Positions 1 to 57,208 of a stretch of DNA of 57,208 bases are shown piece after piece (within the stretch, counting starts at the first letter, position 1; the number at the start of each line of letters is the position of its first letter). A program made the position numbers and the translations under genes. The stretch comes from Bacillota bacterium (GTDB taxonomy: Bacteria > Bacillota > UBA4882 > UBA10575), in assembly GCA_029782135.1 (NCBI GenBank), contig JAKOVI010000135.1, positions 1 through 57,208 of the forward strand. The letters run 5' to 3'. The notes beneath the pieces are model-generated. The model was not told the origin of the DNA, searched no databases, and worked only from the letters and a program-made list of their open reading frames with translations.

Positions 1-44
1 TTTTCCGGGTCAAGTTGTCCTCCAAAAGGTAGATAAAAGTTTTC

Positions 45-139
45 CAAGGGAAGTTGTCGCTCTGTTTTCAGGTACATACCAGTCACTCCAAATGCAAGGA
101 TTTTATAGAATATTTCTCGTTTTCCTTGCACTTCCCTTG
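45..139. repeat. Nested inverted repeats upstream of the HD-GYP gene
   Basis: A perfect 10-bp inverted repeat (CAAGGGAAGT at 45-54, ACTTCCCTTG at 130-139) encloses a perfect 8-bp inverted repeat (TGCAAGGA at 93-100, TCCTTGCA at 123-130). The two 3' arms abut, so the whole forms a two-storey stem. A further 7-bp inverted repeat lies at 171-177/192-198. No gene is visible in 1-369. The element could be a structured RNA, an operator region or the end of an upstream unit. The folding is seen in the sequence; any function is unknown. Confidence 0.4.
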
Positions 140-369
140 TCTTAAAATGGGTTATTTATCAGATTTTATAAGGGTTTGGGACTTTTTCAGGAAACCCTAA
201 GGTAGAGTAAATCCGGAAAAAATAATCTTCTTTCCTTAACAGGATTTATTTTTTATTTGGAAAATAAAGCACTATAATTTTTTCGCTTATATCGTCGGAA
301 CTAAAGAGAATCGAGAATTAACTTTGAATGTTTGTTCACCAAAAAAACACAAGGAATGGGGACGCACTA

Positions 370-1404
370 ATGAGATATCTACCGATTGATCAGATTCAAG
401 AAGGTATGTATTTAGCCAGAAATGTTATTGGAAATGACGGACGGGTCTTATTGGTGAAAGGGACGAAATTAACCCAAAGTTACCTGCAGAAATTGAAGGA
501 GTTGGATTATCATTTCCTTTATATCAGCGAGACCCCGGATGATATTGAAGAGTTCAAAGGACCGCTCAGTGACGAAGTTTATACGAAAGCCATATGTACC
601 GTCCGTGACAGTATGATCAGTGCGGCAAAGTATCAAAGTCTCGATTTGCAAGCAGTAATCGACGTGGCCGATTTTATGCTCGACGAGGTCATTGCGGAGG
701 ATGTCGTCTACAATATCATTGAACTTAAGAACCATAGCAACTATACTTATCTACATTCGGTCAATGTCAGTGTGCTCTCTGTGCTGCTTGGCAAGGCTCT
801 AAAACTAAACCAGCGTCAACTTAAAGAAATGGTAACCGGGGCCCTGCTTCATGATATTGGAAAAGTCTTCATTGAAAACTCGATTTTAGAAAAAGCAGGA
901 CGGCTCACCCCGCCGGAGTATGAGAAGGTGAAACGCCATCCCCAATACGGTTTTGACCTCCTAAGGGGGCATCCGGAGTTAAGTCTCCTCTCTGCACACG
1001 TTGCTTATCAGCATCACGAAAGGGCGGATGGTTCCGGTTATCCCCGCGGTCTTACGGGCGATCAGATTCATTACTACGCGAAGATCGTCATGGTGGCTGA
1101 TTCCTTTGACGCCATGACCTCCGGCCGCCATTACCGGGAAGCAATGTGGAGTCATACGGCGATTGCAGAACTAAAGGCGGCCGCCCCGGAGAAATATGAC
1201 CCCAAAGTCGTTTCTGCCCTCACTCAAGTTGTCGCCCTTTATCCGGTGGGCAGTGTGGTGCTGTTAAATAACATGGAGGTGGCAACTGTTTGTGATGTTA
1301 CCTCAAAAAAGATCAGATTGAAACTCCTCTCCGGGAAAAACAAAGGGCAAAGGATCGAATTGTCCCACAATTCTAAACTAAAGATCGAACGCCGCCTATC
1401 CTAA
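370..1404 (+). CDS. HD-GYP domain cyclic-di-GMP phosphodiesterase
   Basis: This 344-residue cytoplasmic protein is predicted to hydrolyse cyclic di-GMP. The first 120 residues form an N-terminal region of the kind common in stand-alone HD-GYP proteins. The HD-GYP domain covers about 125-255, with HDIGK at 161-165, the pair HH at 215-216 and the signature GSGYPRGL near 221-228, all metal-binding or family-defining. A C-terminal tail of about 60 residues follows (LYPVGSVVLL), as in many relatives. I chose ATG 370 because AGGAATGGGG precedes it and the family-like N-terminus MRYLPIDQIQEGMYLA begins there; an ATG 42 bases upstream lacks a good site. No receiver or PAS domain is attached, so its input signal is not evident. 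With the HDOD and CheB genes further on it suggests motility or biofilm signalling. Confidence 0.88.
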   Translation: MRYLPIDQIQEGMYLARNVIGNDGRVLLVKGTKLTQSYLQKLKELDYHFLYISETPDDIEEFKGPLSDEVYTKAICTVRDSMISAAKYQSLDLQAVIDVADFMLDEVIAEDVVYNIIELKNHSNYTYLHSVNVSVLSVLLGKALKLNQRQLKEMVTGALLHDIGKVFIENSILEKAGRLTPPEYEKVKRHPQYGFDLLRGHPELSLLSAHVAYQHHERADGSGYPRGLTGDQIHYYAKIVMVADSFDAMTSGRHYREAMWSHTAIAELKAAAPEKYDPKVVSALTQVVALYPVGSVVLLNNMEVATVCDVTSKKIRLKLLSGKNKGQRIELSHNSKLKIERRLS

Positions 1405-1478
1405 ACCAGTTTTTAGACCGGTTTTTCACGGGAAAGGAAACGGCCTTCCCTCCGTTGAAAAATAAATCAAATTTAGTC

Positions 1479-1507
1479 TTGACAAGCAGGAATGACAACT
1501 ATATAAT
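1479..1507 (+). promoter_or_regulatory. Consensus sigma-A promoter
   Basis: TTGACA at 1479-1484 and TATAAT at 1502-1507 are separated by exactly 17 bases, a perfect match to the housekeeping promoter consensus. Transcription should start near 1514. The site lies inside the longest open frame of the next gene, so that frame cannot all be translated from this promoter. Confidence 0.85.
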
Positions 1508-1586
1508 ACACTCGATTATGCCATATATTGGCAAATATTATATGAAAAGACAAAAAAAAGATATCGACGGAGTAGGAGGAAGCATT

Positions 1587-1784
1587 CTGGAAAACTTCAT
1601 TGCTCTTTTACAAAAAGGCAAGGTAGATGACGGCCAAGCATTTTTAAACAAATTAAAGAACGAAGGACAGGTTCGCTTACTGGAAGCCGGAAAGGATCAC
1701 CGGATCTACCAATTCATTTCTTACGCCGGGTTACGGATGAAACTTCATTTAGATGTCAACGGCAGCATCAAAATCCTACCATGA
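1587..1784 (+). CDS. Small hypothetical protein with probable CTG start
   Basis: A small protein of about 66 residues (ENFIALLQKGKVDDGQAFLN... to ...VNGSIKILP) that I do not recognise. The frame is open from 1455, but a perfect promoter at 1479-1507 implies translation starts downstream of about 1514. The only strong ribosome binding site is AGGAGGA at 1574-1580, which sits 7 bases before CTG 1587 (ATT 1584 is also in frame). ATG 1542 is possible but has no visible binding site. The product is basic, has no membrane segment and ends in a beta-rich stretch. It lies between the HD-GYP gene and the convergent nrdJ, with only 12 bases to the nrdJ stop. Function is unknown; the start codon is an inference. 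Confidence 0.55.
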   Translation: MENFIALLQKGKVDDGQAFLNKLKNEGQVRLLEAGKDHRIYQFISYAGLRMKLHLDVNGSIKILP

Positions 1785-1796
1785 AGCGGTAATCGC

Positions 1797-4091
1797 TTAA
1801 CACTCGGAGTAACCGCAAGCCAGACATTTGGCACAACCCTCATGATAAGCAAAGGTATACATCCCACAGACAGGACAAAGGTTAAAGAGCGTCTGTGGAT
1901 TATTTTTTGTAGAGGACTGGCTTTCTGCGGCGGGAGCTTCGGCCATGGTCAGTGCCAGTTGTTCCTGAACGTTCTCTCCAGAGGAGGCCGCGTGGAGGAA
2001 ATCGTACAGGAATTGGCCAATCGCGTCCGGAACCGAACGCACCCGGTGGTGACCAAAGCCGACGGACCGGCTGCCCCCAATGCCGATGAGCTGTTCGGCG
2101 ACTGCTTCCGGCGCAATTCCACAGCGGAAAGCAAGAGAGACTAGACGGGCGATTGCTTCGGTAAAAGCCATAATATCGGTTCCGGCCTTTCCAATCTGGG
2201 CAAACAGTTCAAACGGCCGGTTCTGGTAATAGTTTAAAGTCAAGTATAGAGTTCCTTCGGGTGTGATTTTCCGGTCCGTAATCCCATCCAACCGGACCGG
2301 ACGCTTGAGCGGGTGAATTTTTCCCCACTCCCCGACCGGAAAGGCGGAAGGGGTTTGCGTTTCGGGGGCTGCCTCGGTTTTGGATCCCGCTTGCATGGGC
2401 TGGTTTTCGATACTGCCGTCCCGGTAGATAGTAACCCCTTTGCAGCCTAATTGATATGCTAAAAGGTAAGCCTCCGCAACTTGCTCTTTTGTTGCCGAGC
2501 GCGGGAAGTTTAATGTCTTTGAGACGGCGTTATCAGTATACTTCTGAAAAGCCGCTTGCATGCGGATGTGCCATTCCGGAGCGATTTGGTGTGCCGTCAG
2601 AAAGAGCGTTTTCAGATCGGCGGGGACTTCGGGAATGTTTTCCAAGCTTCCTTCTTCGGCGATCCGCTTCATCAGCTCATCGCTGTAGAATCCACGCTCT
2701 TTGGACGCCTGGAGAAAAAGCGGGTTAACTTCAAGCAGATGGTCATTGTCCAAAATCTGCCGGGTAAAGACAATACTAAAGAGCGGTTCAATTCCACCGC
2801 TGGTTCCGGCGATGATGCTAAGGGTGCCGGTCGGGGCAATCGTCGTGGTGGTTGCGTTGCGTAACGGAGGGAATCCCGGCCGGTCATGGATGCTCCCTTT
2901 AAAATTGGGGAAGGCGCCTCTTTCTTCAGCCAAAGCTGCGGATGCCGCTTTTGATTCGCGGTCGATAAAACTCATCACTTCTTCGGCTAAAGCCAAGGCT
3001 TGCTCGGAGTTGTACGGCAATTCCATTTTGATCAACATCTCCGCCCAACCCATAACCCCTAAGCCGATTTTCCGGTTGGCTTTGCAGAGCTCCTCGATCT
3101 TCGGATGGGGGTAGACGGTCGCATCAATGGTGTTATCGAGGAAACGGACAGCCGTATGGACGGTCTCTTTTAACGCCTCCCAGTCCACCTCGGTCCGGCT
3201 CCCTTGTTTCCGGCAGAACAAAGAGAGATTGATCGAGCCAAGGTTACAAGCCTCATAGGGGAGGAGTGGTTGTTCGCCGCACGGATTGGTACTCTCGATC
3301 GGGCCCAACTGCGGCGTTGGGTTAAACTGGTTAATCCGGTCGATAAAGATGACGCCGGGTTCCCCGGAGGACCAGGCTGCTTCGACGATTAAGCTGAAAA
3401 GGGCTTGGGGGTCGACATAGGCAACCGGAGCGCCGGTGCGGGGATTCACCAACGGGAACTTCTCCTTCTTGGCCAACGCTTCCATAAATTGATCCGTGAT
3501 CGCGACCGAGAGATTAAAGTTCGTATATTCCCCTGTCCCCTTTTTGGCGACAATGAAACTTTCAATATCAGGATGATCCACCCGTAAGATCCCCATATTC
3601 GCGCCCCGCCTGGTTCCGCCCTGTTTTACAGCTTCCGTACTGGCGTTATAGACTTTTAAAAAAGAGAGCGGTCCGCTGGCGACTCCTCCGGTTGAGCCAA
3701 CAATATCGTTTTTTGGACGGAGACGGGAAAACGAAAAGCCGGTTCCCCCGCCGCTTTTATGGATTAAGGCGGCGATTTTTAATGTTTCAAAGATCGATTC
3801 CATCGAATCTTCAATCGGCAAGACAAAGCATGCCGCCAGTTGCTGAAGTTTATGGCCGGCGTTCATTAACGTCGGGGAGTTGGGGAGAAACTTCAGTTCA
3901 TCCATCTGTTGGTAGAATGCTTTCTCCCATTTCCTGGTCTCCGCCTCGGATTGACCGTAGCATTTCTTTTCAACTTGAGCGATGTTTTTTGCTACCCGGG
4001 CCAACATCTCTTCCGGCGTTTCCCGCCGGCCGTCTTTTTCTTTCAAATAACGGCGTTCTAAAACAGTGCGGGCATTTTCAGAGAGTTTCAT
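1797..4091 (-). CDS. nrdJ: Adenosylcobalamin-dependent ribonucleotide reductase (class II)
   Basis: The 764-residue enzyme reduces ribonucleotides to deoxyribonucleotides using a thiyl radical generated from adenosylcobalamin, supplying dNTPs with or without oxygen. Seen are C88 in the AACFVLPIEDS segment, the substrate and specificity region (KSGGGTGFSFSRLRP, GGTRRGANMG), and NPCGEQPLLPYEACNLGS near 269-286 with active-site Cys and Glu. A C-terminal zinc-ribbon-like segment follows (CPVC, CAKCLACG; residues 739-764), typical of the NrdJ group. There is no ATP-cone domain at the N-terminus. The start has AAAGGAGG ten bases upstream. Only 39 bases separate it from the BASS transporter upstream on the same strand, and I found no cobalamin riboswitch there. 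No NrdR or class I/III reductase is in the window. Confidence 0.93.
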   Translation of the reverse strand: MKLSENARTVLERRYLKEKDGRRETPEEMLARVAKNIAQVEKKCYGQSEAETRKWEKAFYQQMDELKFLPNSPTLMNAGHKLQQLAACFVLPIEDSMESIFETLKIAALIHKSGGGTGFSFSRLRPKNDIVGSTGGVASGPLSFLKVYNASTEAVKQGGTRRGANMGILRVDHPDIESFIVAKKGTGEYTNFNLSVAITDQFMEALAKKEKFPLVNPRTGAPVAYVDPQALFSLIVEAAWSSGEPGVIFIDRINQFNPTPQLGPIESTNPCGEQPLLPYEACNLGSINLSLFCRKQGSRTEVDWEALKETVHTAVRFLDNTIDATVYPHPKIEELCKANRKIGLGVMGWAEMLIKMELPYNSEQALALAEEVMSFIDRESKAASAALAEERGAFPNFKGSIHDRPGFPPLRNATTTTIAPTGTLSIIAGTSGGIEPLFSIVFTRQILDNDHLLEVNPLFLQASKERGFYSDELMKRIAEEGSLENIPEVPADLKTLFLTAHQIAPEWHIRMQAAFQKYTDNAVSKTLNFPRSATKEQVAEAYLLAYQLGCKGVTIYRDGSIENQPMQAGSKTEAAPETQTPSAFPVGEWGKIHPLKRPVRLDGITDRKITPEGTLYLTLNYYQNRPFELFAQIGKAGTDIMAFTEAIARLVSLAFRCGIAPEAVAEQLIGIGGSRSVGFGHHRVRSVPDAIGQFLYDFLHAASSGENVQEQLALTMAEAPAAESQSSTKNNPQTLFNLCPVCGMYTFAYHEGCAKCLACGYSEC

Positions 4092-4130
4092 CGAGGAAGG
4101 ACCTCCTTTTTATGTTTAGGCTAGTATCAA

Positions 4131-5087
4131 TTAATGATCAATTGCTTCCGGTTTTCGCTTTTCGAGAAAATGGAGAATAATACTTGCCGAAGGCTGTTGG
4201 ATCAATAAAGCAATAATGCAAGGGAGGGCGGCGGCCGGGGGGAAATATTCCCGGGCGATCACCACACCGGCGCTGATGTTTCTGAGCCCGGCCTGAAAAA
4301 GCATGGACCGCGCCACACCGTCGGGAAATTTTGCAAGCTTGGCGGCCAAGTACCCCAGGAGAAAATTGAAGGAAATCATCATCACCAACACGAAAAAGAG
4401 TAATACCACCTGCGAACCGGCAGAATATACATACTCCTTGGAAGCGGCGACATTCACTCCGACCACAAAAGAGAGGCCGATCTTTGAAAGCAGGGCGAGC
4501 GCCGAGCGATCCATCCTGGCCACTTTTTCTCCCCCCAAATCATGAATCAAAACCCCGAAAACGGTGGGGAGAAAGATCATGAAAAACAGGCTTTTGACCA
4601 TTTCCAACGCGTCAAATGAAACTGTTTGGCCTAAAAAAACCATGATGACCAAAGGCAGGACCACCGGACTCGTCAGCGATTCGACGGCTACGGTGGTTAG
4701 GGCCAGAGGGACATGGCCGCGGGCAACCCCAACCCAGATCGTAGAACTGACGCCGACCGGGATCGCGGTTGCCAGGATCAACCCGGTGGTCAGTAAAGAG
4801 GTCCGGCCAAAGAAGATCTGCCCCAAGAGTTTGGCAAAAAGCGGGGAAACGGCATGAAGGCAAAAGATGGTGAGGAGCAAAGGAAAGGGATATTTAATCA
4901 CTCCTTTTAAATCCTCCCATCCGGTTCCCAGGGCCAAAGTGAAGGTGATAAAGGCAAAGATATAAGAGACCGCCTTTTCCCCGGCCAAAAGTGTTTGCGA
5001 AAACAACAGTCCGGCGATGATACCGGCAAAGACGACAATAAACATCCGTTTGTTCAAAAAAGCATTTAGTTCTTTGATGTTCTTCAT
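4131..5087 (-). CDS. Bile acid:sodium symporter (BASS) family transporter
   Basis: A 318-residue integral membrane protein with about nine to ten hydrophobic segments. It belongs by sequence appearance to the BASS/SBF superfamily: an amphipathic start, then paired helices with polar crossover motifs such as ATAIPVGVSSTIWVGVARG near 125-145 and FQAGLRNISAGVVIA near 268-282. Family members import organic anions or precursors (bile acids, pyruvate, pantoate) with sodium; the substrate here cannot be told. It is transcribed with nrdJ (39-base gap) and divergently from uvrC. Repeats that may be operators lie in the divergent region. The ribosome binding site is weak (AAGGACT), and a second Met at residue 15 is an alternative start. 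Confidence 0.75.
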   Translation of the reverse strand: MKNIKELNAFLNKRMFIVVFAGIIAGLLFSQTLLAGEKAVSYIFAFITFTLALGTGWEDLKGVIKYPFPLLLTIFCLHAVSPLFAKLLGQIFFGRTSLLTTGLILATAIPVGVSSTIWVGVARGHVPLALTTVAVESLTSPVVLPLVIMVFLGQTVSFDALEMVKSLFFMIFLPTVFGVLIHDLGGEKVARMDRSALALLSKIGLSFVVGVNVAASKEYVYSAGSQVVLLFFVLVMMISFNFLLGYLAAKLAKFPDGVARSMLFQAGLRNISAGVVIAREYFPPAAALPCIIALLIQQPSASIILHFLEKRKPEAIDH

Positions 5088-5111
5088 TGGCTCAGTCCTT
5101 ATCTTTGTCAG

Positions 5112-5184
5112 TATTCGCGCGAAGCAACAATTAGTAATATTCCCGAAAAAGCAATATTTTCCTGCACTATTCGCGAAAAGATCA
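5112..5184. promoter_or_regulatory. Three imperfect direct repeats between the BASS gene and uvrC
   Basis: Three similar 16-17-base units occur: TATTCGCGCGAAGCAA at 5112, TATTCCCGAAAAAGCAA at 5138 and TATTCGCGAAAAGATCA at 5168. They are 26 and 30 bases apart, and their shared core TATTCGCGAA is partly self-complementary. Their position between divergent starts suggests an operator array. This is inference; no regulator gene is adjacent. Confidence 0.3.
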
Positions 5185-5223
5185 GTAGCCTGTCCGAAAA
5201 ATCTATTGCAAGGGGGAATTGAA

Positions 5224-7059
5224 GTGAAGAAGGAAGAATTGCGGATGATCCCCGCGACGCCCGGGGTTTATTTAATGAAAGATCAGAATGATCAGGTAAT
5301 TTATGTCGGGAAAGCCGTATCTTTGCGAAACCGGGTGCGCTCGTATTTTCAACCTTCTTCTAAACATCCCCCGCGGATTGCCCGGATGGTTGAGCAGGTA
5401 GCGCGGGTCGATTTTATTACGACCAGTTCCGAAGTGGAAGCTTTGGCGCTTGAATGTAATCTGATCAAGGAACACCGGCCGAAATATAATGTCCGCCTGC
5501 GAGATGACAAACAGTATCCCTGGTTAAAAGTGACCTGGCAGGAGACTTTTCCCCGGGTTTTTATTGTCCGCCGCCCGCAAAAAGACGGCGCCCGTTATTA
5601 CGGTCCCTTCACCGAAGCCGGCGCTTTACGTGAAATCCTCCGTTTATTGCGGAGATTATTCCCCATTCGCACCTGTAAAAAAACATTGACGGCCGGAGAC
5701 CGGCAGCGGCCCTGTCTCAATTTGCAGATCGGAAGGTGCCTCGGGCCTTGTTCCGGAGCGGTCAACCCGGAAGAGTACCGCCAGATGATCGAGGAATTCT
5801 GTCGTTTGCTGGAAGGTCATGTGGAGGGCTTGCAGGCCAAATTGAATGCCGAGATGAAGGCGGCGGCGGACCGGCTGGAGTATGAAAAGGCGGCTTTAAT
5901 CCGGGATAAACTGCGGGCTTTAGAGAAAGTCATTGCCCGCCAGACGGTTGTTTCCCCGGTGCCCAAAGACCGCGATGTCTTTGGCGTCGCCGCCGAAGAG
6001 GACGGCGGGCTGATCCAGCTTCTCCAGATCCGCCGGGGGAAATTGATTGGCCAGGAAAGCTTTTTCTATGCCGACCTCTTCGGGGCGGAGGAAGAATTCC
6101 TCCGGAGTTTTCTTCTCCAGTACTACGATGAACGGGAATATATCCCGAAGGAGATTCTCCTGCCGTTCTCCTTGCCGGACCAAACAGTGGTTGAGGAATG
6201 GTTGACTTCCCGGGGCCGGCAGCGCATCCGCCTGTTTACGCCGCAACGGGGGGAAAAATCCCGTTTGGTGCGTTTGGCCCAGGAAAATGCCGGGATCAAT
6301 TTGAAACGGGAGATCAACCGGCGGCGACTGGCCGAAGGGGAGAAGCAAGCGATCCTGGAACGCTTGCAAGCCTACCTCTCGCTTCCGCAACTTCCCCGCC
6401 GGATCGAGGCTTTTGATATATCTCATTTCCAAGGGGAAGAGCCGGTTGCCGCCATGGTGGTCTTCACGGATGGACAACCGACGCCCGAAGCTTATCGCCG
6501 TTTTAAGCTCCATGGCGTGAAAGGGGGCGACGATTATGCTTCGTTGCAAGAAGCGGTAAAACGCCGGCTATTACGCGGGCTGAAAGAGCAGGAAACGAAA
6601 GAAGCGCATCCCGGCTTTCTTCCCTTCCCCGATTTATTGTTGATCGACGGTGGAAAGGGCCAGCTCAACGCCGTTTTAGCCGTCTTAAAAGAGCTGGGTT
6701 TTGCCGAGCAACCGGTGATCAGCTTGGCAGAGAGGGAGGAGGAGATCTTCCTGGTGGGGAAAGAGGAGCCCTTGCGCCTGGAGAGGGAAGATCAAGCCCT
6801 GCATCTCCTGCAACATCTAAGAGACGAGGCGCACCGTTTTGCCTTAACCCACCATCGCGCCCGAAGGGAGAAGAAGGTTACTTTTTCGTCGCTGGACCAG
6901 ATTAAAGGGATCGGCCCCAAACGGAAAAAAGCTTTACTCAACCGGTTCGGATCTGTGCAGAACATCAAAAAGGCATCTTTCCAAGAGTTGATGGCGGTGG
7001 AGGGGATGAATGCGGCGGCGGCGAAGGCGGTGTTGGAGGGGTTAGTGGATTCGGAATAA
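5224..7059 (+). CDS. uvrC: Excinuclease ABC subunit C
   Basis: The 611-residue UvrC makes both incisions around DNA lesions in nucleotide excision repair, acting with UvrA and UvrB (neither in this window). The N-terminal GIY-YIG nuclease domain is seen at about 11-90 (TPGVYLMKDQNDQVIYVGKA). A Cys-containing linker (CLNLQIGRCLGPCSG) follows, then a UVR motif near 197-225, the RNase H-like 5' nuclease domain starting around residue 398 (IEAFDISHFQGEEPVA) and two helix-hairpin-helix motifs at the C-terminus (IKGIGPKRKKALL, VEGMNAAAAKAVL). Length is normal for the family. The frame is open far upstream, but GTG 5224 is the likely start: it follows AGGGGGAA, and the family N-terminus begins there. 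Confidence 0.93.
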   Translation: MKKEELRMIPATPGVYLMKDQNDQVIYVGKAVSLRNRVRSYFQPSSKHPPRIARMVEQVARVDFITTSSEVEALALECNLIKEHRPKYNVRLRDDKQYPWLKVTWQETFPRVFIVRRPQKDGARYYGPFTEAGALREILRLLRRLFPIRTCKKTLTAGDRQRPCLNLQIGRCLGPCSGAVNPEEYRQMIEEFCRLLEGHVEGLQAKLNAEMKAAADRLEYEKAALIRDKLRALEKVIARQTVVSPVPKDRDVFGVAAEEDGGLIQLLQIRRGKLIGQESFFYADLFGAEEEFLRSFLLQYYDEREYIPKEILLPFSLPDQTVVEEWLTSRGRQRIRLFTPQRGEKSRLVRLAQENAGINLKREINRRRLAEGEKQAILERLQAYLSLPQLPRRIEAFDISHFQGEEPVAAMVVFTDGQPTPEAYRRFKLHGVKGGDDYASLQEAVKRRLLRGLKEQETKEAHPGFLPFPDLLLIDGGKGQLNAVLAVLKELGFAEQPVISLAEREEEIFLVGKEEPLRLEREDQALHLLQHLRDEAHRFALTHHRARREKKVTFSSLDQIKGIGPKRKKALLNRFGSVQNIKKASFQELMAVEGMNAAAAKAVLEGLVDSE

Positions 7060-7084
7060 AGACTGAAGGCTTGAAAACGCCCAG

Positions 7085-7281
7085 CCGGATGTTGACTCCG
7101 GCCCCAAGAAGCTCTTCAGGCATTCTAAGGCTCGCTGCCGGCAGAAACCGGGCAACCGCTTGAGAGGACTTCCTGTCCTCGCAAGCGGCTCGCGACCTCC
7201 TGTCGCTCGGCCCGCTTTCTGCCTTTGCTCGCCAAGAATGCCGGATGAAGAGCTTTAAGTACGCTCTCCGCCAACATCCGG
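7085..7281. repeat. 197-nt fold-back element downstream of uvrC
   Basis: A long imperfect inverted repeat with five separate paired segments: 7085-7094/7272-7281 (CCGGATGTTG), 7109-7117/7247-7255 (AAGCTCTTC), 7119-7126/7235-7242 (GGCATTCT), 7140-7153/7210-7223 (one mismatch), and two apical hairpins at 7156-7188 (CCGCTTG-AGAGGAC) and 7192-7206 (GCGAC). It carries no credible gene, and the open frames across it are by-products of the symmetry. A diverged partial copy lies about 260 bases on. It could be a structured RNA, a MITE or a REP-like repeat family. The pairing is seen directly; its nature is unknown. Confidence 0.65.
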
Positions 7282-7365
7282 CCGGGCTGGGTATGTATTT
7301 GTGGGATTGTAAGCAGTCTATTAGCTGCGTTTGTAATTGCTTTGTGAAGTTGTTTCCTGCTCCGG

Positions 7366-7445
7366 GAAGCTCTTCATTTGTTCTAGAAGGAATGCTCCCG
7401 GCAAAAGCCATGCAACCGCTTGAGAGAACCTCCTGTTCTCGCAAG
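7366..7445. repeat. Diverged partial second copy of the fold-back element
   Basis: From GAAGCTCTTC (7366-7375) to CTCGCAAG (7438-7445) this stretch parallels 7108-7184 of the first copy, including GCAACCGCTTGAGAG. The apical hairpin stem changes from GAGGAC/GTCCTC to GAGAAC/GTTCTC, a compensatory pair change that keeps the stem. The outer CCG/CGG pairs and the 3' half of the element are lost. Confidence 0.55.
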
Positions 7446-7889
7446 TAACTGGCGATCTGGTTATATTATCTAGTTATAAGCAATCCTGCCATCAGTGGCA
7501 AGATATACATTAGGGGGTTTAGCAGGAGATATGTTTGAAAAAGAGAATTATTAGGGCAGACACGGGGACAATGAAAACTTAATAACCGTACCACATGACG
7601 AAGGAAATGAATCAAAGTTCGAACAAGTATTTGCAGTAATTCTAATACGAAAGTCTTAAATTTACTACACCCACACCTAGCCGCCCGGTGAGAAGGAGGT
7701 GAAAACGTCTTAGGCATTGGACGGCGGACGGGGGTAGTAATTCAATCCACTACCAGACGCAGCCGGAAAAGAGAAGGAATGAGGAAACATGAGCACTCAA
7801 TTCGACTCTTTTCTAATCGCAGCACCAAACCTGATAAATTGTTTCAACAAACCAAACAAAAATCACAGCAACCTAAGGAGGACGAATTG
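7446..7889 (+). other. Long non-coding leader region before the porin-like gene
   Basis: About 440 bases without a convincing gene. An AAGGAGGTG motif at 7693-7701 has no sensible start codon behind it. A small hairpin, GGTAGT (7733-7738) with ACTACC (7749-7754), is present. The frame of the next gene is open from ATG 7779, but that stretch reads as low-complexity polar sequence and lacks a binding site. I could not place a promoter with confidence; a long 5' untranslated region is likely. Confidence 0.35.
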
Positions 7890-8903
7890 ATGAAACGCAT
7901 TATCGCATCGTTGACAGTACTTTTAATGCTCACCATTGTTACCCCGGTAGTCGCTGCTAATATGGACTTCAGTGGACAAGTTGGGACTGAAGTCACTTAC
8001 GGTCAAGACTTTTCTGGCCTCTATGATTTTAGTCTCTCCGCCAGCGTGGGGCAGAACATCAAGGCCGGAATGAGCTTCGGAAGTCTGGATGACCAGCCCT
8101 TCCCTTGGACCGATAATTTTGGGATCAAGGGTTTGTGGTTAGAGGCGAAAGGCGCCTTAGTTCCCGGCACTCCGGAGTTTGTGACCAGAATTGGTAGCTT
8201 GAACAACACCTACTCCGATTTTATCGCGAAGAGCATCAAAACTCAGGGTATCAGCATTAACCAGCTCAACATGGGCCCGGTAACCCTTGGCGGTTATTAC
8301 GGTTTAAATACCGGCAGCACTCTGAACCGCGGTGCTTACTTGAAGGTTGCCCCGGTTGAGGGAATCGAAGCCCAAGGGACCATTGTGAAAGCGAACGAAG
8401 AGCTTTCCTATGCGGTCGAAGCGACTGTTCGCCCGCTCGAGCAGGCTGAAATTACCGGTGCGTATGCCGCGGTTGACCAAGTGGCACAGGCATACCGCGT
8501 AAACGCTTCTCTTGATGTGCTCGAGGGAATTCAAGTGCGCGCTGGCTACCAAGATATCCCGACGGAGTTTGCTCCGGCGCACATTAACACTGATCCCGAT
8601 GTGATCGCGAAAGGGACCGGTTTCACGGCCGGCGCAACGGTTAACCGCTTCGGTTTTGAGGTGAAAGGCGACTATGCCGATTACAACAAAACGATCGATT
8701 ATTCGGTTGCCCGGAACCTGACTTTAGCCGGTCTGGACCTCAACGCTAAGCTCGAAGGGGACTTTAACGTAGAGACCAGCGACGTTGGTGAGTTGGAAGC
8801 CAGTGTGGCTTACAATGCTCCGAACGGACTGGAACTCGCCGTTGGTTACGATTTGATTAATAACCAACCGAGCATTACCGCTGGGATGAGCCTTCAATTC
8901 TAA
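7890..8903 (+). CDS. Porin-like outer-membrane beta-barrel protein
   Basis: A 337-residue exported protein. The signal peptide is clear: MKR, then a hydrophobic core IIASLTVLLMLTIV, then the cleavage site VVAAN near residue 23. The mature part is made of alternating polar and hydrophobic beta strands rich in Gly, with repeating strand-like units (AGMSFGSL, ISINQLNMGPVTLGGYYGL, GLELAVGYDLI). It ends in SITAGMSLQF; a terminal Phe after such a strand is the outer-membrane beta-signal read by the BAM machinery. ATG 7890 follows AAGGAGGAC, an ideal binding site. I infer a diffusion porin or other barrel of a diderm cell envelope; no specific substrate can be named. No S-layer homology domain is seen. 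It stands alone and has a strong terminator of its own. Confidence 0.7.
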   Translation: MKRIIASLTVLLMLTIVTPVVAANMDFSGQVGTEVTYGQDFSGLYDFSLSASVGQNIKAGMSFGSLDDQPFPWTDNFGIKGLWLEAKGALVPGTPEFVTRIGSLNNTYSDFIAKSIKTQGISINQLNMGPVTLGGYYGLNTGSTLNRGAYLKVAPVEGIEAQGTIVKANEELSYAVEATVRPLEQAEITGAYAAVDQVAQAYRVNASLDVLEGIQVRAGYQDIPTEFAPAHINTDPDVIAKGTGFTAGATVNRFGFEVKGDYADYNKTIDYSVARNLTLAGLDLNAKLEGDFNVETSDVGELEASVAYNAPNGLELAVGYDLINNQPSITAGMSLQF

Positions 8904-8934
8904 AAAAGAAGGAATTGTGAAGGATAACGATTAA

Positions 8935-8968
8935 GGAAAAAACCCGGGATTTGTCCCGGGTTTTTTCC
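8935..8968 (+). terminator. Rho-independent terminator of the porin-like gene
   Basis: A 15-bp perfect stem, GGAAAAAACCCGGGA paired with TCCCGGGTTTTTTCC around a 4-base loop, includes the T run. The rest of the interval to the next gene (8969-9308) holds only a small hairpin near 8998-9014 and one palindrome described separately. Confidence 0.9.
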
Positions 8969-9202
8969 GTTTTGTCTAACATAATTAAAGGGCAACAGCC
9001 ATAAGATTTAATGGCTTGTCATGGAAGGGCAACGCGAAAATTTACAGCAGGAAAATTTAGACTTATGTCGAATATAACCCCATAAAGCAAGCTGGATCCT
9101 GTTGCGAAAGTAAATGAAATGACCAGTGTTTTGATGTGTATTTATTCCCCGTTGAACAAGGGTTTCTGGTCATAAAGAGAGGTGAAGGTTTAAAGCTAAT
9201 TT

Positions 9203-9218
9203 GGTTTCTCGAGAAGCC
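9203..9218. promoter_or_regulatory. Possible LacI-type operator upstream of msmX
   Basis: TTCTCGAGAA at 9206-9215 is a perfect 10-bp palindrome with a central CG, extended with mismatches to GG...CC. Even palindromes centred on CG are the usual sites of LacI-family sugar regulators, and the gene 90 bases on is a sugar transporter ATPase. This is a weak inference from a short motif. Confidence 0.25.
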
Positions 9219-9308
9219 CAACAGTTGTAATGAGTTATTAATTTTTAAGGATTCAGTTCTTAACTTAAGCATAAATAATTAAGAAAAACAATTTGGGAGG
9301 TAACAACA

Positions 9309-10412
9309 GTGGCAAAGGTTATATTTGAGCATGTGTATAAGAAATTCCCCAATGGAGTTGTCGCCGTAAACGATTTCAACCTTGAGATCCGGGATAAAGA
9401 ATTTGTCGTTTTGGTTGGACCCTCCGGTTGTGGAAAAACCACCACTTTACGGTGCGTCGCCGGTCTCGAGGAGGTTAGTTCCGGGAATATTTTCATCGGA
9501 GACACTCTTGTGAACGATGTAGCGCCCAAAGATCGGGATATCGCGATGGTTTTCCAGAACTACGCTCTCTACCCGCATATGGATGTTTATAACAACATGG
9601 CTTTTGGTTTGAAACTGAGAAAATTCCCGAAGGCCGAAATTGACCGGAGAGTTAAGGAAGCGGCGAAGATTCTCGGGATCGAGAACCTGCTCGACCGGCG
9701 GCCGAAAGCCCTTTCCGGTGGTCAGCGGCAGCGGGTGGCTTTAGGACGGGCGATTGTGCGCGAACCGAAAGTCTTCCTGATGGATGAGCCGCTTTCCAAC
9801 TTGGACGCGAAACTGCGGGTACAGATGAGGGCCGAGTTACAGAAACTGCATAACCGTTTGAAGACGACGATCATTTATGTTACGCATGACCAGATCGAAG
9901 CGATGACCATGGGTGACCGGATTGTGGTCATGAAAGACGGCGTTGTCCAGCAGGTTGGTCGTCCGCTTGACATCTATGACAATCCGAATAACGTGTTTGT
10001 CGCCGGTTTTATCGGAACTCCGCCCATGAACTTCATGGAAGGGGTCTTGAAGCAAGAAGGCGGCCGGCTCTATGTTGACATGGAAACCTTCAAAATCTAT
10101 GTGCCGGAAGGGAAATTCAAAACGGCCGAAAAATACATTGATAAGGAAGTCATCTTCGGGATCCGGCCGGAGAACATCACTGACCTGGATGATACCCCGA
10201 ATGCTTTACCGGAAAATATCGTGACGGCACAGGTTGATGTGACCGAGCTCATCGGTTCCGAAACCTACCTCTGGGTCTCCAGTGGACCGCATAACTTTAT
10301 AGCGCGCGTGAACGCCCATACGAAAGCCGAAGACGGGGCCGAGCACAAACTGGTCTTTAACAACCAAAAAATCCATCTCTTTGACAAGGAAACCGAAAAA
10401 GCGATCCAATAA
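9309..10412 (+). CDS. msmX: Multi-sugar ABC transporter ATP-binding protein (MsmX/UgpC/MalK type)
   Basis: This 367-residue ATPase energises carbohydrate importers of the CUT1 type. It has Walker A GPSGCGKTT near residues 37-45, a Q-loop in MVFQNYALYPHM, the signature LSGGQRQRVALGRAI near 135-150, Walker B VFLMDEPLSNLD, and the H-loop YVTHDQIEAMTMGDR. A C-terminal TOBE/regulatory domain of about 130 residues follows (EVIFGIRPENITDL), as in MalK and MsmX. No permease or binding protein gene is next to it; stand-alone ATPases of this kind serve several importers in Firmicutes. The start is GTG with GGGAGG eight bases before it. A terminator follows. Confidence 0.9.
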   Translation: MAKVIFEHVYKKFPNGVVAVNDFNLEIRDKEFVVLVGPSGCGKTTTLRCVAGLEEVSSGNIFIGDTLVNDVAPKDRDIAMVFQNYALYPHMDVYNNMAFGLKLRKFPKAEIDRRVKEAAKILGIENLLDRRPKALSGGQRQRVALGRAIVREPKVFLMDEPLSNLDAKLRVQMRAELQKLHNRLKTTIIYVTHDQIEAMTMGDRIVVMKDGVVQQVGRPLDIYDNPNNVFVAGFIGTPPMNFMEGVLKQEGGRLYVDMETFKIYVPEGKFKTAEKYIDKEVIFGIRPENITDLDDTPNALPENIVTAQVDVTELIGSETYLWVSSGPHNFIARVNAHTKAEDGAEHKLVFNNQKIHLFDKETEKAIQ

Positions 10413-10431
10413 GCTGATTGTTCCAAAGCTT

Positions 10432-10468
10432 AAAAACCCCCCATCCTGTGTGGTGGGGGATTTTTTTT
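10432..10468 (+). terminator. Rho-independent terminator of msmX
   Basis: CCCCCA (10438-10443) pairs with TGGGGG (10454-10459), flanked by an A run and followed by eight T residues. It ends the transporter ATPase unit before the glucokinase. Confidence 0.85.
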
Positions 10469-10620
10469 AAAGTTATTACGCCTGCGGCCTTCCGAATCGG
10501 AGAAAGATTAGCTGCGGCCAGGGCTGTAATTTTTAAGCCGGGCTAAAATAGCTGCGCGGAGGATACTTTAAAGATAAAGGCGCAGGCGGTGGCAGAAACA
10601 CCAAGGGGGGAGGGAAGTGA

Positions 10621-11607
10621 TTGTATTTTTTAGGGATCGACTTGGGGGGGACAAAGATTGCCGCCGGGCTGGTTGACAGCAGCGGCCGGCTCCTCGTAAA
10701 AAGGAGTATTCCGACGAAAAGGGAGCGGCCTTTCCAAGAGATTATCAAGGATATGGCTTTCCTTGCCCAAGGTCTGGTGGAAGAGGCCGGGCTAAGCTTG
10801 GCAGCGATCCAGAGTATCGGGGTCGGGTCGCCGGGCACTCCGGATGTCAAAAACGGTGTTTTGCTTTATAATAACAATTTGGGCTTCAGAAACGTGCCGC
10901 TCCGGATGGAAATCCAAAGATACCTTCCGTTGCCGGTCCATTTGGATAATGACGCCAACTGTGCCGCTTTAGCCGAAGGCCTAGTTGGCGCGGCGAAAGG
11001 GGTCAGTTCTTCCGTCACCATTACGCTGGGAACCGGGATTGGCAGCGGGGTGATAATTAATCACCAAATTTACGGCGGTTTTAATAATGCTGCGGCGGAA
11101 CTGGGGCATATGGTCATTGAAGTAAATGGAGAGGCCTGTACCTGCGGACGACGGGGATGCTGGGAAGCTTATGCTTCGGCGACCGCTTTAATCCGGCAGG
11201 CGCGGGCGGCAGCTGCTGATCACCCCGGTTCGTTAATGCTCGCTTTGGCGGAGGGCGATCCGGCAAAGATTACGGCGAAAACCGCTTTTGATGCGGCCCG
11301 GCAAGGGGATGCGGTTGCATTTGGTGTCGTGGAGCAATACTTTGATTATCTTGCGGTCGGGATAAGTAATGTGATCAATATTTTTCAGCCGGAGATCATT
11401 GTGATCGGCGGGGGGATCTCCCAGCAGGGAGAGTATCTTTTGTCTGCCCTGCAAAAAAGGGTCGCGCAGGAGATCTACACCAGTAACATTAACAATCTCC
11501 CGACGACCCAATTAAAAGTAGCCGTGCTTGGTAACGATGCCGGGATCATCGGCGCCGCCCTCCTTGGATTCACCGCCGGGCAGCGGCGCGGATTAACCCT
11601 GGCTTAG
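10621..11607 (+). CDS. glcK: ROK family sugar kinase, probable glucokinase
   Basis: A 328-residue cytoplasmic kinase expected to phosphorylate glucose or a related hexose with ATP. The N-terminal phosphate loop is YFLGIDLGGTKIAAGLVD, and the sugar-binding segment contains HLDNDANCAALAEG with the catalytic Asp. The ROK zinc-binding signature CTCGRRGCWEAY lies near residues 178-189, and the adenosine motif IVIGGGISQQGEYLL near 260-275. The start is TTG 10621, behind AGGGGGGAGGG; no upstream ATG fits. It follows the sugar ABC ATPase and converges on yyaC with one base between stop codons and no terminator, so transcripts must overlap. Other ROK substrates (fructose, N-acetylglucosamine) cannot be excluded. 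Confidence 0.85.
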   Translation: MYFLGIDLGGTKIAAGLVDSSGRLLVKRSIPTKRERPFQEIIKDMAFLAQGLVEEAGLSLAAIQSIGVGSPGTPDVKNGVLLYNNNLGFRNVPLRMEIQRYLPLPVHLDNDANCAALAEGLVGAAKGVSSSVTITLGTGIGSGVIINHQIYGGFNNAAAELGHMVIEVNGEACTCGRRGCWEAYASATALIRQARAAAADHPGSLMLALAEGDPAKITAKTAFDAARQGDAVAFGVVEQYFDYLAVGISNVINIFQPEIIVIGGGISQQGEYLLSALQKRVAQEIYTSNINNLPTTQLKVAVLGNDAGIIGAALLGFTAGQRRGLTLA

Positions 11608-11608
11608 A

Positions 11609-12292
11609 CTAGAAACTTTCCTCCAGTTCCAGCGGGGGGTGGTTGGCGACCAGGGGGGGTGTATCCGGGACCAGTCCGCTTTTGTGCGCTGTTTCACCAA
11701 AGAAATTACGGCAGCCAAGAATGAGGCTTTCGCTGATCACTTCCGCCATCCGCATCACCAGGCTTAACCGGGTGTTCTGTAGAACCAGGTACTCCATAAA
11801 GCCGCCGACGTTTACCACTCCGATGATGTGCATCTTGCCAACCTCGGGAAGTTGTTTGTTGACACCGGTCCCCGGCCGTAAAGCGCCCGGCTTGATACTG
11901 ATATAACCAACATTTTCACTCCGCCCGAGACAGGCATCGACGGCAATAATGAACGGGTTCTTGAAACGTTGATAAATGGTGTTGATCGTTTCCTCCAGAT
12001 TGACGGCATGAACAGGTTTCTCCAGCGTTCCATAGACTGCTACCCCGGCCGGGAGCTTTGCCTGGATCATACTCCCGACGAGCGGCCCGAGGCTGTCGCC
12101 GGTTGAACGATCGGTTCCGATACAAAGAATCACTAAAGAAGAATCCTCTTCATAGAGATTTACGAGATAGGTCTGCAGACCTTCACTGAACAGCCGGCAG
12201 GCATCATGACTATTGGCATTAATACGGTAAGGCTGTAAAGCTTGGACCCCGGAAGGTTTTCGCGAAAAAGAGAACCACAAACCGCCTTCCAC
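11609..12292 (-). CDS. yyaC: Spore protease YyaC family protein
   Basis: The core segment LVILCIGTDRSTGDSLGPLVG is diagnostic of YyaC, a germination-protease-like peptidase fold protein found in spore formers. It is followed by GTLEKPVHAVNLEET, IIAVDACLG and GVNKQLPEVGKMHIIGVVNVGGFMEY, which match the conserved layout. The reading frame runs up to 12463, but the first 57 codons give a hydrophobic, family-unlike stretch. I place the start at GTG 12292 (227 residues); the conserved part begins just after it. ATG 12382 is an alternative. The gene is divergent from a small membrane protein gene and converges on glcK. Its exact role in sporulation is not established. Its presence is evidence that the organism makes endospores. 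Confidence 0.82.
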   Translation of the reverse strand: MEGGLWFSFSRKPSGVQALQPYRINANSHDACRLFSEGLQTYLVNLYEEDSSLVILCIGTDRSTGDSLGPLVGSMIQAKLPAGVAVYGTLEKPVHAVNLEETINTIYQRFKNPFIIAVDACLGRSENVGYISIKPGALRPGTGVNKQLPEVGKMHIIGVVNVGGFMEYLVLQNTRLSLVMRMAEVISESLILGCRNFFGETAHKSGLVPDTPPLVANHPPLELEESF

Positions 12293-12455
12293 CTTTCCTG
12301 CAAATTTAACATATTGTATCTTATGTAGTTTGGGTGGAGGGTATACATAAATCTTTTTGGTGCCTGCGCAAAGCCTTAACATTTTGGGCTCTAATCTTAA
12401 CAAAAAAATGAACCGATTAATCTGTAACAAGACGAGAAAGAAGGTAGAGAACAAA

Positions 12456-12680
12456 GTGCGCACCCGAAACTTTGGTATTATTCTTCTCCTGTTAAGCTTC
12501 GCGGTCTTCTTTAAGCACCAGGATTTGCTCCGTCATGGCTGGATAATTTATTGGCCATTATTTCCGCTGGGCGCGGGGATACTATCGATCGTTGAATACC
12601 TGGACGTTAAAGAGAGCGGGTTTTTATGGCTCGGCTGTTTCCTGGCCGGGGTAGGGGTGATTGGCAGTATCTTTGTTTAG
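12456..12680 (+). CDS. Small two- to three-helix membrane protein
   Basis: A 74-residue protein with hydrophobic segments FGIILLLLSFAVFF, a middle segment around IIYWPLFPLGAGILSIVEYL and LGCFLAGVGVIGSIFV. This layout resembles the short LiaF-type or DUF5668-type membrane modules (helix, W-P-L, glycine-rich helix), but I cannot assign a family firmly. GTG 12456 follows AAGGTAGAG; in-frame ATG codons at 12357 and 12408 add a basic, low-scoring N-terminus. It lies 35 bases before mazG on the same strand and may be cotranscribed. Confidence 0.55.
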   Translation: MRTRNFGIILLLLSFAVFFKHQDLLRHGWIIYWPLFPLGAGILSIVEYLDVKESGFLWLGCFLAGVGVIGSIFV

Positions 12681-12715
12681 TTGGCAACTTGAGCGCTACA
12701 AAGGGGAGGTAAAGG

Positions 12716-13519
12716 ATGAGCAGTAGTTCAGAGTTACAAAGGTTAGTTGAGATTATGCGGAAGTTACGAGGTGAAAACGGTTGCCCCTGGGACCGGGAAC
12801 AAACCCACAACAGTTTGCGACCATATGTAGTGGAAGAAGCATATGAAGTCTTGGAAGCGATTGAGGAAGAATCCCCCGCCCATCTCCGGGAGGAGCTTGG
12901 GGACCTTTTATTGCAAGTGGTCTTCCATGCCGAAATTGCCGAAGAGCAGGGCGAGTTTACCTTGGCTGATGTGCTAAGCGAACTGAATGCAAAATTAATC
13001 CGGCGGCATCCGCATGTTTTTGGCGGACAGGAAGTTGAAGGGGTCAAGGAAGTCCTCGCGAATTGGGAAGCGATTAAAACGGCGGAAAAAGGGGAAAAAC
13101 CGGTCAGCTTGCTGGATGGAATCCCCAAGACTTTTCCGGCCTTGCTGCGTGCGGAAAAGCTGCAAAAGAAAGCGGTAAAAGTAGGTTTTGACTGGCCGGA
13201 GATTACCGGCCCTTTAGATAAAGTGAAAGAGGAAACGGAAGAACTGGTCAAAGCCTGGCGCCGGCATGAGCAGGAAGGCCCGACTGTCCAAAGCGCCCGG
13301 CAGTTGGAGGAGGAATTTGGCGATCTCCTCTTTTCCCTGGTGAATCTGGCCCGTTTCTTAAAGGTCAATCCCGAATTGGCCCTGCAACGTACCTGTGACA
13401 AGTTTTACGCGCGTTTTCGCCGGATGGAAGAACTGGCCGCGGCCCACGGCGAATCCCTGGCCGGGATGACCCTGGCTCAGCTTGATGCGTTGTGGGAAGA
13501 GAGTAAGGAACAGTCCTAA
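12716..13519 (+). CDS. mazG: Nucleoside triphosphate pyrophosphohydrolase
   Basis: A 267-residue MazG with two all-alpha MazG domains. It hydrolyses NTPs and dNTPs to NMP and pyrophosphate, which cleans nucleotide pools and can lower (p)ppGpp effects. The first domain shows the start LRGENGCPWDREQTHNSLRP and the metal site EEAYEVLEAIEE then EELGDLLLQVVFHA. The second shows KVKEETEELVKAW and EEEFGDLLFSLVNLARF. GGGGAGG stands before the ATG. In Bacillus this gene precedes yabO, yabP and yabQ. Here spoIID and yabP follow on the same strand, so the sporulation context is partly kept. No S4-domain YabO is present. Confidence 0.93.
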   Translation: MSSSSELQRLVEIMRKLRGENGCPWDREQTHNSLRPYVVEEAYEVLEAIEEESPAHLREELGDLLLQVVFHAEIAEEQGEFTLADVLSELNAKLIRRHPHVFGGQEVEGVKEVLANWEAIKTAEKGEKPVSLLDGIPKTFPALLRAEKLQKKAVKVGFDWPEITGPLDKVKEETEELVKAWRRHEQEGPTVQSARQLEEEFGDLLFSLVNLARFLKVNPELALQRTCDKFYARFRRMEELAAAHGESLAGMTLAQLDALWEESKEQS

Positions 13520-13585
13520 CTTCCCGCTTTTGTATAAAACCCCTCCGCGCCGTGAAAGCTAAAAAGGAGATTTGGGGGGGTTATA

Positions 13586-14557
13586 ATGAGAAAAAAACGG
13601 TACTTGGCAACAGGGATCTGTGCAACGCTCATCTTGGCGGCTGTCTTCATCTTTATGGGTTGCCCCGGCTCCGAGCAGGGAGGAACCTTCAGCAATGTGG
13701 CTAAAAAGTTTCCCAAAGAGCCGGAGATCACAGTCTATCTGCATAAGACCAAAACGAAGAAGACCATGCCGATCGAGGAGTACCTTCTTGGCGTGGTTGC
13801 CGGGGAGATGAGACCGGATTGGCCGGTGGAAGCCTATGCCGCCCAAGCAATTGTCGCCCGGACCTTTACGATGGATTTTATTGCCTCCGGCGGGACAAAA
13901 AAAGAGCACGGCACCGATATTTCAACGGATGAGGTCGAGGCGCAGGCTTACAATGAGGAAGCAATTACGCCTGAAATCCGCCGGGCCGTGGAGATGACGA
14001 GAGGAAAAGTGATGACCTATCGCGGGAAATATGTCAAAGGGTGGTTCTCCGCCAGTTGCGGCGGGAGAACGGCACTGGCGAAAGAAGGACTGGCTTACCG
14101 CGATCCGGAACCGCCTTATACGCGCTCCGTCTCCTGCCCGGAGGAGAAAGTCATCCCCAAGGAGGAATTATTCTGGTCCGCAAGGTTCACCGGGGATGAA
14201 CTCAAGAAAGCCTTGGGTGAGTTGGGGAAAAATATCGGGACTGTTACCCGGATCGAGGTAGCCGCCCGGAGTAAGACCTCCCACCGCGCGACAGCTTTGA
14301 AGCTGGTCGGAACCAACGGCCAGGCGAAAGTAGCAGGGGCTGATCTGCGCATCGCTGTCGATCCGCAAAAAATGCGTTCGCTCTGGATCACCGATCTCAA
14401 TCATCTCCCCGGGGCGATCGAAATGAAGGGGCGCGGTTTCGGGCACGGGGTCGGTCTCTGCCAGTGGGGAGCCCACGCCTTGGCGAAAGAAGGGAAAAGC
14501 CCCGAGGAGATCATTAAGCACTACTATCCGTCGGTGACCATTATGGATTTGTGGTAA
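13586..14557 (+). CDS. spoIID: Stage II sporulation protein D
   Basis: This 323-residue peptidoglycan lytic transglycosylase removes septal and forespore-side peptidoglycan to drive engulfment, working with SpoIIP and SpoIIM (not in the window). It has an N-terminal membrane anchor (ATLILAAVFIFMG) with a Cys at about 26, so lipid attachment is possible though the lipobox is poor. The SpoIID domain follows, with the conserved catalytic-loop segment LGVVAGEMRPDWPVEAYAAQ near 67-86, AIVARTF, GWFSASCGGRT and the C-terminal signature GFGHGVGLCQWGAHALA. AAAGGAG lies upstream of the ATG. It sits between mazG and yabP. Confidence 0.92.
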   Translation: MRKKRYLATGICATLILAAVFIFMGCPGSEQGGTFSNVAKKFPKEPEITVYLHKTKTKKTMPIEEYLLGVVAGEMRPDWPVEAYAAQAIVARTFTMDFIASGGTKKEHGTDISTDEVEAQAYNEEAITPEIRRAVEMTRGKVMTYRGKYVKGWFSASCGGRTALAKEGLAYRDPEPPYTRSVSCPEEKVIPKEELFWSARFTGDELKKALGELGKNIGTVTRIEVAARSKTSHRATALKLVGTNGQAKVAGADLRIAVDPQKMRSLWITDLNHLPGAIEMKGRGFGHGVGLCQWGAHALAKEGKSPEEIIKHYYPSVTIMDLW

Positions 14558-14629
14558 GAAAAGAAGTGGTCCAATCACCCCGCTTCCGACATATGATGTT
14601 TTGTGACTAAGTAATGAGGGGTGGGGTAG

Positions 14630-14914
14630 ATGGACGACAAGAAAACCAATCCTGGCAACCACCAGCTAACGTTGGTCAGCCGGGAGCGGTTAACCCTCGA
14701 CGGGGTTACAAATGTTGGCCGCTATGACCGGGATGAGCTTGTTCTCGAAACCAACCAGGGAGTGCTGGTGATTAAGGGTGAGGATCTTCACCTCACCCAG
14801 TTGAATTTGGAACAGGGAAAAGTATCCTTGACCGGCCAGATCGACTCCCTGGTCTACAGCGGAGAAACCTTAGCCGAGAAGAACAAGGGGATTCTCGGCA
14901 AGCTCTTCAAATAG
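14630..14914 (+). CDS. yabP: Sporulation protein YabP
   Basis: The 94-residue protein has the compact beta-strand pattern of YabP/YqfC: NHQLTLVSRERLTLDGVTNV, then LVLETNQGVLVIKGEDLHLT, then LNLEQGKVSLTGQIDSLVY. YabP is made in the mother cell and is required for spore formation and coat/cortex steps in Bacillus; its biochemical role is unknown. It sits 72 bases behind spoIID, and the segment between contains CATATGAT, which could be part of a mother-cell promoter but lacks a clear -35. YabQ is not next to it. A terminator begins at its stop codon. Confidence 0.88.
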   Translation: MDDKKTNPGNHQLTLVSRERLTLDGVTNVGRYDRDELVLETNQGVLVIKGEDLHLTQLNLEQGKVSLTGQIDSLVYSGETLAEKNKGILGKLFK

Positions 14915-14936
14915 GGGTAACAACCTCTTTTTTTTT
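14913..14936 (+). terminator. Rho-independent terminator of yabP
   Basis: AGGGGT (14913-14918) pairs with ACCTCT (14923-14928, one G-T pair), followed by a run of nine T residues. The stem starts inside the yabP stop codon. Confidence 0.7.
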
Positions 14937-15038
14937 ACTCAAAATTCCGGCAGGAAACACTGTTTGCTTATGGAAAGATTTATAAAGATTTGTTAACCCA
15001 GGAAAATGCTTTAAATTACAAGCAAACGAGGGATCGCT

Positions 15039-16727
15039 ATGCGAAAAACCCGTCTTTTTCTTTTTGGATTAGTTATCGGCTTCTTTTTCTTAGTGCTCTC
15101 CCTTCCCTCCCAGTCCGCGGTGGAATTGAGCAATACCGGGGCTGAATACCGGTTTGGGCAGGTGAAAGCGCCCCCCCGGCCCCTACAGTGGAAAATCTTA
15201 AATACCCCCCATTTCCAGATCTTTTTTTATCAGGGGCTTGAAGAACTGGCGGAACGTTGCCGCGACATTCTCGAGGAGGAAGCCTATGACCGTGTCTTTC
15301 CGGATTTCAAAGACTTTTACGTTCTGACGCCTTACCGCAAAATCCGGGTGATCTTGTTTGCCTCCCGTAAAGAGTACCAAAACTCGCAAGCGAGCGGCCT
15401 CAGTTTGGATGATACCTCCGAAGGGGTCGCCCATATCTTGGTAAACCGCCTTGTGATCATTGGGCAACCTACCCTCCGTGATTTACGGGGGGTCTTAACC
15501 CATGAGATCACCCACCTCCTGACGATCGGGCCGTTTAAAGACGATCTGCTCTCCAGCCTTACCCAAGGCGTACCGGGCTGGATTGCCGAAGGGCTGGCCG
15601 AGTATTACATGCCGCCCGAGACCCGGTTTGCCCGGCGGGAAGTTGCGCTCAGGGATGTGGTCCTCCGTGATGCGGTCGATTCCTTGGAACAGATCTCCCA
15701 GGTGCGCGGGAATCTTCATTATGCGGAAGCCTGGTCGCTCGTTGAATACCTCGCCAACAAGTACGGCCGGGAGAAGCTGGCGCAGATGGTGAGGGCGGTC
15801 GTCCGGGAGGGGTATACCAACCGGACTTTTACCCGTCTGTACGGGCGCGATCTTGAAGAATTATGGCGGGACTGGCGGGAGGAGTTAAAGACCATCTACC
15901 AAGCAGGAGCGGATTTGCCTGCGTACAGCGAACGGTCAACCCCCTTGCTGGCGGAATACCGGGACCAGGAAATGGTCAAAACGGCGGCGGACGGGCGGAT
16001 CTTCTTCCTTTCCAACCATTATGGGCGCTATTATGATCTCTGCGTGGCCGAAAAGGATCAAGTCCGCTCTTTAACCGAGCAGACGGTAATCGCTTATGAC
16101 CTTTCCCCGGACGGCGAGCGTCTTGTTTTCCTCTCCGACCAGGAGGGGGAACGGAAACTCTACCTGTTATCCCTGCGCACCGGAGAGGTGGCGCCGTTCC
16201 ACACGGAAGTGAAAAATCCGATTGAAGTTGCCTGGTCTCCACGGGGGGACGAGCTTGCCGTGGTCGCCAATGAAAAAGGGGACGCCGATCTTTATCTGGT
16301 TGGTCTGGATGGCCGGGTGCGGAAACGGGTTGCCGGCTCCCTTGAAGATGAGACTTCTCCGGCTTGGACCCCGGACGGCCGGGGACTGGTTTTCGTTTCG
16401 CCGCTGTACGGTTACGATCAGCTTTATTTGTGGGAAGGGGGGGAGGTCCGTCTTCTGACCCGGCAGAGCTTTCATCACCGGAAACCAGTCTGGAACAAGG
16501 AAGGTAAGTTATATTGCCTGACCGGGGACCGTGGTTATTACCGGCCGGCCGAGGTTGATCCAGCCACGGGGCAGAGCACTCCGGTCTGGGACTTCCAGGA
16601 GACGGCCCTTGAAATCCTCCCCCAAACCACGGGAGAATTTTTCGTCGTGCTTTATAACAAAGGCCGGACGGAGATCTATTCTACAAAGACACCCGGCGCG
16701 GAAAGGGGGAAGAATGGTGACGGTTAA
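15039..16727 (+). CDS. Secreted metalloprotease with C-terminal TolB-like beta-propeller
   Basis: A 562-residue exported protein. The signal peptide is LFLFGLVIGFFFLVLSLPSQSA (split here as two hydrophobic runs, residues 5-27). Residues about 50-290 form a gluzincin domain of the peptidase MA type: zinc motif HEITH at 155-159 and downstream Glu in GWIAEGLAEYY near 184. Residues about 310-555 hold five or so TolB/WD40-like propeller blades (SPDGERLVFLSDQEGERKLY, SPRGDELAVVANEKGDADLY, TPDGRGLVFVSP). The stop codon overlaps the start of the next gene, an Omp85-like barrel, by 14 bases, so translation is probably coupled. The likely place of action is the periplasm, and a role in outer-membrane protein quality control is plausible, but the substrate is unknown. 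Confidence 0.8.
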   Translation: MRKTRLFLFGLVIGFFFLVLSLPSQSAVELSNTGAEYRFGQVKAPPRPLQWKILNTPHFQIFFYQGLEELAERCRDILEEEAYDRVFPDFKDFYVLTPYRKIRVILFASRKEYQNSQASGLSLDDTSEGVAHILVNRLVIIGQPTLRDLRGVLTHEITHLLTIGPFKDDLLSSLTQGVPGWIAEGLAEYYMPPETRFARREVALRDVVLRDAVDSLEQISQVRGNLHYAEAWSLVEYLANKYGREKLAQMVRAVVREGYTNRTFTRLYGRDLEELWRDWREELKTIYQAGADLPAYSERSTPLLAEYRDQEMVKTAADGRIFFLSNHYGRYYDLCVAEKDQVRSLTEQTVIAYDLSPDGERLVFLSDQEGERKLYLLSLRTGEVAPFHTEVKNPIEVAWSPRGDELAVVANEKGDADLYLVGLDGRVRKRVAGSLEDETSPAWTPDGRGLVFVSPLYGYDQLYLWEGGEVRLLTRQSFHHRKPVWNKEGKLYCLTGDRGYYRPAEVDPATGQSTPVWDFQETALEILPQTTGEFFVVLYNKGRTEIYSTKTPGAERGKNGDG

Positions 16728-17823
16728 GTTTTTGCGCTTTTTTGCTTGCTTCTTGCTTCTTTACTTGCTGACGGCCGGTACCGTCCTGGCCCAGCCGCAG
16801 TCTCCCTATGAAGATTACCGGTCCCAACTGGAGTTGGAGTATATTATTCCGGTGATTACCTATGACGGTTCGTTTTATGTTGCAACCTATGCGAAGATGA
16901 GCAGTGTCCTACGCGACCAGGAACTTCAGTTTGTCTTTGTGGGCATGGAAAGAGATCTTTTAAACTTTTGTCTTGGTTACACCTTGCATGCTCCTTATTG
17001 GTCCTACGGGCTGAACCTCTACCATATGCCGGTCTATACCGGCCCGCTCTGGAGCACCGGCTTTTGGGAGTTGCAGCAAGGGGTAAGTCTCCTGGCCAGC
17101 AGGCACTTTACAAATGAACAACGGTTGGATCTGCGCCTCCAGTATGAAGAATTTACCCCGCTTTCCTTGGCTCCATATCCGGTGGACAGTGCTTCCATCT
17201 TAGGGTTTGAGGCCAGCGTTACACGGGATAATTTCAACTTTTTTGCCCAATCCGGGCGGCGTGGGTACTTCAGTCTGGGGGCGGCTTATCCCCTTCTCGG
17301 CACCGATTATCAGTATCTGAAAGCCGAACTGGACCACCGGCGCTACTGGCCCCTTGGGCGTTTCTCTTTGATCCTGGGGATGCGCGCCGGGAAGATTTGG
17401 GGTGATTACCCGGTCCACCGCGGCTTCGCGCTGGGTGGCATCCAACAAGTTAGTATGAGCAGCCTTGGGAGCCTCGCCAACGTCGGCCTCCTGGGAACGC
17501 TGGCCGACACGGTGATGCGGGGGTATCACGAATACCGTTTCTGTGGCGACGGTTTTGTCCTTGGCAATTTGGAATTAAGGTTACTGGCCTGGCCCTCCAG
17601 TTACCGGGAGATCAGGAGGACAGCCTTTTCGTTGCTGGCGTTTGCCGATGCCGGGATGGTCTGGAAAGGAGAGAACCTGCTCACGGCTTCACCTTCCGCC
17701 GGCATAGGGGTAGGCTTCAAAATATTCCTTTATGGCCTAAATCTTGGTCTCGACTACGCTGTTCCGTTGAACACGCCCGGGGAGAATCCGAAATGGCATT
17801 TTAGTATCGGTGAGGTTTTTTAG
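16714..17823 (+). CDS. Omp85/BamA-like outer-membrane beta-barrel without POTRA domains
   Basis: A 369-residue exported barrel. The signal peptide is residues 1-27 (FACFLLLYLLTAGTVLA). The C-terminal third carries Omp85 landmarks: RGY at 269-271 inside VMRGYHEYRF, followed by GNLELRLLAWP, then FADAGMVWKG, SAGIGVGFKIF and GLDYAVPLN, and a final Phe (HFSIGEVF). In Omp85 proteins the RGF/RGY motif sits on the L6 loop inside the barrel. No POTRA repeat fits in the short N-terminal part, so it is not a complete BamA. ATG 16714 has AGGGGGAAG before it and overlaps the protease gene by 14 bases. The pair probably acts together at the outer membrane. Confidence 0.75.
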   Translation: MVTVKFLRFFACFLLLYLLTAGTVLAQPQSPYEDYRSQLELEYIIPVITYDGSFYVATYAKMSSVLRDQELQFVFVGMERDLLNFCLGYTLHAPYWSYGLNLYHMPVYTGPLWSTGFWELQQGVSLLASRHFTNEQRLDLRLQYEEFTPLSLAPYPVDSASILGFEASVTRDNFNFFAQSGRRGYFSLGAAYPLLGTDYQYLKAELDHRRYWPLGRFSLILGMRAGKIWGDYPVHRGFALGGIQQVSMSSLGSLANVGLLGTLADTVMRGYHEYRFCGDGFVLGNLELRLLAWPSSYREIRRTAFSLLAFADAGMVWKGENLLTASPSAGIGVGFKIFLYGLNLGLDYAVPLNTPGENPKWHFSIGEVF

Positions 17824-17840
17824 TGTTTTTTATGGCGTGA

Positions 17841-17893
17841 CAGGTATAACTCCCTTATTTCCGGCCGAGAATGGGAGTAAGGGGTGATACCTG
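17841..17893 (+). promoter_or_regulatory. Hairpin abutting the start codon of the next gene
   Basis: CAGGTAT (17841-17847) pairs perfectly with ATACCTG (17887-17893), and ACTCCC (17849-17854) pairs with GGGAGT (17873-17878). The last paired base touches the ATG at 17894. The likely Shine-Dalgarno AAGGGG (17879-17884) lies in the bulge between the two stems. The structure could limit ribosome access or act as a thermosensor or protein-binding site. The pairing is seen; its role is inferred. Confidence 0.5.
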
Positions 17894-18475
17894 ATGAAGA
17901 AACTGACATGTCTAGGATTGAGCATGATCTTAATAATACTGCTGGTTGGGGAGAAGACAGCTCTGGCGACCGGCAGCGGCCTCTTCCTTCCCGACCGGCA
18001 AGCGGTGCGGAACGCGCTTGCCGGCCAGGAAGCCCTATATGGTTCCCTTATCCTGGCCGAAGGAGAAGTGACCGCCGTTGACGGCGATCGTTTGCAGCTT
18101 GTAACCGGTTCCGGTTTGCATGCTACTTACCGGATTCCAACCTCCTGCGTGGTTTTTATCAACGGGCGGCCGGGTTCGCTCTCCGCCTTGGGGCCGGTCT
18201 GGATCGATTCTTTCTTTGCGGTCCGGTTATACCTGGATCAGAACCAAACGCCACGGCTGATTGACGGCTGGTATATTGGCGGCCTGGCCACCATTATGGC
18301 TGTTGATTCAAAGCGGCACACTTTATGCGTGCAAGCGGTCGAAAGTAACGAAGTCTATCGTTTGACGGTAGTCCCGGCCTTAAGGGAAGAACTTACCCGG
18401 CTAACCAAGGGAATGGTCTGTTTTCTCCTCCTCGGGTGTGAGGGGCAGGTGCGGAAAATATATTACGATCGCTAA
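17894..18475 (+). CDS. Secreted hypothetical protein
   Basis: A 193-residue protein that I do not recognise. It has a signal peptide (LGLSMILIILLVGEKTALA, cleavage near residue 25) and a beta-rich mature part without Cys pairs or a known catalytic motif. Strand-like segments are LYGSLILAEGEVTAVDGDRLQLV, split across GDR, and TIMAVDSKRHTLCVQAV; two similar 'value ... DxxxxxL' halves suggest two small OB- or barrel-like repeats. The gene follows the Omp85-like gene by 70 bases and is preceded by a hairpin that reaches its start codon, so it may be the third member of that envelope unit with separate translational control. Confidence 0.6.
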   Translation: MKKLTCLGLSMILIILLVGEKTALATGSGLFLPDRQAVRNALAGQEALYGSLILAEGEVTAVDGDRLQLVTGSGLHATYRIPTSCVVFINGRPGSLSALGPVWIDSFFAVRLYLDQNQTPRLIDGWYIGGLATIMAVDSKRHTLCVQAVESNEVYRLTVVPALREELTRLTKGMVCFLLLGCEGQVRKIYYDR

Positions 18476-18565
18476 GGAGCGGCAGGATAAAGAAGGAAGA
18501 GCGCGAATAAGAAAGTAAAAAAAACAAAAGAAGTTGGCGTTAAGGATAGAAAGGACGGAGCTCGT

Positions 18566-19621
18566 TTGTCCATCACAGTACTGATTGTTGATGATTCTGC
18601 ATTTATGCGCCAAATGATCAAGCAAATGCTAACCACCGATCCTGAGATCGAGGTGGTTGGGGTCGCGGTCAATGGACGGGATGCGTTAAAGAAAATACAG
18701 GTATATAACCCGCAAGTGATTACGCTGGATCTGGAAATGCCGGAGATGGACGGGCTGCAATTTTTAGCGGAGTTGATGAGGGTCAATCCTTTGCCGGTCG
18801 TGGTTGTCAGTTCGCTGGCGGTTAAAGGGGGAGAGCAGACGTTTCATGCCCTGCAATTAGGGGCGGTTGACTTTATTACGAAGCCGGACGCCAAACCTTC
18901 CAAAGAAATCTGGTCGATTCAAGAAGAGTTGATCCTGAAAGTCAAAGCTGCGGCTTCGGTCAGTCCGGAGCAGATTAAGAATCTTCCTTCTCCGGCCGCT
19001 GTTGAGAGTATTCCCTTTCATCCAGAAATTAAAAAGGGAGTAGTTGCCATCGGTGCTTCGACCGGAGGGCCGCGGGCTTTAAGTTTCCTGATTGCTAATC
19101 TTCCAAAAGATTTTCCGTGGGGAATCATCATTGCCCAGCATCTGCCGAAGGAGTTCGTCTATAGTTTTGCCTCCCGCCTGGATTCGATCAGTCTCCTTAA
19201 AGTGAAAGTGGCGGAAGACGGGGAGGAAGTACTGCCCGGCAAGGTTTTAATTGCTCCTTCCGGCCTACAAACCGGTGTCATCCGGAAGGGGGAAAAATAT
19301 CTCATTAAACTGGCCGAAAGTACGGCTCTCTATCGACCTTCTGCCGACTATCTCTTTAACTCGGTTGCCGAAAATTTCGGTGCACAAAGTATCGGGGTGC
19401 TTCTTACCGGAATGGGTGCGGATGGCGCATATGGTTTAAAAATGATGCGCAAGGCGGGAAGTATCACAATTGCCGAGTCTCCAGAGACCTGTGTTATTTA
19501 CGGGATGCCCCGCGCGGCGGTTGAAATTGGGGCTGCTAGCCTTCAGTTACCGCTAACCGCGATTCCTAAACGCCTTAGTATGCTGCTGCAAGAGAAAGCA
19601 TCGGAATTGAAAAATCAATAA
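18566..19621 (+). CDS. cheB: Chemotaxis response regulator protein-glutamate methylesterase
   Basis: This 351-residue CheB demethylates or deamidates chemoreceptors when phosphorylated. The receiver domain spans about 1-125 with the acidic pair D9-D10, phospho-acceptor D55 in TLDLEMPEMDG and a Lys in ITKPDAKPS. The methylesterase domain spans about 160-345 with the catalytic Ser in GASTGGPRAL, His in IIAQHLPKEF and Asp in LLTGMGADGAYG. The start is TTG 18566, behind AAGGACGGAG. No cheA, cheR, cheW or receptor gene lies in the window, and the next gene is an HDOD protein. The rest of the chemotaxis set must be elsewhere, or this CheB serves a chemosensory system other than motility. Confidence 0.92.
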   Translation: MSITVLIVDDSAFMRQMIKQMLTTDPEIEVVGVAVNGRDALKKIQVYNPQVITLDLEMPEMDGLQFLAELMRVNPLPVVVVSSLAVKGGEQTFHALQLGAVDFITKPDAKPSKEIWSIQEELILKVKAAASVSPEQIKNLPSPAAVESIPFHPEIKKGVVAIGASTGGPRALSFLIANLPKDFPWGIIIAQHLPKEFVYSFASRLDSISLLKVKVAEDGEEVLPGKVLIAPSGLQTGVIRKGEKYLIKLAESTALYRPSADYLFNSVAENFGAQSIGVLLTGMGADGAYGLKMMRKAGSITIAESPETCVIYGMPRAAVEIGAASLQLPLTAIPKRLSMLLQEKASELKNQ

Positions 19622-19633
19622 GGATTGAAAGTA

Positions 19634-20494
19634 ATGAGGCTCATTGATTTAGTGGAAAGAAGGATTCGTGAAATCCCCACCTTACCGATGATTGCCAATC
19701 GGCTCCTCATCCTCCTTAACAACCCCAATACCTCAGCTTCCGATCTTGAGAAAGTAATCAAACATGACCAAGCTTTAGCGGCACGCGTTTTAAAGATTGT
19801 CAACTCCGCTTATTATGGTTTTCCCCGGCGGATTACCACTGTTGGGCAGGGGATTGTGATCTTAGGTTATAAAGCAATCAAGGACCTGGTGTTAAGTGTC
19901 TCCATTGCCGAACTCTTCCGGGTACGGGAAAAAGGGAAGATATTTGACCGGACCGCCCTCTGGGAACACTCGGTCGGCGTGGCGGTGGGGGCGCAATTGC
20001 TCGCGCACCGCGCTACCCTGCCCTTAGAAGATGAAGCTTTTATCGCCGGTTTGCTCCATGATATCGGCGTGGTCATCCTCGACCAGTGCTTAACCACCGA
20101 ATTTGACGAGATAATTAATCTTACCAAGAGCGAGCTTCCCCTGATCCAAGCGGAAGAACGAGTGCTTGGGTTCAACCATACGTTGGTCGGGCAGATGCTG
20201 GCGGAGAAGTGGAATTTCCCTCCCCTGCTTGTTGAAGTTCTCCGCTTTCACCACCGGCCGTCCCAAAAACGTAACCACTGGGCAACGTCATCCCTGGTCT
20301 TTGTCGCCGATCATCTCTGCCAGGAAGCAGGGATCGGGTTTTTAGAAGGTTACCATTCGAGTCTTGAGTTTCAAAACACCGTTTGGGAGTGGCTGGCCCT
20401 GAAACCCCAGGAAAAAGAGGTTCTCTTACATCAGCTGAAAGAAAAGATGTTGAAGGCGGAAGCGTTTATCAACTTAGTGACGGCGAAAGATTAA
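19634..20494 (+). CDS. HDOD domain protein
   Basis: A 286-residue protein consisting almost wholly of an HDOD domain, a non-catalytic relative of HD phosphohydrolases found in signalling. Seen are LPMIANRLLILLNNPNTS at the start, LAARVLKIVNSAYYGFPRRI, ILGYKAIKDLVLSVS, and an HD-like GLLHDIGVVIL. Here HD is present, but the surrounding His set is incomplete (HHRP near the end is conserved in HDOD). ATG 19634 is chosen because AAGGA is ten bases before it; TTG 19625 lies too close. It follows cheB by 12 bases and is presumably cotranscribed, pointing to a shared signalling role. Confidence 0.85.
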   Translation: MRLIDLVERRIREIPTLPMIANRLLILLNNPNTSASDLEKVIKHDQALAARVLKIVNSAYYGFPRRITTVGQGIVILGYKAIKDLVLSVSIAELFRVREKGKIFDRTALWEHSVGVAVGAQLLAHRATLPLEDEAFIAGLLHDIGVVILDQCLTTEFDEIINLTKSELPLIQAEERVLGFNHTLVGQMLAEKWNFPPLLVEVLRFHHRPSQKRNHWATSSLVFVADHLCQEAGIGFLEGYHSSLEFQNTVWEWLALKPQEKEVLLHQLKEKMLKAEAFINLVTAKD

Positions 20495-20544
20495 AGTGAA
20501 TTAGATAACGGTGTGATCGAAATAATCATAATTGGGGTGAGTGT

Positions 20545-21828
20545 ATGCAGTTAGTTGAACTGGAGGCGAAAACCCTGGCCGAACTGCAGGCAATGGCCCG
20601 GGAGTTAGGTGTCGAGAATTATTCGCGCTACCGGAAACGGGAGATCATTTATGAACTCTTAAAAAGATTAGCCACTCAGGAAGGGCGCATCTTTACCCAG
20701 GGCGTTTTTGAGCTTCTCCCTGAAGGTTTTGGCTTTTTACGCGTCGGGAATTATGCTCCCGGTCCGGAGGATATATACGTTTCAAACTCTCAGATCCGGC
20801 GTTTCCATCTCCAAACCGGCGACTTGGTGGCCGGCCAGGTGCGGCCGCCAAAGGAGAATGAGCGGTATTTCTCCCTCTTGAAGATCCAAGCAGTCAACCA
20901 TCTTGATCCGGAAGCATTTCAGGAACGGGTCTACTTTGAGGACCTGACCCCTACCTATCCGCAAGACCGGCTTCATTTGGAAACTACCCCCAAAGAACTC
21001 TCCATGCGCTTGGTGGATATTATCGCCCCGATCGGCAAAGGACAGCGGGGCATGATCGTCGCTCCGCCGAAGGCCGGGAAAACTACGCTGCTGAAGAACA
21101 TCGCTAACAGTTTAAGTACCAATCATCCGGATATTCACCTGATCGTCCTCTTGATTGACGAACGCCCGGAAGAAGTGACCGATATGGAACGCTCTGTCCA
21201 GGGCGAGGTGGTCAGTTCGACTTTTGATCAACCGGCGGAAAATCACGTGCGTGTAGCGGAACTCGTCCTTGAACGGGCGAAAAGAATGGTCGAATTAAAA
21301 AAGGATGTCGTCATTCTCCTCGATTCCATCACCCGCTTGGCCAGAGCTTACAACCTGGTGGAACCGCCCAGCGGGCGAACCCTGTCGGGCGGGGTTGATC
21401 CGGGTGCTTTGCATAAGCCGAAACGCTTTTTCGGCGCTGCCCGCAAAATCGAGGAAGGCGGCAGTTTAACGATTATGGCTACCGCCTTGGTGGAGACCGG
21501 GAGCCGGATGGATGAAGTGATTTTTGAGGAATTTAAAGGGACCGGTAATATGGAGCTGCATCTCGACCGGAAACTGGCGGACCGGCGCATCTTCCCGGCA
21601 ATCGACATTGTCCGCTCGGGAACCCGGAAAGAAGAGCTCTTGCTGGAGCCGAAAGAACTGGAGATGACCTGGGTCCTGCGGAAACTCCTCAGCTCATTAG
21701 GGCCGGTTGAGACCATGGAACTGCTCCTCGACCGTCTAAGCCACACCCAAAGCAACAAAGAGCTCCAGTCCCTCATTTTAAACTCCTCGTTCGCTGAAAA
21801 TGTGCTCAGCAAAAGGTTGAAAGAGTAG
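20545..21828 (+). CDS. rho: Transcription termination factor Rho
   Basis: A 427-residue hexameric RNA helicase that ends transcription of untranslated RNA. The N-terminal Rho_N SAP-like helices ([20 protein letters not shown]) are followed by the cold-shock-like RNA-binding domain ([25 protein letters not shown]). The ATPase domain has Walker A in [12 protein letters not shown] near 175, Walker B in [17 protein letters not shown], the Q-loop/R-loop region [26 protein letters not shown], shown here in parts, and the conserved [20 protein letters not shown]. Length is normal. GGGGTGAG precedes the ATG. A strong intrinsic terminator follows. Confidence 0.95.
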
Positions 21829-21893
21829 GTTGTATTTGTTCAAATATGCCTCTGGGCTTGCAGGGAAAAGATCAGGAAGAAGGATGATTTTAC

Positions 21894-21922
21894 GCGATTG
21901 ACTGTTCGTCAATCGCTTTTTC
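21894..21922 (+). terminator. Rho-independent terminator of rho
   Basis: GCGATTGAC pairs with GTCAATCGC around a short loop and is followed by a T run. The remaining bases up to the M23 peptidase gene (21923-22149) show no gene or repeat. Confidence 0.85.
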
Positions 21923-22149
21923 GTAACTTTTTATTGCCAATGGCAGAAATTGCTACTGCAAAATGTCTTTTAGCTCGAGCGGTTCGTTACATTTTCGGGC
22001 CGCCGGCCGCATAAATTATGAAAGTCATAGATTTGTGCAGGGAATGAATAAAAATGTTATTTTCGGAAAAGATACCGGAAGCCATCTATTACAGAACAGA
22101 TGAATGTAAAAACAGATAAACCTGCCTGCGTGTGGAGGTAAGACGATCG

Positions 22150-22980
22150 ATGGACAGTGACCAATCGCTATGTTGGGAGCGGATCGTGATCGGTTCTCTC
22201 TTCCTGCTCTCCGTTTTTTGGGGTTCCGGAAAGGCCGTTGGTATCCCGGCAAATACCGCCGGTGCCATCTCCCCGGCTACGCTTCGTCAGATGGTGCCGG
22301 TCCTTAAAACCGTCATGTTGGAAGTCAGGACGAGATCCCAGCAGGAGGAAAACAGCGGGGCAGCATCCCACAAGACTGTCCATCCGGTTACGGGCGAGCC
22401 GCTGCCGGAGGGGAGATATCGAATCAAGTGGGGGGATACGTGTTGGTCGATTGCCCAGCGTTATGGGTTAAGCCTGGATGAACTGGTCCGCCTCAATCCG
22501 GGCTTGAATCCTGAAGTGATCAAATCGGGTGAGTACATACAGGTGCGAAAAGCAGGCGCATCCAACCGCGGGCGGAGTCCTACCCAGCCGGTTTCTGCGC
22601 CCGGCCTGTGGGAAATCACGCTCTTAGCCCCGGTGAGCGGCGCCCGCCTGACCTCCGGTTATGGCATGCGGGGAGGAAGTATGCACCGGGGGGTTGACTT
22701 GGCGGCGGTGGCCGGTACACCGATCCGGGCAGCTGCCGCCGGAAGAGTAGCCTTTGCCGGATGGAAATCCGGATACGGTCTGATTGTCATCCTTGACCAT
22801 GGCGACTTTCAAACAAAATATGCCCATAATTCGGAAAACCTGGTCCGGACCGGTGATCTGGTCGAAAGGGGAACACCGATTGCCAAAATCGGACGGACCG
22901 GGAATGCGACCGGCAATCATCTCCATTTTGAACTGTTAATTGGAGGCCGGCCGGTCAACCCTTTGCCTTATTTGAAGTAA
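22150..22980 (+). CDS. LysM and M23 metallopeptidase domain protein
   Basis: A 276-residue cell-wall protein. It has an N-terminal hydrophobic anchor or signal segment (IVIGSLFLLSVFWGSGKAVG). A LysM peptidoglycan-binding repeat spans about 97-138 (YRIKWGDTCWSIAQRYGLSL, LNPGLNPEVIKSGEYI), and a C-terminal M23 domain about 165-276. Zinc ligands are visible in MHRGVDLAA (HxxxD) and HLHFE, with a third His in TKYAHN. It should cleave peptide cross-bridges or, if acting as an activator, regulate amidases. The domain order (LysM then M23) matches NlpD/EnvC-like and SpoIIQ-related proteins. ATG 22150 is 12 bases from GGAGG, somewhat far; an in-frame GTG at 22132 precedes that site and is less likely. 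Confidence 0.87.
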   Translation: MDSDQSLCWERIVIGSLFLLSVFWGSGKAVGIPANTAGAISPATLRQMVPVLKTVMLEVRTRSQQEENSGAASHKTVHPVTGEPLPEGRYRIKWGDTCWSIAQRYGLSLDELVRLNPGLNPEVIKSGEYIQVRKAGASNRGRSPTQPVSAPGLWEITLLAPVSGARLTSGYGMRGGSMHRGVDLAAVAGTPIRAAAAGRVAFAGWKSGYGLIVILDHGDFQTKYAHNSENLVRTGDLVERGTPIAKIGRTGNATGNHLHFELLIGGRPVNPLPYLK

Positions 22981-23020
22981 AGAGAAAGAATTGCGCTAAT
23001 TTTGGCTGCTCTTCTTTTTT

Positions 23021-23047
23021 TTTGACCTGATTTGACCAAATTTGACC
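23021..23047. promoter_or_regulatory. Triple CtsR heptad operator
   Basis: Three copies of TTTGACC at 23021, 23031 and 23041 are spaced by exactly 3 bases. Read on the other strand these are GGTCAAA heptads, the CtsR recognition sequence, which normally occurs as two copies with a 3-base gap. They end 21 bases upstream of the -35 element of the ctsR operon. Confidence 0.85.
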
Positions 23048-23068
23048 AATAAATGGAGAAAAATGGTC

Positions 23069-23097
23069 TTGCTTGCCGGGGGATGATGGTTTACAAT
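23069..23097 (+). promoter_or_regulatory. Promoter of the ctsR-mcsA-mcsB-clpC operon
   Basis: TTGCTT (23069-23074) and TACAAT (23092-23097) are separated by 17 bases. Transcription should start near 23104, just before a second pair of CtsR-like heptads. Confidence 0.7.
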
Positions 23098-23106
23098 AAA
23101 GACGAA

Positions 23107-23123
23107 GGTCAGGAAAGGTCAGG
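23107..23123. promoter_or_regulatory. Second, reversed pair of CtsR-like heptads
   Basis: GGTCAGG occurs at 23107 and 23117 with a 3-base gap, in the opposite orientation to the upstream triple site and with two changes from GGTCAAA. It overlaps the expected transcript start and ends seven bases before the GAGGTGAT ribosome binding region. It may be a weaker repressor site. Confidence 0.45.
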
Positions 23124-23139
23124 AAAGAGGTGATTGCTG

Positions 23140-23607
23140 ATGGGTTCACTTTCCGACCTGATTGAACAGTATTTAAGGGATTTATTGACGAAAACCGGAT
23201 CGATTGAGGTGCAGCGGCGGCAACTCGCCCAGATGTTTCGCTGTGCCCCGTCGCAGATCAATTATGTGCTCGAAACCCGTTTTACGATGGAGCATGGCTA
23301 CCTGATTGACAGCCGCCGCGGCGGCGGTGGTTTTATCAGAATCACCCGGGTAAATTGGGTTCCGGCTCCGAGCACCCTTGAGGCCCTGCTCGAGATGATC
23401 GGTGAGGCGATCAGTAACGAAGGAATGTCGATTTTACTGGAACGGTTGGTGCAAGAGTCGATTTTAGAGTTGAAAGAAGCGATTTTGCTGAAACAACTTA
23501 TCCAACAGGAACTCGAAAACTTTGAGGGGACAGAAGAAGTAAAAGACCGGCTCCGCGCCTCGTATCTGCGGATGGTCTTAATCTTCTTATGCGGTCGCGG
23601 GGGTTAA
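23140..23607 (+). CDS. ctsR: Transcriptional repressor CtsR
   Basis: The 155-residue class III heat-shock repressor binds GGTCAAA repeats and releases DNA at high temperature through its winged-HTH glycine-rich loop. Seen are SLSDLIEQYLRDLL, the HTH FRCAPSQINYVLETRF and the thermosensing wing SRRGGGGFIRITRV at about 56-69. The C-terminal dimer domain follows (ISNEGMSILLERLVQESIL). It heads the operon and sits just behind its own operators, so it is autoregulated. GAGGTGA precedes ATG 23140; TTG six bases upstream is less likely. Confidence 0.93.
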   Translation: MGSLSDLIEQYLRDLLTKTGSIEVQRRQLAQMFRCAPSQINYVLETRFTMEHGYLIDSRRGGGGFIRITRVNWVPAPSTLEALLEMIGEAISNEGMSILLERLVQESILELKEAILLKQLIQQELENFEGTEEVKDRLRASYLRMVLIFLCGRGG

Positions 23608-23666
23608 GCGCCGGAAAGAATTTCATCATCAATATTTTACCTTACCGCTCAAAGGAGTGAGGAAGA

Positions 23667-24191
23667 ATGTGGTGTGAACGTTGTAAAAAACGCCAGGCGA
23701 CGGTGCATGTAACGAAAATTGTGAATAACCATAAAACCGAATCGCATCTTTGCGAGATCTGCGCCGGCGAAACCGGGCAGGAACTGGGATTTCTTTTTGA
23801 ACCGAATTTTTCCTTCCAACACCTCTTGGCAGGGCTGCTGGAAAACGAATTCGGGGTAAAAAGTGAAGCCTTCACCGAACGGTCGGCCCAGGAACTTGAA
23901 AAATGTCCTACTTGTGGACTGACTTTTACTGACTTTAGAAAAATCGGACTGATGGGTTGCGCCGATTGTTACCAAGCATTTGCCGAATACCTGAATCCCT
24001 TGCTCCGTAGAATTCATGGGAGTATCAGTCATACCGGGAAAGCTCCCCACAATATCGGTGGCCGGATCCGGGCGCGCAAAGAACTCGAAACGCTGCGCCG
24101 CCGGCTGAAGGATGCCATTAAACGGGAAGCTTACGAAGAAGCCGCTCAACTTCGTGATCAAATTAAAGCCAAGGAAGCGGAGTTGAATTAG
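23667..24191 (+). CDS. mcsA: McsA, zinc-binding activator of the McsB arginine kinase
   Basis: The 174-residue protein has two Cys-rich zinc modules: CERC ... CEIC at residues 3-30 and CPTCGLTF ... GCADCY at about 78-107. A UVR motif lies at the C-terminus (LRRRLKDAIKREAYEEAAQL). McsA activates McsB and helps target CtsR and damaged proteins to ClpCP. AAAGGAG lies before the ATG. The gene order ctsR-mcsA-mcsB-clpC is the same as in Bacillus. Length is typical. Confidence 0.92.
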   Translation: MWCERCKKRQATVHVTKIVNNHKTESHLCEICAGETGQELGFLFEPNFSFQHLLAGLLENEFGVKSEAFTERSAQELEKCPTCGLTFTDFRKIGLMGCADCYQAFAEYLNPLLRRIHGSISHTGKAPHNIGGRIRARKELETLRRRLKDAIKREAYEEAAQLRDQIKAKEAELN

Positions 24192-24204
24192 GAGGTGCGG
24201 ATGG

Positions 24205-25269
24205 ATGAGCCTCGATGCACAGATTAAACGGTTACTGCCCGGATGGTTAAAAGAGCCGGCCCCCGACGGTGATATTGTCTTTAGCAGCCGGGTAAGGCTG
24301 GCCAGGAACTTAAATCATCTCTCTTTCCCCTATCATGCGGGGGAGATCCAGTTGGAAGAGGTCATTGACCAGGTTGGTGCCGCTTTAAAATCCGCCGGCC
24401 ACTTTAAGAATTATACGCTCCACCGCCTGGATGAGATGACCCAGCACGACCGGATGGTGTTGGTCGAAAAATATCTGGTCAGTCTGGATTTACTGAAAAA
24501 TCCGGCCCACCGCGGGGTCGTGTTGAATCAGGATGAGACTGTCTCCATCATGTTGAATGAGGAGGATCATTTACGCATCCAGGGTATTTACCCCGGCTTA
24601 CAGCTGAATAAAGCCTGGGAGAGTGCGGAGCAGATTGACCGGCTCCTTGAAGCAAAACTCGATTTCGCCTTTGATGAAGAACGAGGTTACCTGACGACTT
24701 GCCCCACGAATGTGGGAACCGGGCTCCGGGCTTCGGTGTTGGTTCATCTTCCGGCGTTGAAGATGGTTGGTCAGGTCAAAAAAGTTTTAGCGGTCCTGCC
24801 CAGTATCGGACTGAATGTCCGGGGCGCCTATGGCGAGGGGACCGACTCGGCCGGAGATTTGTATCAAATCTCCAATCAAGTAACCCTCGGGTTAAGTGAA
24901 GAAGAGATTGTCGGAAAGATCGTTTCGGTAACAAAACAGGTGATCGATCAGGAACGTGCGGCCCGCGAGGCCTTGCTGGCCAATGATTCCCGCCTGCAGT
25001 TGGAAGACCGGGTGAACAGGGCCTATGGGCTTTTGACCCACTCCCGTTTAATCTCGTCCGAGGAGACGATAAAACTCCTCAGCGATGTCCTGATGGGAGC
25101 GGCGTTGAACCTGATTCCCAAAGCCGATGGGCAGGTAGTGAAAGAACTCTTCTTCCTGATCCGCCCGGCCATCCTCCAGAAGTTAATCGGGCGGGAGCTT
25201 ACGCCGGGGGAACGGGATCATTACCGCGCGGCGATGGTCAGGGAACATTTAGGAATGAACAGGAAATAA
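24205..25269 (+). CDS. mcsB: Protein arginine kinase McsB
   Basis: This 354-residue member of the guanido kinase fold phosphorylates arginine residues on proteins and so marks them for ClpCP. The ATP-binding start [20 protein letters not shown], the loop [20 protein letters not shown] and the phosphagen kinase signature [12 protein letters not shown] (near 170-180) are visible. Arg residues that bind the phosphoarginine degron (pArg) are plausible in the C-terminal domain. I use ATG 24205; ATG 24201 lies in another frame. GGAGGTG lies upstream. The gap to mcsA is 13 bases. Confidence 0.93.
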
Positions 25270-25297
25270 TATTATTGAAGAAGCAGAGGTGATCATG

Positions 25298-27757
25298 ATG
25301 TTTGAGATGTTTACGGAGCGTGCACGGCGGGTAGTGCTTCATGCACAGAAAGAAGCAGCACGCCTGCGCCATAATGTCGTAGGAACCGAGCATCTGTTAC
25401 TTGGTTTAATTAAGGAAGGCCGGGGTGTGGCCGCAAAAGCCTTGGAATCATTAGATGTTGACCTCGGAAAGGTCCGGATGGAAGTCGAGAAGATCATCGG
25501 CGTTGGGGAGCAGATCGTCTTGGGCGAGGTTCCCTTTACCCCCCGGGCGAAACGCGTCATTGAACTGGCGCTCGATGAGGCCCGGCAATTAGGCCACAAT
25601 TATGTGGGGACGGAACATCTTCTCCTTGGCCTGATCCGGGAAGGCGAAGGGGTGGCGGCGCAGGTCCTGAAGAACCTGGGGATTGACCTGGAGAGTGCCC
25701 GTAAACAAGTCTTTAAACTCCTTGGTGGAAATGTCAATGTCGGTTATGGCGGACCGATGATGGGGGGGTCTGCGAAAACCCAAACCTTAAACCAGTTTGG
25801 ACGGGATCTCAACGAATTTGCCAAGATTGGAAAGCTTGATCCGGTAATCGGCCGGGAGAAGGAGATTGAACGGGTAATTCAGGTTCTCTCCCGCCGGACC
25901 AAGAATAATCCCGTCTTGATCGGCGAACCGGGTGTCGGGAAAACGGCGATCGTTGAAGGACTGGCCCAAAAGATTGTGGCCGGCGATGTCCCCGAGATCC
26001 TCAAAAACAAACGGGTGATCACCCTCGACCTAGGTTCGATGGTGGCCGGTTCCAAATACAGAGGGGAGTTTGAGGAACGGATCAAGAAAGTCTTGGAGGA
26101 GATCCGGCAGGCCGGCGACGTGATTCTATTCATTGATGAACTGCACACCTTAATTGGCGCCGGAGCAGCGGAAGGCGCGATTGACGCCGCCAATATTCTG
26201 AAACCGGCCTTGGCCCGCGGTGAACTGCAATGCGTCGGTGCGACCACCCTCGATGAGTACCGGAAACATGTCGAAAAGGATGCCGCCTTGGAGCGGCGGT
26301 TCCAACCGATCCTGGTCGGGGAACCGACCCGCGAGGAATCGGTCCAGATTCTCCTGGGCTTAAGGGACCGCTATGAAGCCCATCACCGTGTAAAAATTAC
26401 TGATGAGGCGATCCAGGCCGCGGTTGAGCTCTCCGACCGCTATATCTCCGACCGCTATTTACCGGATAAAGCGATCGATGTGATGGACGAAGCCTCCTCG
26501 AAAGTCCGGCTGAAGACCACGATAACGCCGCCCAACCTCAAGGATCTGGAGGATAAAATCCTCCAGGTACAAAAAGAGAAAGAAGCGGCGATTGGCAATG
26601 AAGAGTTTGAGAAAGCGGCCAACCTTCGTGATGAAGAACAAAAACTCCGCGCGCAACTGGAAGACGAAAAGAACAATTGGCATAAAGAGCAGGGCCGCTT
26701 GGAGCCAACCGTGACCGCCGAAGATGTGGCCGCCGTGGTCGCCAATTGGACCGGGATTCCTGTCACCAAACTGCAGGAAGGGGAGAGCGAACGCCTCTTG
26801 CATCTGGAGGAGATCCTGCACCGGCGGGTCATCGGGCAAAACGAAGCGATCGATGCCGTTGCCCAAGCCGTACGGCGGACCCGGGCCGGCTTAAAAGACC
26901 CAAAACGGCCGATGGGCTCCTTTATCTTCCTTGGTCCGACCGGCGTCGGCAAGACGGAACTGGCGCGCGCCTTGGCCGAAGCGCTCTTCGGTGACGAGAA
27001 TGCGATGGTCCGCATAGATATGTCGGAATACATGGAGCGGCACACGGTCTCCCGCCTTGTCGGCGCGCCTCCCGGCTATGTCGGTTATGAGGAAGGAGGC
27101 CAACTGACCGAGAAGATCCGGCGGAAGCCCTATAGCGTCATCCTCCTGGACGAGGTGGAAAAGGCTCATCCGGAAGTCTTCAACATCCTCCTGCAAATCC
27201 TCGATGATGGCCGGTTAACCGACGCCCAGGGCCGGACGGTTGACTTTAAAAATACCGTGATCATTATGACGTCGAACGTCGGGGCCAACTTGATCGAGCG
27301 TTCTGGCACAATCGGCTTTAAGGTCAGGGAGGATGAAGAGGACGGGGGCGTCAACTACGAGCAGATGAAGGAACGGGTGCTGGATGAGTTAAAACGGACC
27401 TTCCGTCCGGAATTCCTGAACCGGGTCGATGAGATCATCGTCTTCCACCCCTTGTCCAAAGAGGATCTGCAAGAGATAATTGAACTGATGTTGAAGAATC
27501 TCCGCAGCCAACTGACAGAACAAGGGTTGAAGCTTGAGATCACGCCGGCCGCCAAAGAAAAGATCTACAAAGAGGGATATGATCCGTTGTTCGGCGCGCG
27601 GCCGCTCCGCCGGGCGATCCAACGGTTGGTGGAGAACCCGATGGCGGAGGAGATCCTCCGGGGCAAATATAAAGAAGGCGACCGGGTGATTGTCGATCTG
27701 GAAAACGACGAACTCAAATTCATCAAAGCCGAAGACAAATCCAACGCCAAAGCATAA
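25298..27757 (+). CDS. clpC: ATP-dependent Clp protease ATP-binding subunit ClpC
   Basis: The 819-residue AAA+ unfoldase hands arginine-phosphorylated and McsA-targeted substrates to ClpP. Seen are the double Clp N-repeat ([40 protein letters not shown]), first Walker [14 protein letters not shown] near 208-220, and the middle domain with UVR motif around 420-450 ([15 protein letters not shown]). The second ATPase has [16 protein letters not shown] near 545, and a C-terminal Clp_D2 domain follows (FDPL-like [15 protein letters not shown]). No ClpP gene is in the window. GAGGTG is eight bases before ATG 25298; GTG 25289 and ATG 25295 are less likely starts. Confidence 0.94.
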
Positions 27758-27778
27758 GTTAACTCAGCGTAAAACGGC

Positions 27779-27809
27779 AAAAAATCCTTCCTGACAGGAA
27801 GGATTTTTT
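27779..27809 (+). terminator. Rho-independent terminator of the clpC operon
   Basis: AAAAAATCCTTCCTG pairs with CAGGAAGGATTTTTT around a minimal loop; the T run is part of the 3' arm. It separates the stress operon from radA. Confidence 0.88.
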
Positions 27810-27876
27810 GGTAAAGTTAAGAATATTTGAGATTAACGCCGGAATTCGGGCGAAAACTCTGACAAGAAGGTCTGTC

Positions 27877-29247
27877 ATGAGCAAGAAACTCTTTTTTGCC
27901 TGCGAAAACTGTGCCTATGAATCACCCAAATGGTTAGGGCGCTGTCCGTCTTGCTCGATGTGGAATACCTTTCGTCAGGTCGCCAAAGAGCAACCCGCGG
28001 CTACGGGACGGGTCAACCAGGCCGGGACGGCCGTTCCGCTGAACCTGGAAGATAGCGAGGCCACCGACGAGCAACGCCTGGAGACTGACTGGCCCGAAGT
28101 GAACCGCTTGTTCGGCGGGGGTTTGGTCCCCGGTTCACTGATCTTGCTCGGCGGGGAACCCGGCGCCGGGAAATCAACGTTTTTACTGCAAATGGCCGAC
28201 CAGCTGGCGGTCAGGTACGGAAAGGTTCTCTATGTCAGTGCCGAAGAATCACTGACGCAAGTCAAAATGCGCGCCCGTCGGCTGGGCTTAAACGCCCCTC
28301 AACTCTTCCTTTATGCGGAAGAGGAGGTGGAGAATATTATTGCCGAGGCGGAAAGGCTTAATCCGGTGGCGCTGATCATTGATTCGGTGCAAACGGTGAA
28401 GGGCGCCGACACCACCGGTTTTCCGGGCAGCCCGGCCCAGGTGCGCGAAGTGGTCCAAGCCTTGCTCGGCTTCGTTAAGGGGAGGGGTATGATCTGCTTT
28501 TTGGTGGGACATATTACCAAAAGCGGATTACTGGCCGGTCCCAAACTGATTGAGCATATGGTCGATGTCGTCCTCTCTTTCGAGGGCGACCGGCGTTTTG
28601 CTTACCGGGTCTTACGGGTCGCGAAAAACCGTTTTGGTTCCACCCAGGAGATCGTCCTGCTTAACCTGGGGGAAAAAGGGTTGACCCCGGTGCAAAATCC
28701 TTCGGCTTTTCTCCTCGCGGAACGGCGTCCCGGCCAAAGCGGGACGGTGGTTGTTCCGATTATCGAAGGCAGTTTACCCTTATTGGTTGAGATTCAAGCT
28801 TTAGTTACAATTGGAAACCCTGGTAACCCGCGCCGTCTTGTCTCCGGATTGGATCACCAAAGGGTGGCGATGGTGCTGGCCGTTTTGGAACGCCGGGGGG
28901 GATTGCCCCTTTCCAGCCGTGAAGTTTATGTTTCGGTGATCGGCGGGGTCAGAACCGATGAACCGGCCTGCGACCTGGCGATCGCCCTGGCGGTCGTTTC
29001 CAGTTTTTACGATTGGCCGTTGCCTCCGGATTTAGCCGCGTTCGGCGAAATCGGGCTTACCGGTGAAGTACGGCGTGTCGGTGGCGGACAAAGGCGTTTG
29101 GAAGAAGCACGGAATCACGGTTTCCGGCACCTCGTGATCCCGCAAGGCTTAAGCCGTGAGCTTGTGGGGGACAAAACACTCAAGGTTCAAGGGGTAGGTA
29201 ATATCCAGGAACTATTGGCCGTTCTGAAGAAAAAGGAGGGGGAGTGA
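27877..29247 (+). CDS. radA: DNA repair protein RadA (Sms)
   Basis: A 456-residue RecA-like branch-migration ATPase acting in recombination and repair. It shows the N-terminal C4 zinc finger (CENCAYESPKWLGRCPSC), Walker A GGEPGAGKSTFL near 96-107, the RadA-specific KNRFGST motif near 251-257 and a C-terminal Lon-like domain with the segment VSVIGGVRTDEPACDLAIAL. Length is normal. ATG 27877 is preferred over the open upstream frame, since the zinc finger starts there; its binding site (GAAGG) is weak. It overlaps disA by four bases (GTGA), implying coupled translation. Confidence 0.93.
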   Translation: MSKKLFFACENCAYESPKWLGRCPSCSMWNTFRQVAKEQPAATGRVNQAGTAVPLNLEDSEATDEQRLETDWPEVNRLFGGGLVPGSLILLGGEPGAGKSTFLLQMADQLAVRYGKVLYVSAEESLTQVKMRARRLGLNAPQLFLYAEEEVENIIAEAERLNPVALIIDSVQTVKGADTTGFPGSPAQVREVVQALLGFVKGRGMICFLVGHITKSGLLAGPKLIEHMVDVVLSFEGDRRFAYRVLRVAKNRFGSTQEIVLLNLGEKGLTPVQNPSAFLLAERRPGQSGTVVVPIIEGSLPLLVEIQALVTIGNPGNPRRLVSGLDHQRVAMVLAVLERRGGLPLSSREVYVSVIGGVRTDEPACDLAIALAVVSSFYDWPLPPDLAAFGEIGLTGEVRRVGGGQRRLEEARNHGFRHLVIPQGLSRELVGDKTLKVQGVGNIQELLAVLKKKEGE

Positions 29248-30308
29248 GCTTGGCTGGGGATGAATCCGGAATGATCAAAGTTTTGCAGATGGTGGCGCCC
29301 GGAACCGCTCTTTACGAGGGGCTCGAAAATATCCTGCGGGCCCGGACCGGAGCATTGATTGTGATCGGGGACACGGAAAAGGTAATGAAGGTGGTGGATG
29401 GTGGTTACCATATTAATGCGGACCTCACTCCGGCCAGCCTTTACGAACTGGCCAAGATGGACGGGGCAATTATCTTAAGCAGTGATGCCAAGAAAATACT
29501 GTTGGCCAATACGCATTTAACGCCCGATTCGATCATTCCAACCAGAGAGACCGGTTCACGCCACCGGACAGCCGAACGGGTGGCGGTGCAGACCGGGGAA
29601 CTGGTCATTGCCATCTCACAGCGGCGTAACCTGATCACTCTCTTCAAAGGGAATGAACGCCATGTTTTGCGCGATGTCGGCACCATTTTGGTCAAAGCGA
29701 ATCAAGCCCTGCAAACGCTGGAAAAATACAAAAGCGTCCTCGACCAAGCGCTGGTCAATTTAAGCGCGTTGGAATTCGAAGATTTGGTGACCCTGACCGA
29801 TGTCTGCACTGTCGTCCAACGCACGGCTATGGTCTCCCGGATCGCCAAGGAGATCGAGCTTTACATCTATGAGTTGGGGACGGAAGGCCGTTTGGTAAAC
29901 ATGCAGTTGGAAGAGTTGATGTTTGATCTGGAGGCTGAAGGCATGTTTGTCCTGCGGGATTACCTGGTCGACGAAAGTCAGGGGGAGAAGGTAGTGGAAA
30001 CCCTCGCCGAATGGACTTATGAAGAACTGCTTGATCTGGGAGCAGTAGCGAAAGAGCTGGGCTATTCCAACCAATCGTTGGATACTCCGGTGACCCCGCG
30101 GGGCTTCCGGATCCTCAAAAAAATACCGAAGCTTCCCTTACCGGTCATTGAAAACTTAGTACGCCGTTTTAACGACCTGCAGAATATTGTCGGGGCTTCC
30201 TTGGAAGAATTAGATGAGGTCGAAGGGATTGGCGAAGTCAGAGCCAAGTCGATTAAAGAAGGCTTGCGCCGCCTCCGCGAACAGGTCTTATTTGACCGCC
30301 ATGTTTAA
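29244..30308 (+). CDS. disA: DNA integrity scanning diadenylate cyclase DisA
   Basis: The 354-residue octameric enzyme makes cyclic di-AMP from two ATP and links DNA structure to sporulation. The DAC domain holds DGAIILSSD near 76 (the DGA motif) and GSRHRTAERVA near 106-116 (the RHR motif). A helical spine follows, and then a C-terminal RuvA-like helix-hairpin-helix (LDEVEGIGEVRAKSIKEGL). GTG 29244 overlaps the radA stop by four bases, with GGGGGAG just before. The radA-disA order is conserved in sporulating Firmicutes. A c-di-AMP phosphodiesterase is not seen here. Confidence 0.94.
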   Translation: MSLAGDESGMIKVLQMVAPGTALYEGLENILRARTGALIVIGDTEKVMKVVDGGYHINADLTPASLYELAKMDGAIILSSDAKKILLANTHLTPDSIIPTRETGSRHRTAERVAVQTGELVIAISQRRNLITLFKGNERHVLRDVGTILVKANQALQTLEKYKSVLDQALVNLSALEFEDLVTLTDVCTVVQRTAMVSRIAKEIELYIYELGTEGRLVNMQLEELMFDLEAEGMFVLRDYLVDESQGEKVVETLAEWTYEELLDLGAVAKELGYSNQSLDTPVTPRGFRILKKIPKLPLPVIENLVRRFNDLQNIVGASLEELDEVEGIGEVRAKSIKEGLRRLREQVLFDRHV

Positions 30309-30432
30309 CGGTCCGGTCTTCCTGCACTTTTAGCTTTCCGTCTTGTAAAAGAAGTGGATGGGAAAGAGAAATGTTGTTAATTAATGGAAAACCTACTTGT
30401 CCTAATCTTTTTAAGCTTAATGCAAAAAAACC

Positions 30433-30461
30433 TTGACTTTGGTGTTTCGATCTGCTAAAAT
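30433..30461 (+). promoter_or_regulatory. Promoter P1 of carD
   Basis: TTGACT (30433-30438) and TAAAAT (30456-30461) have a 17-base spacer. A second promoter lies 46 bases on. The stretch 30309-30432 holds nothing else that I can identify. Confidence 0.65.
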
Positions 30462-30477
30462 TTATAATTTGTATAAT

Positions 30478-30507
30478 TTGACATAACCTCCGCTCTCGTG
30501 TTATAAT
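30478..30507 (+). promoter_or_regulatory. Promoter P2 of carD
   Basis: TTGACA (30478-30483) and TATAAT (30502-30507) match consensus fully, with an 18-base spacer. The start should fall near 30514, some 30 bases before the ATG at 30544. Confidence 0.75.
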
Positions 30508-30543
30508 AATCTATGTTAGATCAATTATTTTGGGGGTAAACTC

Positions 30544-31020
30544 ATGTTTAATGTTGGCGACAGGATCGTATATCCAATGCACGGAGCCGGGGTGATTGAG
30601 GGGATTGAACAGAAAAATCTATCGGGGGTTCCTGAAGATTATTATATAATCAAACTCACCAGCGGCGAGATGAAAGTGATGATTCCTGTTTGCAACAAGG
30701 ATCTTGTCGGGTTACGGGAGGTTATTAGCCGCGAGGAAGTTGCCAAAGTGCTTGAAGTTTTACGCAATAAAGGCCAGGAGATGTCGGCGAACTGGAACCG
30801 TCGGTACCGGACAAACCTGGAAAAGATAAAAACCGGCAGCATTTACGACGTGGCCGAAGTTGTCAGTGGCCTGACAATGCGGGATAAAGAAAAAGGACTT
30901 TCGACCGGGGAAAGAAAAATGCTCGAAAACGCCAAACAGATTCTTCTCAGTGAATTAGCCCTCGCCCAAAACATGGATGAAGAACAGGTCGAAATGATGA
31001 TTGAGGGATGCCTCAATTAG
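30544..31020 (+). CDS. carD: CarD family transcription regulator
   Basis: A 158-residue protein of the CarD/CdnL family, which binds the RNA polymerase beta subunit and stabilises open promoter complexes, often at ribosomal RNA promoters. The N-terminal Tudor-like RNAP-interaction domain is VGDRIVYPMHGAGVIEGIEQ and then YYIIKLTSGEMKVMIPV. The helical C-terminal DNA-contact domain contains RRYRTNLEKIKTGSIYDVAE and the terminal helix segment LSTGERKMLENAKQILLSEL. TGGGGGT stands before the ATG. Two near-consensus promoters drive it and a terminator follows, so it is monocistronic. Confidence 0.92.
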   Translation: MFNVGDRIVYPMHGAGVIEGIEQKNLSGVPEDYYIIKLTSGEMKVMIPVCNKDLVGLREVISREEVAKVLEVLRNKGQEMSANWNRRYRTNLEKIKTGSIYDVAEVVSGLTMRDKEKGLSTGERKMLENAKQILLSELALAQNMDEEQVEMMIEGCLN

Positions 31021-31044
31021 CGCCAGGGTTGCTGGCGTTTTTTT
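31021..31044 (+). terminator. Rho-independent terminator of carD
   Basis: CGCCAG pairs with CTGGCG around GGTTG, followed by seven T residues. It begins directly after the carD stop codon. Confidence 0.88.
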
Positions 31045-31172
31045 ACAAAGGGGAGATTTCTCCGTTGAACTGGTGCGAAAGCGGGCGGAGGAAACTGTTT
31101 AAACTTATTTTTTGCAGCGAGGGATATTATTTATTATTTTGGATAAATTAAGGAGAAAGGAGGTGTCTTCAG

Positions 31173-32258
31173 ATGCTGATGAAGATTTTAACAATTCTCT
31201 TTGGCTTATCAGCCGGTTTTACCTGTTATTATTTACTCTTTTCCTTTTTCCCGTACCTCCATATCCTGATTGTCTCAGCCTGCGCGTTAGTGGGTTCGGC
31301 GGTCGGTTATGGGATCGGGAATTGGTTTTTAAGGTTTTTATGGAAGAAAATCGAGGATAGTTTCCAGAAGGTATCCGTCCCGGAGTTGATCGTGGTCGGT
31401 TTGGGGATGCTGTCCGGACTAATTCTTTCCGGATTATTTGTTTTTACTTTACCGGTTAATAGTCTGCCGGGTCCCCTGGGAAACCTGTTTGCCCTGATGA
31501 TCATCCTGACGATCTGCGGGATCACGACGCAAATCAGCCACCGGAAAAAAGAAGAGATCCTGAATTACTTAGGGAGCACGCTACCGAAAAATCCGGAAAA
31601 AAGCTGGTCGAAAGGGAAGAGTAGCGGAGGAAAGTCATCCTACAAAGTACTCGATACGAGTAGTATAATCGATGGCCGGATTTTGGACATCTCGCAGACG
31701 GAGTTCCTGGAGGGAATCTTAGTTGTTCCCGGGTTTGTCGTTGCCGAACTCCAGAGGATCGCCGATTCATCTGATTCGCTAAAGCGCAACCGGGGGCGCC
31801 GGGGACTTGATATTCTTAATAAAATGCAAAAAGACTCGACCCTTTCCATTCGCATTTACGATCAAGATTTTGATGATCTGGCCGATGTTGATATCAAGAT
31901 CGTCCGCTTGGCGAAGTTATTGGATGCGAAAGTCATTACCAATGACTACAACTTGAATAAGGTTGCAGAGCTTTATGGTGTTCCGGTTTTAAACATTAAT
32001 GAGCTCGCGAATGCGATTAAACCGATTGTCCTCCCGGGTGAGGAGGTTACCGTCCAGGTGATTAAGGACGGCAAGGAATTTGGACAAGGCATTGCCTATT
32101 TGGAAGATGGAACAATGATTGTGGTTGATGGCGGCCGCCAGTTTATCGGCGAAGAGATCGTGGTGACGGTGACAAGCGTATTGCAGACCGCCGCCGGGCG
32201 TATGATCTTCGCGAAACCAAAAGAGGCATTTGTCCCGAAAGCTTCTTCCTTATCCTAA
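31173..32258 (+). CDS. yacL: PIN and TRAM domain membrane protein (YacL type)
   Basis: A 361-residue protein with four transmembrane helices in the first 120 residues, a linker, and a PIN nuclease-like domain at about 155-275 (KVLDTSSIIDGRILDI; acidic residues also in KVITNDYNLNKVAEL). A TRAM RNA-binding domain follows at about 285-345 (GEEVTVQVIKDGKEFGQGIA). YacL-type proteins lie in this operon in many Firmicutes; a membrane-bound RNase role is inferred and unproven. AAAGGAGGTG lies before the ATG at 31173; a second ATG two codons on is possible. The order disA-carD-yacL-isp is common. Confidence 0.9.
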   Translation: MLMKILTILFGLSAGFTCYYLLFSFFPYLHILIVSACALVGSAVGYGIGNWFLRFLWKKIEDSFQKVSVPELIVVGLGMLSGLILSGLFVFTLPVNSLPGPLGNLFALMIILTICGITTQISHRKKEEILNYLGSTLPKNPEKSWSKGKSSGGKSSYKVLDTSSIIDGRILDISQTEFLEGILVVPGFVVAELQRIADSSDSLKRNRGRRGLDILNKMQKDSTLSIRIYDQDFDDLADVDIKIVRLAKLLDAKVITNDYNLNKVAELYGVPVLNINELANAIKPIVLPGEEVTVQVIKDGKEFGQGIAYLEDGTMIVVDGGRQFIGEEIVVTVTSVLQTAAGRMIFAKPKEAFVPKASSLS

Positions 32259-32290
32259 AAAGAGGAGCGCCGGGTTTCCGGGTTAAAAGG

Positions 32291-32316
32291 AGGCGGGAGT
32301 TACTCCCGCCTTTTTA
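32291..32316 (+). terminator. Rho-independent terminator of yacL
   Basis: AGGCGGGAGT pairs with ACTCCCGCCT, followed by a short T run. It lies 32 bases after the yacL stop. Confidence 0.82.
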
Positions 32317-32450
32317 CTTGCCACGGTTTGGAATGGTTTTTAGTCTCCGGGCCCGGGGCGGCACTCTTTGGATTGTTAGGAAGGAAAAAGAGGACTAAAG
32401 CGGAGGAGAAAAGGGGTCGAAACATGTTAACGAAGAGGATTAACGGGTAA

Positions 32451-33710
32451 ATGGCGGTGAAGAAAATGGAAAACAGGCTGGATTGGCAGATGGTCGCCAT
32501 CATCCCGACGGCCGGTTCCGGTCACCGGATGAAGGCGCAAGGCGAGGAGCGGGATAAACTGCTCATCCCTTTAGCGGGGGAACCGGTTCTCCTCCGGACA
32601 ATAAAAGCACTAGACATTCCGGCAATTGAGGCCTTTTTTCTTGCCGTTTCCGGGACCGGGCGGGAGAGATATGGGCAGTTATTAAAGGGGATACTTCCGG
32701 AAACGAAGGTGTATTTTTGCCCCGGCGGAGAGGAAAGACAGGACTCGGTCTACTCAGCTTTATTAGCCGTCCGGGAGTGGACGGGTTGGCGGGTCCCGGA
32801 AGGGCGGCGGTTGCTTCTGATCCACGATGCCGCCCGGCCTTTGGTCGAACGGGATCTGCTGGAGCGTGTCGTGGCGGCTGCCCGGCAGACGGGAGCAGCG
32901 GTGGCCGGGGTTCCGGTGAAAGATACGATCAAGGAGGTTGGCGGAGAGGGAGTCATTCGCGCGACACCGGAAAGGAACAAGCTCCGGGCTGTTCAGACCC
33001 CCCAGGTTTTTACCTGGCCGGTGATCTGGGAAGCTTATACCCGGGCACGGGCAGAGGGGCTGACCGGGGCGGCCGATGATGCCTTTTTAGTGGAGAAAAC
33101 AGGCCACCCTGTTCAGTTAGTCCCCGGTTCGGAACGGAACATAAAAATTACGACGCCGGCGGATCTTCAAGTGGCCGCCGCTTTTTTAGGGGAGGTGTCA
33201 GCCCCTCCCTCTGAAGGGTTGCGGGTGGGATATGGATTGGATGTCCACCGCTTAGTCCCAGGCCGCCGTCTGGTACTGGGCGGGGTCGAAATCCCTTCTG
33301 CGGTGGGGCTGGAAGGCCATTCCGACGCCGATGTCCTCATTCATGCCTTAATGGATGCCCTCTTAGGAGCGGTCGGGGAGGGTGACATCGGCGAGCATTT
33401 CCCGGATACCGATCCCGCCTATCATAACATCGACAGCTGCCTTTTACTGGAGAAAGTGCTGGCTGTCTTAGCCCGGAAGGGCGCCCGCCCGCTCAATGTT
33501 GACGTGACGGTGATCGCCCAATACCCAAGGCTTGCTCCTCACCGGCAAATGATCCGGGAGAATTTGGCAGCCTGCCTTGGCTTGCCATTAACAGCGGTCA
33601 ATCTCAAAGCAACCACGACGGAGGGGCTTGGTTTTACCGGCCGTCAGGAGGGGATCGCCGCCCAGGTCGTGGCGTTGGTCAAACTCGCCCCGGCTTGTTC
33701 CATGGTATAA
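32451..33710 (+). CDS. ispDF: Bifunctional IspD-IspF enzyme of the MEP isoprenoid pathway
   Basis: A 419-residue fusion. Residues about 10-245 are IspD (CTP + MEP to CDP-ME): IIPTAGSGHRMKAQGEERDK, then FIHDAARP-like LLIHDAARPLVERDLLE, VAGVPVKDTIKEV and TPQVFTWPVIWEAYT. Residues about 260-419 are IspF (2-C-methylerythritol cyclodiphosphate synthase): GYGLDVHRLVPGRRLVLGG with the zinc site DVH, EGHSDADVLIHALMDALLG, and KATTTEGLGFTGRQEGI. In most Firmicutes the two are separate adjacent genes, so the fusion is notable. IspE must act between them from elsewhere. Start options are ATG 32451 or ATG 32466; neither has a strong binding site. Confidence 0.92.
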   Translation: MAVKKMENRLDWQMVAIIPTAGSGHRMKAQGEERDKLLIPLAGEPVLLRTIKALDIPAIEAFFLAVSGTGRERYGQLLKGILPETKVYFCPGGEERQDSVYSALLAVREWTGWRVPEGRRLLLIHDAARPLVERDLLERVVAAARQTGAAVAGVPVKDTIKEVGGEGVIRATPERNKLRAVQTPQVFTWPVIWEAYTRARAEGLTGAADDAFLVEKTGHPVQLVPGSERNIKITTPADLQVAAAFLGEVSAPPSEGLRVGYGLDVHRLVPGRRLVLGGVEIPSAVGLEGHSDADVLIHALMDALLGAVGEGDIGEHFPDTDPAYHNIDSCLLLEKVLAVLARKGARPLNVDVTVIAQYPRLAPHRQMIRENLAACLGLPLTAVNLKATTTEGLGFTGRQEGIAAQVVALVKLAPACSMV

Positions 33711-33907
33711 GAGATCGCCGAAATTAGTCCCCATAAACGCCCAAGTGCCAACATAGAATACCGTAGAGAAAAAAGATCAAATCAATGGAGGAAATCCCCA
33801 TCGGGTGCCCAAATAACTAAATGGTGGCAAAAAGATTATGATCCGCCGCCAGAAGAAAAAGGCGGATTGTAGATTGAAAACGGTGGCAACAAGAAGGGGG
33901 GAGCATT
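33711..33907. other. Intergenic segment with a hairpin and a short direct repeat
   Basis: Between ispDF and the GH2-like gene lies ATCCGCC (33841-33847) pairing with GGCGGAT (33861-33867). GGTGGCAA is repeated at 33823 and 33882, flanking the hairpin. There is no T run, so it is not a standard terminator. No gene is seen. Confidence 0.3.
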
Positions 33908-35944
33908 TTGCTGGAAAGATATAGCCTGAACGGCACTTGGGAATTACATCCCGTCGCGGAGTTTAGTGGTTTATGGCTGAGTGAAACGGTACCTGAAGAA
34001 GGGTGGGTAAAACAAGAACTTCCTGCCCATTGGCAGGAAAACGAGGCATTTGCCCATTATTCCGGGAAGATGGTCTACCGGCGGACTTTTCCCTTTTCCC
34101 CGCAGGCCGATCGGATTTATCGCCTGGAGATCGGCGGGGTTTTTTACAAATACCGGGCCTACCTTAATAACTATGCGATCGGTGGGAGAGAAGGGTATTT
34201 TTATCCGGCCTCATTTAATATTACCCCCTATTTAAAAGCGGAGAACCAACTGATCCTGGAAGTCGAATCACCCGGCCGGCAAACGGAAGGGAAAACGGAT
34301 CCGGTCCTGACCGGGATCTTCGCCAGTGACCAGGTCTTCCCCCCGGATTATAACCCGGGCGGGCTCTGGCAACCAATCCGGATCTTGAGTAGCGGTCCGG
34401 CTTATGTCGAGAGCTGGAATCTCCGTACCGACCAGCTGACCGGGGAGGGGGCGCTGATCACCCTCAGTCTGGAGGTCTATGCAGCCGCGGCATCCACCAT
34501 CTCGGCTGTCTTAAAACTGGACCCGGAAAACTTCACCGGGCTGGGTTTTGAGCGCGTCTTTCAACTTGAGTTGCAGCCCGGACTAAATACCGTGCAACAG
34601 CAGTTTGAGCTGAAAGGGGTTCAACTCTGGCAAACCTGGGATTTAGGCACTCCTTACCTTTACCGGGCCACCCTCACCCTGGTGAGCGGAGATGAACGGT
34701 GGGACCAGGTGGAAACGGTGTCCGGTTTTCGCGTCTTTACCGTTAATAACCTCATTCCTTACTTAAACGGTGAGCGGCTTTTCCTGAAAGGTTCAAACTA
34801 CTTGCCGCCAGCTTTTTATCTGAGTAAGGCCGGGCTCGAGACCTATGAAAACGAGATTAAACTGTTAAAAGCGAGCCACCAGAATATCGTCCGTTGCTAT
34901 AAGCATATCGAAAAACCCGAGTTTTACCAGGCCATGGACGCCGCCGGGATTCTTGTCTGGCAGGATTTCCCCCTCAACACCAGCCGTCCCTTGACCCACC
35001 TAACCGGCGCCCTGCAACAGTTGGAAGAGATGTACCGTTTTTTAGGTAACCATCCTTCTGTTGCTCTCTGGACGATTGCGAACAACAGTGGCTATGAAGA
35101 GGGACCGGCGCCGGTGAAACCGGCGTTTGGCGCCCAGCTTAAAAAACTGGCCAGTCGTTTAGGCGAACTGGATCCAAGCCGTCCGGTGTTCCCGCTCTCC
35201 GGCGGGCAGGGAATGGCGTCCGCAGCTGATACCGGTTTCCATTTTGACTTCCCGGCCGAAATTTTTAGGTTCAACCGTTACCGCACGGGAGGCCGGAGAC
35301 GGTTAATCCGCTTGGTTTCCTGGTTCGGGCGGAAAAGCTTTTCACCGGCCGAAGCGGATGGCATTAAGCCGGCGCCTGTCATTTCCGAAGCGATCCCGGC
35401 CGCGTGGAAACAGGCAAAAACAGCCGGTGAGTTAAAAGCACACAGTGAAGGGGAACAAGGGGAGACCCTCCGCTTCTACATTGACCGCTTACGTTTCCAT
35501 AAATATAATCCAACCGGCGGGATGCTCCTCTATTGCTTCCGTGACTTGCAACCGGGCTTATCCTGGTCGGTTGTCGACTGGCAGGGCGCGCCGAAGGCAA
35601 GTTTCAACCTTGTGGCCCTCTGTTACCGCCCTGTCTATGTCTTTGCCCTGTTCCCGCAGGAAAGTTACCGGGTCCGATCGATTCTGCAGTGCCCGATCTG
35701 TTTTAGCAACGACCAACACGGGACTGATCTTCCGGTGGTCCCGGTGAAAGCGCGTCTAACCGATCCACGTGGCCAGCTGGTCTGGAAGGATCAATGGACG
35801 GTGCGCCCTACTTCTGATCAGGAAAGTATCGTCCTGAAGGAAGTTTCGGTCGAATTAATGCTGGCGGGGACCTACACCTTGGCCCTCAGCTGGGAGGACC
35901 AGGGGGAAACGATCGAGAATATTTATCAAGTGCGCTGCCAGTAA
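33908..35944 (+). CDS. Glycoside hydrolase family 2-like protein, probably altered in catalysis
   Basis: A 678-residue cytoplasmic protein (no signal peptide) with the GH2 order. The sugar-binding jelly roll is at about 1-165 (LNGTWELHPV; NPGGLWQPIRI), the immunoglobulin-like domain at about 170-280, and the TIM barrel from about 285 (YLNGERLFLKGSNYLPP; NIVRCYKHIEKPEFYQAMDAAGILVWQDFPL). At the end of barrel strand 4 the usual Asn-Glu pair reads WTIANNSGYEEG, so the acid/base Glu appears replaced by Asn. A candidate nucleophile Glu may remain in PAPVISEAIP. It may be a non-hydrolytic or changed enzyme. The start is TTG behind AAGAAGGGGGGAG. It stands alone before the ilv promoter. Confidence 0.7.
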   Translation: MLERYSLNGTWELHPVAEFSGLWLSETVPEEGWVKQELPAHWQENEAFAHYSGKMVYRRTFPFSPQADRIYRLEIGGVFYKYRAYLNNYAIGGREGYFYPASFNITPYLKAENQLILEVESPGRQTEGKTDPVLTGIFASDQVFPPDYNPGGLWQPIRILSSGPAYVESWNLRTDQLTGEGALITLSLEVYAAAASTISAVLKLDPENFTGLGFERVFQLELQPGLNTVQQQFELKGVQLWQTWDLGTPYLYRATLTLVSGDERWDQVETVSGFRVFTVNNLIPYLNGERLFLKGSNYLPPAFYLSKAGLETYENEIKLLKASHQNIVRCYKHIEKPEFYQAMDAAGILVWQDFPLNTSRPLTHLTGALQQLEEMYRFLGNHPSVALWTIANNSGYEEGPAPVKPAFGAQLKKLASRLGELDPSRPVFPLSGGQGMASAADTGFHFDFPAEIFRFNRYRTGGRRRLIRLVSWFGRKSFSPAEADGIKPAPVISEAIPAAWKQAKTAGELKAHSEGEQGETLRFYIDRLRFHKYNPTGGMLLYCFRDLQPGLSWSVVDWQGAPKASFNLVALCYRPVYVFALFPQESYRVRSILQCPICFSNDQHGTDLPVVPVKARLTDPRGQLVWKDQWTVRPTSDQESIVLKEVSVELMLAGTYTLALSWEDQGETIENIYQVRCQ

Positions 35945-35981
35945 AGGGATTGTGATTTTCTTGTAAACTTTGCTGATGCGC

Positions 35982-36010
35982 TTGACAAAAGATTAAAAAG
36001 TGGATATATT
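35982..36010 (+). promoter_or_regulatory. Promoter of the ilvB operon
   Basis: TTGACA (35982-35987) and TATATT (36005-36010) are separated by 17 bases. The transcript should begin near 36017, leaving a leader of about 190 bases before ilvB. Confidence 0.8.
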
Positions 36011-36016
36011 GGTATA

Positions 36017-36206
36017 AATATTCCTCAAAGCCCTATATTTACAGAGAGTGGGCGAGGAAGCAAATATACCCGGGAGGCTTTTAAAAGTCGATGACGTTGA
36101 GATCGACGCCGCTGACGGTTTTGAAGTCGCCCATTTTTTTTAACCTTTTTTAAGCATCGTTTACCGGCCAACGGAGAAGATCAGAAGTGAAGGAGGGGAC
36201 CAACCG
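36017..36206 (+). promoter_or_regulatory. Structured ilvB leader with attenuator-like terminator
   Basis: TGGGCGA (36049-36055) pairs perfectly with TCGCCCA (36127-36133), which is followed at once by eight T residues (36134-36141), as in a terminator. About 70 bases inside include a second hairpin, GTCGAT (36087-36092) with ATCGAC (36102-36107). A short frame at 36091-36153 (20 codons) would give [20 protein letters not shown], with six branched-chain residues. Its GGGAGG site is 13 bases off, which is far. No T-box sequence is present. I read it as a regulatory leader of unknown class, either peptide attenuation or a riboswitch. Confidence 0.5.
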
Positions 36207-37880
36207 ATGAAAATCATCGGCGCGGAAGCGCTCTTGGAAAGTCTACGCCGCGAAGGGGTGGACGTGATCTTCGGTTATCCGGGGGGAGCGGTGATTCCGG
36301 TTTATGATATGATTTACCAGAAAGATTTTCCTCATATTCTGACCCGGCATGAACAAGGCGCTGTCCACGCCGCTGATGGTTATGCCCGTTCGACCGGGAA
36401 ACCCGGAGTCTGCCTTGCCACTTCCGGGCCGGGCGCCACCAATCTGGTGACCGGGCTGGCGACCGCCTATATGGATTCCGTCCCTGTGATTGCCTTTACC
36501 GGACAAGTCGCCACCTCCTTGTTGGGAAAAGATTCTTTCCAGGAAGCCGATATTACCGGCATCACGATGCCGATTACCAAGCATAATTATCTTGTGAAAA
36601 AAGCCTCCGATCTGCCGCGGATCATCAAAGAAGCCTTCCATATTGCGACAACCGGCCGGCCGGGTCCGGTCTTGATTGACCTTCCGAAAGACGTCAGCGT
36701 CGACTCGCTTGATTATTCTTACCCCAAGACCGTGAACCTGCCTGGTTATAAACCAAACTATGAAGGAAATGCCAAACAGATCAAAGCGGCCAGTGCAGCC
36801 CTGGCGGCGGCAACTAAACCCTTAATCTATGCCGGCGGCGGGGTGATCAGCTCCGGGGCAGAGCAGGAACTCATCAGACTGGCGGAAAAAGCCCGGATCC
36901 CGGTGACCACGACCCTGATGGGGTTAACCGCTTTTCCCGGTAACCATCCTTTATTCTTAGGGATGTTGGGGATGCACGGGACCGCCGCGGCAAATTACGC
37001 CGTAACCGACTGTGATCTCTTACTGGCGATCGGCGCCCGTTTTGATGACCGGGTGACCGGGGATATTACCGCTTTTGCGCCGCATGCCCAGATCATCCAT
37101 ATGGATATTGATCCGGCGGAGATCGGGAAAAACGTCAGGGTCGACATCCCGATTGTCGGCGACATCAAAAACATTCTCTCCGCCCTCCTGACGCAACTTG
37201 TACCGGGGAATTATGAAGGTTGGCTCCAGACGGTTGAGCGGTGGAAAAAGCAGTACCCGCTGACCTATCAGCCGCAGGAAGGAACGATTATGCCGCAGGC
37301 CGTCATTGAGGAGTTGTGTGCGTTGACGAAGGGGGACGCGATCATCTGCACCGAGGTCGGGCAGCACCAGATGTGGACCGCCCAGTACTACCGGTTTACC
37401 CGCCCCCGCTCGCTGATCACCTCCGGCGGACTGGGGACGATGGGGTTTGGTTTCCCGGCGGCGATCGGCGCCCAGGTGGGCAATCCGGGCCGTCTGGTGA
37501 TTGATCTGGCCGGTGACGGGAGTATTCAAATGAACATTCAGGAACTGGCCACCGTTGCCAGTTACCAACTGCCGGTGAAAATTATCATTTTAAACAACGG
37601 GTACCTCGGCATGGTCCGGCAATGGCAGGAACTCTTCTTTGAAAAACGCTATTCCCAGGTGGCCTTGGCAAACCCCGACTTCACGAAACTGGCTGAAGCT
37701 TATGGGATTAAAGCCTATACGGCGACAAAACCGGAAGAACTTAGAGAGCTTCTCCAAGCAGTTCTGGAGCATCCCGGCCCGGCGCTCCTGAACTGTCTGG
37801 TTCACCCGGAGGTAAATGTACTGCCGATGGTTCCGCCGAATGGTCCGATCAACCGGATGTTGGGGGTGGAAGCGAAATGA
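36207..37880 (+). CDS. ilvB: Acetolactate synthase, large (catalytic) subunit
   Basis: The 557-residue thiamine diphosphate enzyme condenses two pyruvate to acetolactate, or pyruvate with 2-oxobutyrate, at the start of valine, leucine and isoleucine synthesis. It shows the N-terminal pyrimidine-binding site with the catalytic Glu in [18 protein letters not shown], the FAD-type central domain ([16 protein letters not shown]) and the diphosphate motif [18 protein letters not shown] near 435-452. Other conserved blocks are [15 protein letters not shown] and [23 protein letters not shown] is well spaced before the ATG. ilvN overlaps it by four bases. Confidence 0.95.
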
Positions 37881-38365
37881 AACACACACTAGCGATGCTG
37901 GTCGTTAACCAACCGGGGGTCATGGCGCGGGTTGCCGGGCTCTACAGCCGGCGTGGTTATAATATCGAGAGTATTGCCGTGGGGAAGACGGAAGATCCGA
38001 AGATCTCACGGATTACCCTGGTCGTCGAGACGGAGAACGAAGCCGAACTCGAACAGATCACCAAACAGCTGTACAAGCTGATTGATGTCATCAAGATCAA
38101 CGATATCACCAGGGACGATGCGGTTGAACGGGAATTGGCCCTGATCAAAGTGAACGCGACAAGCGCCAACCGTTCGCAGTTACTGGAGATCGTCGATATC
38201 TTCCGGGCGAAGATTATCGATGTCTCCCTTGATGCGCTCATCATTGAAGTGACCGGGACGCAGGATAAAGTCGAAGCGATGATCGCGCTCATAAAGCCCT
38301 TCGGTTTAAAGGAACTGGTGCGCACGGGTAAGATCGCGATGGTGCGTTCGGCGGTGCAAAGCTAG
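37877..38365 (+). CDS. ilvN: Acetolactate synthase, small (regulatory) subunit
   Basis: The 162-residue subunit carries feedback inhibition by valine and activates the IlvB subunit. The N-terminal ACT domain is [20 protein letters not shown] with the segment [17 protein letters not shown]. The C-terminal domain carries [20 protein letters not shown] and [15 protein letters not shown]-like text. ATG 37877 overlaps the ilvB stop (ATGA), so the subunits are made together. Length is typical (ilvH type). Confidence 0.94.
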
Positions 38366-38393
38366 CCGCCGGCGCGCCGGTTGCTGCAGATAA

Positions 38394-39440
<1,047 letters not shown>

Positions 39441-39508
39441 GTAGTCGCGAAGAGGGTCGAGCCGTGGCATTGGCGGCAGTTGGTAATAAATTGTTAAAGT
39501 AACAGTGC

Positions 39509-39537
39509 TTGACTTTTCGGGGCTAACAATCTATAAT
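39509..39537 (+). promoter_or_regulatory. Promoter of serA
   Basis: TTGACT (39509-39514) and TATAAT (39532-39537) with a 17-base spacer stand before the serA T-box leader. Confidence 0.8.
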
Positions 39538-39544
39538 TACTTCA

Positions 39545-39856
39545 AAATCATCCATAAAAGAGTTATATTTATACATTCTCAGGATAAGAAAAGCGATGAA
39601 GGACTGTGTTCGCAGAAGGGTGAAGAGAGCAGGCGGCTGGTGCGAGCCTGCCCTGGTGAGTGAACCGTTTTCCCGGTCCGGAGCTGTCGGAAGGAAAGCG
39701 CAAGCGCCGTGTGCGCAGGGCGACAAGTAATTCCGACCGGAAAAGGCCGTTAACCTTGATTCGAAGGTTTCCTTCGGATCCTGAGTCTTTGCGTTCGCAA
39801 AGAAAAGTAGGGTGGCACCACGAGCCTCTCGTCCCTATCGGGATGAGAGGTTTTTT
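39545..39856 (+). promoter_or_regulatory. T-box leader of serA, tRNA-Ser type
   Basis: The T-box sequence AGGGTGGCACCACGAG is at 39809-39824 and is followed by the terminator CCTCTCGTCCC/GGGATGAGAGG (39825-39850) with six T residues. In the antiterminator bulge the bases TGGC call for a tRNA with G at position 73, which fits tRNA-Ser. Stem I pairs GGAC (39601-39604) with GTCC, and GTTCGC (39608-39613) with GTGAAC (39660-39665). Between these the 3' strand reads CGTTTTCCC, so UCC (39671-39673) is the likely specifier. The usual GAA before the codon is missing, so the specifier is only moderately sure. Confidence 0.85.
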
Positions 39857-39901
39857 CACTTTTACGCTCAGGTTGGTAAAAAATTTTGGAGGTGTGACGG
39901 G

Positions 39902-41479
39902 ATGAAAGTCTTGGTGCTTGATAATGTGTCGGAAAAGGCGGTGACGATTTTACGGGAGAATGGGATTGAGGCCGATGTCTCTGCTACTTTGCCCGAGGAT
40001 GAGTTGATCGCGAAGATCGGCGGTTACGACGGCGTCATCATCCGGAGCCAGACCAAAGTGAACGCCACAGTGATTAACGCGGCCACCAATTTGAAAGTGA
40101 TTGGTCGGGCCGGGGTCGGTGTGGACAATGTTGATCTGGATGCGGCCACGAACAGAGGGATTATCGTCTTGAATGCGCCGGATGGGAATACGATCTCCAC
40201 CGCCGAGCATACAGTAGGGATGATCATGGCGCTCGCCCGCCAGATTCCGCAGGCCCATGCCTCCCTTAAGGACGGGCGTTGGGAGCGGAAGAACTTTACC
40301 GGGGTGGAGGTCCGGGGTAAGCAGCTTGGGGTGATCGGGATGGGCCGGATCGGGACGGAAGTCGCTAAACGGATGATGGCGATGGGCATGTCGGTTCTGG
40401 CTTACGATCCCTTCCTGACCGAAGAAAAAGCATCAGCTTTGGGAGTTCAGCTTGTCAACCTTGATCAGTTGTTGGCGGAAGCCGATTTTATTACCGTCCA
40501 TACCCCATTGACCAAAGAAACAACCGGTATCCTGAATGCCGAAACCCTTGCCCGGACGAAAAAGGGTGTGCGGATCATCAACTGTGCCCGTGGCGGGATT
40601 GTTGATGAAGATGCCTTGGCGGATGCCATTGAAGCCGGGCATGTCGCCGGGGCGGCGCTCGATGTCTTTGTCACGGAACCGCCCACCAACCAAAGGCTGC
40701 TCGCGCTGCCGCAAGTGGTGGTCACTCCGCACCTGGGGGCCTCGACGGCCGAGGCGCAGATCAATGTGGCGATCGACGTTGCCGAGGAAATGGTTAAAGT
40801 GTTGAAGGGTGAACCGTTTAAAAACGCGGTTAATCTACCGACCCTCCGTCCTGAGGTTATGAAGGTGCTCAGCCCGTACTTTTTACTCGCCGAGCGGCTC
40901 GGGCGTTTCGTGGCCCAGATCCTGGAAAGCCGGATTAAAAAAGTGGAGATCGAATACTACGGCGACATTACGGAGTATGATCTGAATCCTTTGACCACGC
41001 GGGTGATTGAAGGGCTGCTAAAACCGTCGTTTAACGGCGAGGTTAATATGGTGAACGCCCGGATCCTGGCCAAGCAGCGCGGTCTCCGCATCAGCGAACG
41101 CAAGGAAGCGACCGATGAGGATTACAACAATAAAATCCGCGTGATCGCCGTAACCGAGCGGGGGAACCATGTGGTGGCCGGCACCTTCTTCCGCCGCAAT
41201 GACCAACGGGTGGTGGAGATCGACGGTTTCCACTTTGAGGTTGTTCCCCATGGGCACCTTTTGATCGCCTATCATCAGGATGCGCCCGGAATTATTGGCT
41301 GGGTCGGGAATGTGCTCGGGCAAGCCGGGATTAACATTGCCTATATGCAGGTTGGCCGGAAGGAGATCGGCGGGGATGCTATCATGGTCTTGACCGTGGA
41401 TCATGAGATTCCTGCCAGCATCATTGAGCAGATCAACAAGATTCAAGGGATCAGCCAAAGCTACCAGGTTGTGCTCTAA
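39902..41479 (+). CDS. serA: D-3-phosphoglycerate dehydrogenase
   Basis: The 525-residue long-form enzyme oxidises 3-phosphoglycerate with NAD in the first step of serine synthesis. Seen are the substrate domain (VIIRSQTKVNATVI, GRAGVGVDNVDLDAA), the NAD-binding motif GVIGMGRIGTEVAKRM near 146-161, the catalytic Arg, Glu and His blocks (INCARGGIVDEDAL, PHLGAST), an intervening domain at about 320-450 and a C-terminal ACT domain (HLLIAYHQDAPGIIGWVGNV). The frame is open into the leader, but ATG 39902 is the right start, with GGAGGTGTGACGGG before it. Control is by the T-box upstream. Confidence 0.95.
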   Translation: MKVLVLDNVSEKAVTILRENGIEADVSATLPEDELIAKIGGYDGVIIRSQTKVNATVINAATNLKVIGRAGVGVDNVDLDAATNRGIIVLNAPDGNTISTAEHTVGMIMALARQIPQAHASLKDGRWERKNFTGVEVRGKQLGVIGMGRIGTEVAKRMMAMGMSVLAYDPFLTEEKASALGVQLVNLDQLLAEADFITVHTPLTKETTGILNAETLARTKKGVRIINCARGGIVDEDALADAIEAGHVAGAALDVFVTEPPTNQRLLALPQVVVTPHLGASTAEAQINVAIDVAEEMVKVLKGEPFKNAVNLPTLRPEVMKVLSPYFLLAERLGRFVAQILESRIKKVEIEYYGDITEYDLNPLTTRVIEGLLKPSFNGEVNMVNARILAKQRGLRISERKEATDEDYNNKIRVIAVTERGNHVVAGTFFRRNDQRVVEIDGFHFEVVPHGHLLIAYHQDAPGIIGWVGNVLGQAGINIAYMQVGRKEIGGDAIMVLTVDHEIPASIIEQINKIQGISQSYQVVL

Positions 41480-41497
41480 AATTTTACCAAAAGCCGC

Positions 41498-41526
41498 TTG
41501 ACATAAATTCGCAGCTCCCGTATAAT
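41498..41526 (+). promoter_or_regulatory. Consensus promoter of leuA
   Basis: TTGACA (41498-41503) and TATAAT (41521-41526) with a 17-base spacer are a perfect consensus match, directly upstream of the leuA T-box. Confidence 0.88.
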
Positions 41527-41532
41527 TGATAG

Positions 41533-41852
41533 CAATATCCAGACAAAAGTTTTTGGGAAAGACGATGACGAGGAATAGTAGGAAGCGGGGATGGCTCCAG
41601 AGAGCCGGTGGGTGGTGCAAACCGGCGCTTAACCGTTCCGAACTCACCTCACCAGTTGCGTTGGCGAAAGCAAACGAGTAGTCAACGCCGGGGGATAGCC
41701 AGGAGTGAGGCGATCCGGCCCGTTACAGCGAAGGGTAGTCCGCGGCCGCAAGCGGCTGGGGCTGACCCACTAAGCCGCCGCCGGCCGTCAGGCCGCGGAA
41801 ATAGGGTGGTACCACGATCCCCTCGTCCCTATCACGGGACGGGGGTTTTTTT
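41533..41852 (+). promoter_or_regulatory. T-box leader of leuA with CUC (Leu) specifier
   Basis: The T-box AGGGTGGTACCACGAT is at 41803-41818, followed by the terminator CCCCTCGTCCC/GGGACGGGGG with a T run to 41852. In Stem I, GAGG pairs with CCTC, and GGAA-CGG with CCG-TTCC. The 3' side of the loop between is GAACTCA, which places the codon CTC at 41643-41645. TGGT in the antiterminator calls for A73, as in tRNA-Leu. Uncharged tRNA-Leu should therefore switch on leuA. Confidence 0.93.
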
Positions 41853-41888
41853 ATAGATCTTGCAAAATCTAAAAGGAGGCGAAAAAAA

Positions 41889-43439
41889 GTGACGAGGACG
41901 ATTCGGATTTTTGACACCACTTTGCGTGACGGCGAGCAGACCGCGGGAGTGAACTTGAACGCCGGGGAAAAGCTGGAGATTGCCCGGCAACTCGCCAAGT
42001 TGAACGTCGAGATCATTGAAGCCGGGTTTGCCGTGGCTTCACCAGGTGATTTCGAGGCCATTAAGACGATTGCGCAAAATGTGCGGGGACCGGCCATCTG
42101 CTCGTTGGCCCGCGCGGTCCCCGGCGATATCGAACGGGCGTGGGAAGCGGTTCAAGATGCCGAACGCCCCTATATTCACACCTTCATCGCCACCTCGGAT
42201 ATTCATATGCAATATAAACTGAGGAAACGGCCGGAACAAGTCGTGGAGATGGCGGTCGCTGCGGTTAAACTTGCCCGCCGGTACTGTCCGGAGGTTGAGT
42301 TTTCCGCGGAGGACGCGACCAGGAGCGATTGGGATTTCCTCTGCCGGATCTTTAGCGAAGCGATCAAGGCCGGGGCGACGGTGATCAACATTCCAGATAC
42401 AGTCGGCTACACCACGCCGGAGGAGTTCGGCCGTTTAATCCGTTATGTGAAAGAGAATACGATCGGGATTGAGAAAGCGATCGTCTCGGTACACTGCCAT
42501 AATGACCTGGGGATGGCGGTGGCCAACTCCCTCGAGGCGATCCGCCACGGGGCCGATCAGGTCGAGGGGACGATGAACGGTCTGGGCGAAAGGGCCGGGA
42601 ATACCGCGCTCGAAGAGGTGGTGATGGCCTTGAAGACCCGTCCCGACTATTTCCAGGCGCAAACACGGGTGATCAGCGAAGAAATCTACCGGACGAGTAC
42701 TTTGGTCGCCGCCTTGACGGGGATCGCCGTTCCCAGCAATAAAGCGATTGTCGGTGCGAACGCTTTTGCCCACGAGTCGGGGATTCACCAGGATGGGATC
42801 CTGAAAAACCGCCTGACCTACGAGATTATGACACCGCAGTCGATTGGGATTCCCAGCAACCGGCTGGTTTTAGGGAAACATTCCGGACGGCACGCTTTCC
42901 GGGAATACCTGGCGGAATTGGGCTATCATTTAAGCGAGACAGATCTGGAGAAAAGTTACCAACGCTTTTTGGAGATTGCCGACCGGAAGAAAGAGGTAAC
43001 CGAGCGCGACCTTGAAGCGCTGGTCCGGGGAGAACTCTCCCAAGTGGAGGAAGCCTTTGTCCTCGAGTATTTCCATGTCACCAGCGGCAATAATGCCATC
43101 CCTACGGCGACCGTCCGTTTGCAGTGCGGCGGGGAGAGTAAACAGGAAGCCGCCTGCGGGGAAGGTCCAATTGAAGCGATTTACAAAGCGATTGAACGGT
43201 TGACCGGCATCGCCGCCGAGCTCAAGGAGTATGGCATCAAAGCGGTTACCGGCGGAAAGGACGCCCTGGGTGAAGTGACAGTCAAAATCGAAGTGCAGGG
43301 AAGGATCTATACCGGACGGGGGGTATCCACCGATATTATCGAGGCCAGTACCCGTGCGTTCATTAATGCCGTCAACAAGGTTGCCTGGGAAAGAGCCAAT
43401 TACCAGTCCAGCCCTGCTGAGGGCAGTGAGCCGGTATAA
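41889..43439 (+). CDS. leuA: 2-Isopropylmalate synthase
   Basis: The 516-residue enzyme joins acetyl-CoA to 2-oxoisovalerate in the first leucine-specific step. The DRE-TIM barrel begins with [16 protein letters not shown], with the metal site [17 protein letters not shown] near 205 (HNDLGMA) and the conserved [13 protein letters not shown] linker ([18 protein letters not shown]) precedes the C-terminal leucine-binding regulatory domain at about 385-510 ([21 protein letters not shown]). GTG is the start, behind AAAGGAGGCG. leuC, leuD and leuB are not in this window. Control is by the Leu T-box. Confidence 0.94.
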
Positions 43440-43534
43440 ATACCGGAGAAAACAGCAGGAAATACTGAATGCGTGCCGAAGTTTAGAATGGTAACCAGAG
43501 GATTGGGGAATTGCATGGAAACGGAGTGACATGA

Positions 43535-44056
43535 TTGGACTTAAAAAAGCTGATACGTGAAATCCCGGATTTTCCGCAACCAGGGATTAGTTTTAAAGAC
43601 ATCTCAACGGTGTTAAAAGATGCGGACGCATTTCGCCATATTATTGTGACCCTGGCCGATTACTACCGTTCGTACCGCCCGGAACTGGTGGTCGGGGTTG
43701 AATCCCGGGGCTATATCCTGGGCGCCCCCTTGGCCTATGAACTGCGGTGCGGTTTCGTGCTGGTCCGTAAACCGGGAAAACTCCCGGCGAAAACCGAGCG
43801 GATCGACTATTCCCTGGAGTATGGGGAAAACTCCCTGGAAATTCATGTCGACGCCATTACTCCCGGGCAAAAAGTCCTCATCGTCGATGATATCCTGGCG
43901 ACCGGCGGTACCATCTCCGCCACCGCCGAACTCGTCAAGCGCTTAGGGGGTAACATTATTGGCTATGCCTTCCTGGCCGAGCTTGATGACTTAATGGGCA
44001 GGGAGAAGCTCCCGAAGGACGTCCCGGTCTTTTCGCTCATCCATTATAAGGAATAG
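43535..44056 (+). CDS. apt: Adenine phosphoribosyltransferase
   Basis: The 173-residue purine salvage enzyme makes AMP from adenine and PRPP. It shows the N-terminal IREIPDFPQPGISFKDIST, the adenine-site GVESRGYILGAPLAY, and the PRPP loop VLIVDDILATGGTISATAEL near 118-137. The start is TTG 43535 with CGGAGTGAC before it; an ATG four bases upstream is out of frame. It follows leuA by 95 bases without a terminator. Length is typical. Confidence 0.94.
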   Translation: MDLKKLIREIPDFPQPGISFKDISTVLKDADAFRHIIVTLADYYRSYRPELVVGVESRGYILGAPLAYELRCGFVLVRKPGKLPAKTERIDYSLEYGENSLEIHVDAITPGQKVLIVDDILATGGTISATAELVKRLGGNIIGYAFLAELDDLMGREKLPKDVPVFSLIHYKE

Positions 44057-44173
44057 GCTTTCGCGCAACCAATCAGCCTTTTCTCTTTGTCAAAAAGAAT
44101 CATTCTCTTTGTTGCCCGGACAACAAAATAAGCCAAGGGTTAATGGTTATTCTTCCGAGCAATAAAGAGAATG
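44057..44173. other. Intergenic region after apt
   Basis: No gene is seen. TTTGTTG and CAACAAA near 44108-44126 form a short hairpin without a T run on this strand; it could be a weak terminator for the apt unit. The following bases carry a sporulation-type promoter. Confidence 0.3.
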
Positions 44174-44202
44174 CACCAGTCCCACCTGTTGACCATATGA
44201 TA
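44174..44202 (+). promoter_or_regulatory. Sigma-K-like mother-cell promoter
   Basis: CACC at 44174-44177 and CATATGATA at 44194-44202 with 16 bases between match the Bacillus sigma-K consensus (mACm, then CATAnnnTA). It lies about 85 bases before a very short membrane peptide gene. The match is seen; use by sigma-K is inferred. Confidence 0.5.
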
Positions 44203-44287
44203 ATGGTAGAGGATTGCGATCGCGCAAGAACAAAGGCAAAACCCGGATTGGCAATTCCTTAAAGTCAAGAACAGGGGGGACGTGACG

Positions 44288-44377
44288 ATGGATGTTGCAA
44301 AGTATGATAAAAACGAGGGACTGGTCTTTCTGCTCTTACTCCTGCTGTTGTTCCTTTTGATCCTGGATTATGCATAG
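44288..44377 (+). CDS. 29-residue single-helix membrane peptide
   Basis: ATG 44288 to TAG 44377 encodes a 29-residue peptide: a charged start MDVAKYDKNEG followed by LVFLLLLLLLFLLILDYA, one membrane-spanning helix almost at the C-terminus. AGGGGGGACGTG precedes the ATG. A sigma-K-like promoter lies upstream and a clear terminator downstream, so this is a compact transcription unit, which supports a real gene despite its size. The shape resembles the short YjcZ/SscA-type spore peptides of Firmicutes, though it lacks their Gly-Tyr-rich start. Its function is unknown. Confidence 0.6.
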   Translation: MDVAKYDKNEGLVFLLLLLLLFLLILDYA

Positions 44378-44453
44378 TCAACGGAAAGAGGCTTCTTTCC
44401 TTGATATGCAAAACGCCGGGAGAAGCAACTTCTTTGCCATAGTTCCTTAAGAC

Positions 44454-44482
44454 AAACCGTGGTCTCCACGGTTTTGTTTTTT
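44454..44482 (+). terminator. Rho-independent terminator of the small peptide gene
   Basis: AAACCGTGG pairs with CCACGGTTT around TCT, followed by TGTTTTTT. It ends the unit 77 bases after its stop codon. Confidence 0.85.
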
Positions 44483-44526
44483 GGGCATTATGATATAATG
44501 TTGCCAAAAATATAAGGATGGGGATT

Positions 44527-46296
44527 ATGGTCTTACTGACTACCTTAAACTCGAAATATATCCATACCGCCTTGGCCCTCTATTCATTGCAAGCCTACTG
44601 CCGGCGGGACTTTCCTGCGATTCAGGTGAAAGAGTTCAATATCAATCAGGATCTTGAGGCCATCCTGGGCGCCATTTACCGGACCCGCCCCTCCATCCTG
44701 GGGTTCTCCACCAACATCTGGAACATCATCCCAACCTTGGAACTGGTCGAACGGGTGAAAAAGGTGCTCCCGGAGACAGTGGTGATTCTGGGCGGACCGG
44801 AAGCCTCCGCCGATTGGGCGGCGCTCTTACAGCAACCGGTGGCGCCCGATTATATTGTCTGCGGCGAGGGGGAGGAGACCCTCCGCCAGCTCTTGCACTA
44901 CCTGACCAGCGGGAAACCGGACCGGGCGGCTATTAATGGACTGGCCTACAAAGACGGTGGCCGGGTGGTGGCTACCCCGCCGCCGGCACCCCTCGATCTG
45001 GAAAAGATCCCCTTTCCGTACCCGGATCTCTCCGTCCTTCGTCACCGCTTAGTATATTATGAATCTTCGCGGGGCTGCCCTTACCGTTGTGCCTACTGCA
45101 TGTCGGGGTGGGAGCAATCGACCATGCGCTACCTCCCCCTCGAACGGGTGAAAGCCGATCTCGCCCGCTTTATCGAGGGCGGGGTGGGGACGGTGAAAAT
45201 GGTCGACCGGACTTTCAATCTCGACCGGCAGCGGACGGTTAAATTGTTGCAGTTCTTGGCTGAGCAGGAGGGGACGACCGAGTTCCATTTCGAGATGGTC
45301 GGCGAGTTGATTGACGAGGAGATCATCGCGATCTTCAAAGCGGCTCCCCCGGGCCGCTTCCGGGTGGAGATTGGAGTCCAGTCGACTTGCCCGGCGGCCT
45401 TGGAGGCGGTCAACCGGCGCTATGATCTGGAGCGGCTCGGCCGGAGCTGTGCAGCGCTCACCCGGATCCCCGGGGTGACGGTCCACCTTGATTTAATTGC
45501 CGGGTTACCCCATGAAGATCTGGCGACCTTTGCCCGGTCCTTTGATTGGACTTTCCGCCTGCGCCCGGCAGAGCTGCAGTTAGGTTTCTTAAAACTGTTA
45601 AAAGGTTCGCCCCTCCGTGGACAAGCCGGAGAATACGGTTACCAGTTTACGTCCATGCCGCCGTATGAGATCCTGCAAAGCAATTGGCTCTCCTATCCGG
45701 ACCTCCTCCACCTGAAAGCAGTTGCCGTCCTGGTGGAGAAGTACTATAACTCCAAACATTTTCATTACACTTTATCTTACCTCTTCCGCGCGGAGAATAT
45801 CTCCCCGTGGCGCTTCTTTTCCGCCCTCGCCCGTTACCTGGGGGAAGAAGCATTCCTTGGCGAAGTCCGCAAACCGGTGGCTTATTTTGACGGCCTATGG
45901 GGTTTTCTCCAAAACGACCTTGCCGGCGGTGCGCTTTCCGAGCGGGAAAAGCTCAGGGATCTCCTGACGCTGGATTTTCACCTGAGCGGCCTGGGGGGGC
46001 AACCGCCGGACTGGCTAACGCCGGAGTCACCCGCACTGCGGGCCGTCGTGAAAAGCATCCTGCGGGAAGAGGAGGGTTTGACGAAACTCGGGTTACCGCC
46101 GGAACTGAAACCGGCACAACTGCGCCGCCGGATGGTTGTCATCGTTTTAAGTCTTGATCCGGAAACCCTCACAACCGGCGATACCCCGGTCCTGATCTAC
46201 CTGCCGGCGCAAGGGCGGCCCCGTTGGTTCCGCTTACCGGCGGATCTGTGCCGCCGGCCGGAAGCAAGCGTGAAGGGAGGTACCGCCGGTGACTGA
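44527..46296 (+). CDS. Cobalamin-binding radical SAM protein (DUF4080 type)
   Basis: A 589-residue protein. The B12-binding-like Rossmann domain covers about 1-130 (SILGFSTNIWNIIPTLELVE; VVILGGPEASAD; DYIVCGEGEETLRQLL). The radical SAM domain starts near 175 with the cluster motif CPYRCAYC in ESSRGCPYRCAYCMSGWEQ. A C-terminal region of about 200 residues resembles DUF4080. The usual His of cobalamin (DxHxxG) is not obvious, so B12 binding is uncertain. Substrate is unknown; relatives act on small molecules or lipids. ATG 44527 is chosen as it has AAGGATGGGG before it. The next gene overlaps its end by eight bases. Confidence 0.82.
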   Translation: MVLLTTLNSKYIHTALALYSLQAYCRRDFPAIQVKEFNINQDLEAILGAIYRTRPSILGFSTNIWNIIPTLELVERVKKVLPETVVILGGPEASADWAALLQQPVAPDYIVCGEGEETLRQLLHYLTSGKPDRAAINGLAYKDGGRVVATPPPAPLDLEKIPFPYPDLSVLRHRLVYYESSRGCPYRCAYCMSGWEQSTMRYLPLERVKADLARFIEGGVGTVKMVDRTFNLDRQRTVKLLQFLAEQEGTTEFHFEMVGELIDEEIIAIFKAAPPGRFRVEIGVQSTCPAALEAVNRRYDLERLGRSCAALTRIPGVTVHLDLIAGLPHEDLATFARSFDWTFRLRPAELQLGFLKLLKGSPLRGQAGEYGYQFTSMPPYEILQSNWLSYPDLLHLKAVAVLVEKYYNSKHFHYTLSYLFRAENISPWRFFSALARYLGEEAFLGEVRKPVAYFDGLWGFLQNDLAGGALSEREKLRDLLTLDFHLSGLGGQPPDWLTPESPALRAVVKSILREEEGLTKLGLPPELKPAQLRRRMVVIVLSLDPETLTTGDTPVLIYLPAQGRPRWFRLPADLCRRPEASVKGGTAGD

Positions 46297-47047
46297 GGAG
46301 TTCTTCCCGCTTGGGGAACCCGAACGCTTGGGGTTGGGGACGCTCAAAATCTACCAACCGTCCGCGATCTTTAAGTTCACGGTCGATCCATTGCTCCTGG
46401 CAGCTTTTCTCCAGGTCCGGTCTCAGGAGACCGTCCTTGATCTGGGAACCGGGGCCGGGGTGATTCCGCTTTGGTTGGCCGGTTACCGCGGTGTCCGGCA
46501 GGTGGTCGGGCTCGAACTGCAACCGCCGGTTGCCGCGCTCGCCCGCCGGAATGTGGCGCTCAATCAGTTAACCGGCCGGATTACCATTGTGGAAGGGGAT
46601 TTGCGCAACCCGCCGCCGGAACTGACCGCCCGCCGTTTTGACTGGGTCGTGAGCAATCCTCCTTATTGGCCGCCGGCGAATCACCATGTCCCGGCTTCAC
46701 CTTTGCAGGCGGTGGCGAAATTCGAGTTGACCTGTAATTTATCCGAGGTGGTTATGGCCGCGGCCCGGTTTTGCCGCGAGGGGGGCCGGGTCGGCCTGAT
46801 TCATCTTCCGGAACGCCTGACCGATTTGCTTTCCACGATGCGGGCCGCACGGTTGGAACCGAAACGGCTGTGTCTGGTTCATCCAAAACCGGAGGCAGCC
46901 CCTCACCGCGTCCTGGTCGAAGGGATCAAAGGGGGTCGCCCGGGGCTAAAAGTCACTAAACCACTTTTCATCCATGGACCGGATGGCGTATTTAGCCCGG
47001 AGATGAATGCCGTTTACGAGGGACGGGGGCTGACCGAGGTGCTTTGA
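46289..47047 (+). CDS. tRNA1(Val) adenine-N6 methyltransferase-like protein
   Basis: A 252-residue SAM-dependent methyltransferase with LDLGTGAGVIPLWLA (motif I, near 47-61), VVGLELQPPVAALARRN and the N6-adenine type motif NPPYWPP near 126-132. This pattern is that of the YfiC/TrmN6 family, which modifies A37 in tRNA-Val or related tRNAs. The start is GTG 46289, inside the end of the radical SAM gene (eight-base overlap), with AGGGAGGTACC before it, so the two are coupled. The precise target cannot be told from sequence. Confidence 0.85.
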   Translation: MTEEFFPLGEPERLGLGTLKIYQPSAIFKFTVDPLLLAAFLQVRSQETVLDLGTGAGVIPLWLAGYRGVRQVVGLELQPPVAALARRNVALNQLTGRITIVEGDLRNPPPELTARRFDWVVSNPPYWPPANHHVPASPLQAVAKFELTCNLSEVVMAAARFCREGGRVGLIHLPERLTDLLSTMRAARLEPKRLCLVHPKPEAAPHRVLVEGIKGGRPGLKVTKPLFIHGPDGVFSPEMNAVYEGRGLTEVL

Positions 47048-47129
47048 CGTCACGTTTTCCCCATCCTTGTTATTTTTTGCGCCCGGTATAGGCTTTGAGA
47101 AGAAGATTGCGCTTTCCCGTTCCCCTTTT

Positions 47130-47169
47130 GACAGTTTGACAATAAATTGATTAGAGAAGTTAAACTGTC
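47130..47169. promoter_or_regulatory. Inverted repeat before the subtilase gene
   Basis: GACAGTTT (47130-47137) and AAACTGTC (47162-47169) form a perfect 8-bp inverted repeat with 24 bases between. The left arm includes a TTGACA box and a second TTGACA overlaps its end, but no good -10 is visible. The right arm ends just before the GGGGGTG binding site of the subtilase gene. It may be an operator or an RNA stem. Confidence 0.35.
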
Positions 47170-47181
47170 GGGGGTGTGAAG

Positions 47182-48639
47182 ATGGTCTTACCAGAACGAT
47201 GGAAGCGGCGCCTCTGTCGTAAATTATCGCCTAGACTGGCGGAAGAGGTCCTCACAGCCAAGGCGCAAGAGATGGTCCAGGTGATTATTGAATTCCCGGC
47301 CTTGCGTTCATGTAGCACCGCCCGGATCAAAGAACTCATCCACCAGGCCGGGGGAAAGGTCATTTACGAACTTCCACTGATCAATAGTTTGGCGGTTGAA
47401 CTCCCGGCCGAGCGACTGGCCGAAATTATCCCTTCCGTTCATGCCAAGATGGTCTGGCCGGATGTACAAGCTTGTCCGTGTTTGGATGTTGCCGTCCCGG
47501 CAGTCGGTGCTGACCTTGCGCACCAGCAGGGACTGACCGGGAAGGGGATCGTAATCGCAGTGGTTGACACCGGCATCGACCCGCATCCGGACCTGACGAA
47601 ACCAACCTCCCGGATTGTCGGCTGGCATGACTTGGTCAACGGGAGAAGCAAACCCTATGATGATGAAGGACACGGCACCCATGTCGCCGGGATTATCGCC
47701 GGGAACGGGTATCAAGAAAACGGTAAATATACCGGGATTGCCCCGGAGGCGCTGCTGGTGGGGGTCAAAGTTTTAGACAAAATGGGAAGCGGCCCCATCT
47801 CCCGGGTGATTGCCGGGATTCAATGGGTGGTTGATAATAAAGAGAAATACCGGATTAAGGCAATCAACCTTTCGCTGGGGGCGCCCCCGGAGCAAGGGTA
47901 CCGCACGGATCCGGCAAGCAAAGCGGTGAATGCTGCCTGGAAAGCGGGGCTTTTGGTCTGCGCGGCAGCCGGCAATTCCGGACCGGGGCGGTGGACAATC
48001 ACGACCCCGGGGATCTCGCCCCTGATCATTACCGTCGGGAGTATCGATGACCAAGGTACCGTCCCGCGGACCGATGATGCGATCTCTGATTTTTCCAGCC
48101 GGGGACCTACGATCGATTTTCTGACCAAACCGGATCTGGTGGCGCCCGGCGCCCGGATCACTTCCTTGAAACCGGGCGGCGGTTACATTGAAAGCTCAGG
48201 AACTTCGATGGCCACCCCGGTGGTCACCGGCGCGGCCGCCCTGCTTTGGCAAAAGGATCCGGACCTGACTCCGGATCAAATCAAAAAGCTCTTGATGGCA
48301 ACCGCCGAGGATCGCGGCTATAACCGGCAGATCCAAGGGGCGGGTTACCTTAATCTGAGTACGGCCCTCGCCAGCCTTGATAAGAAACTAGCGCCGCAAA
48401 GTAATGAAACCCAGGAGGACCTTGCATTTGCCTTGATTATGGCGGTAGGACTCAAGTATGCCGACGGCGAAAAAAAAGAGGAACTGTTAACGCTCCTCTC
48501 CAACCATCTTAGTGACTGGCTGCGGAAGACCGGGCGGTTCCCGCACCAGGATCCGGTATTTTACCAGGAACACCTGCCGGCCTTTTTCCGGGGGCTTGGC
48601 GAATGGATGCTCCGGGAAAACAAAACAAAGACTAGCTAA
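47182..48639 (+). CDS. Subtilisin-like serine protease (AprX type, intracellular)
   Basis: A 485-residue S8 family protease without signal peptide. The N-terminal region of about 110 residues resembles an inhibitor-like pro-domain (VQVIIEFPALRSCSTARIKE). The catalytic triad is seen as Asp in VVDTGIDPHPDLT (near 134), His in DEGHGTHVAGIIAGNG and Ser in SGTSMATPVVTGAAAL, with oxyanion Asn in CAAAGNSGPG. A C-terminal extension of about 90 residues is helical and acidic (QEDLAFALIMAVGLKYADG). The lack of a signal peptide suggests cytoplasmic use, as for AprX. GGGGGTGTGAAG precedes ATG 47182; GTG 47176 is possible. Confidence 0.9.
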   Translation: MVLPERWKRRLCRKLSPRLAEEVLTAKAQEMVQVIIEFPALRSCSTARIKELIHQAGGKVIYELPLINSLAVELPAERLAEIIPSVHAKMVWPDVQACPCLDVAVPAVGADLAHQQGLTGKGIVIAVVDTGIDPHPDLTKPTSRIVGWHDLVNGRSKPYDDEGHGTHVAGIIAGNGYQENGKYTGIAPEALLVGVKVLDKMGSGPISRVIAGIQWVVDNKEKYRIKAINLSLGAPPEQGYRTDPASKAVNAAWKAGLLVCAAAGNSGPGRWTITTPGISPLIITVGSIDDQGTVPRTDDAISDFSSRGPTIDFLTKPDLVAPGARITSLKPGGGYIESSGTSMATPVVTGAAALLWQKDPDLTPDQIKKLLMATAEDRGYNRQIQGAGYLNLSTALASLDKKLAPQSNETQEDLAFALIMAVGLKYADGEKKEELLTLLSNHLSDWLRKTGRFPHQDPVFYQEHLPAFFRGLGEWMLRENKTKTS

Positions 48640-48656
48640 AACTTTTAAAGTTTTTT

Positions 48657-48678
48657 AAAGGCCAATGGCCTTTTTTTT
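48657..48678. terminator. Rho-independent terminator between subtilase and DUF3307 genes
   Basis: AAAGGCC pairs with GGCCTTT around AAT, followed by more T residues (to 48678). The flanking A and T runs let it work for both converging genes. It overlaps the stop codon of the minus-strand gene. Confidence 0.8.
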
Positions 48679-49450
48679 ATGAGATCATCCTTTTCAGCCC
48701 CAAACCGGCAAAGAGCGCCAGGCCGTAGCTTGTCAACGTTCCGACCAGGTAATATTCGGCAAACTCCCGGTTGTTCAACTCCTGGTATCGGGCGAGCGAT
48801 TTGGCGGCGAGCACAAACCCCATTGCCGAAACTGCATCAACAACGACCAAAGTGATTAAGATCAGACGTTCAATCATTCCGATCGCCCGCCCCAACCGCT
48901 GGGTGTGCTCCTCAGGGGGGCGTCCGGTCAACCACTCCAAAAGCCTGGCGGTGAAGACGGCGCCGCCAAAGATGGTAGCCAGGTAAAAGATGAAGACCCA
49001 TAAAACCGCTTCCCAGTTCACCTGCGGAAGGCGGGGAAGGCCGGCGAAGACCGGAATTGCCCGTGACGGGAGAAGCCTTTGGTAAAAAGCCATGACTTCC
49101 GGATCGGGGGCGGCGGAGGGGAAGAAGAAGGACAGAAAGAAAAGCAGCAGCAGGTGGAGGGTTTGATCGGTCAGGAAAAGGAAGAGTTTGGTCCCTCCGG
49201 AACGCCCCTTGGCCAGGCTTTCTTTCCCGAAGTCAATGAGGAAATGGGAAAAACCAATTAACCCGGTATAGATTAAAGACGGACTTAAGCCGAAAAAGTG
49301 CGTTGCCAGGAAGGTCAGGAAGGCGACCAAGAGGGCATGGCGGATAAAAGCCCACAGCTTCCCGTTTTGTTTCGCCATAACGGTCTTCGGTGCCTGAAAG
49401 AGAAAATCACCGGCCAAATGGGCGACGATGGCAAAGAGAAAGAGGTTCAT
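48677..49450 (-). CDS. DUF3307 family membrane protein
   Basis: A 257-residue integral membrane protein with about six to seven hydrophobic segments. The N-terminus (FLFAIVAHLAGDFLFQAPKT) carries the H...GDF.FQ pattern of DUF3307. Further segments are LLVAFLTFLATHFFGL, LIGFSHFLIDFGKES (the second conserved His/Asp cluster), LLLLFFLSFFFPSAAP and VLWVFIFYLATIFGGA. The conserved His and Asp on the membrane face suggest metal or lipid chemistry, but no function is known. AAAGGAGG precedes the ATG. It lies downstream of satD on the same strand, with 80 bases between that hold three palindromes and a promoter. Confidence 0.8.
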   Translation of the reverse strand: MNLFLFAIVAHLAGDFLFQAPKTVMAKQNGKLWAFIRHALLVAFLTFLATHFFGLSPSLIYTGLIGFSHFLIDFGKESLAKGRSGGTKLFLFLTDQTLHLLLLFFLSFFFPSAAPDPEVMAFYQRLLPSRAIPVFAGLPRLPQVNWEAVLWVFIFYLATIFGGAVFTARLLEWLTGRPPEEHTQRLGRAIGMIERLILITLVVVDAVSAMGFVLAAKSLARYQELNNREFAEYYLVGTLTSYGLALFAGLGLKRMIS

Positions 49451-49460
49451 GGCTTCCTCC

Positions 49461-49539
49461 TTTCACCAATATGATGGTGAAAATTTATATATCACCTATA
49501 AAAAGGTGATCAATAGCAGTTCACCGGCGGTCAGGTGAT
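49461..49539. promoter_or_regulatory. Three evenly phased 20-bp palindromes over the DUF3307 promoter
   Basis: TTCACC-N8-GGTGAA (49462-49481), ATCACC-N8-GGTGAT (49491-49510) and TTCACC-N8-GGTGAT (49520-49539) have their centres exactly 29 bases apart. On the minus strand, TTGATC (49513-49508) and ATATAA (49490-49485) are 17 bases apart, so the middle palindrome fills the promoter spacer. The right palindrome overlaps the satD stop codon, and the left one touches the DUF3307 ribosome binding site. I infer a cooperative repressor site. SatD itself has a C-terminal HTH-like segment. Confidence 0.75.
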
Positions 49540-50151
49540 TGTTAATAGTTTGGCGGGCATTAGCCTTAAAGCATCTTCGGCTTGCTGAATGACTCGCCAG
49601 TGCGCAGCCCGGCACCTTTTTTCGACGTTCTGTAAGGCGATCCCCAAGCGGGCGGCGGCTTCCCGGTAAGTTCCAGCCGCTTCATAAGCCATTACCCCTT
49701 CCCACTGTTCCTGGGTCCAGCGGGACAGGATCGTATCGTAAAGGGCGAAAAAGGCATTCACGGCCTGGTCGAACTGGTGGTCGCCGCTGACCAGCTTCGT
49801 CATGGTGTGCTGTTCTTCTTTTGCCAGGTCCAGCGCCTGCCGGGCATGGTGGAAAGCCGGACCATTCATCTGCCAGGAACTTTCCGCTTCCAGACCGGAG
49901 GTGATCGCGCCCAGGCCAATCCCAATCCGCAATTTCAGGGGGAGGAAATGATAACGGAGCTGGCGGAGTAGGGACGGGGTGCGCAGGTAGCCGGCACAGA
50001 CCGCCTGGATCTCATCCCCGCGCGAGAAAGTGAAAGGGGTGACCATCCCGGGCACAATTAGTCCGGCGAGACCTTGCTTTTTCTCGGCGACCAAAGACTC
50101 CTGGCGGCGGGAATCGATAATATCGGCCGTAATGACAGTATATAATTCCAT
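49531..50151 (-). CDS. satD: SatD family protein with cyclase-like and HTH-like segments
   Basis: A 206-residue cytoplasmic protein that resembles SatD. The N-terminal part has ITADIIDSRR, then FSRGDEIQAVC, then LRIGIGLGAITSG and QMNGPAFHHARQAL, an order that matches class III nucleotidyl cyclase palm segments (ADI, GDE, IGI..G, GxA...A). The two metal Asp positions seem kept, while the adenine and ribose contacts differ. The C-terminal end (YREAAARLGIALQNVEKRCR) reads as a sigma-region-4-like helix-turn-helix. GGAGGG is seven bases before ATG 50151; five codons upstream lie outside. It precedes the DUF3307 gene, its usual partner. Role unknown. Confidence 0.72.
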   Translation of the reverse strand: MELYTVITADIIDSRRQESLVAEKKQGLAGLIVPGMVTPFTFSRGDEIQAVCAGYLRTPSLLRQLRYHFLPLKLRIGIGLGAITSGLEAESSWQMNGPAFHHARQALDLAKEEQHTMTKLVSGDHQFDQAVNAFFALYDTILSRWTQEQWEGVMAYEAAGTYREAAARLGIALQNVEKRCRAAHWRVIQQAEDALRLMPAKLLTIT

Positions 50152-50308
50152 GGACAAACCCTCCAATCGTCCGGACCCACCGGGACGGATTGTCAGGTTA
50201 AATATTCTTCTGTTTACTATTATTTCCTCTCTCTTTTCTTCATTTTCCCCAACTGACAGGAATATTATTATTTTTACCGAAATTTGTTATAATACGGAGG
50301 AAAACCCT

Positions 50309-52015
50309 GTGCTGAAGCGTTTATCCCTGGTCTGGACCGTCTGTTTTCTCAGCGGTTTTCTGGTCAGTCAGGCGGCGAGCTTGGAGATTAGCGGCGAGCC
50401 GGGCGCCAGGGTAGTATTTGCCCGTTATTTCCAAAACCGGTGCGGACTCCATTACCGGTGGGGCGAAGGCCGGTCGAGCAGCTTTCACCTCAGTTACCGT
50501 TTTGCCCCCCCAGCTTCCGGTGTCAGCATGGAAAAAGGGGCAGCCGGTGGGGAACCCGGTGGAACGGCTGAAGGGTCCGGCGGCACCGGCGGACAGGTCC
50601 TGGGCCGCCTCCCTCTCCTGCTGGTGGTTAATTTCTGGAATCCCGTCTCCACGCTCAGCCTTTCTGAATTGGAAGCTATTCTCCGCGGGGAGATTACCAG
50701 CTGGAGCGCGGTGGGGGGAGCGGATCTCCCGATTAAAGTGGTGGCTTACGCCGCGCAAGGCTATCCGGGTCTGCCCGGGCCTTCCCTGGTTGCCCGGTTG
50801 GTCCCTGACCAGCAGGCGATGGTGGCGGCGGTCGCGGGTGATCGTGAAGCACTGGGAGTCATAACCTGGCCGGCTGTCCACCCGGAGGTAAAAGTCCTGA
50901 CCTTGGAAGGGGTCAATCCGGCCTGGGTAGAAAATGACCATGCTCTGGAGAAATACCCCCTCTGGGCGGAGCTCGTTTTAACCCCTGCCCGCCGCCAGGG
51001 GTTACGCGACTGGGTAAACGGTAATTGGTGGCGAGCCTGCCGTTTCCAACGGGAACTCCGGAAAAGTTACCACCCGGGAAAGATTCTATCTTCACCGTCA
51101 CCCCTCATTTTCACCGCCGTTGGCGACATCATGCTGGCCAGGGAAGTGGCGAAGACCAGTGTCGCCCAAGGTGATTATTGTTATCCCTTCCGGCGGATCG
51201 CCGGGGTCACTCGCCGTTCGACGCTGGCGTTTGCCAATTTGGAGGGGCCGCTCAGCGACCGGGGGCGGCAGCTTAATATGTTCCGGGCCGATCCCCGTTT
51301 TATTGAAGGCCTACTCTACGCCGGGTTTGACATCCTCTCGCTGGCGAACAACCACATCATGGATTACGGAACAGTTGCACTCGTGGATACGATGGAACGC
51401 CTGGCGGCGAATGGTTTGCATTATGTGGGGGCCAATACCAACCTTGACCTGGCCCGCCAGGGTTGTGTAATCACCGCTAACGGGTTGAAGGTGGGGTTTC
51501 TGGCCTACACGGAAGTGGGGCCTGGTTTTACTTATACTCGTGAACCGCAACACTGGATCGCCACCGCGGAACTCCCGGGCGTGGTCCCTGCCCGGGTGGA
51601 CTACCTCCGCCAGGATATTACCCGCCTGCGGGAGCGGGCTGATCTGGTCATTGTCTCGATGCACTGGGGGAGGGAGTTTCAGGATAAACCCACCCAGAAG
51701 CAGCGGATCTTAGGACAGGCCGCCTTGGCCGCCGGTGCCGATCTGGTGATCGGGCATCATCCTCACGTCATCCAGGGGGTGGAGTTTGGCGGGAAAGGGG
51801 TCATTGCCTACAGTTTAGGGAATTTTGTCTTCGATCTGACAGGGGAAGAAACGAAGCAGGGGTTGATCCTGGAGGCGGCCTGTGATGAGCGGGGGGTGAG
51901 GCAAATCCGGTTTCTCCCGGTGACGATCCGGGACGTGCAGCCGCAGATCGCCGAGGGGAAGACAGCCCGTCAGATTATGGAGTTGTTGGACCTGGTCTCG
52001 GCGAAACTGGAGTAA
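50309..52015 (+). CDS. PstS-like domain fused to a CapA/PgsA-type metallophosphatase domain
   Basis: A 568-residue exported protein. The signal peptide is RLSLVWTVCFLSGFLVSQAAS. Residues about 100-245 resemble half of a phosphate-type periplasmic binding protein (SLSELEAILRGEITSWSAVGG, then ALGVITWPAVHPEVKVL and KYPLWAELVL). Residues about 265-565 form a CapA domain: FTAVGDIMLAREVA, LAFANLEGPLSD, LSLANNHIMDYG, SMHWGREFQDKP and IGHHPHVIQGVE with metal-type Asp, Asn and His. CapA proteins take part in poly-gamma-glutamate export or anchoring. The start is GTG 50309 behind GGAGG; a frame reaching back to 50030 crosses satD and is not used. The gene is divergent from satD. Confidence 0.82.
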   Translation: MLKRLSLVWTVCFLSGFLVSQAASLEISGEPGARVVFARYFQNRCGLHYRWGEGRSSSFHLSYRFAPPASGVSMEKGAAGGEPGGTAEGSGGTGGQVLGRLPLLLVVNFWNPVSTLSLSELEAILRGEITSWSAVGGADLPIKVVAYAAQGYPGLPGPSLVARLVPDQQAMVAAVAGDREALGVITWPAVHPEVKVLTLEGVNPAWVENDHALEKYPLWAELVLTPARRQGLRDWVNGNWWRACRFQRELRKSYHPGKILSSPSPLIFTAVGDIMLAREVAKTSVAQGDYCYPFRRIAGVTRRSTLAFANLEGPLSDRGRQLNMFRADPRFIEGLLYAGFDILSLANNHIMDYGTVALVDTMERLAANGLHYVGANTNLDLARQGCVITANGLKVGFLAYTEVGPGFTYTREPQHWIATAELPGVVPARVDYLRQDITRLRERADLVIVSMHWGREFQDKPTQKQRILGQAALAAGADLVIGHHPHVIQGVEFGGKGVIAYSLGNFVFDLTGEETKQGLILEAACDERGVRQIRFLPVTIRDVQPQIAEGKTARQIMELLDLVSAKLE

Positions 52016-52266
52016 TGCCTTACCCTGCCGCAGGTTGCATCTGAAGAAAAGCGGCCGGCCATCCGGCAAGGAAGTCCCCGGCGTGCTAAAGTAATGGCCT
52101 GGGCTTGGGTAGAGCATTTGATTATAACCGCGAGGGACGCTTTGTTCTGTCGGTAATGGGGTGTTTCATAAAGCAAGGGCGCGGCGAATTGCGAACTGTC
52201 AAAGGCTTGATCGAAAGCTGAGCGACGGCGGCAAGTAAAGAGCGCGAAGATAAGGAGGTAGTGATC

Positions 52267-52632
52267 ATGAAACCGCAAGTATTGGCGAGAGAATTAGCGA
52301 ATTCGATCCGCGAAAGCCAGGAGTACAAGGACTGGGAGGCGGCGAAAAAGAAGATCGACGAGCATGAGGCCGCCAAGGTCATGCTGGAAGACTTCCGGAA
52401 GAAACAGTGGGAATTGGAGAAAGCCCGGTTAAGCGGTGAGGAAGTCGCCAAAGAAAAAGAGGAAGAGCTGAAGAAGCTGGCGGAAATTATAAATTATAAT
52501 CCTTATGTCCGTGAGTTCTTAATTGCCGAGTGGAACCTGAACAATATGATCTTGGAGATTCAAAAGACGATTGCTGCTGCGATCGGGGTCGATCTGCCGG
52601 CGCAGGAGGAAGGAAAAGGGCAGGAAAAATAA
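52267..52632 (+). CDS. YlbF/YmcA family regulator
   Basis: A 121-residue all-helical protein of the Com_YlbF family: VLARELANSIRESQEYKDWE, then AAKKKIDEHEAAKVMLEDF, then YNPYVREFLIAEWNLNNMIL. YlbF, YmcA and YaaT form the Y-complex that supports RNase Y maturation of mRNAs and affects sporulation and biofilm in Bacillus. AGGAGG is eight bases before ATG 52267; the in-frame GTG at 52261 is too close. The region 52016-52266 shows no gene. It precedes prmA by two bases. Confidence 0.88.
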   Translation: MKPQVLARELANSIRESQEYKDWEAAKKKIDEHEAAKVMLEDFRKKQWELEKARLSGEEVAKEKEEELKKLAEIINYNPYVREFLIAEWNLNNMILEIQKTIAAAIGVDLPAQEEGKGQEK

Positions 52633-52634
52633 GC

Positions 52635-53588
52635 ATGGATCAAATAGGTGGACGCGCATGGGTGGAGGTAATGATTGCGACGACTCCCGCAGCAGGGGAG
52701 AGGGTGGCCGAACTACTGATTGAAGCAGGCTGCGGGGGAGTTGTCTATGAAGATCCCCGCCTCTTTGAAACGGCAAAAGACCAGCCGGTGGAGTTACAGC
52801 CAACCGTCCCCTCAGGAGGAAACCGTTCCTTCCGGGTCGGTGGTTACCTTCCGCTCCACGACGGTTGGCAGGAAAAAATTGAGTGGCTCCAGGCAGAGGT
52901 GGACAAGCTTAGGGCGTTTCTGCCCGTCGGCAGTGGGGAAATTACCCTCCGCAAGCGGCAAGAAGAAGATTGGGCAACCGCCTGGAAAGCCTATTACCAG
53001 CCGGAACGGGTCGGCAAGTTTGTGGTTACCCCTTCCTGGCTCCCACCCACGGTCGAATCCGGGGAGATCCTGATCACGCTTGATCCCGGGATGGCCTTTG
53101 GGACCGGGAACCATCCCACGACGAAGCTTTGTTTGGAGTTGCTGCCGGAGCTCGTGCGGGAGGGGATGTTGGTCTATGATGTCGGAACCGGCTCCGGGAT
53201 TCTGGCAATTGCCGCGGCGAAACTAGGGGCGCGGGTGATCGCCGTCGATCTGGATCCGGTGGCGACGGCGGTGGCGGCAGAAAACATCACCCGCAACCAA
53301 GTCCAAGGCCAGGTGAGCGTGCGGACCGCAAACCTCCTTGACGGGCTCCGGGACCCGGCGGATCTGATCATTGCCAATATTATTGCCGATGTGATCATCG
53401 AACTGTTGCCGGCGGCGGCAACCCGGCTCAAACCCGGAGGCGTTTTGCTTGCGTCGGGGATCATCGATCAGAAAGCGTCTCAAGTACGGGCGGCCTGTGC
53501 CGCGGCCGGCTTTACCATCCGGAAAAGCCAGGCGCGCGAAGACTGGCAGGCATACCTGGCCGTCCGGGATGGAGAGTGCAACGTCTGA
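52635..53588 (+). CDS. prmA: Ribosomal protein L11 methyltransferase
   Basis: A 317-residue enzyme that trimethylates ribosomal protein L11 with SAM. The N-terminal L11-binding domain starts WVEVMIATTPAAGERVAELL and GGVVYEDP. A linker contains EEDWATAWKAYYQPERVG. The methyltransferase domain has VYDVGTGSGILAIAAAKLG near 178-196, AVDLDPVATAVAAENI and the PrmA-specific LIIANIIADVIIELLP. ATG 52635 is used, with AGGAAAAA before it; the open frame upstream lies inside ylbF. It is followed by rsmE, and the prmA-rsmE pair is widespread. Confidence 0.93.
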   Translation: MDQIGGRAWVEVMIATTPAAGERVAELLIEAGCGGVVYEDPRLFETAKDQPVELQPTVPSGGNRSFRVGGYLPLHDGWQEKIEWLQAEVDKLRAFLPVGSGEITLRKRQEEDWATAWKAYYQPERVGKFVVTPSWLPPTVESGEILITLDPGMAFGTGNHPTTKLCLELLPELVREGMLVYDVGTGSGILAIAAAKLGARVIAVDLDPVATAVAAENITRNQVQGQVSVRTANLLDGLRDPADLIIANIIADVIIELLPAAATRLKPGGVLLASGIIDQKASQVRAACAAAGFTIRKSQAREDWQAYLAVRDGECNV

Positions 53589-53638
53589 TTTTTTTTGGGC
53601 CGCAGAAGAATGAGACTTTGTCTGGAATGGAGAGAGGA

Positions 53639-54451
53639 ATGCCGAAGTTTTTTATCGAGCGGACACAACTGCGCAGTGAGCCCGATGGCAGAAAGTTAGT
53701 TGTTTTTTCCGGCGAAGACGCCCATCATCTGGCGCGCGTCCTCCGGGTCAAACCGGGCGATCTGTTGACGGCCACCGACGGGCAGGGCCGTCTCTACCGC
53801 TTAACAGTCACGGCGCTGGCCGCCGGTACCGTCAGCGCGCTGGTGCTTGGCGAAGAAGAGGACCGCACCGAGCCGGCCGTCCGGATCACCCTTTACCAGA
53901 GTATCTTAAAAGGGGAGAAGATGGACTGGGTTCTGCAGAAAGGGACAGAGCTTGGGATCGCCGCCTTTGTCCCCTGTCTTTCCCTGCGGACGGTCGCGCG
54001 GCCGGAACCAGAGCTTTACAGCAAGAAACAAGAGCGCTGGCAGAAAATTGTGACGGCCGCCGCAAAACAGAGCGCGCGCGGGCTTATCCCAACCGTCCGG
54101 CCGGTTACCCCCTGGACGGAACTACAGGAACTCCTTGCCGGCCACCCGGCCGTAGTGGCCTGGGAGGGAGAGCGGACCTTTTCCCTCCGGACGGCGCTGG
54201 ACCAACTGGCGGCAGCCGGACCGCCGAGCGAGCTTTCTTTGATCATTGGCCCGGAAGGGGGGCTGGCCCCCGCCGAGGTTGAGCAGTTGGCGGCCTGGGG
54301 TGCTGTTCCGGTTTCCCTGGGCCCCCGTATTCTGCGGGCCGAGACCGCCGGTCCGGTAACGGCGGCCCTCATCCTTTATCACTTTGGCGCTTTAGATCCC
54401 GTTCCCGGTGGAGAGGAAGGGGAAATAACCTTCTTTAATAAAGGAAGATAA
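53639..54451 (+). CDS. rsmE: 16S rRNA (uracil1498-N3)-methyltransferase
   Basis: The 270-residue SPOUT-class enzyme methylates U1498 of 16S rRNA. It has the N-terminal PUA-like domain (VVFSGEDAHHLARVLRVKPG) and the trefoil-knot domain with LYQSILKGEKMDWVLQKGTE, AAKQSARGLIPTV, IIGPEGGLAPAEVEQL and the SAM loop SLGPRILRAETAGPVTAALI. ATG 53639 follows GGAGAGAGG. Its last 73 bases overlap the end of the convergent YqhG-like gene, and no terminator is seen there. The last 20 residues are poorly conserved and may reflect run-on coding. Confidence 0.93.
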   Translation: MPKFFIERTQLRSEPDGRKLVVFSGEDAHHLARVLRVKPGDLLTATDGQGRLYRLTVTALAAGTVSALVLGEEEDRTEPAVRITLYQSILKGEKMDWVLQKGTELGIAAFVPCLSLRTVARPEPELYSKKQERWQKIVTAAAKQSARGLIPTVRPVTPWTELQELLAGHPAVVAWEGERTFSLRTALDQLAAAGPPSELSLIIGPEGGLAPAEVEQLAAWGAVPVSLGPRILRAETAGPVTAALILYHFGALDPVPGGEEGEITFFNKGR

Positions 54452-55365
54452 GAAAATACCGCTTGCTTATGGCCGGGTGGTGAGACGGACGGGTAAGTGA
54501 CCTCTGGAAGGTAGAGCAGACCCAGGTTAACCAATTGGACCAGGACCCGGGGGCGGAACTGCTCGTAAAGTTCGCGGGCGCGGTGCTCAAAGTCCGCCGT
54601 TTCCCGCCGGTCATCGTGGTAATACTGGTATAAACAATAAAGTTCTTCCTCGTAACGTTTACGCGCTTCCTCAATCCAGCGCCCCTCTCTGGCCAATGCC
54701 CACCGCCGTACCGTTTCCTGGAATATAGTGAAAGCTTCCTCCATCCTATACTTTGCGGTTTGGATCTCTCCCGCCGGGACCCCGGCCACCGGCTCGGCGG
54801 TGCCGAGGAGGGCCAAAAAGTCCGGGGTGATTTCCCCGCTGACCATATCCAACCCCAAACTAAGCAGTTCTTCCCAGAGTTCGTCCGTCCGGTAGGAGAG
54901 GGTGAAATTGGCCAACAGATAAGGGCGCATCCTCACTTCCGGCGCCGACCAGTCGATCTCCGGTGAAAGGGACGAAGCGGTCCTTTTTTTATTGGCCTCC
55001 ATATTGTTTGATTGTTTTTCTGTGTATGCTTCAATCTCAGCCTGCAGTTCCTCCGGCCGGCCCCGCCACGGGAAATGCTGGAGGGTAAATTTCCCCCGTT
55101 TCTTCAGGCCTTCGATGAACCAACTGAGCCGGTAGCTGCCGGGAACCACCAGTTCCGAGCCAGGATACGCCGCCTTGGCCTCCGGGGTGAAAACAAGGTT
55201 TAACGTATGTTTTTCCAGGCGGGCCGGGCTAAAAAACTGCGGCGGGATTTCGACCGTCACCTCGGCCAGCAGGAGATCCTGATCGACCTCCCGGTAGGAA
55301 GCCCCCGACACCCGTAATGTCGCAATGATAAATTCCCTGACCTCTTCCGGCGAAAGCTGTTGCAT
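54379..55365 (-). CDS. YqhG-like protein next to an SNF2 helicase
   Basis: A 328-residue cytoplasmic protein without recognised catalytic motifs. The N-terminal alpha/beta part (VREFIIATLRVSGASYREVD; LLAEVTVEIPPQFFSPARLE; PGSYRLSWFIEGLKKRGKF) recalls YqhG of Bacillus, which lies beside the SNF2 gene yqhH. A charged linker at 115-135 follows, and then a helical C-terminal part (ARKRYEEELYCLYQYYHDDR) ending in a Pro-Ser-rich tail. GGAGGTGAGGTC precedes the ATG. It sits 103 bases downstream of the helicase gene on the same strand, so a joint role is likely; what it is remains unknown. Its 3' end overlaps rsmE by 73 bases. Confidence 0.65.
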   Translation of the reverse strand: MQQLSPEEVREFIIATLRVSGASYREVDQDLLLAEVTVEIPPQFFSPARLEKHTLNLVFTPEAKAAYPGSELVVPGSYRLSWFIEGLKKRGKFTLQHFPWRGRPEELQAEIEAYTEKQSNNMEANKKRTASSLSPEIDWSAPEVRMRPYLLANFTLSYRTDELWEELLSLGLDMVSGEITPDFLALLGTAEPVAGVPAGEIQTAKYRMEEAFTIFQETVRRWALAREGRWIEEARKRYEEELYCLYQYYHDDRRETADFEHRARELYEQFRPRVLVQLVNLGLLYLPEVTYPSVSPPGHKQAVFSYLPLLKKVISPSSPPGTGSKAPK

Positions 55366-55468
55366 GACCTCACCTCCGGTTGGCGTTGATTAAGTGGCTG
55401 CCTCGAAACTAGTTGGTTGCATTCCCTGGGGATTTCATTAACCCCGGTTTTACTTCCTCCCGGAAGCG

Positions 55469-57208
55469 TTAGATGAATTCATCAATGTTCAGGGTGGACG
55501 AGCTTTCCATCTCCTTTAGAATCTGATCGCCGAGGACTTCCAGGTTTTGCGTCAATTCGGCGTCGTTCTCCGCCGCAACCAGCGCCCCCATGACTTTCGA
55601 TTCGAACGACTTTTCCTTCCCGAAATAGTTGATGATTTTTTGCAGATCGCCGATCACCAGTTCGAAGAGGCGGACTTTTTCGATTAACAGTTTTAACAGG
55701 TACTCTTCGATCGTGCCTTGGGTCATCAGGTTATAGACAAACACCTCCCTGGTCTGACCTAAACGGTGGATGCGGCCGATCCGTTGCTCTAAACGCATCG
55801 GATTCCACGGTAGATCATAGTTGATCATCGTCCGGCAAAACTGCAGATTAATTCCTTCGCCCCCCGATTCCGTGCAGATCAGGACGCGCTGCGCCGGGTC
55901 ACGGCGGAAGCGGCCAATGGTGTAATCCTTTTTGCTGGCCGACATCCGGCCGTCGAAGGTGAGGGCGGGCAGACCGTTTCTTTTCAACCGCGCCAGAATA
56001 TACTGCTGGGTGGCTAAGAACTCGGTAAAGATAATTACTTTCTCCTCGCCGATCTGCCGGAGGATCTCTTCGACCAGATTCATCTTGGTATTCTCCTTCA
56101 ACTGTGCGCTCAGTTCCATCAGCGCCAGGATCCGGGCCGCTTTCTGTTCGCCCGTTTTCTGCGTTAACTTGTACAACGTATGGGCGGCCGCAAACGAACT
56201 GGAACAGACCTCCCGTTGCAGGGTGAGGAGGGTTAAGGGATTAACGGCTGCTTGTTCGCCCCGCCGGTATTCATGCCGGACGAATTCGGTGATCCGCCGG
56301 TAAAGTTCCATCTCCTCCGGGGAAGGGATCAGCGGCAGCGTGGTCACTTTCCGGTGGGGAAGGCTAACCTGGGGTCCGCGTTTGTTCCGGATCATCACCT
56401 GGCCCAACAACGAGCGCAACTCCTCCGGGTTTTTCGCCGTCCGTTTGTCGGCCATATAATTCCGGCGGAAAGTGCGATAACTGCCCAACTGCCCCGGCCG
56501 GAGGAGGGAGATTAAATTGAAGAGTTCTTTCAGATCATTCTGCAGGGGGGTAGCGGTCAGCAACAGGAAAAATTTCTTGCGGATCCTGCTGACCAATTGC
56601 CAGTTTTTTGTCAACGGGTTTTTCAGCTTGTGGGCTTCATCGACCACCAGCAGATCATAGTAGATGTTTTCAATCACCCGGCGGTGTTTTTCCTGTTTGG
56701 CAAGTTCAAGCGAGGCAACGACCAGGTCGTAGCGTTCCCAGTCAAAGTCGCCCTTCGCCAGAACCGGGTAGAGGGTGAACTTTTGGGAGAGTTCGGCCGC
56801 CCATTGCCGGCAGAGCGAAGCCGGGGTCAGGATCAGGACTTTCTTCACCAGCCCGCGCAGGATGTACTCTTTGATGATCATTCCTGCTTCGATGGTTTTA
56901 CCGAGGCCGACTTCATCCGCGAGGATCGCCCGTCCCCGCAGTTCGCCGATGACCCGTTTGACCGTTGCCTCCTGGTGCGGGTAGGGAATCAGTCCCACCT
57001 GGCGCCAATGCTCGCGCAGATGGGTGAAGACCAGAAGCTGGTCGTCAAAACCGGTGAACAGTTCAAGTTCGGCGGCGCGGGCGCGGAGCCGGAACGCCTC
57101 CCAGGAATCCCACTCCTGCCGGTTCAGCTGATTAATAATTTCCACTGGATTGGATAAAAATTCGATCTGAGGAGAGAACTCACTTTCCGTGCTGATAAAT
57201 GCTTTCAC
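55469..57208 (-). CDS. SNF2 family DEAD/DEAH-box ATPase, possibly partial at the window edge
   Basis: At least 579 residues. The SNF2 core has LIPYPHQEATVKRVIGELRG, Walker A in ILADEVGLGKTIEAGMII, LVVDEAHKLKNP (DEAH), LLTATPLQNDLKELFNLISL, and in the second lobe TESGGEGINLQFC, INYDLPWNPMRLEQRIGRIH and RLGQTREVFVYNL. It is like YqhH, a probable DNA translocase of unknown target. The frame begins with GTG (codon 57206-57208) at the very end of the window; the start may lie there or further upstream, so the N-terminus is open. The product ends in an acidic ...LNIDEFI tail. The YqhG-like gene lies downstream. Confidence 0.85.
   Translation of the reverse strand: MKAFISTESEFSPQIEFLSNPVEIINQLNRQEWDSWEAFRLRARAAELELFTGFDDQLLVFTHLREHWRQVGLIPYPHQEATVKRVIGELRGRAILADEVGLGKTIEAGMIIKEYILRGLVKKVLILTPASLCRQWAAELSQKFTLYPVLAKGDFDWERYDLVVASLELAKQEKHRRVIENIYYDLLVVDEAHKLKNPLTKNWQLVSRIRKKFFLLLTATPLQNDLKELFNLISLLRPGQLGSYRTFRRNYMADKRTAKNPEELRSLLGQVMIRNKRGPQVSLPHRKVTTLPLIPSPEEMELYRRITEFVRHEYRRGEQAAVNPLTLLTLQREVCSSSFAAAHTLYKLTQKTGEQKAARILALMELSAQLKENTKMNLVEEILRQIGEEKVIIFTEFLATQQYILARLKRNGLPALTFDGRMSASKKDYTIGRFRRDPAQRVLICTESGGEGINLQFCRTMINYDLPWNPMRLEQRIGRIHRLGQTREVFVYNLMTQGTIEEYLLKLLIEKVRLFELVIGDLQKIINYFGKEKSFESKVMGALVAAENDAELTQNLEVLGDQILKEMESSSTLNIDEFI

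Follow-up and report, generated by a model that had tools for sequence, protein, structure and literature searches.

Three 20 bp palindromes, arranged in tandem between satD and a DUF3307 gene of a Bacillota bacterium, are very probably the operator of SatD. We propose that an oligomeric SatD binds the array through its helix-turn-helix (HTH), most likely shutting off the DUF3307 gene, and that a nucleotide releases the block. From sequence comparison, we infer strongly that SatD physically binds the array, moderately that it represses DUF3307, and weakly that the ligand is a nucleotide and DUF3307 an effector. The array has a conserved spacing, its half-sites covary with the SatD HTH, and it is nearly restricted to satD loci.

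The array between satD and DUF3307

The window, i.e., the whole 57,208 nt stretch of DNA that was analysed, has exact matches to WTCACC-N8-GGTGAW at the three palindromes of Table 1 and nowhere else. Neighbouring centres are 29 bp apart in both intervals. The first-pass annotation had described this phasing, with one site on the satD stop codon and another touching the DUF3307 ribosome-binding site; the exact matches, the equal centre distances and the coordinates bear it out. Seven exact matches occur in the 2.38-Mb genome. The four outside the array are isolated singles, and the satD-DUF3307 gap is the sole cluster of such palindromes. A tandem operator is defined here as at least two 20 bp palindromes with an 8 bp gap and centres 28 or 29 bp apart, adjoining satD or its partner gene, and the window array has this form. 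The nearest genome (G001) keeps the three-site array, with 32 of 36 arm positions identical as against 17 of 42 in loops and spacers. This difference points to binding sites, not a recent repeat.

Table 1. Positions of the palindromes, genes and SatD segments within the window.
Feature	Coordinates	Strand	Remarks
Palindrome 1 in the direction of transcription	49520..49539		ATCACCTGACCGCCGGTGAA on minus strand; spans satD stop codon
Palindrome 2	49491..49510		ATCACCTTTTTATAGGTGAT on minus strand; within presumed promoter region
Palindrome 3	49462..49481		TTCACCATCATATTGGTGAA on minus strand; abuts DUF3307 ribosome-binding site
satD (PF16264)	49531..50166	-	Alternative start ATG at 50151; proposed array binder
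DUF3307 membrane protein gene (PF11750), proposed regulated partner	48677..49450	-	Structure model pLDDT 92.2, all-helical
Shine-Dalgarno AGGAGG of the DUF3307 gene	49456..49461	-	Sequence
Tentative promoter around palindrome 2, weak	49484..49513	-	TTGATC ... TATAAA, 18 bp spacer; no consensus match
SatD HTH (residues 150-190; helices 152-164, 167-174, 178-187)	49597..49719	-	Structure model; covariation
SatD recognition helix (residues 178-187)	49606..49635	-	Structure model; covariation; residue 178 against base 2

SatD is a member of the PF16264 family (E 1.2e-17, 64.7 bits against a curated cut-off of 29), and its partner matches PF11750 with E 2.2e-16. No tandem array is found upstream of satD in the window (p 0.62), and thus DUF3307 is taken to be the target there. 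No sigma-70-like promoter passes a simple consensus scan of 48600-50400. TTGATC with TATAAA 18 bp on is only suggestive of a promoter, and the hexamers TTGATC/ATATAA, which the first-pass annotation had set around the middle palindrome, are poorly supported, having no match in that scan.

The gene divergent from satD (50030-52015) combines a PGA_cap domain, of capsule synthesis, with a PBP_like_2 segment; its start, as set by the automatic open-reading-frame call, falls within satD and probably lies too far upstream. The same genome also encodes a second, distant SatD-like protein of the same family (L149, G000 contig 161, 10690-11241). It has no adjoining DUF3307 gene, and no tandem array is found at this paralogue.

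Spacing and distribution of the array

The satD loci came from named records and from a set of 399 genomes of the phylum. Sampled lineages include Bacillota (Hydrogenispora relatives among them), Halanaerobiales, Limnochordaceae, Atribacteria and Acidobacteriota (Pyrinomonadaceae, Blastocatellia), along with haloarchaeal loci and Agrobacterium and Sphingomonas (alphaproteobacterial) plasmids. Two scans were run. The first assumes just a 20 bp palindrome with an 8 bp gap and covers the satD-DUF3307 gaps of 77 loci: a spacing of 29 bp is found in 27 loci, 28 bp in 6, and no other value between 20 and 45 bp in more than 3. Shuffled sequences give 0.28 loci at 29 bp, compared with the 27 of 77 real ones. 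The second scan makes no assumption on the half-site and demands only that four half-sites agree (score at least 25 of 28). Across 102 satD loci it finds 29 with centres 29 bp apart and 8 with centres 28 bp apart; over the range 14-44 bp no further spacing turns up, and there is a small echo at 56-58 bp. By per-locus shuffles of the scanned flanks, 64 of the 102 loci have a tandem array at p<=0.01, where about 1-2 are expected by chance. Shuffling thus rules out a chance origin of the palindromes and arrays, and the first-pass suggestion to look for the sites at other satD-DUF3307 pairs is answered by these 64 loci, at 28 or 29 bp.

More than one third of the 102 loci have no significant array in the scanned flanks. 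Among them are L051, L052 and L057 of Halanaerobiales, and a group of paralogues that lack DUF3307. Some may encode divergent SatDs with operators outside the 28/29 bp model or outside the flank limits, as in reversed operons.

The array accompanies satD across phyla and into archaea; members of the SatD family both in and outside Bacillota carry it. Haloarchaeal satD has two pairs, of the GTTCGCC and GTTCGG types, each spaced at exactly 29 bp, and on a Sphingomonas plasmid three sites follow one another at 28 bp. At one haloarchaeal locus (L155, 2230-2356), both 29 bp pairs stand in tandem as a four-site operator.

Between the end of the last site and the DUF3307 start codon there are usually about 0-24 bp, with a median of 14 bp (n=33). 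At loci other than that of the window, the array may lie before satD or before both genes, and in reversed operons it sits before DUF3307 (L129, L140 and L144 at p<=0.01; L135, L141 and L142 at p 0.03-0.04). The constant factor across loci would be control of the membrane partner. One three-site array, in G107 (L164, 2430-2507), lies right 3' of the DUF3307 stop codon, which is not a promoter position.

Arrays with at most one mismatch in the 399 genomes are all at satD loci, save those of G074, G044 and G308. In G074, a remnant of the satD start is immediately 3' of the array, and in G308 the array is adjoined by a piece of the satD HTH. No satD remnant is detectable beside the array of G044 (L160), a genome of the same genus as G308. 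On contig 14 of G274, what remains of a DUF3307 C-terminus comes after a weaker array with two mismatches. Arrays outside satD loci are thus mostly ghosts of the satD locus. Loci L159, L161 and L163, where arrays adjoin decayed satD or DUF3307 remnants, indicate that operators outlive the genes. Phage records yielded no SatD.

SatD, its recognition helix and the half-sites

The SatD structure model (pLDDT 89.3) has two parts. The N-terminal domain has the cyclase palm fold, with Foldseek probability 1.00, E values of 5e-4 to 7e-4 and TM scores of 0.40-0.53; matches include 1ybu_A (E 5e-4), 4zvf (E 7e-4) and 9pd0_A (E 4e-3) and fall in the class III cyclase, GGDEF and mCpol families. This fold is common to class III cyclases, GGDEF proteins and the mCpol of Panoptes OptS. 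D15, D51 and R109, candidates for the two metal-binding Asp residues and the Arg of class III cyclases, are invariant in SatD. Where those cyclases have their transition-state Asn, SatD presumably has Phe105, a placement made by motif reading, and catalysis is conjectural. At the C-terminus, residues 146-191 weakly match the C-terminal region of the ECF sigma factor SigK. A PDB sequence search with the SatD profile was discarded, as it returned just chance matches to ribosomal protein L16.

Half-sites differ by lineage, and include TTCACC, TACACC, TGCACC, TTAACC, GTTCGCC, ATGCAT, ATCAAGG and others. Over 55 loci, the doubtful array of L029 among them, operator divergence follows divergence of the SatD HTH with r 0.79. 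With the N-terminal domain controlled, the partial r is 0.65 (permutation p 0.0002, a test that corrects incompletely for shared ancestry, which the N-domain control and the independent R/H origins described below partly address). With the HTH controlled, the partial r between operator and N-terminal domain is -0.03. The five SatD columns most tied to operator divergence, K183, W190, Q179, A187 and N180, are in or beside the recognition helix. The first-pass annotation had proposed that SatD acts through its C-terminal HTH-like part, or that a cooperative repressor is at work. The SatD HTH is indeed the part with which the half-sites covary, the N-terminal domain is not, and repression is considered below. 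We take the covariation pattern to be the likely signature of direct DNA reading by SatD.

A single residue may account for one base. In the QNV group, an R or H at residue 178 goes mostly with G at half-site base 2, W goes with A, and all other residues go with T. R/H at this position has three origins on a tree of the N-domain, the HTH being excluded; the code rests on just about three independent changes, and L014-L016 within that set are register errors. The window SatD has L178, and base 2 is T in every window half-site, as the code predicts. Residue 178 is thus the predicted reader of half-site base 2.

Mechanism, alternatives and meaning

The half-sites alternate in orientation, with centre steps of 14 + 15 bp at 29 bp phasing and 14 + 14 bp at 28 bp phasing. 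This near-even ladder suggests one oligomer rather than independent dimers. We propose that each 20 bp palindrome is bound through the sigma-region-4-like HTH at the SatD C-terminus and that SatD copies line up side by side on the array. Bound SatD would cover the DNA from satD towards the DUF3307 start codon, ending at the margin of the ribosome-binding site, and would most likely stop transcription of DUF3307. The N-terminal nucleotide-cyclase-like domain would presumably sense a nucleotide, releasing the block. This arrangement resembles that of local HTH repressors with tandem palindromic operators: the repressor gene lies beside its target, the operator covers the target start region, and there are two or three palindromes. 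It differs in the rigid 28/29 bp phasing, which makes evenly spaced alternating half-sites, and in the cyclase-fold sensor that replaces the usual ligand domain.

SatD might bind the array yet activate or co-activate DUF3307, or act both ways depending on ligand. Some loci do have a pair at about -50 to -130 upstream of the satD start, where activators can sit, and SatD could be a ligand-dependent switch. The last site usually stands so close to the DUF3307 start codon that it would overlap or follow the probable transcription start. Repression is then the most economical outcome; the position is poorly compatible with an activator, and we consider activation unlikely.

It is very unlikely that the palindromes act instead as RNA hairpins in the DUF3307 leader, bound by SatD or self-folding, that gate translation. 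The transcript does fold into three hairpins (z = -3.5), and G-U mismatches exceed A-C mismatches overall (41 against 19). For these mismatch-type counts five arrays were dropped, L029 and L033 as doubtful and L014-L016 as called in a shifted register. The G-U excess falls mostly at arm position 7, whereas the five core pairs have 12 G-U against 5 A-C and 39 other mismatches, so RNA pairing is not what is conserved. In addition, RNA has no need of a rigid 28/29 bp spacing, and the covarying part of SatD is the HTH. In haloarchaea, where leaderless transcripts are common, the arrays fall within the stretch from about -127 to the satD start. RNA hairpins were rejected as the main reading on the mismatch-type test.

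Less probable again is an unlinked regulator that binds the array in place of SatD. Arrays are missing at some satD loci, and SatD binding is deduced from comparison; but within SatD operator divergence tracks only the HTH, near-perfect arrays are almost confined to present or former satD loci, and the array follows satD across phyla into archaea. As for the idea that the array is a mobile or chance repeat that regulates nothing, local duplication could yield three near-identical repeats, but we give this practically no credence, given the arms kept between close relatives while loops and spacers drift and the same spacing found with unrelated half-site sequences.

Under the preferred reading, in which SatD represses DUF3307, the partner is the presumed effector. 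The Pfam DUF3307 model spans just residues 4-106 of the partner. Its C-terminal half is the most constant part (IGxLER ... AAKSxARF ... FAEYYLVGTLxS), seen even in the shortest partners; on Agrobacterium pAt and on a Sphingomonas plasmid, satD is adjoined by this half alone. The partner matches the phage membrane family phrog_2470; no fold match to it was found in the PDB. A conserved third regulator gene was considered and rejected: no other open frame recurs in more than 26 of 61 flanks, and the commonest are taken, by position, as antisense shadows of the two genes.

The SatD family takes its name from satD of the Streptococcus mutans sat operon, and its link to acid tolerance is loose. In the open-access literature searched, SatD is nowhere described as a regulator, and no operator, HTH or binding to DNA is reported for it; DUF3307 appears there in a phage context. 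This agrees with the first-pass annotation, which knew of no described operator for the satD-DUF3307 pair. In S. pyogenes, satD is reported to be essential by transposon data yet accessory, being absent from ~29% of genomes (PMC11323703). Such a pattern might be expected of a gene that represses a harmful neighbour, and would be at most an indirect hint of a toxin-antitoxin module whose partner is toxic when SatD is missing.

Membership in Panoptes (OptS/OptE) or another defence system was not found, as neither SatD nor the DUF3307 partner matches any of the PADLOC defence models (2023). Tentatively, and as a possibility that we rate as rather low, SatD and its membrane partner may be a self-contained bacterial and archaeal module, in which a cyclase-fold oligomer on DNA restrains a harmful or stress-acting membrane effector until a nucleotide signal (e.g., of phage attack or envelope stress) releases it. 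At the level of transcription, such a module would be akin to the Panoptes-type guards.

Both SatD and DUF3307 are widespread, uncharacterised families, and with the array SatD acquires a role that can be put to the test and a probable target gene. A single mutation would suffice to check the recognition code between residue 178 and base 2. The array also makes directly testable the puzzle of a satD that is reportedly essential where present, though many strains do without it. Finally, SatD would be a cyclase-fold sensor linked to an HTH that reads DNA, with sites that are predictable across two domains of life.
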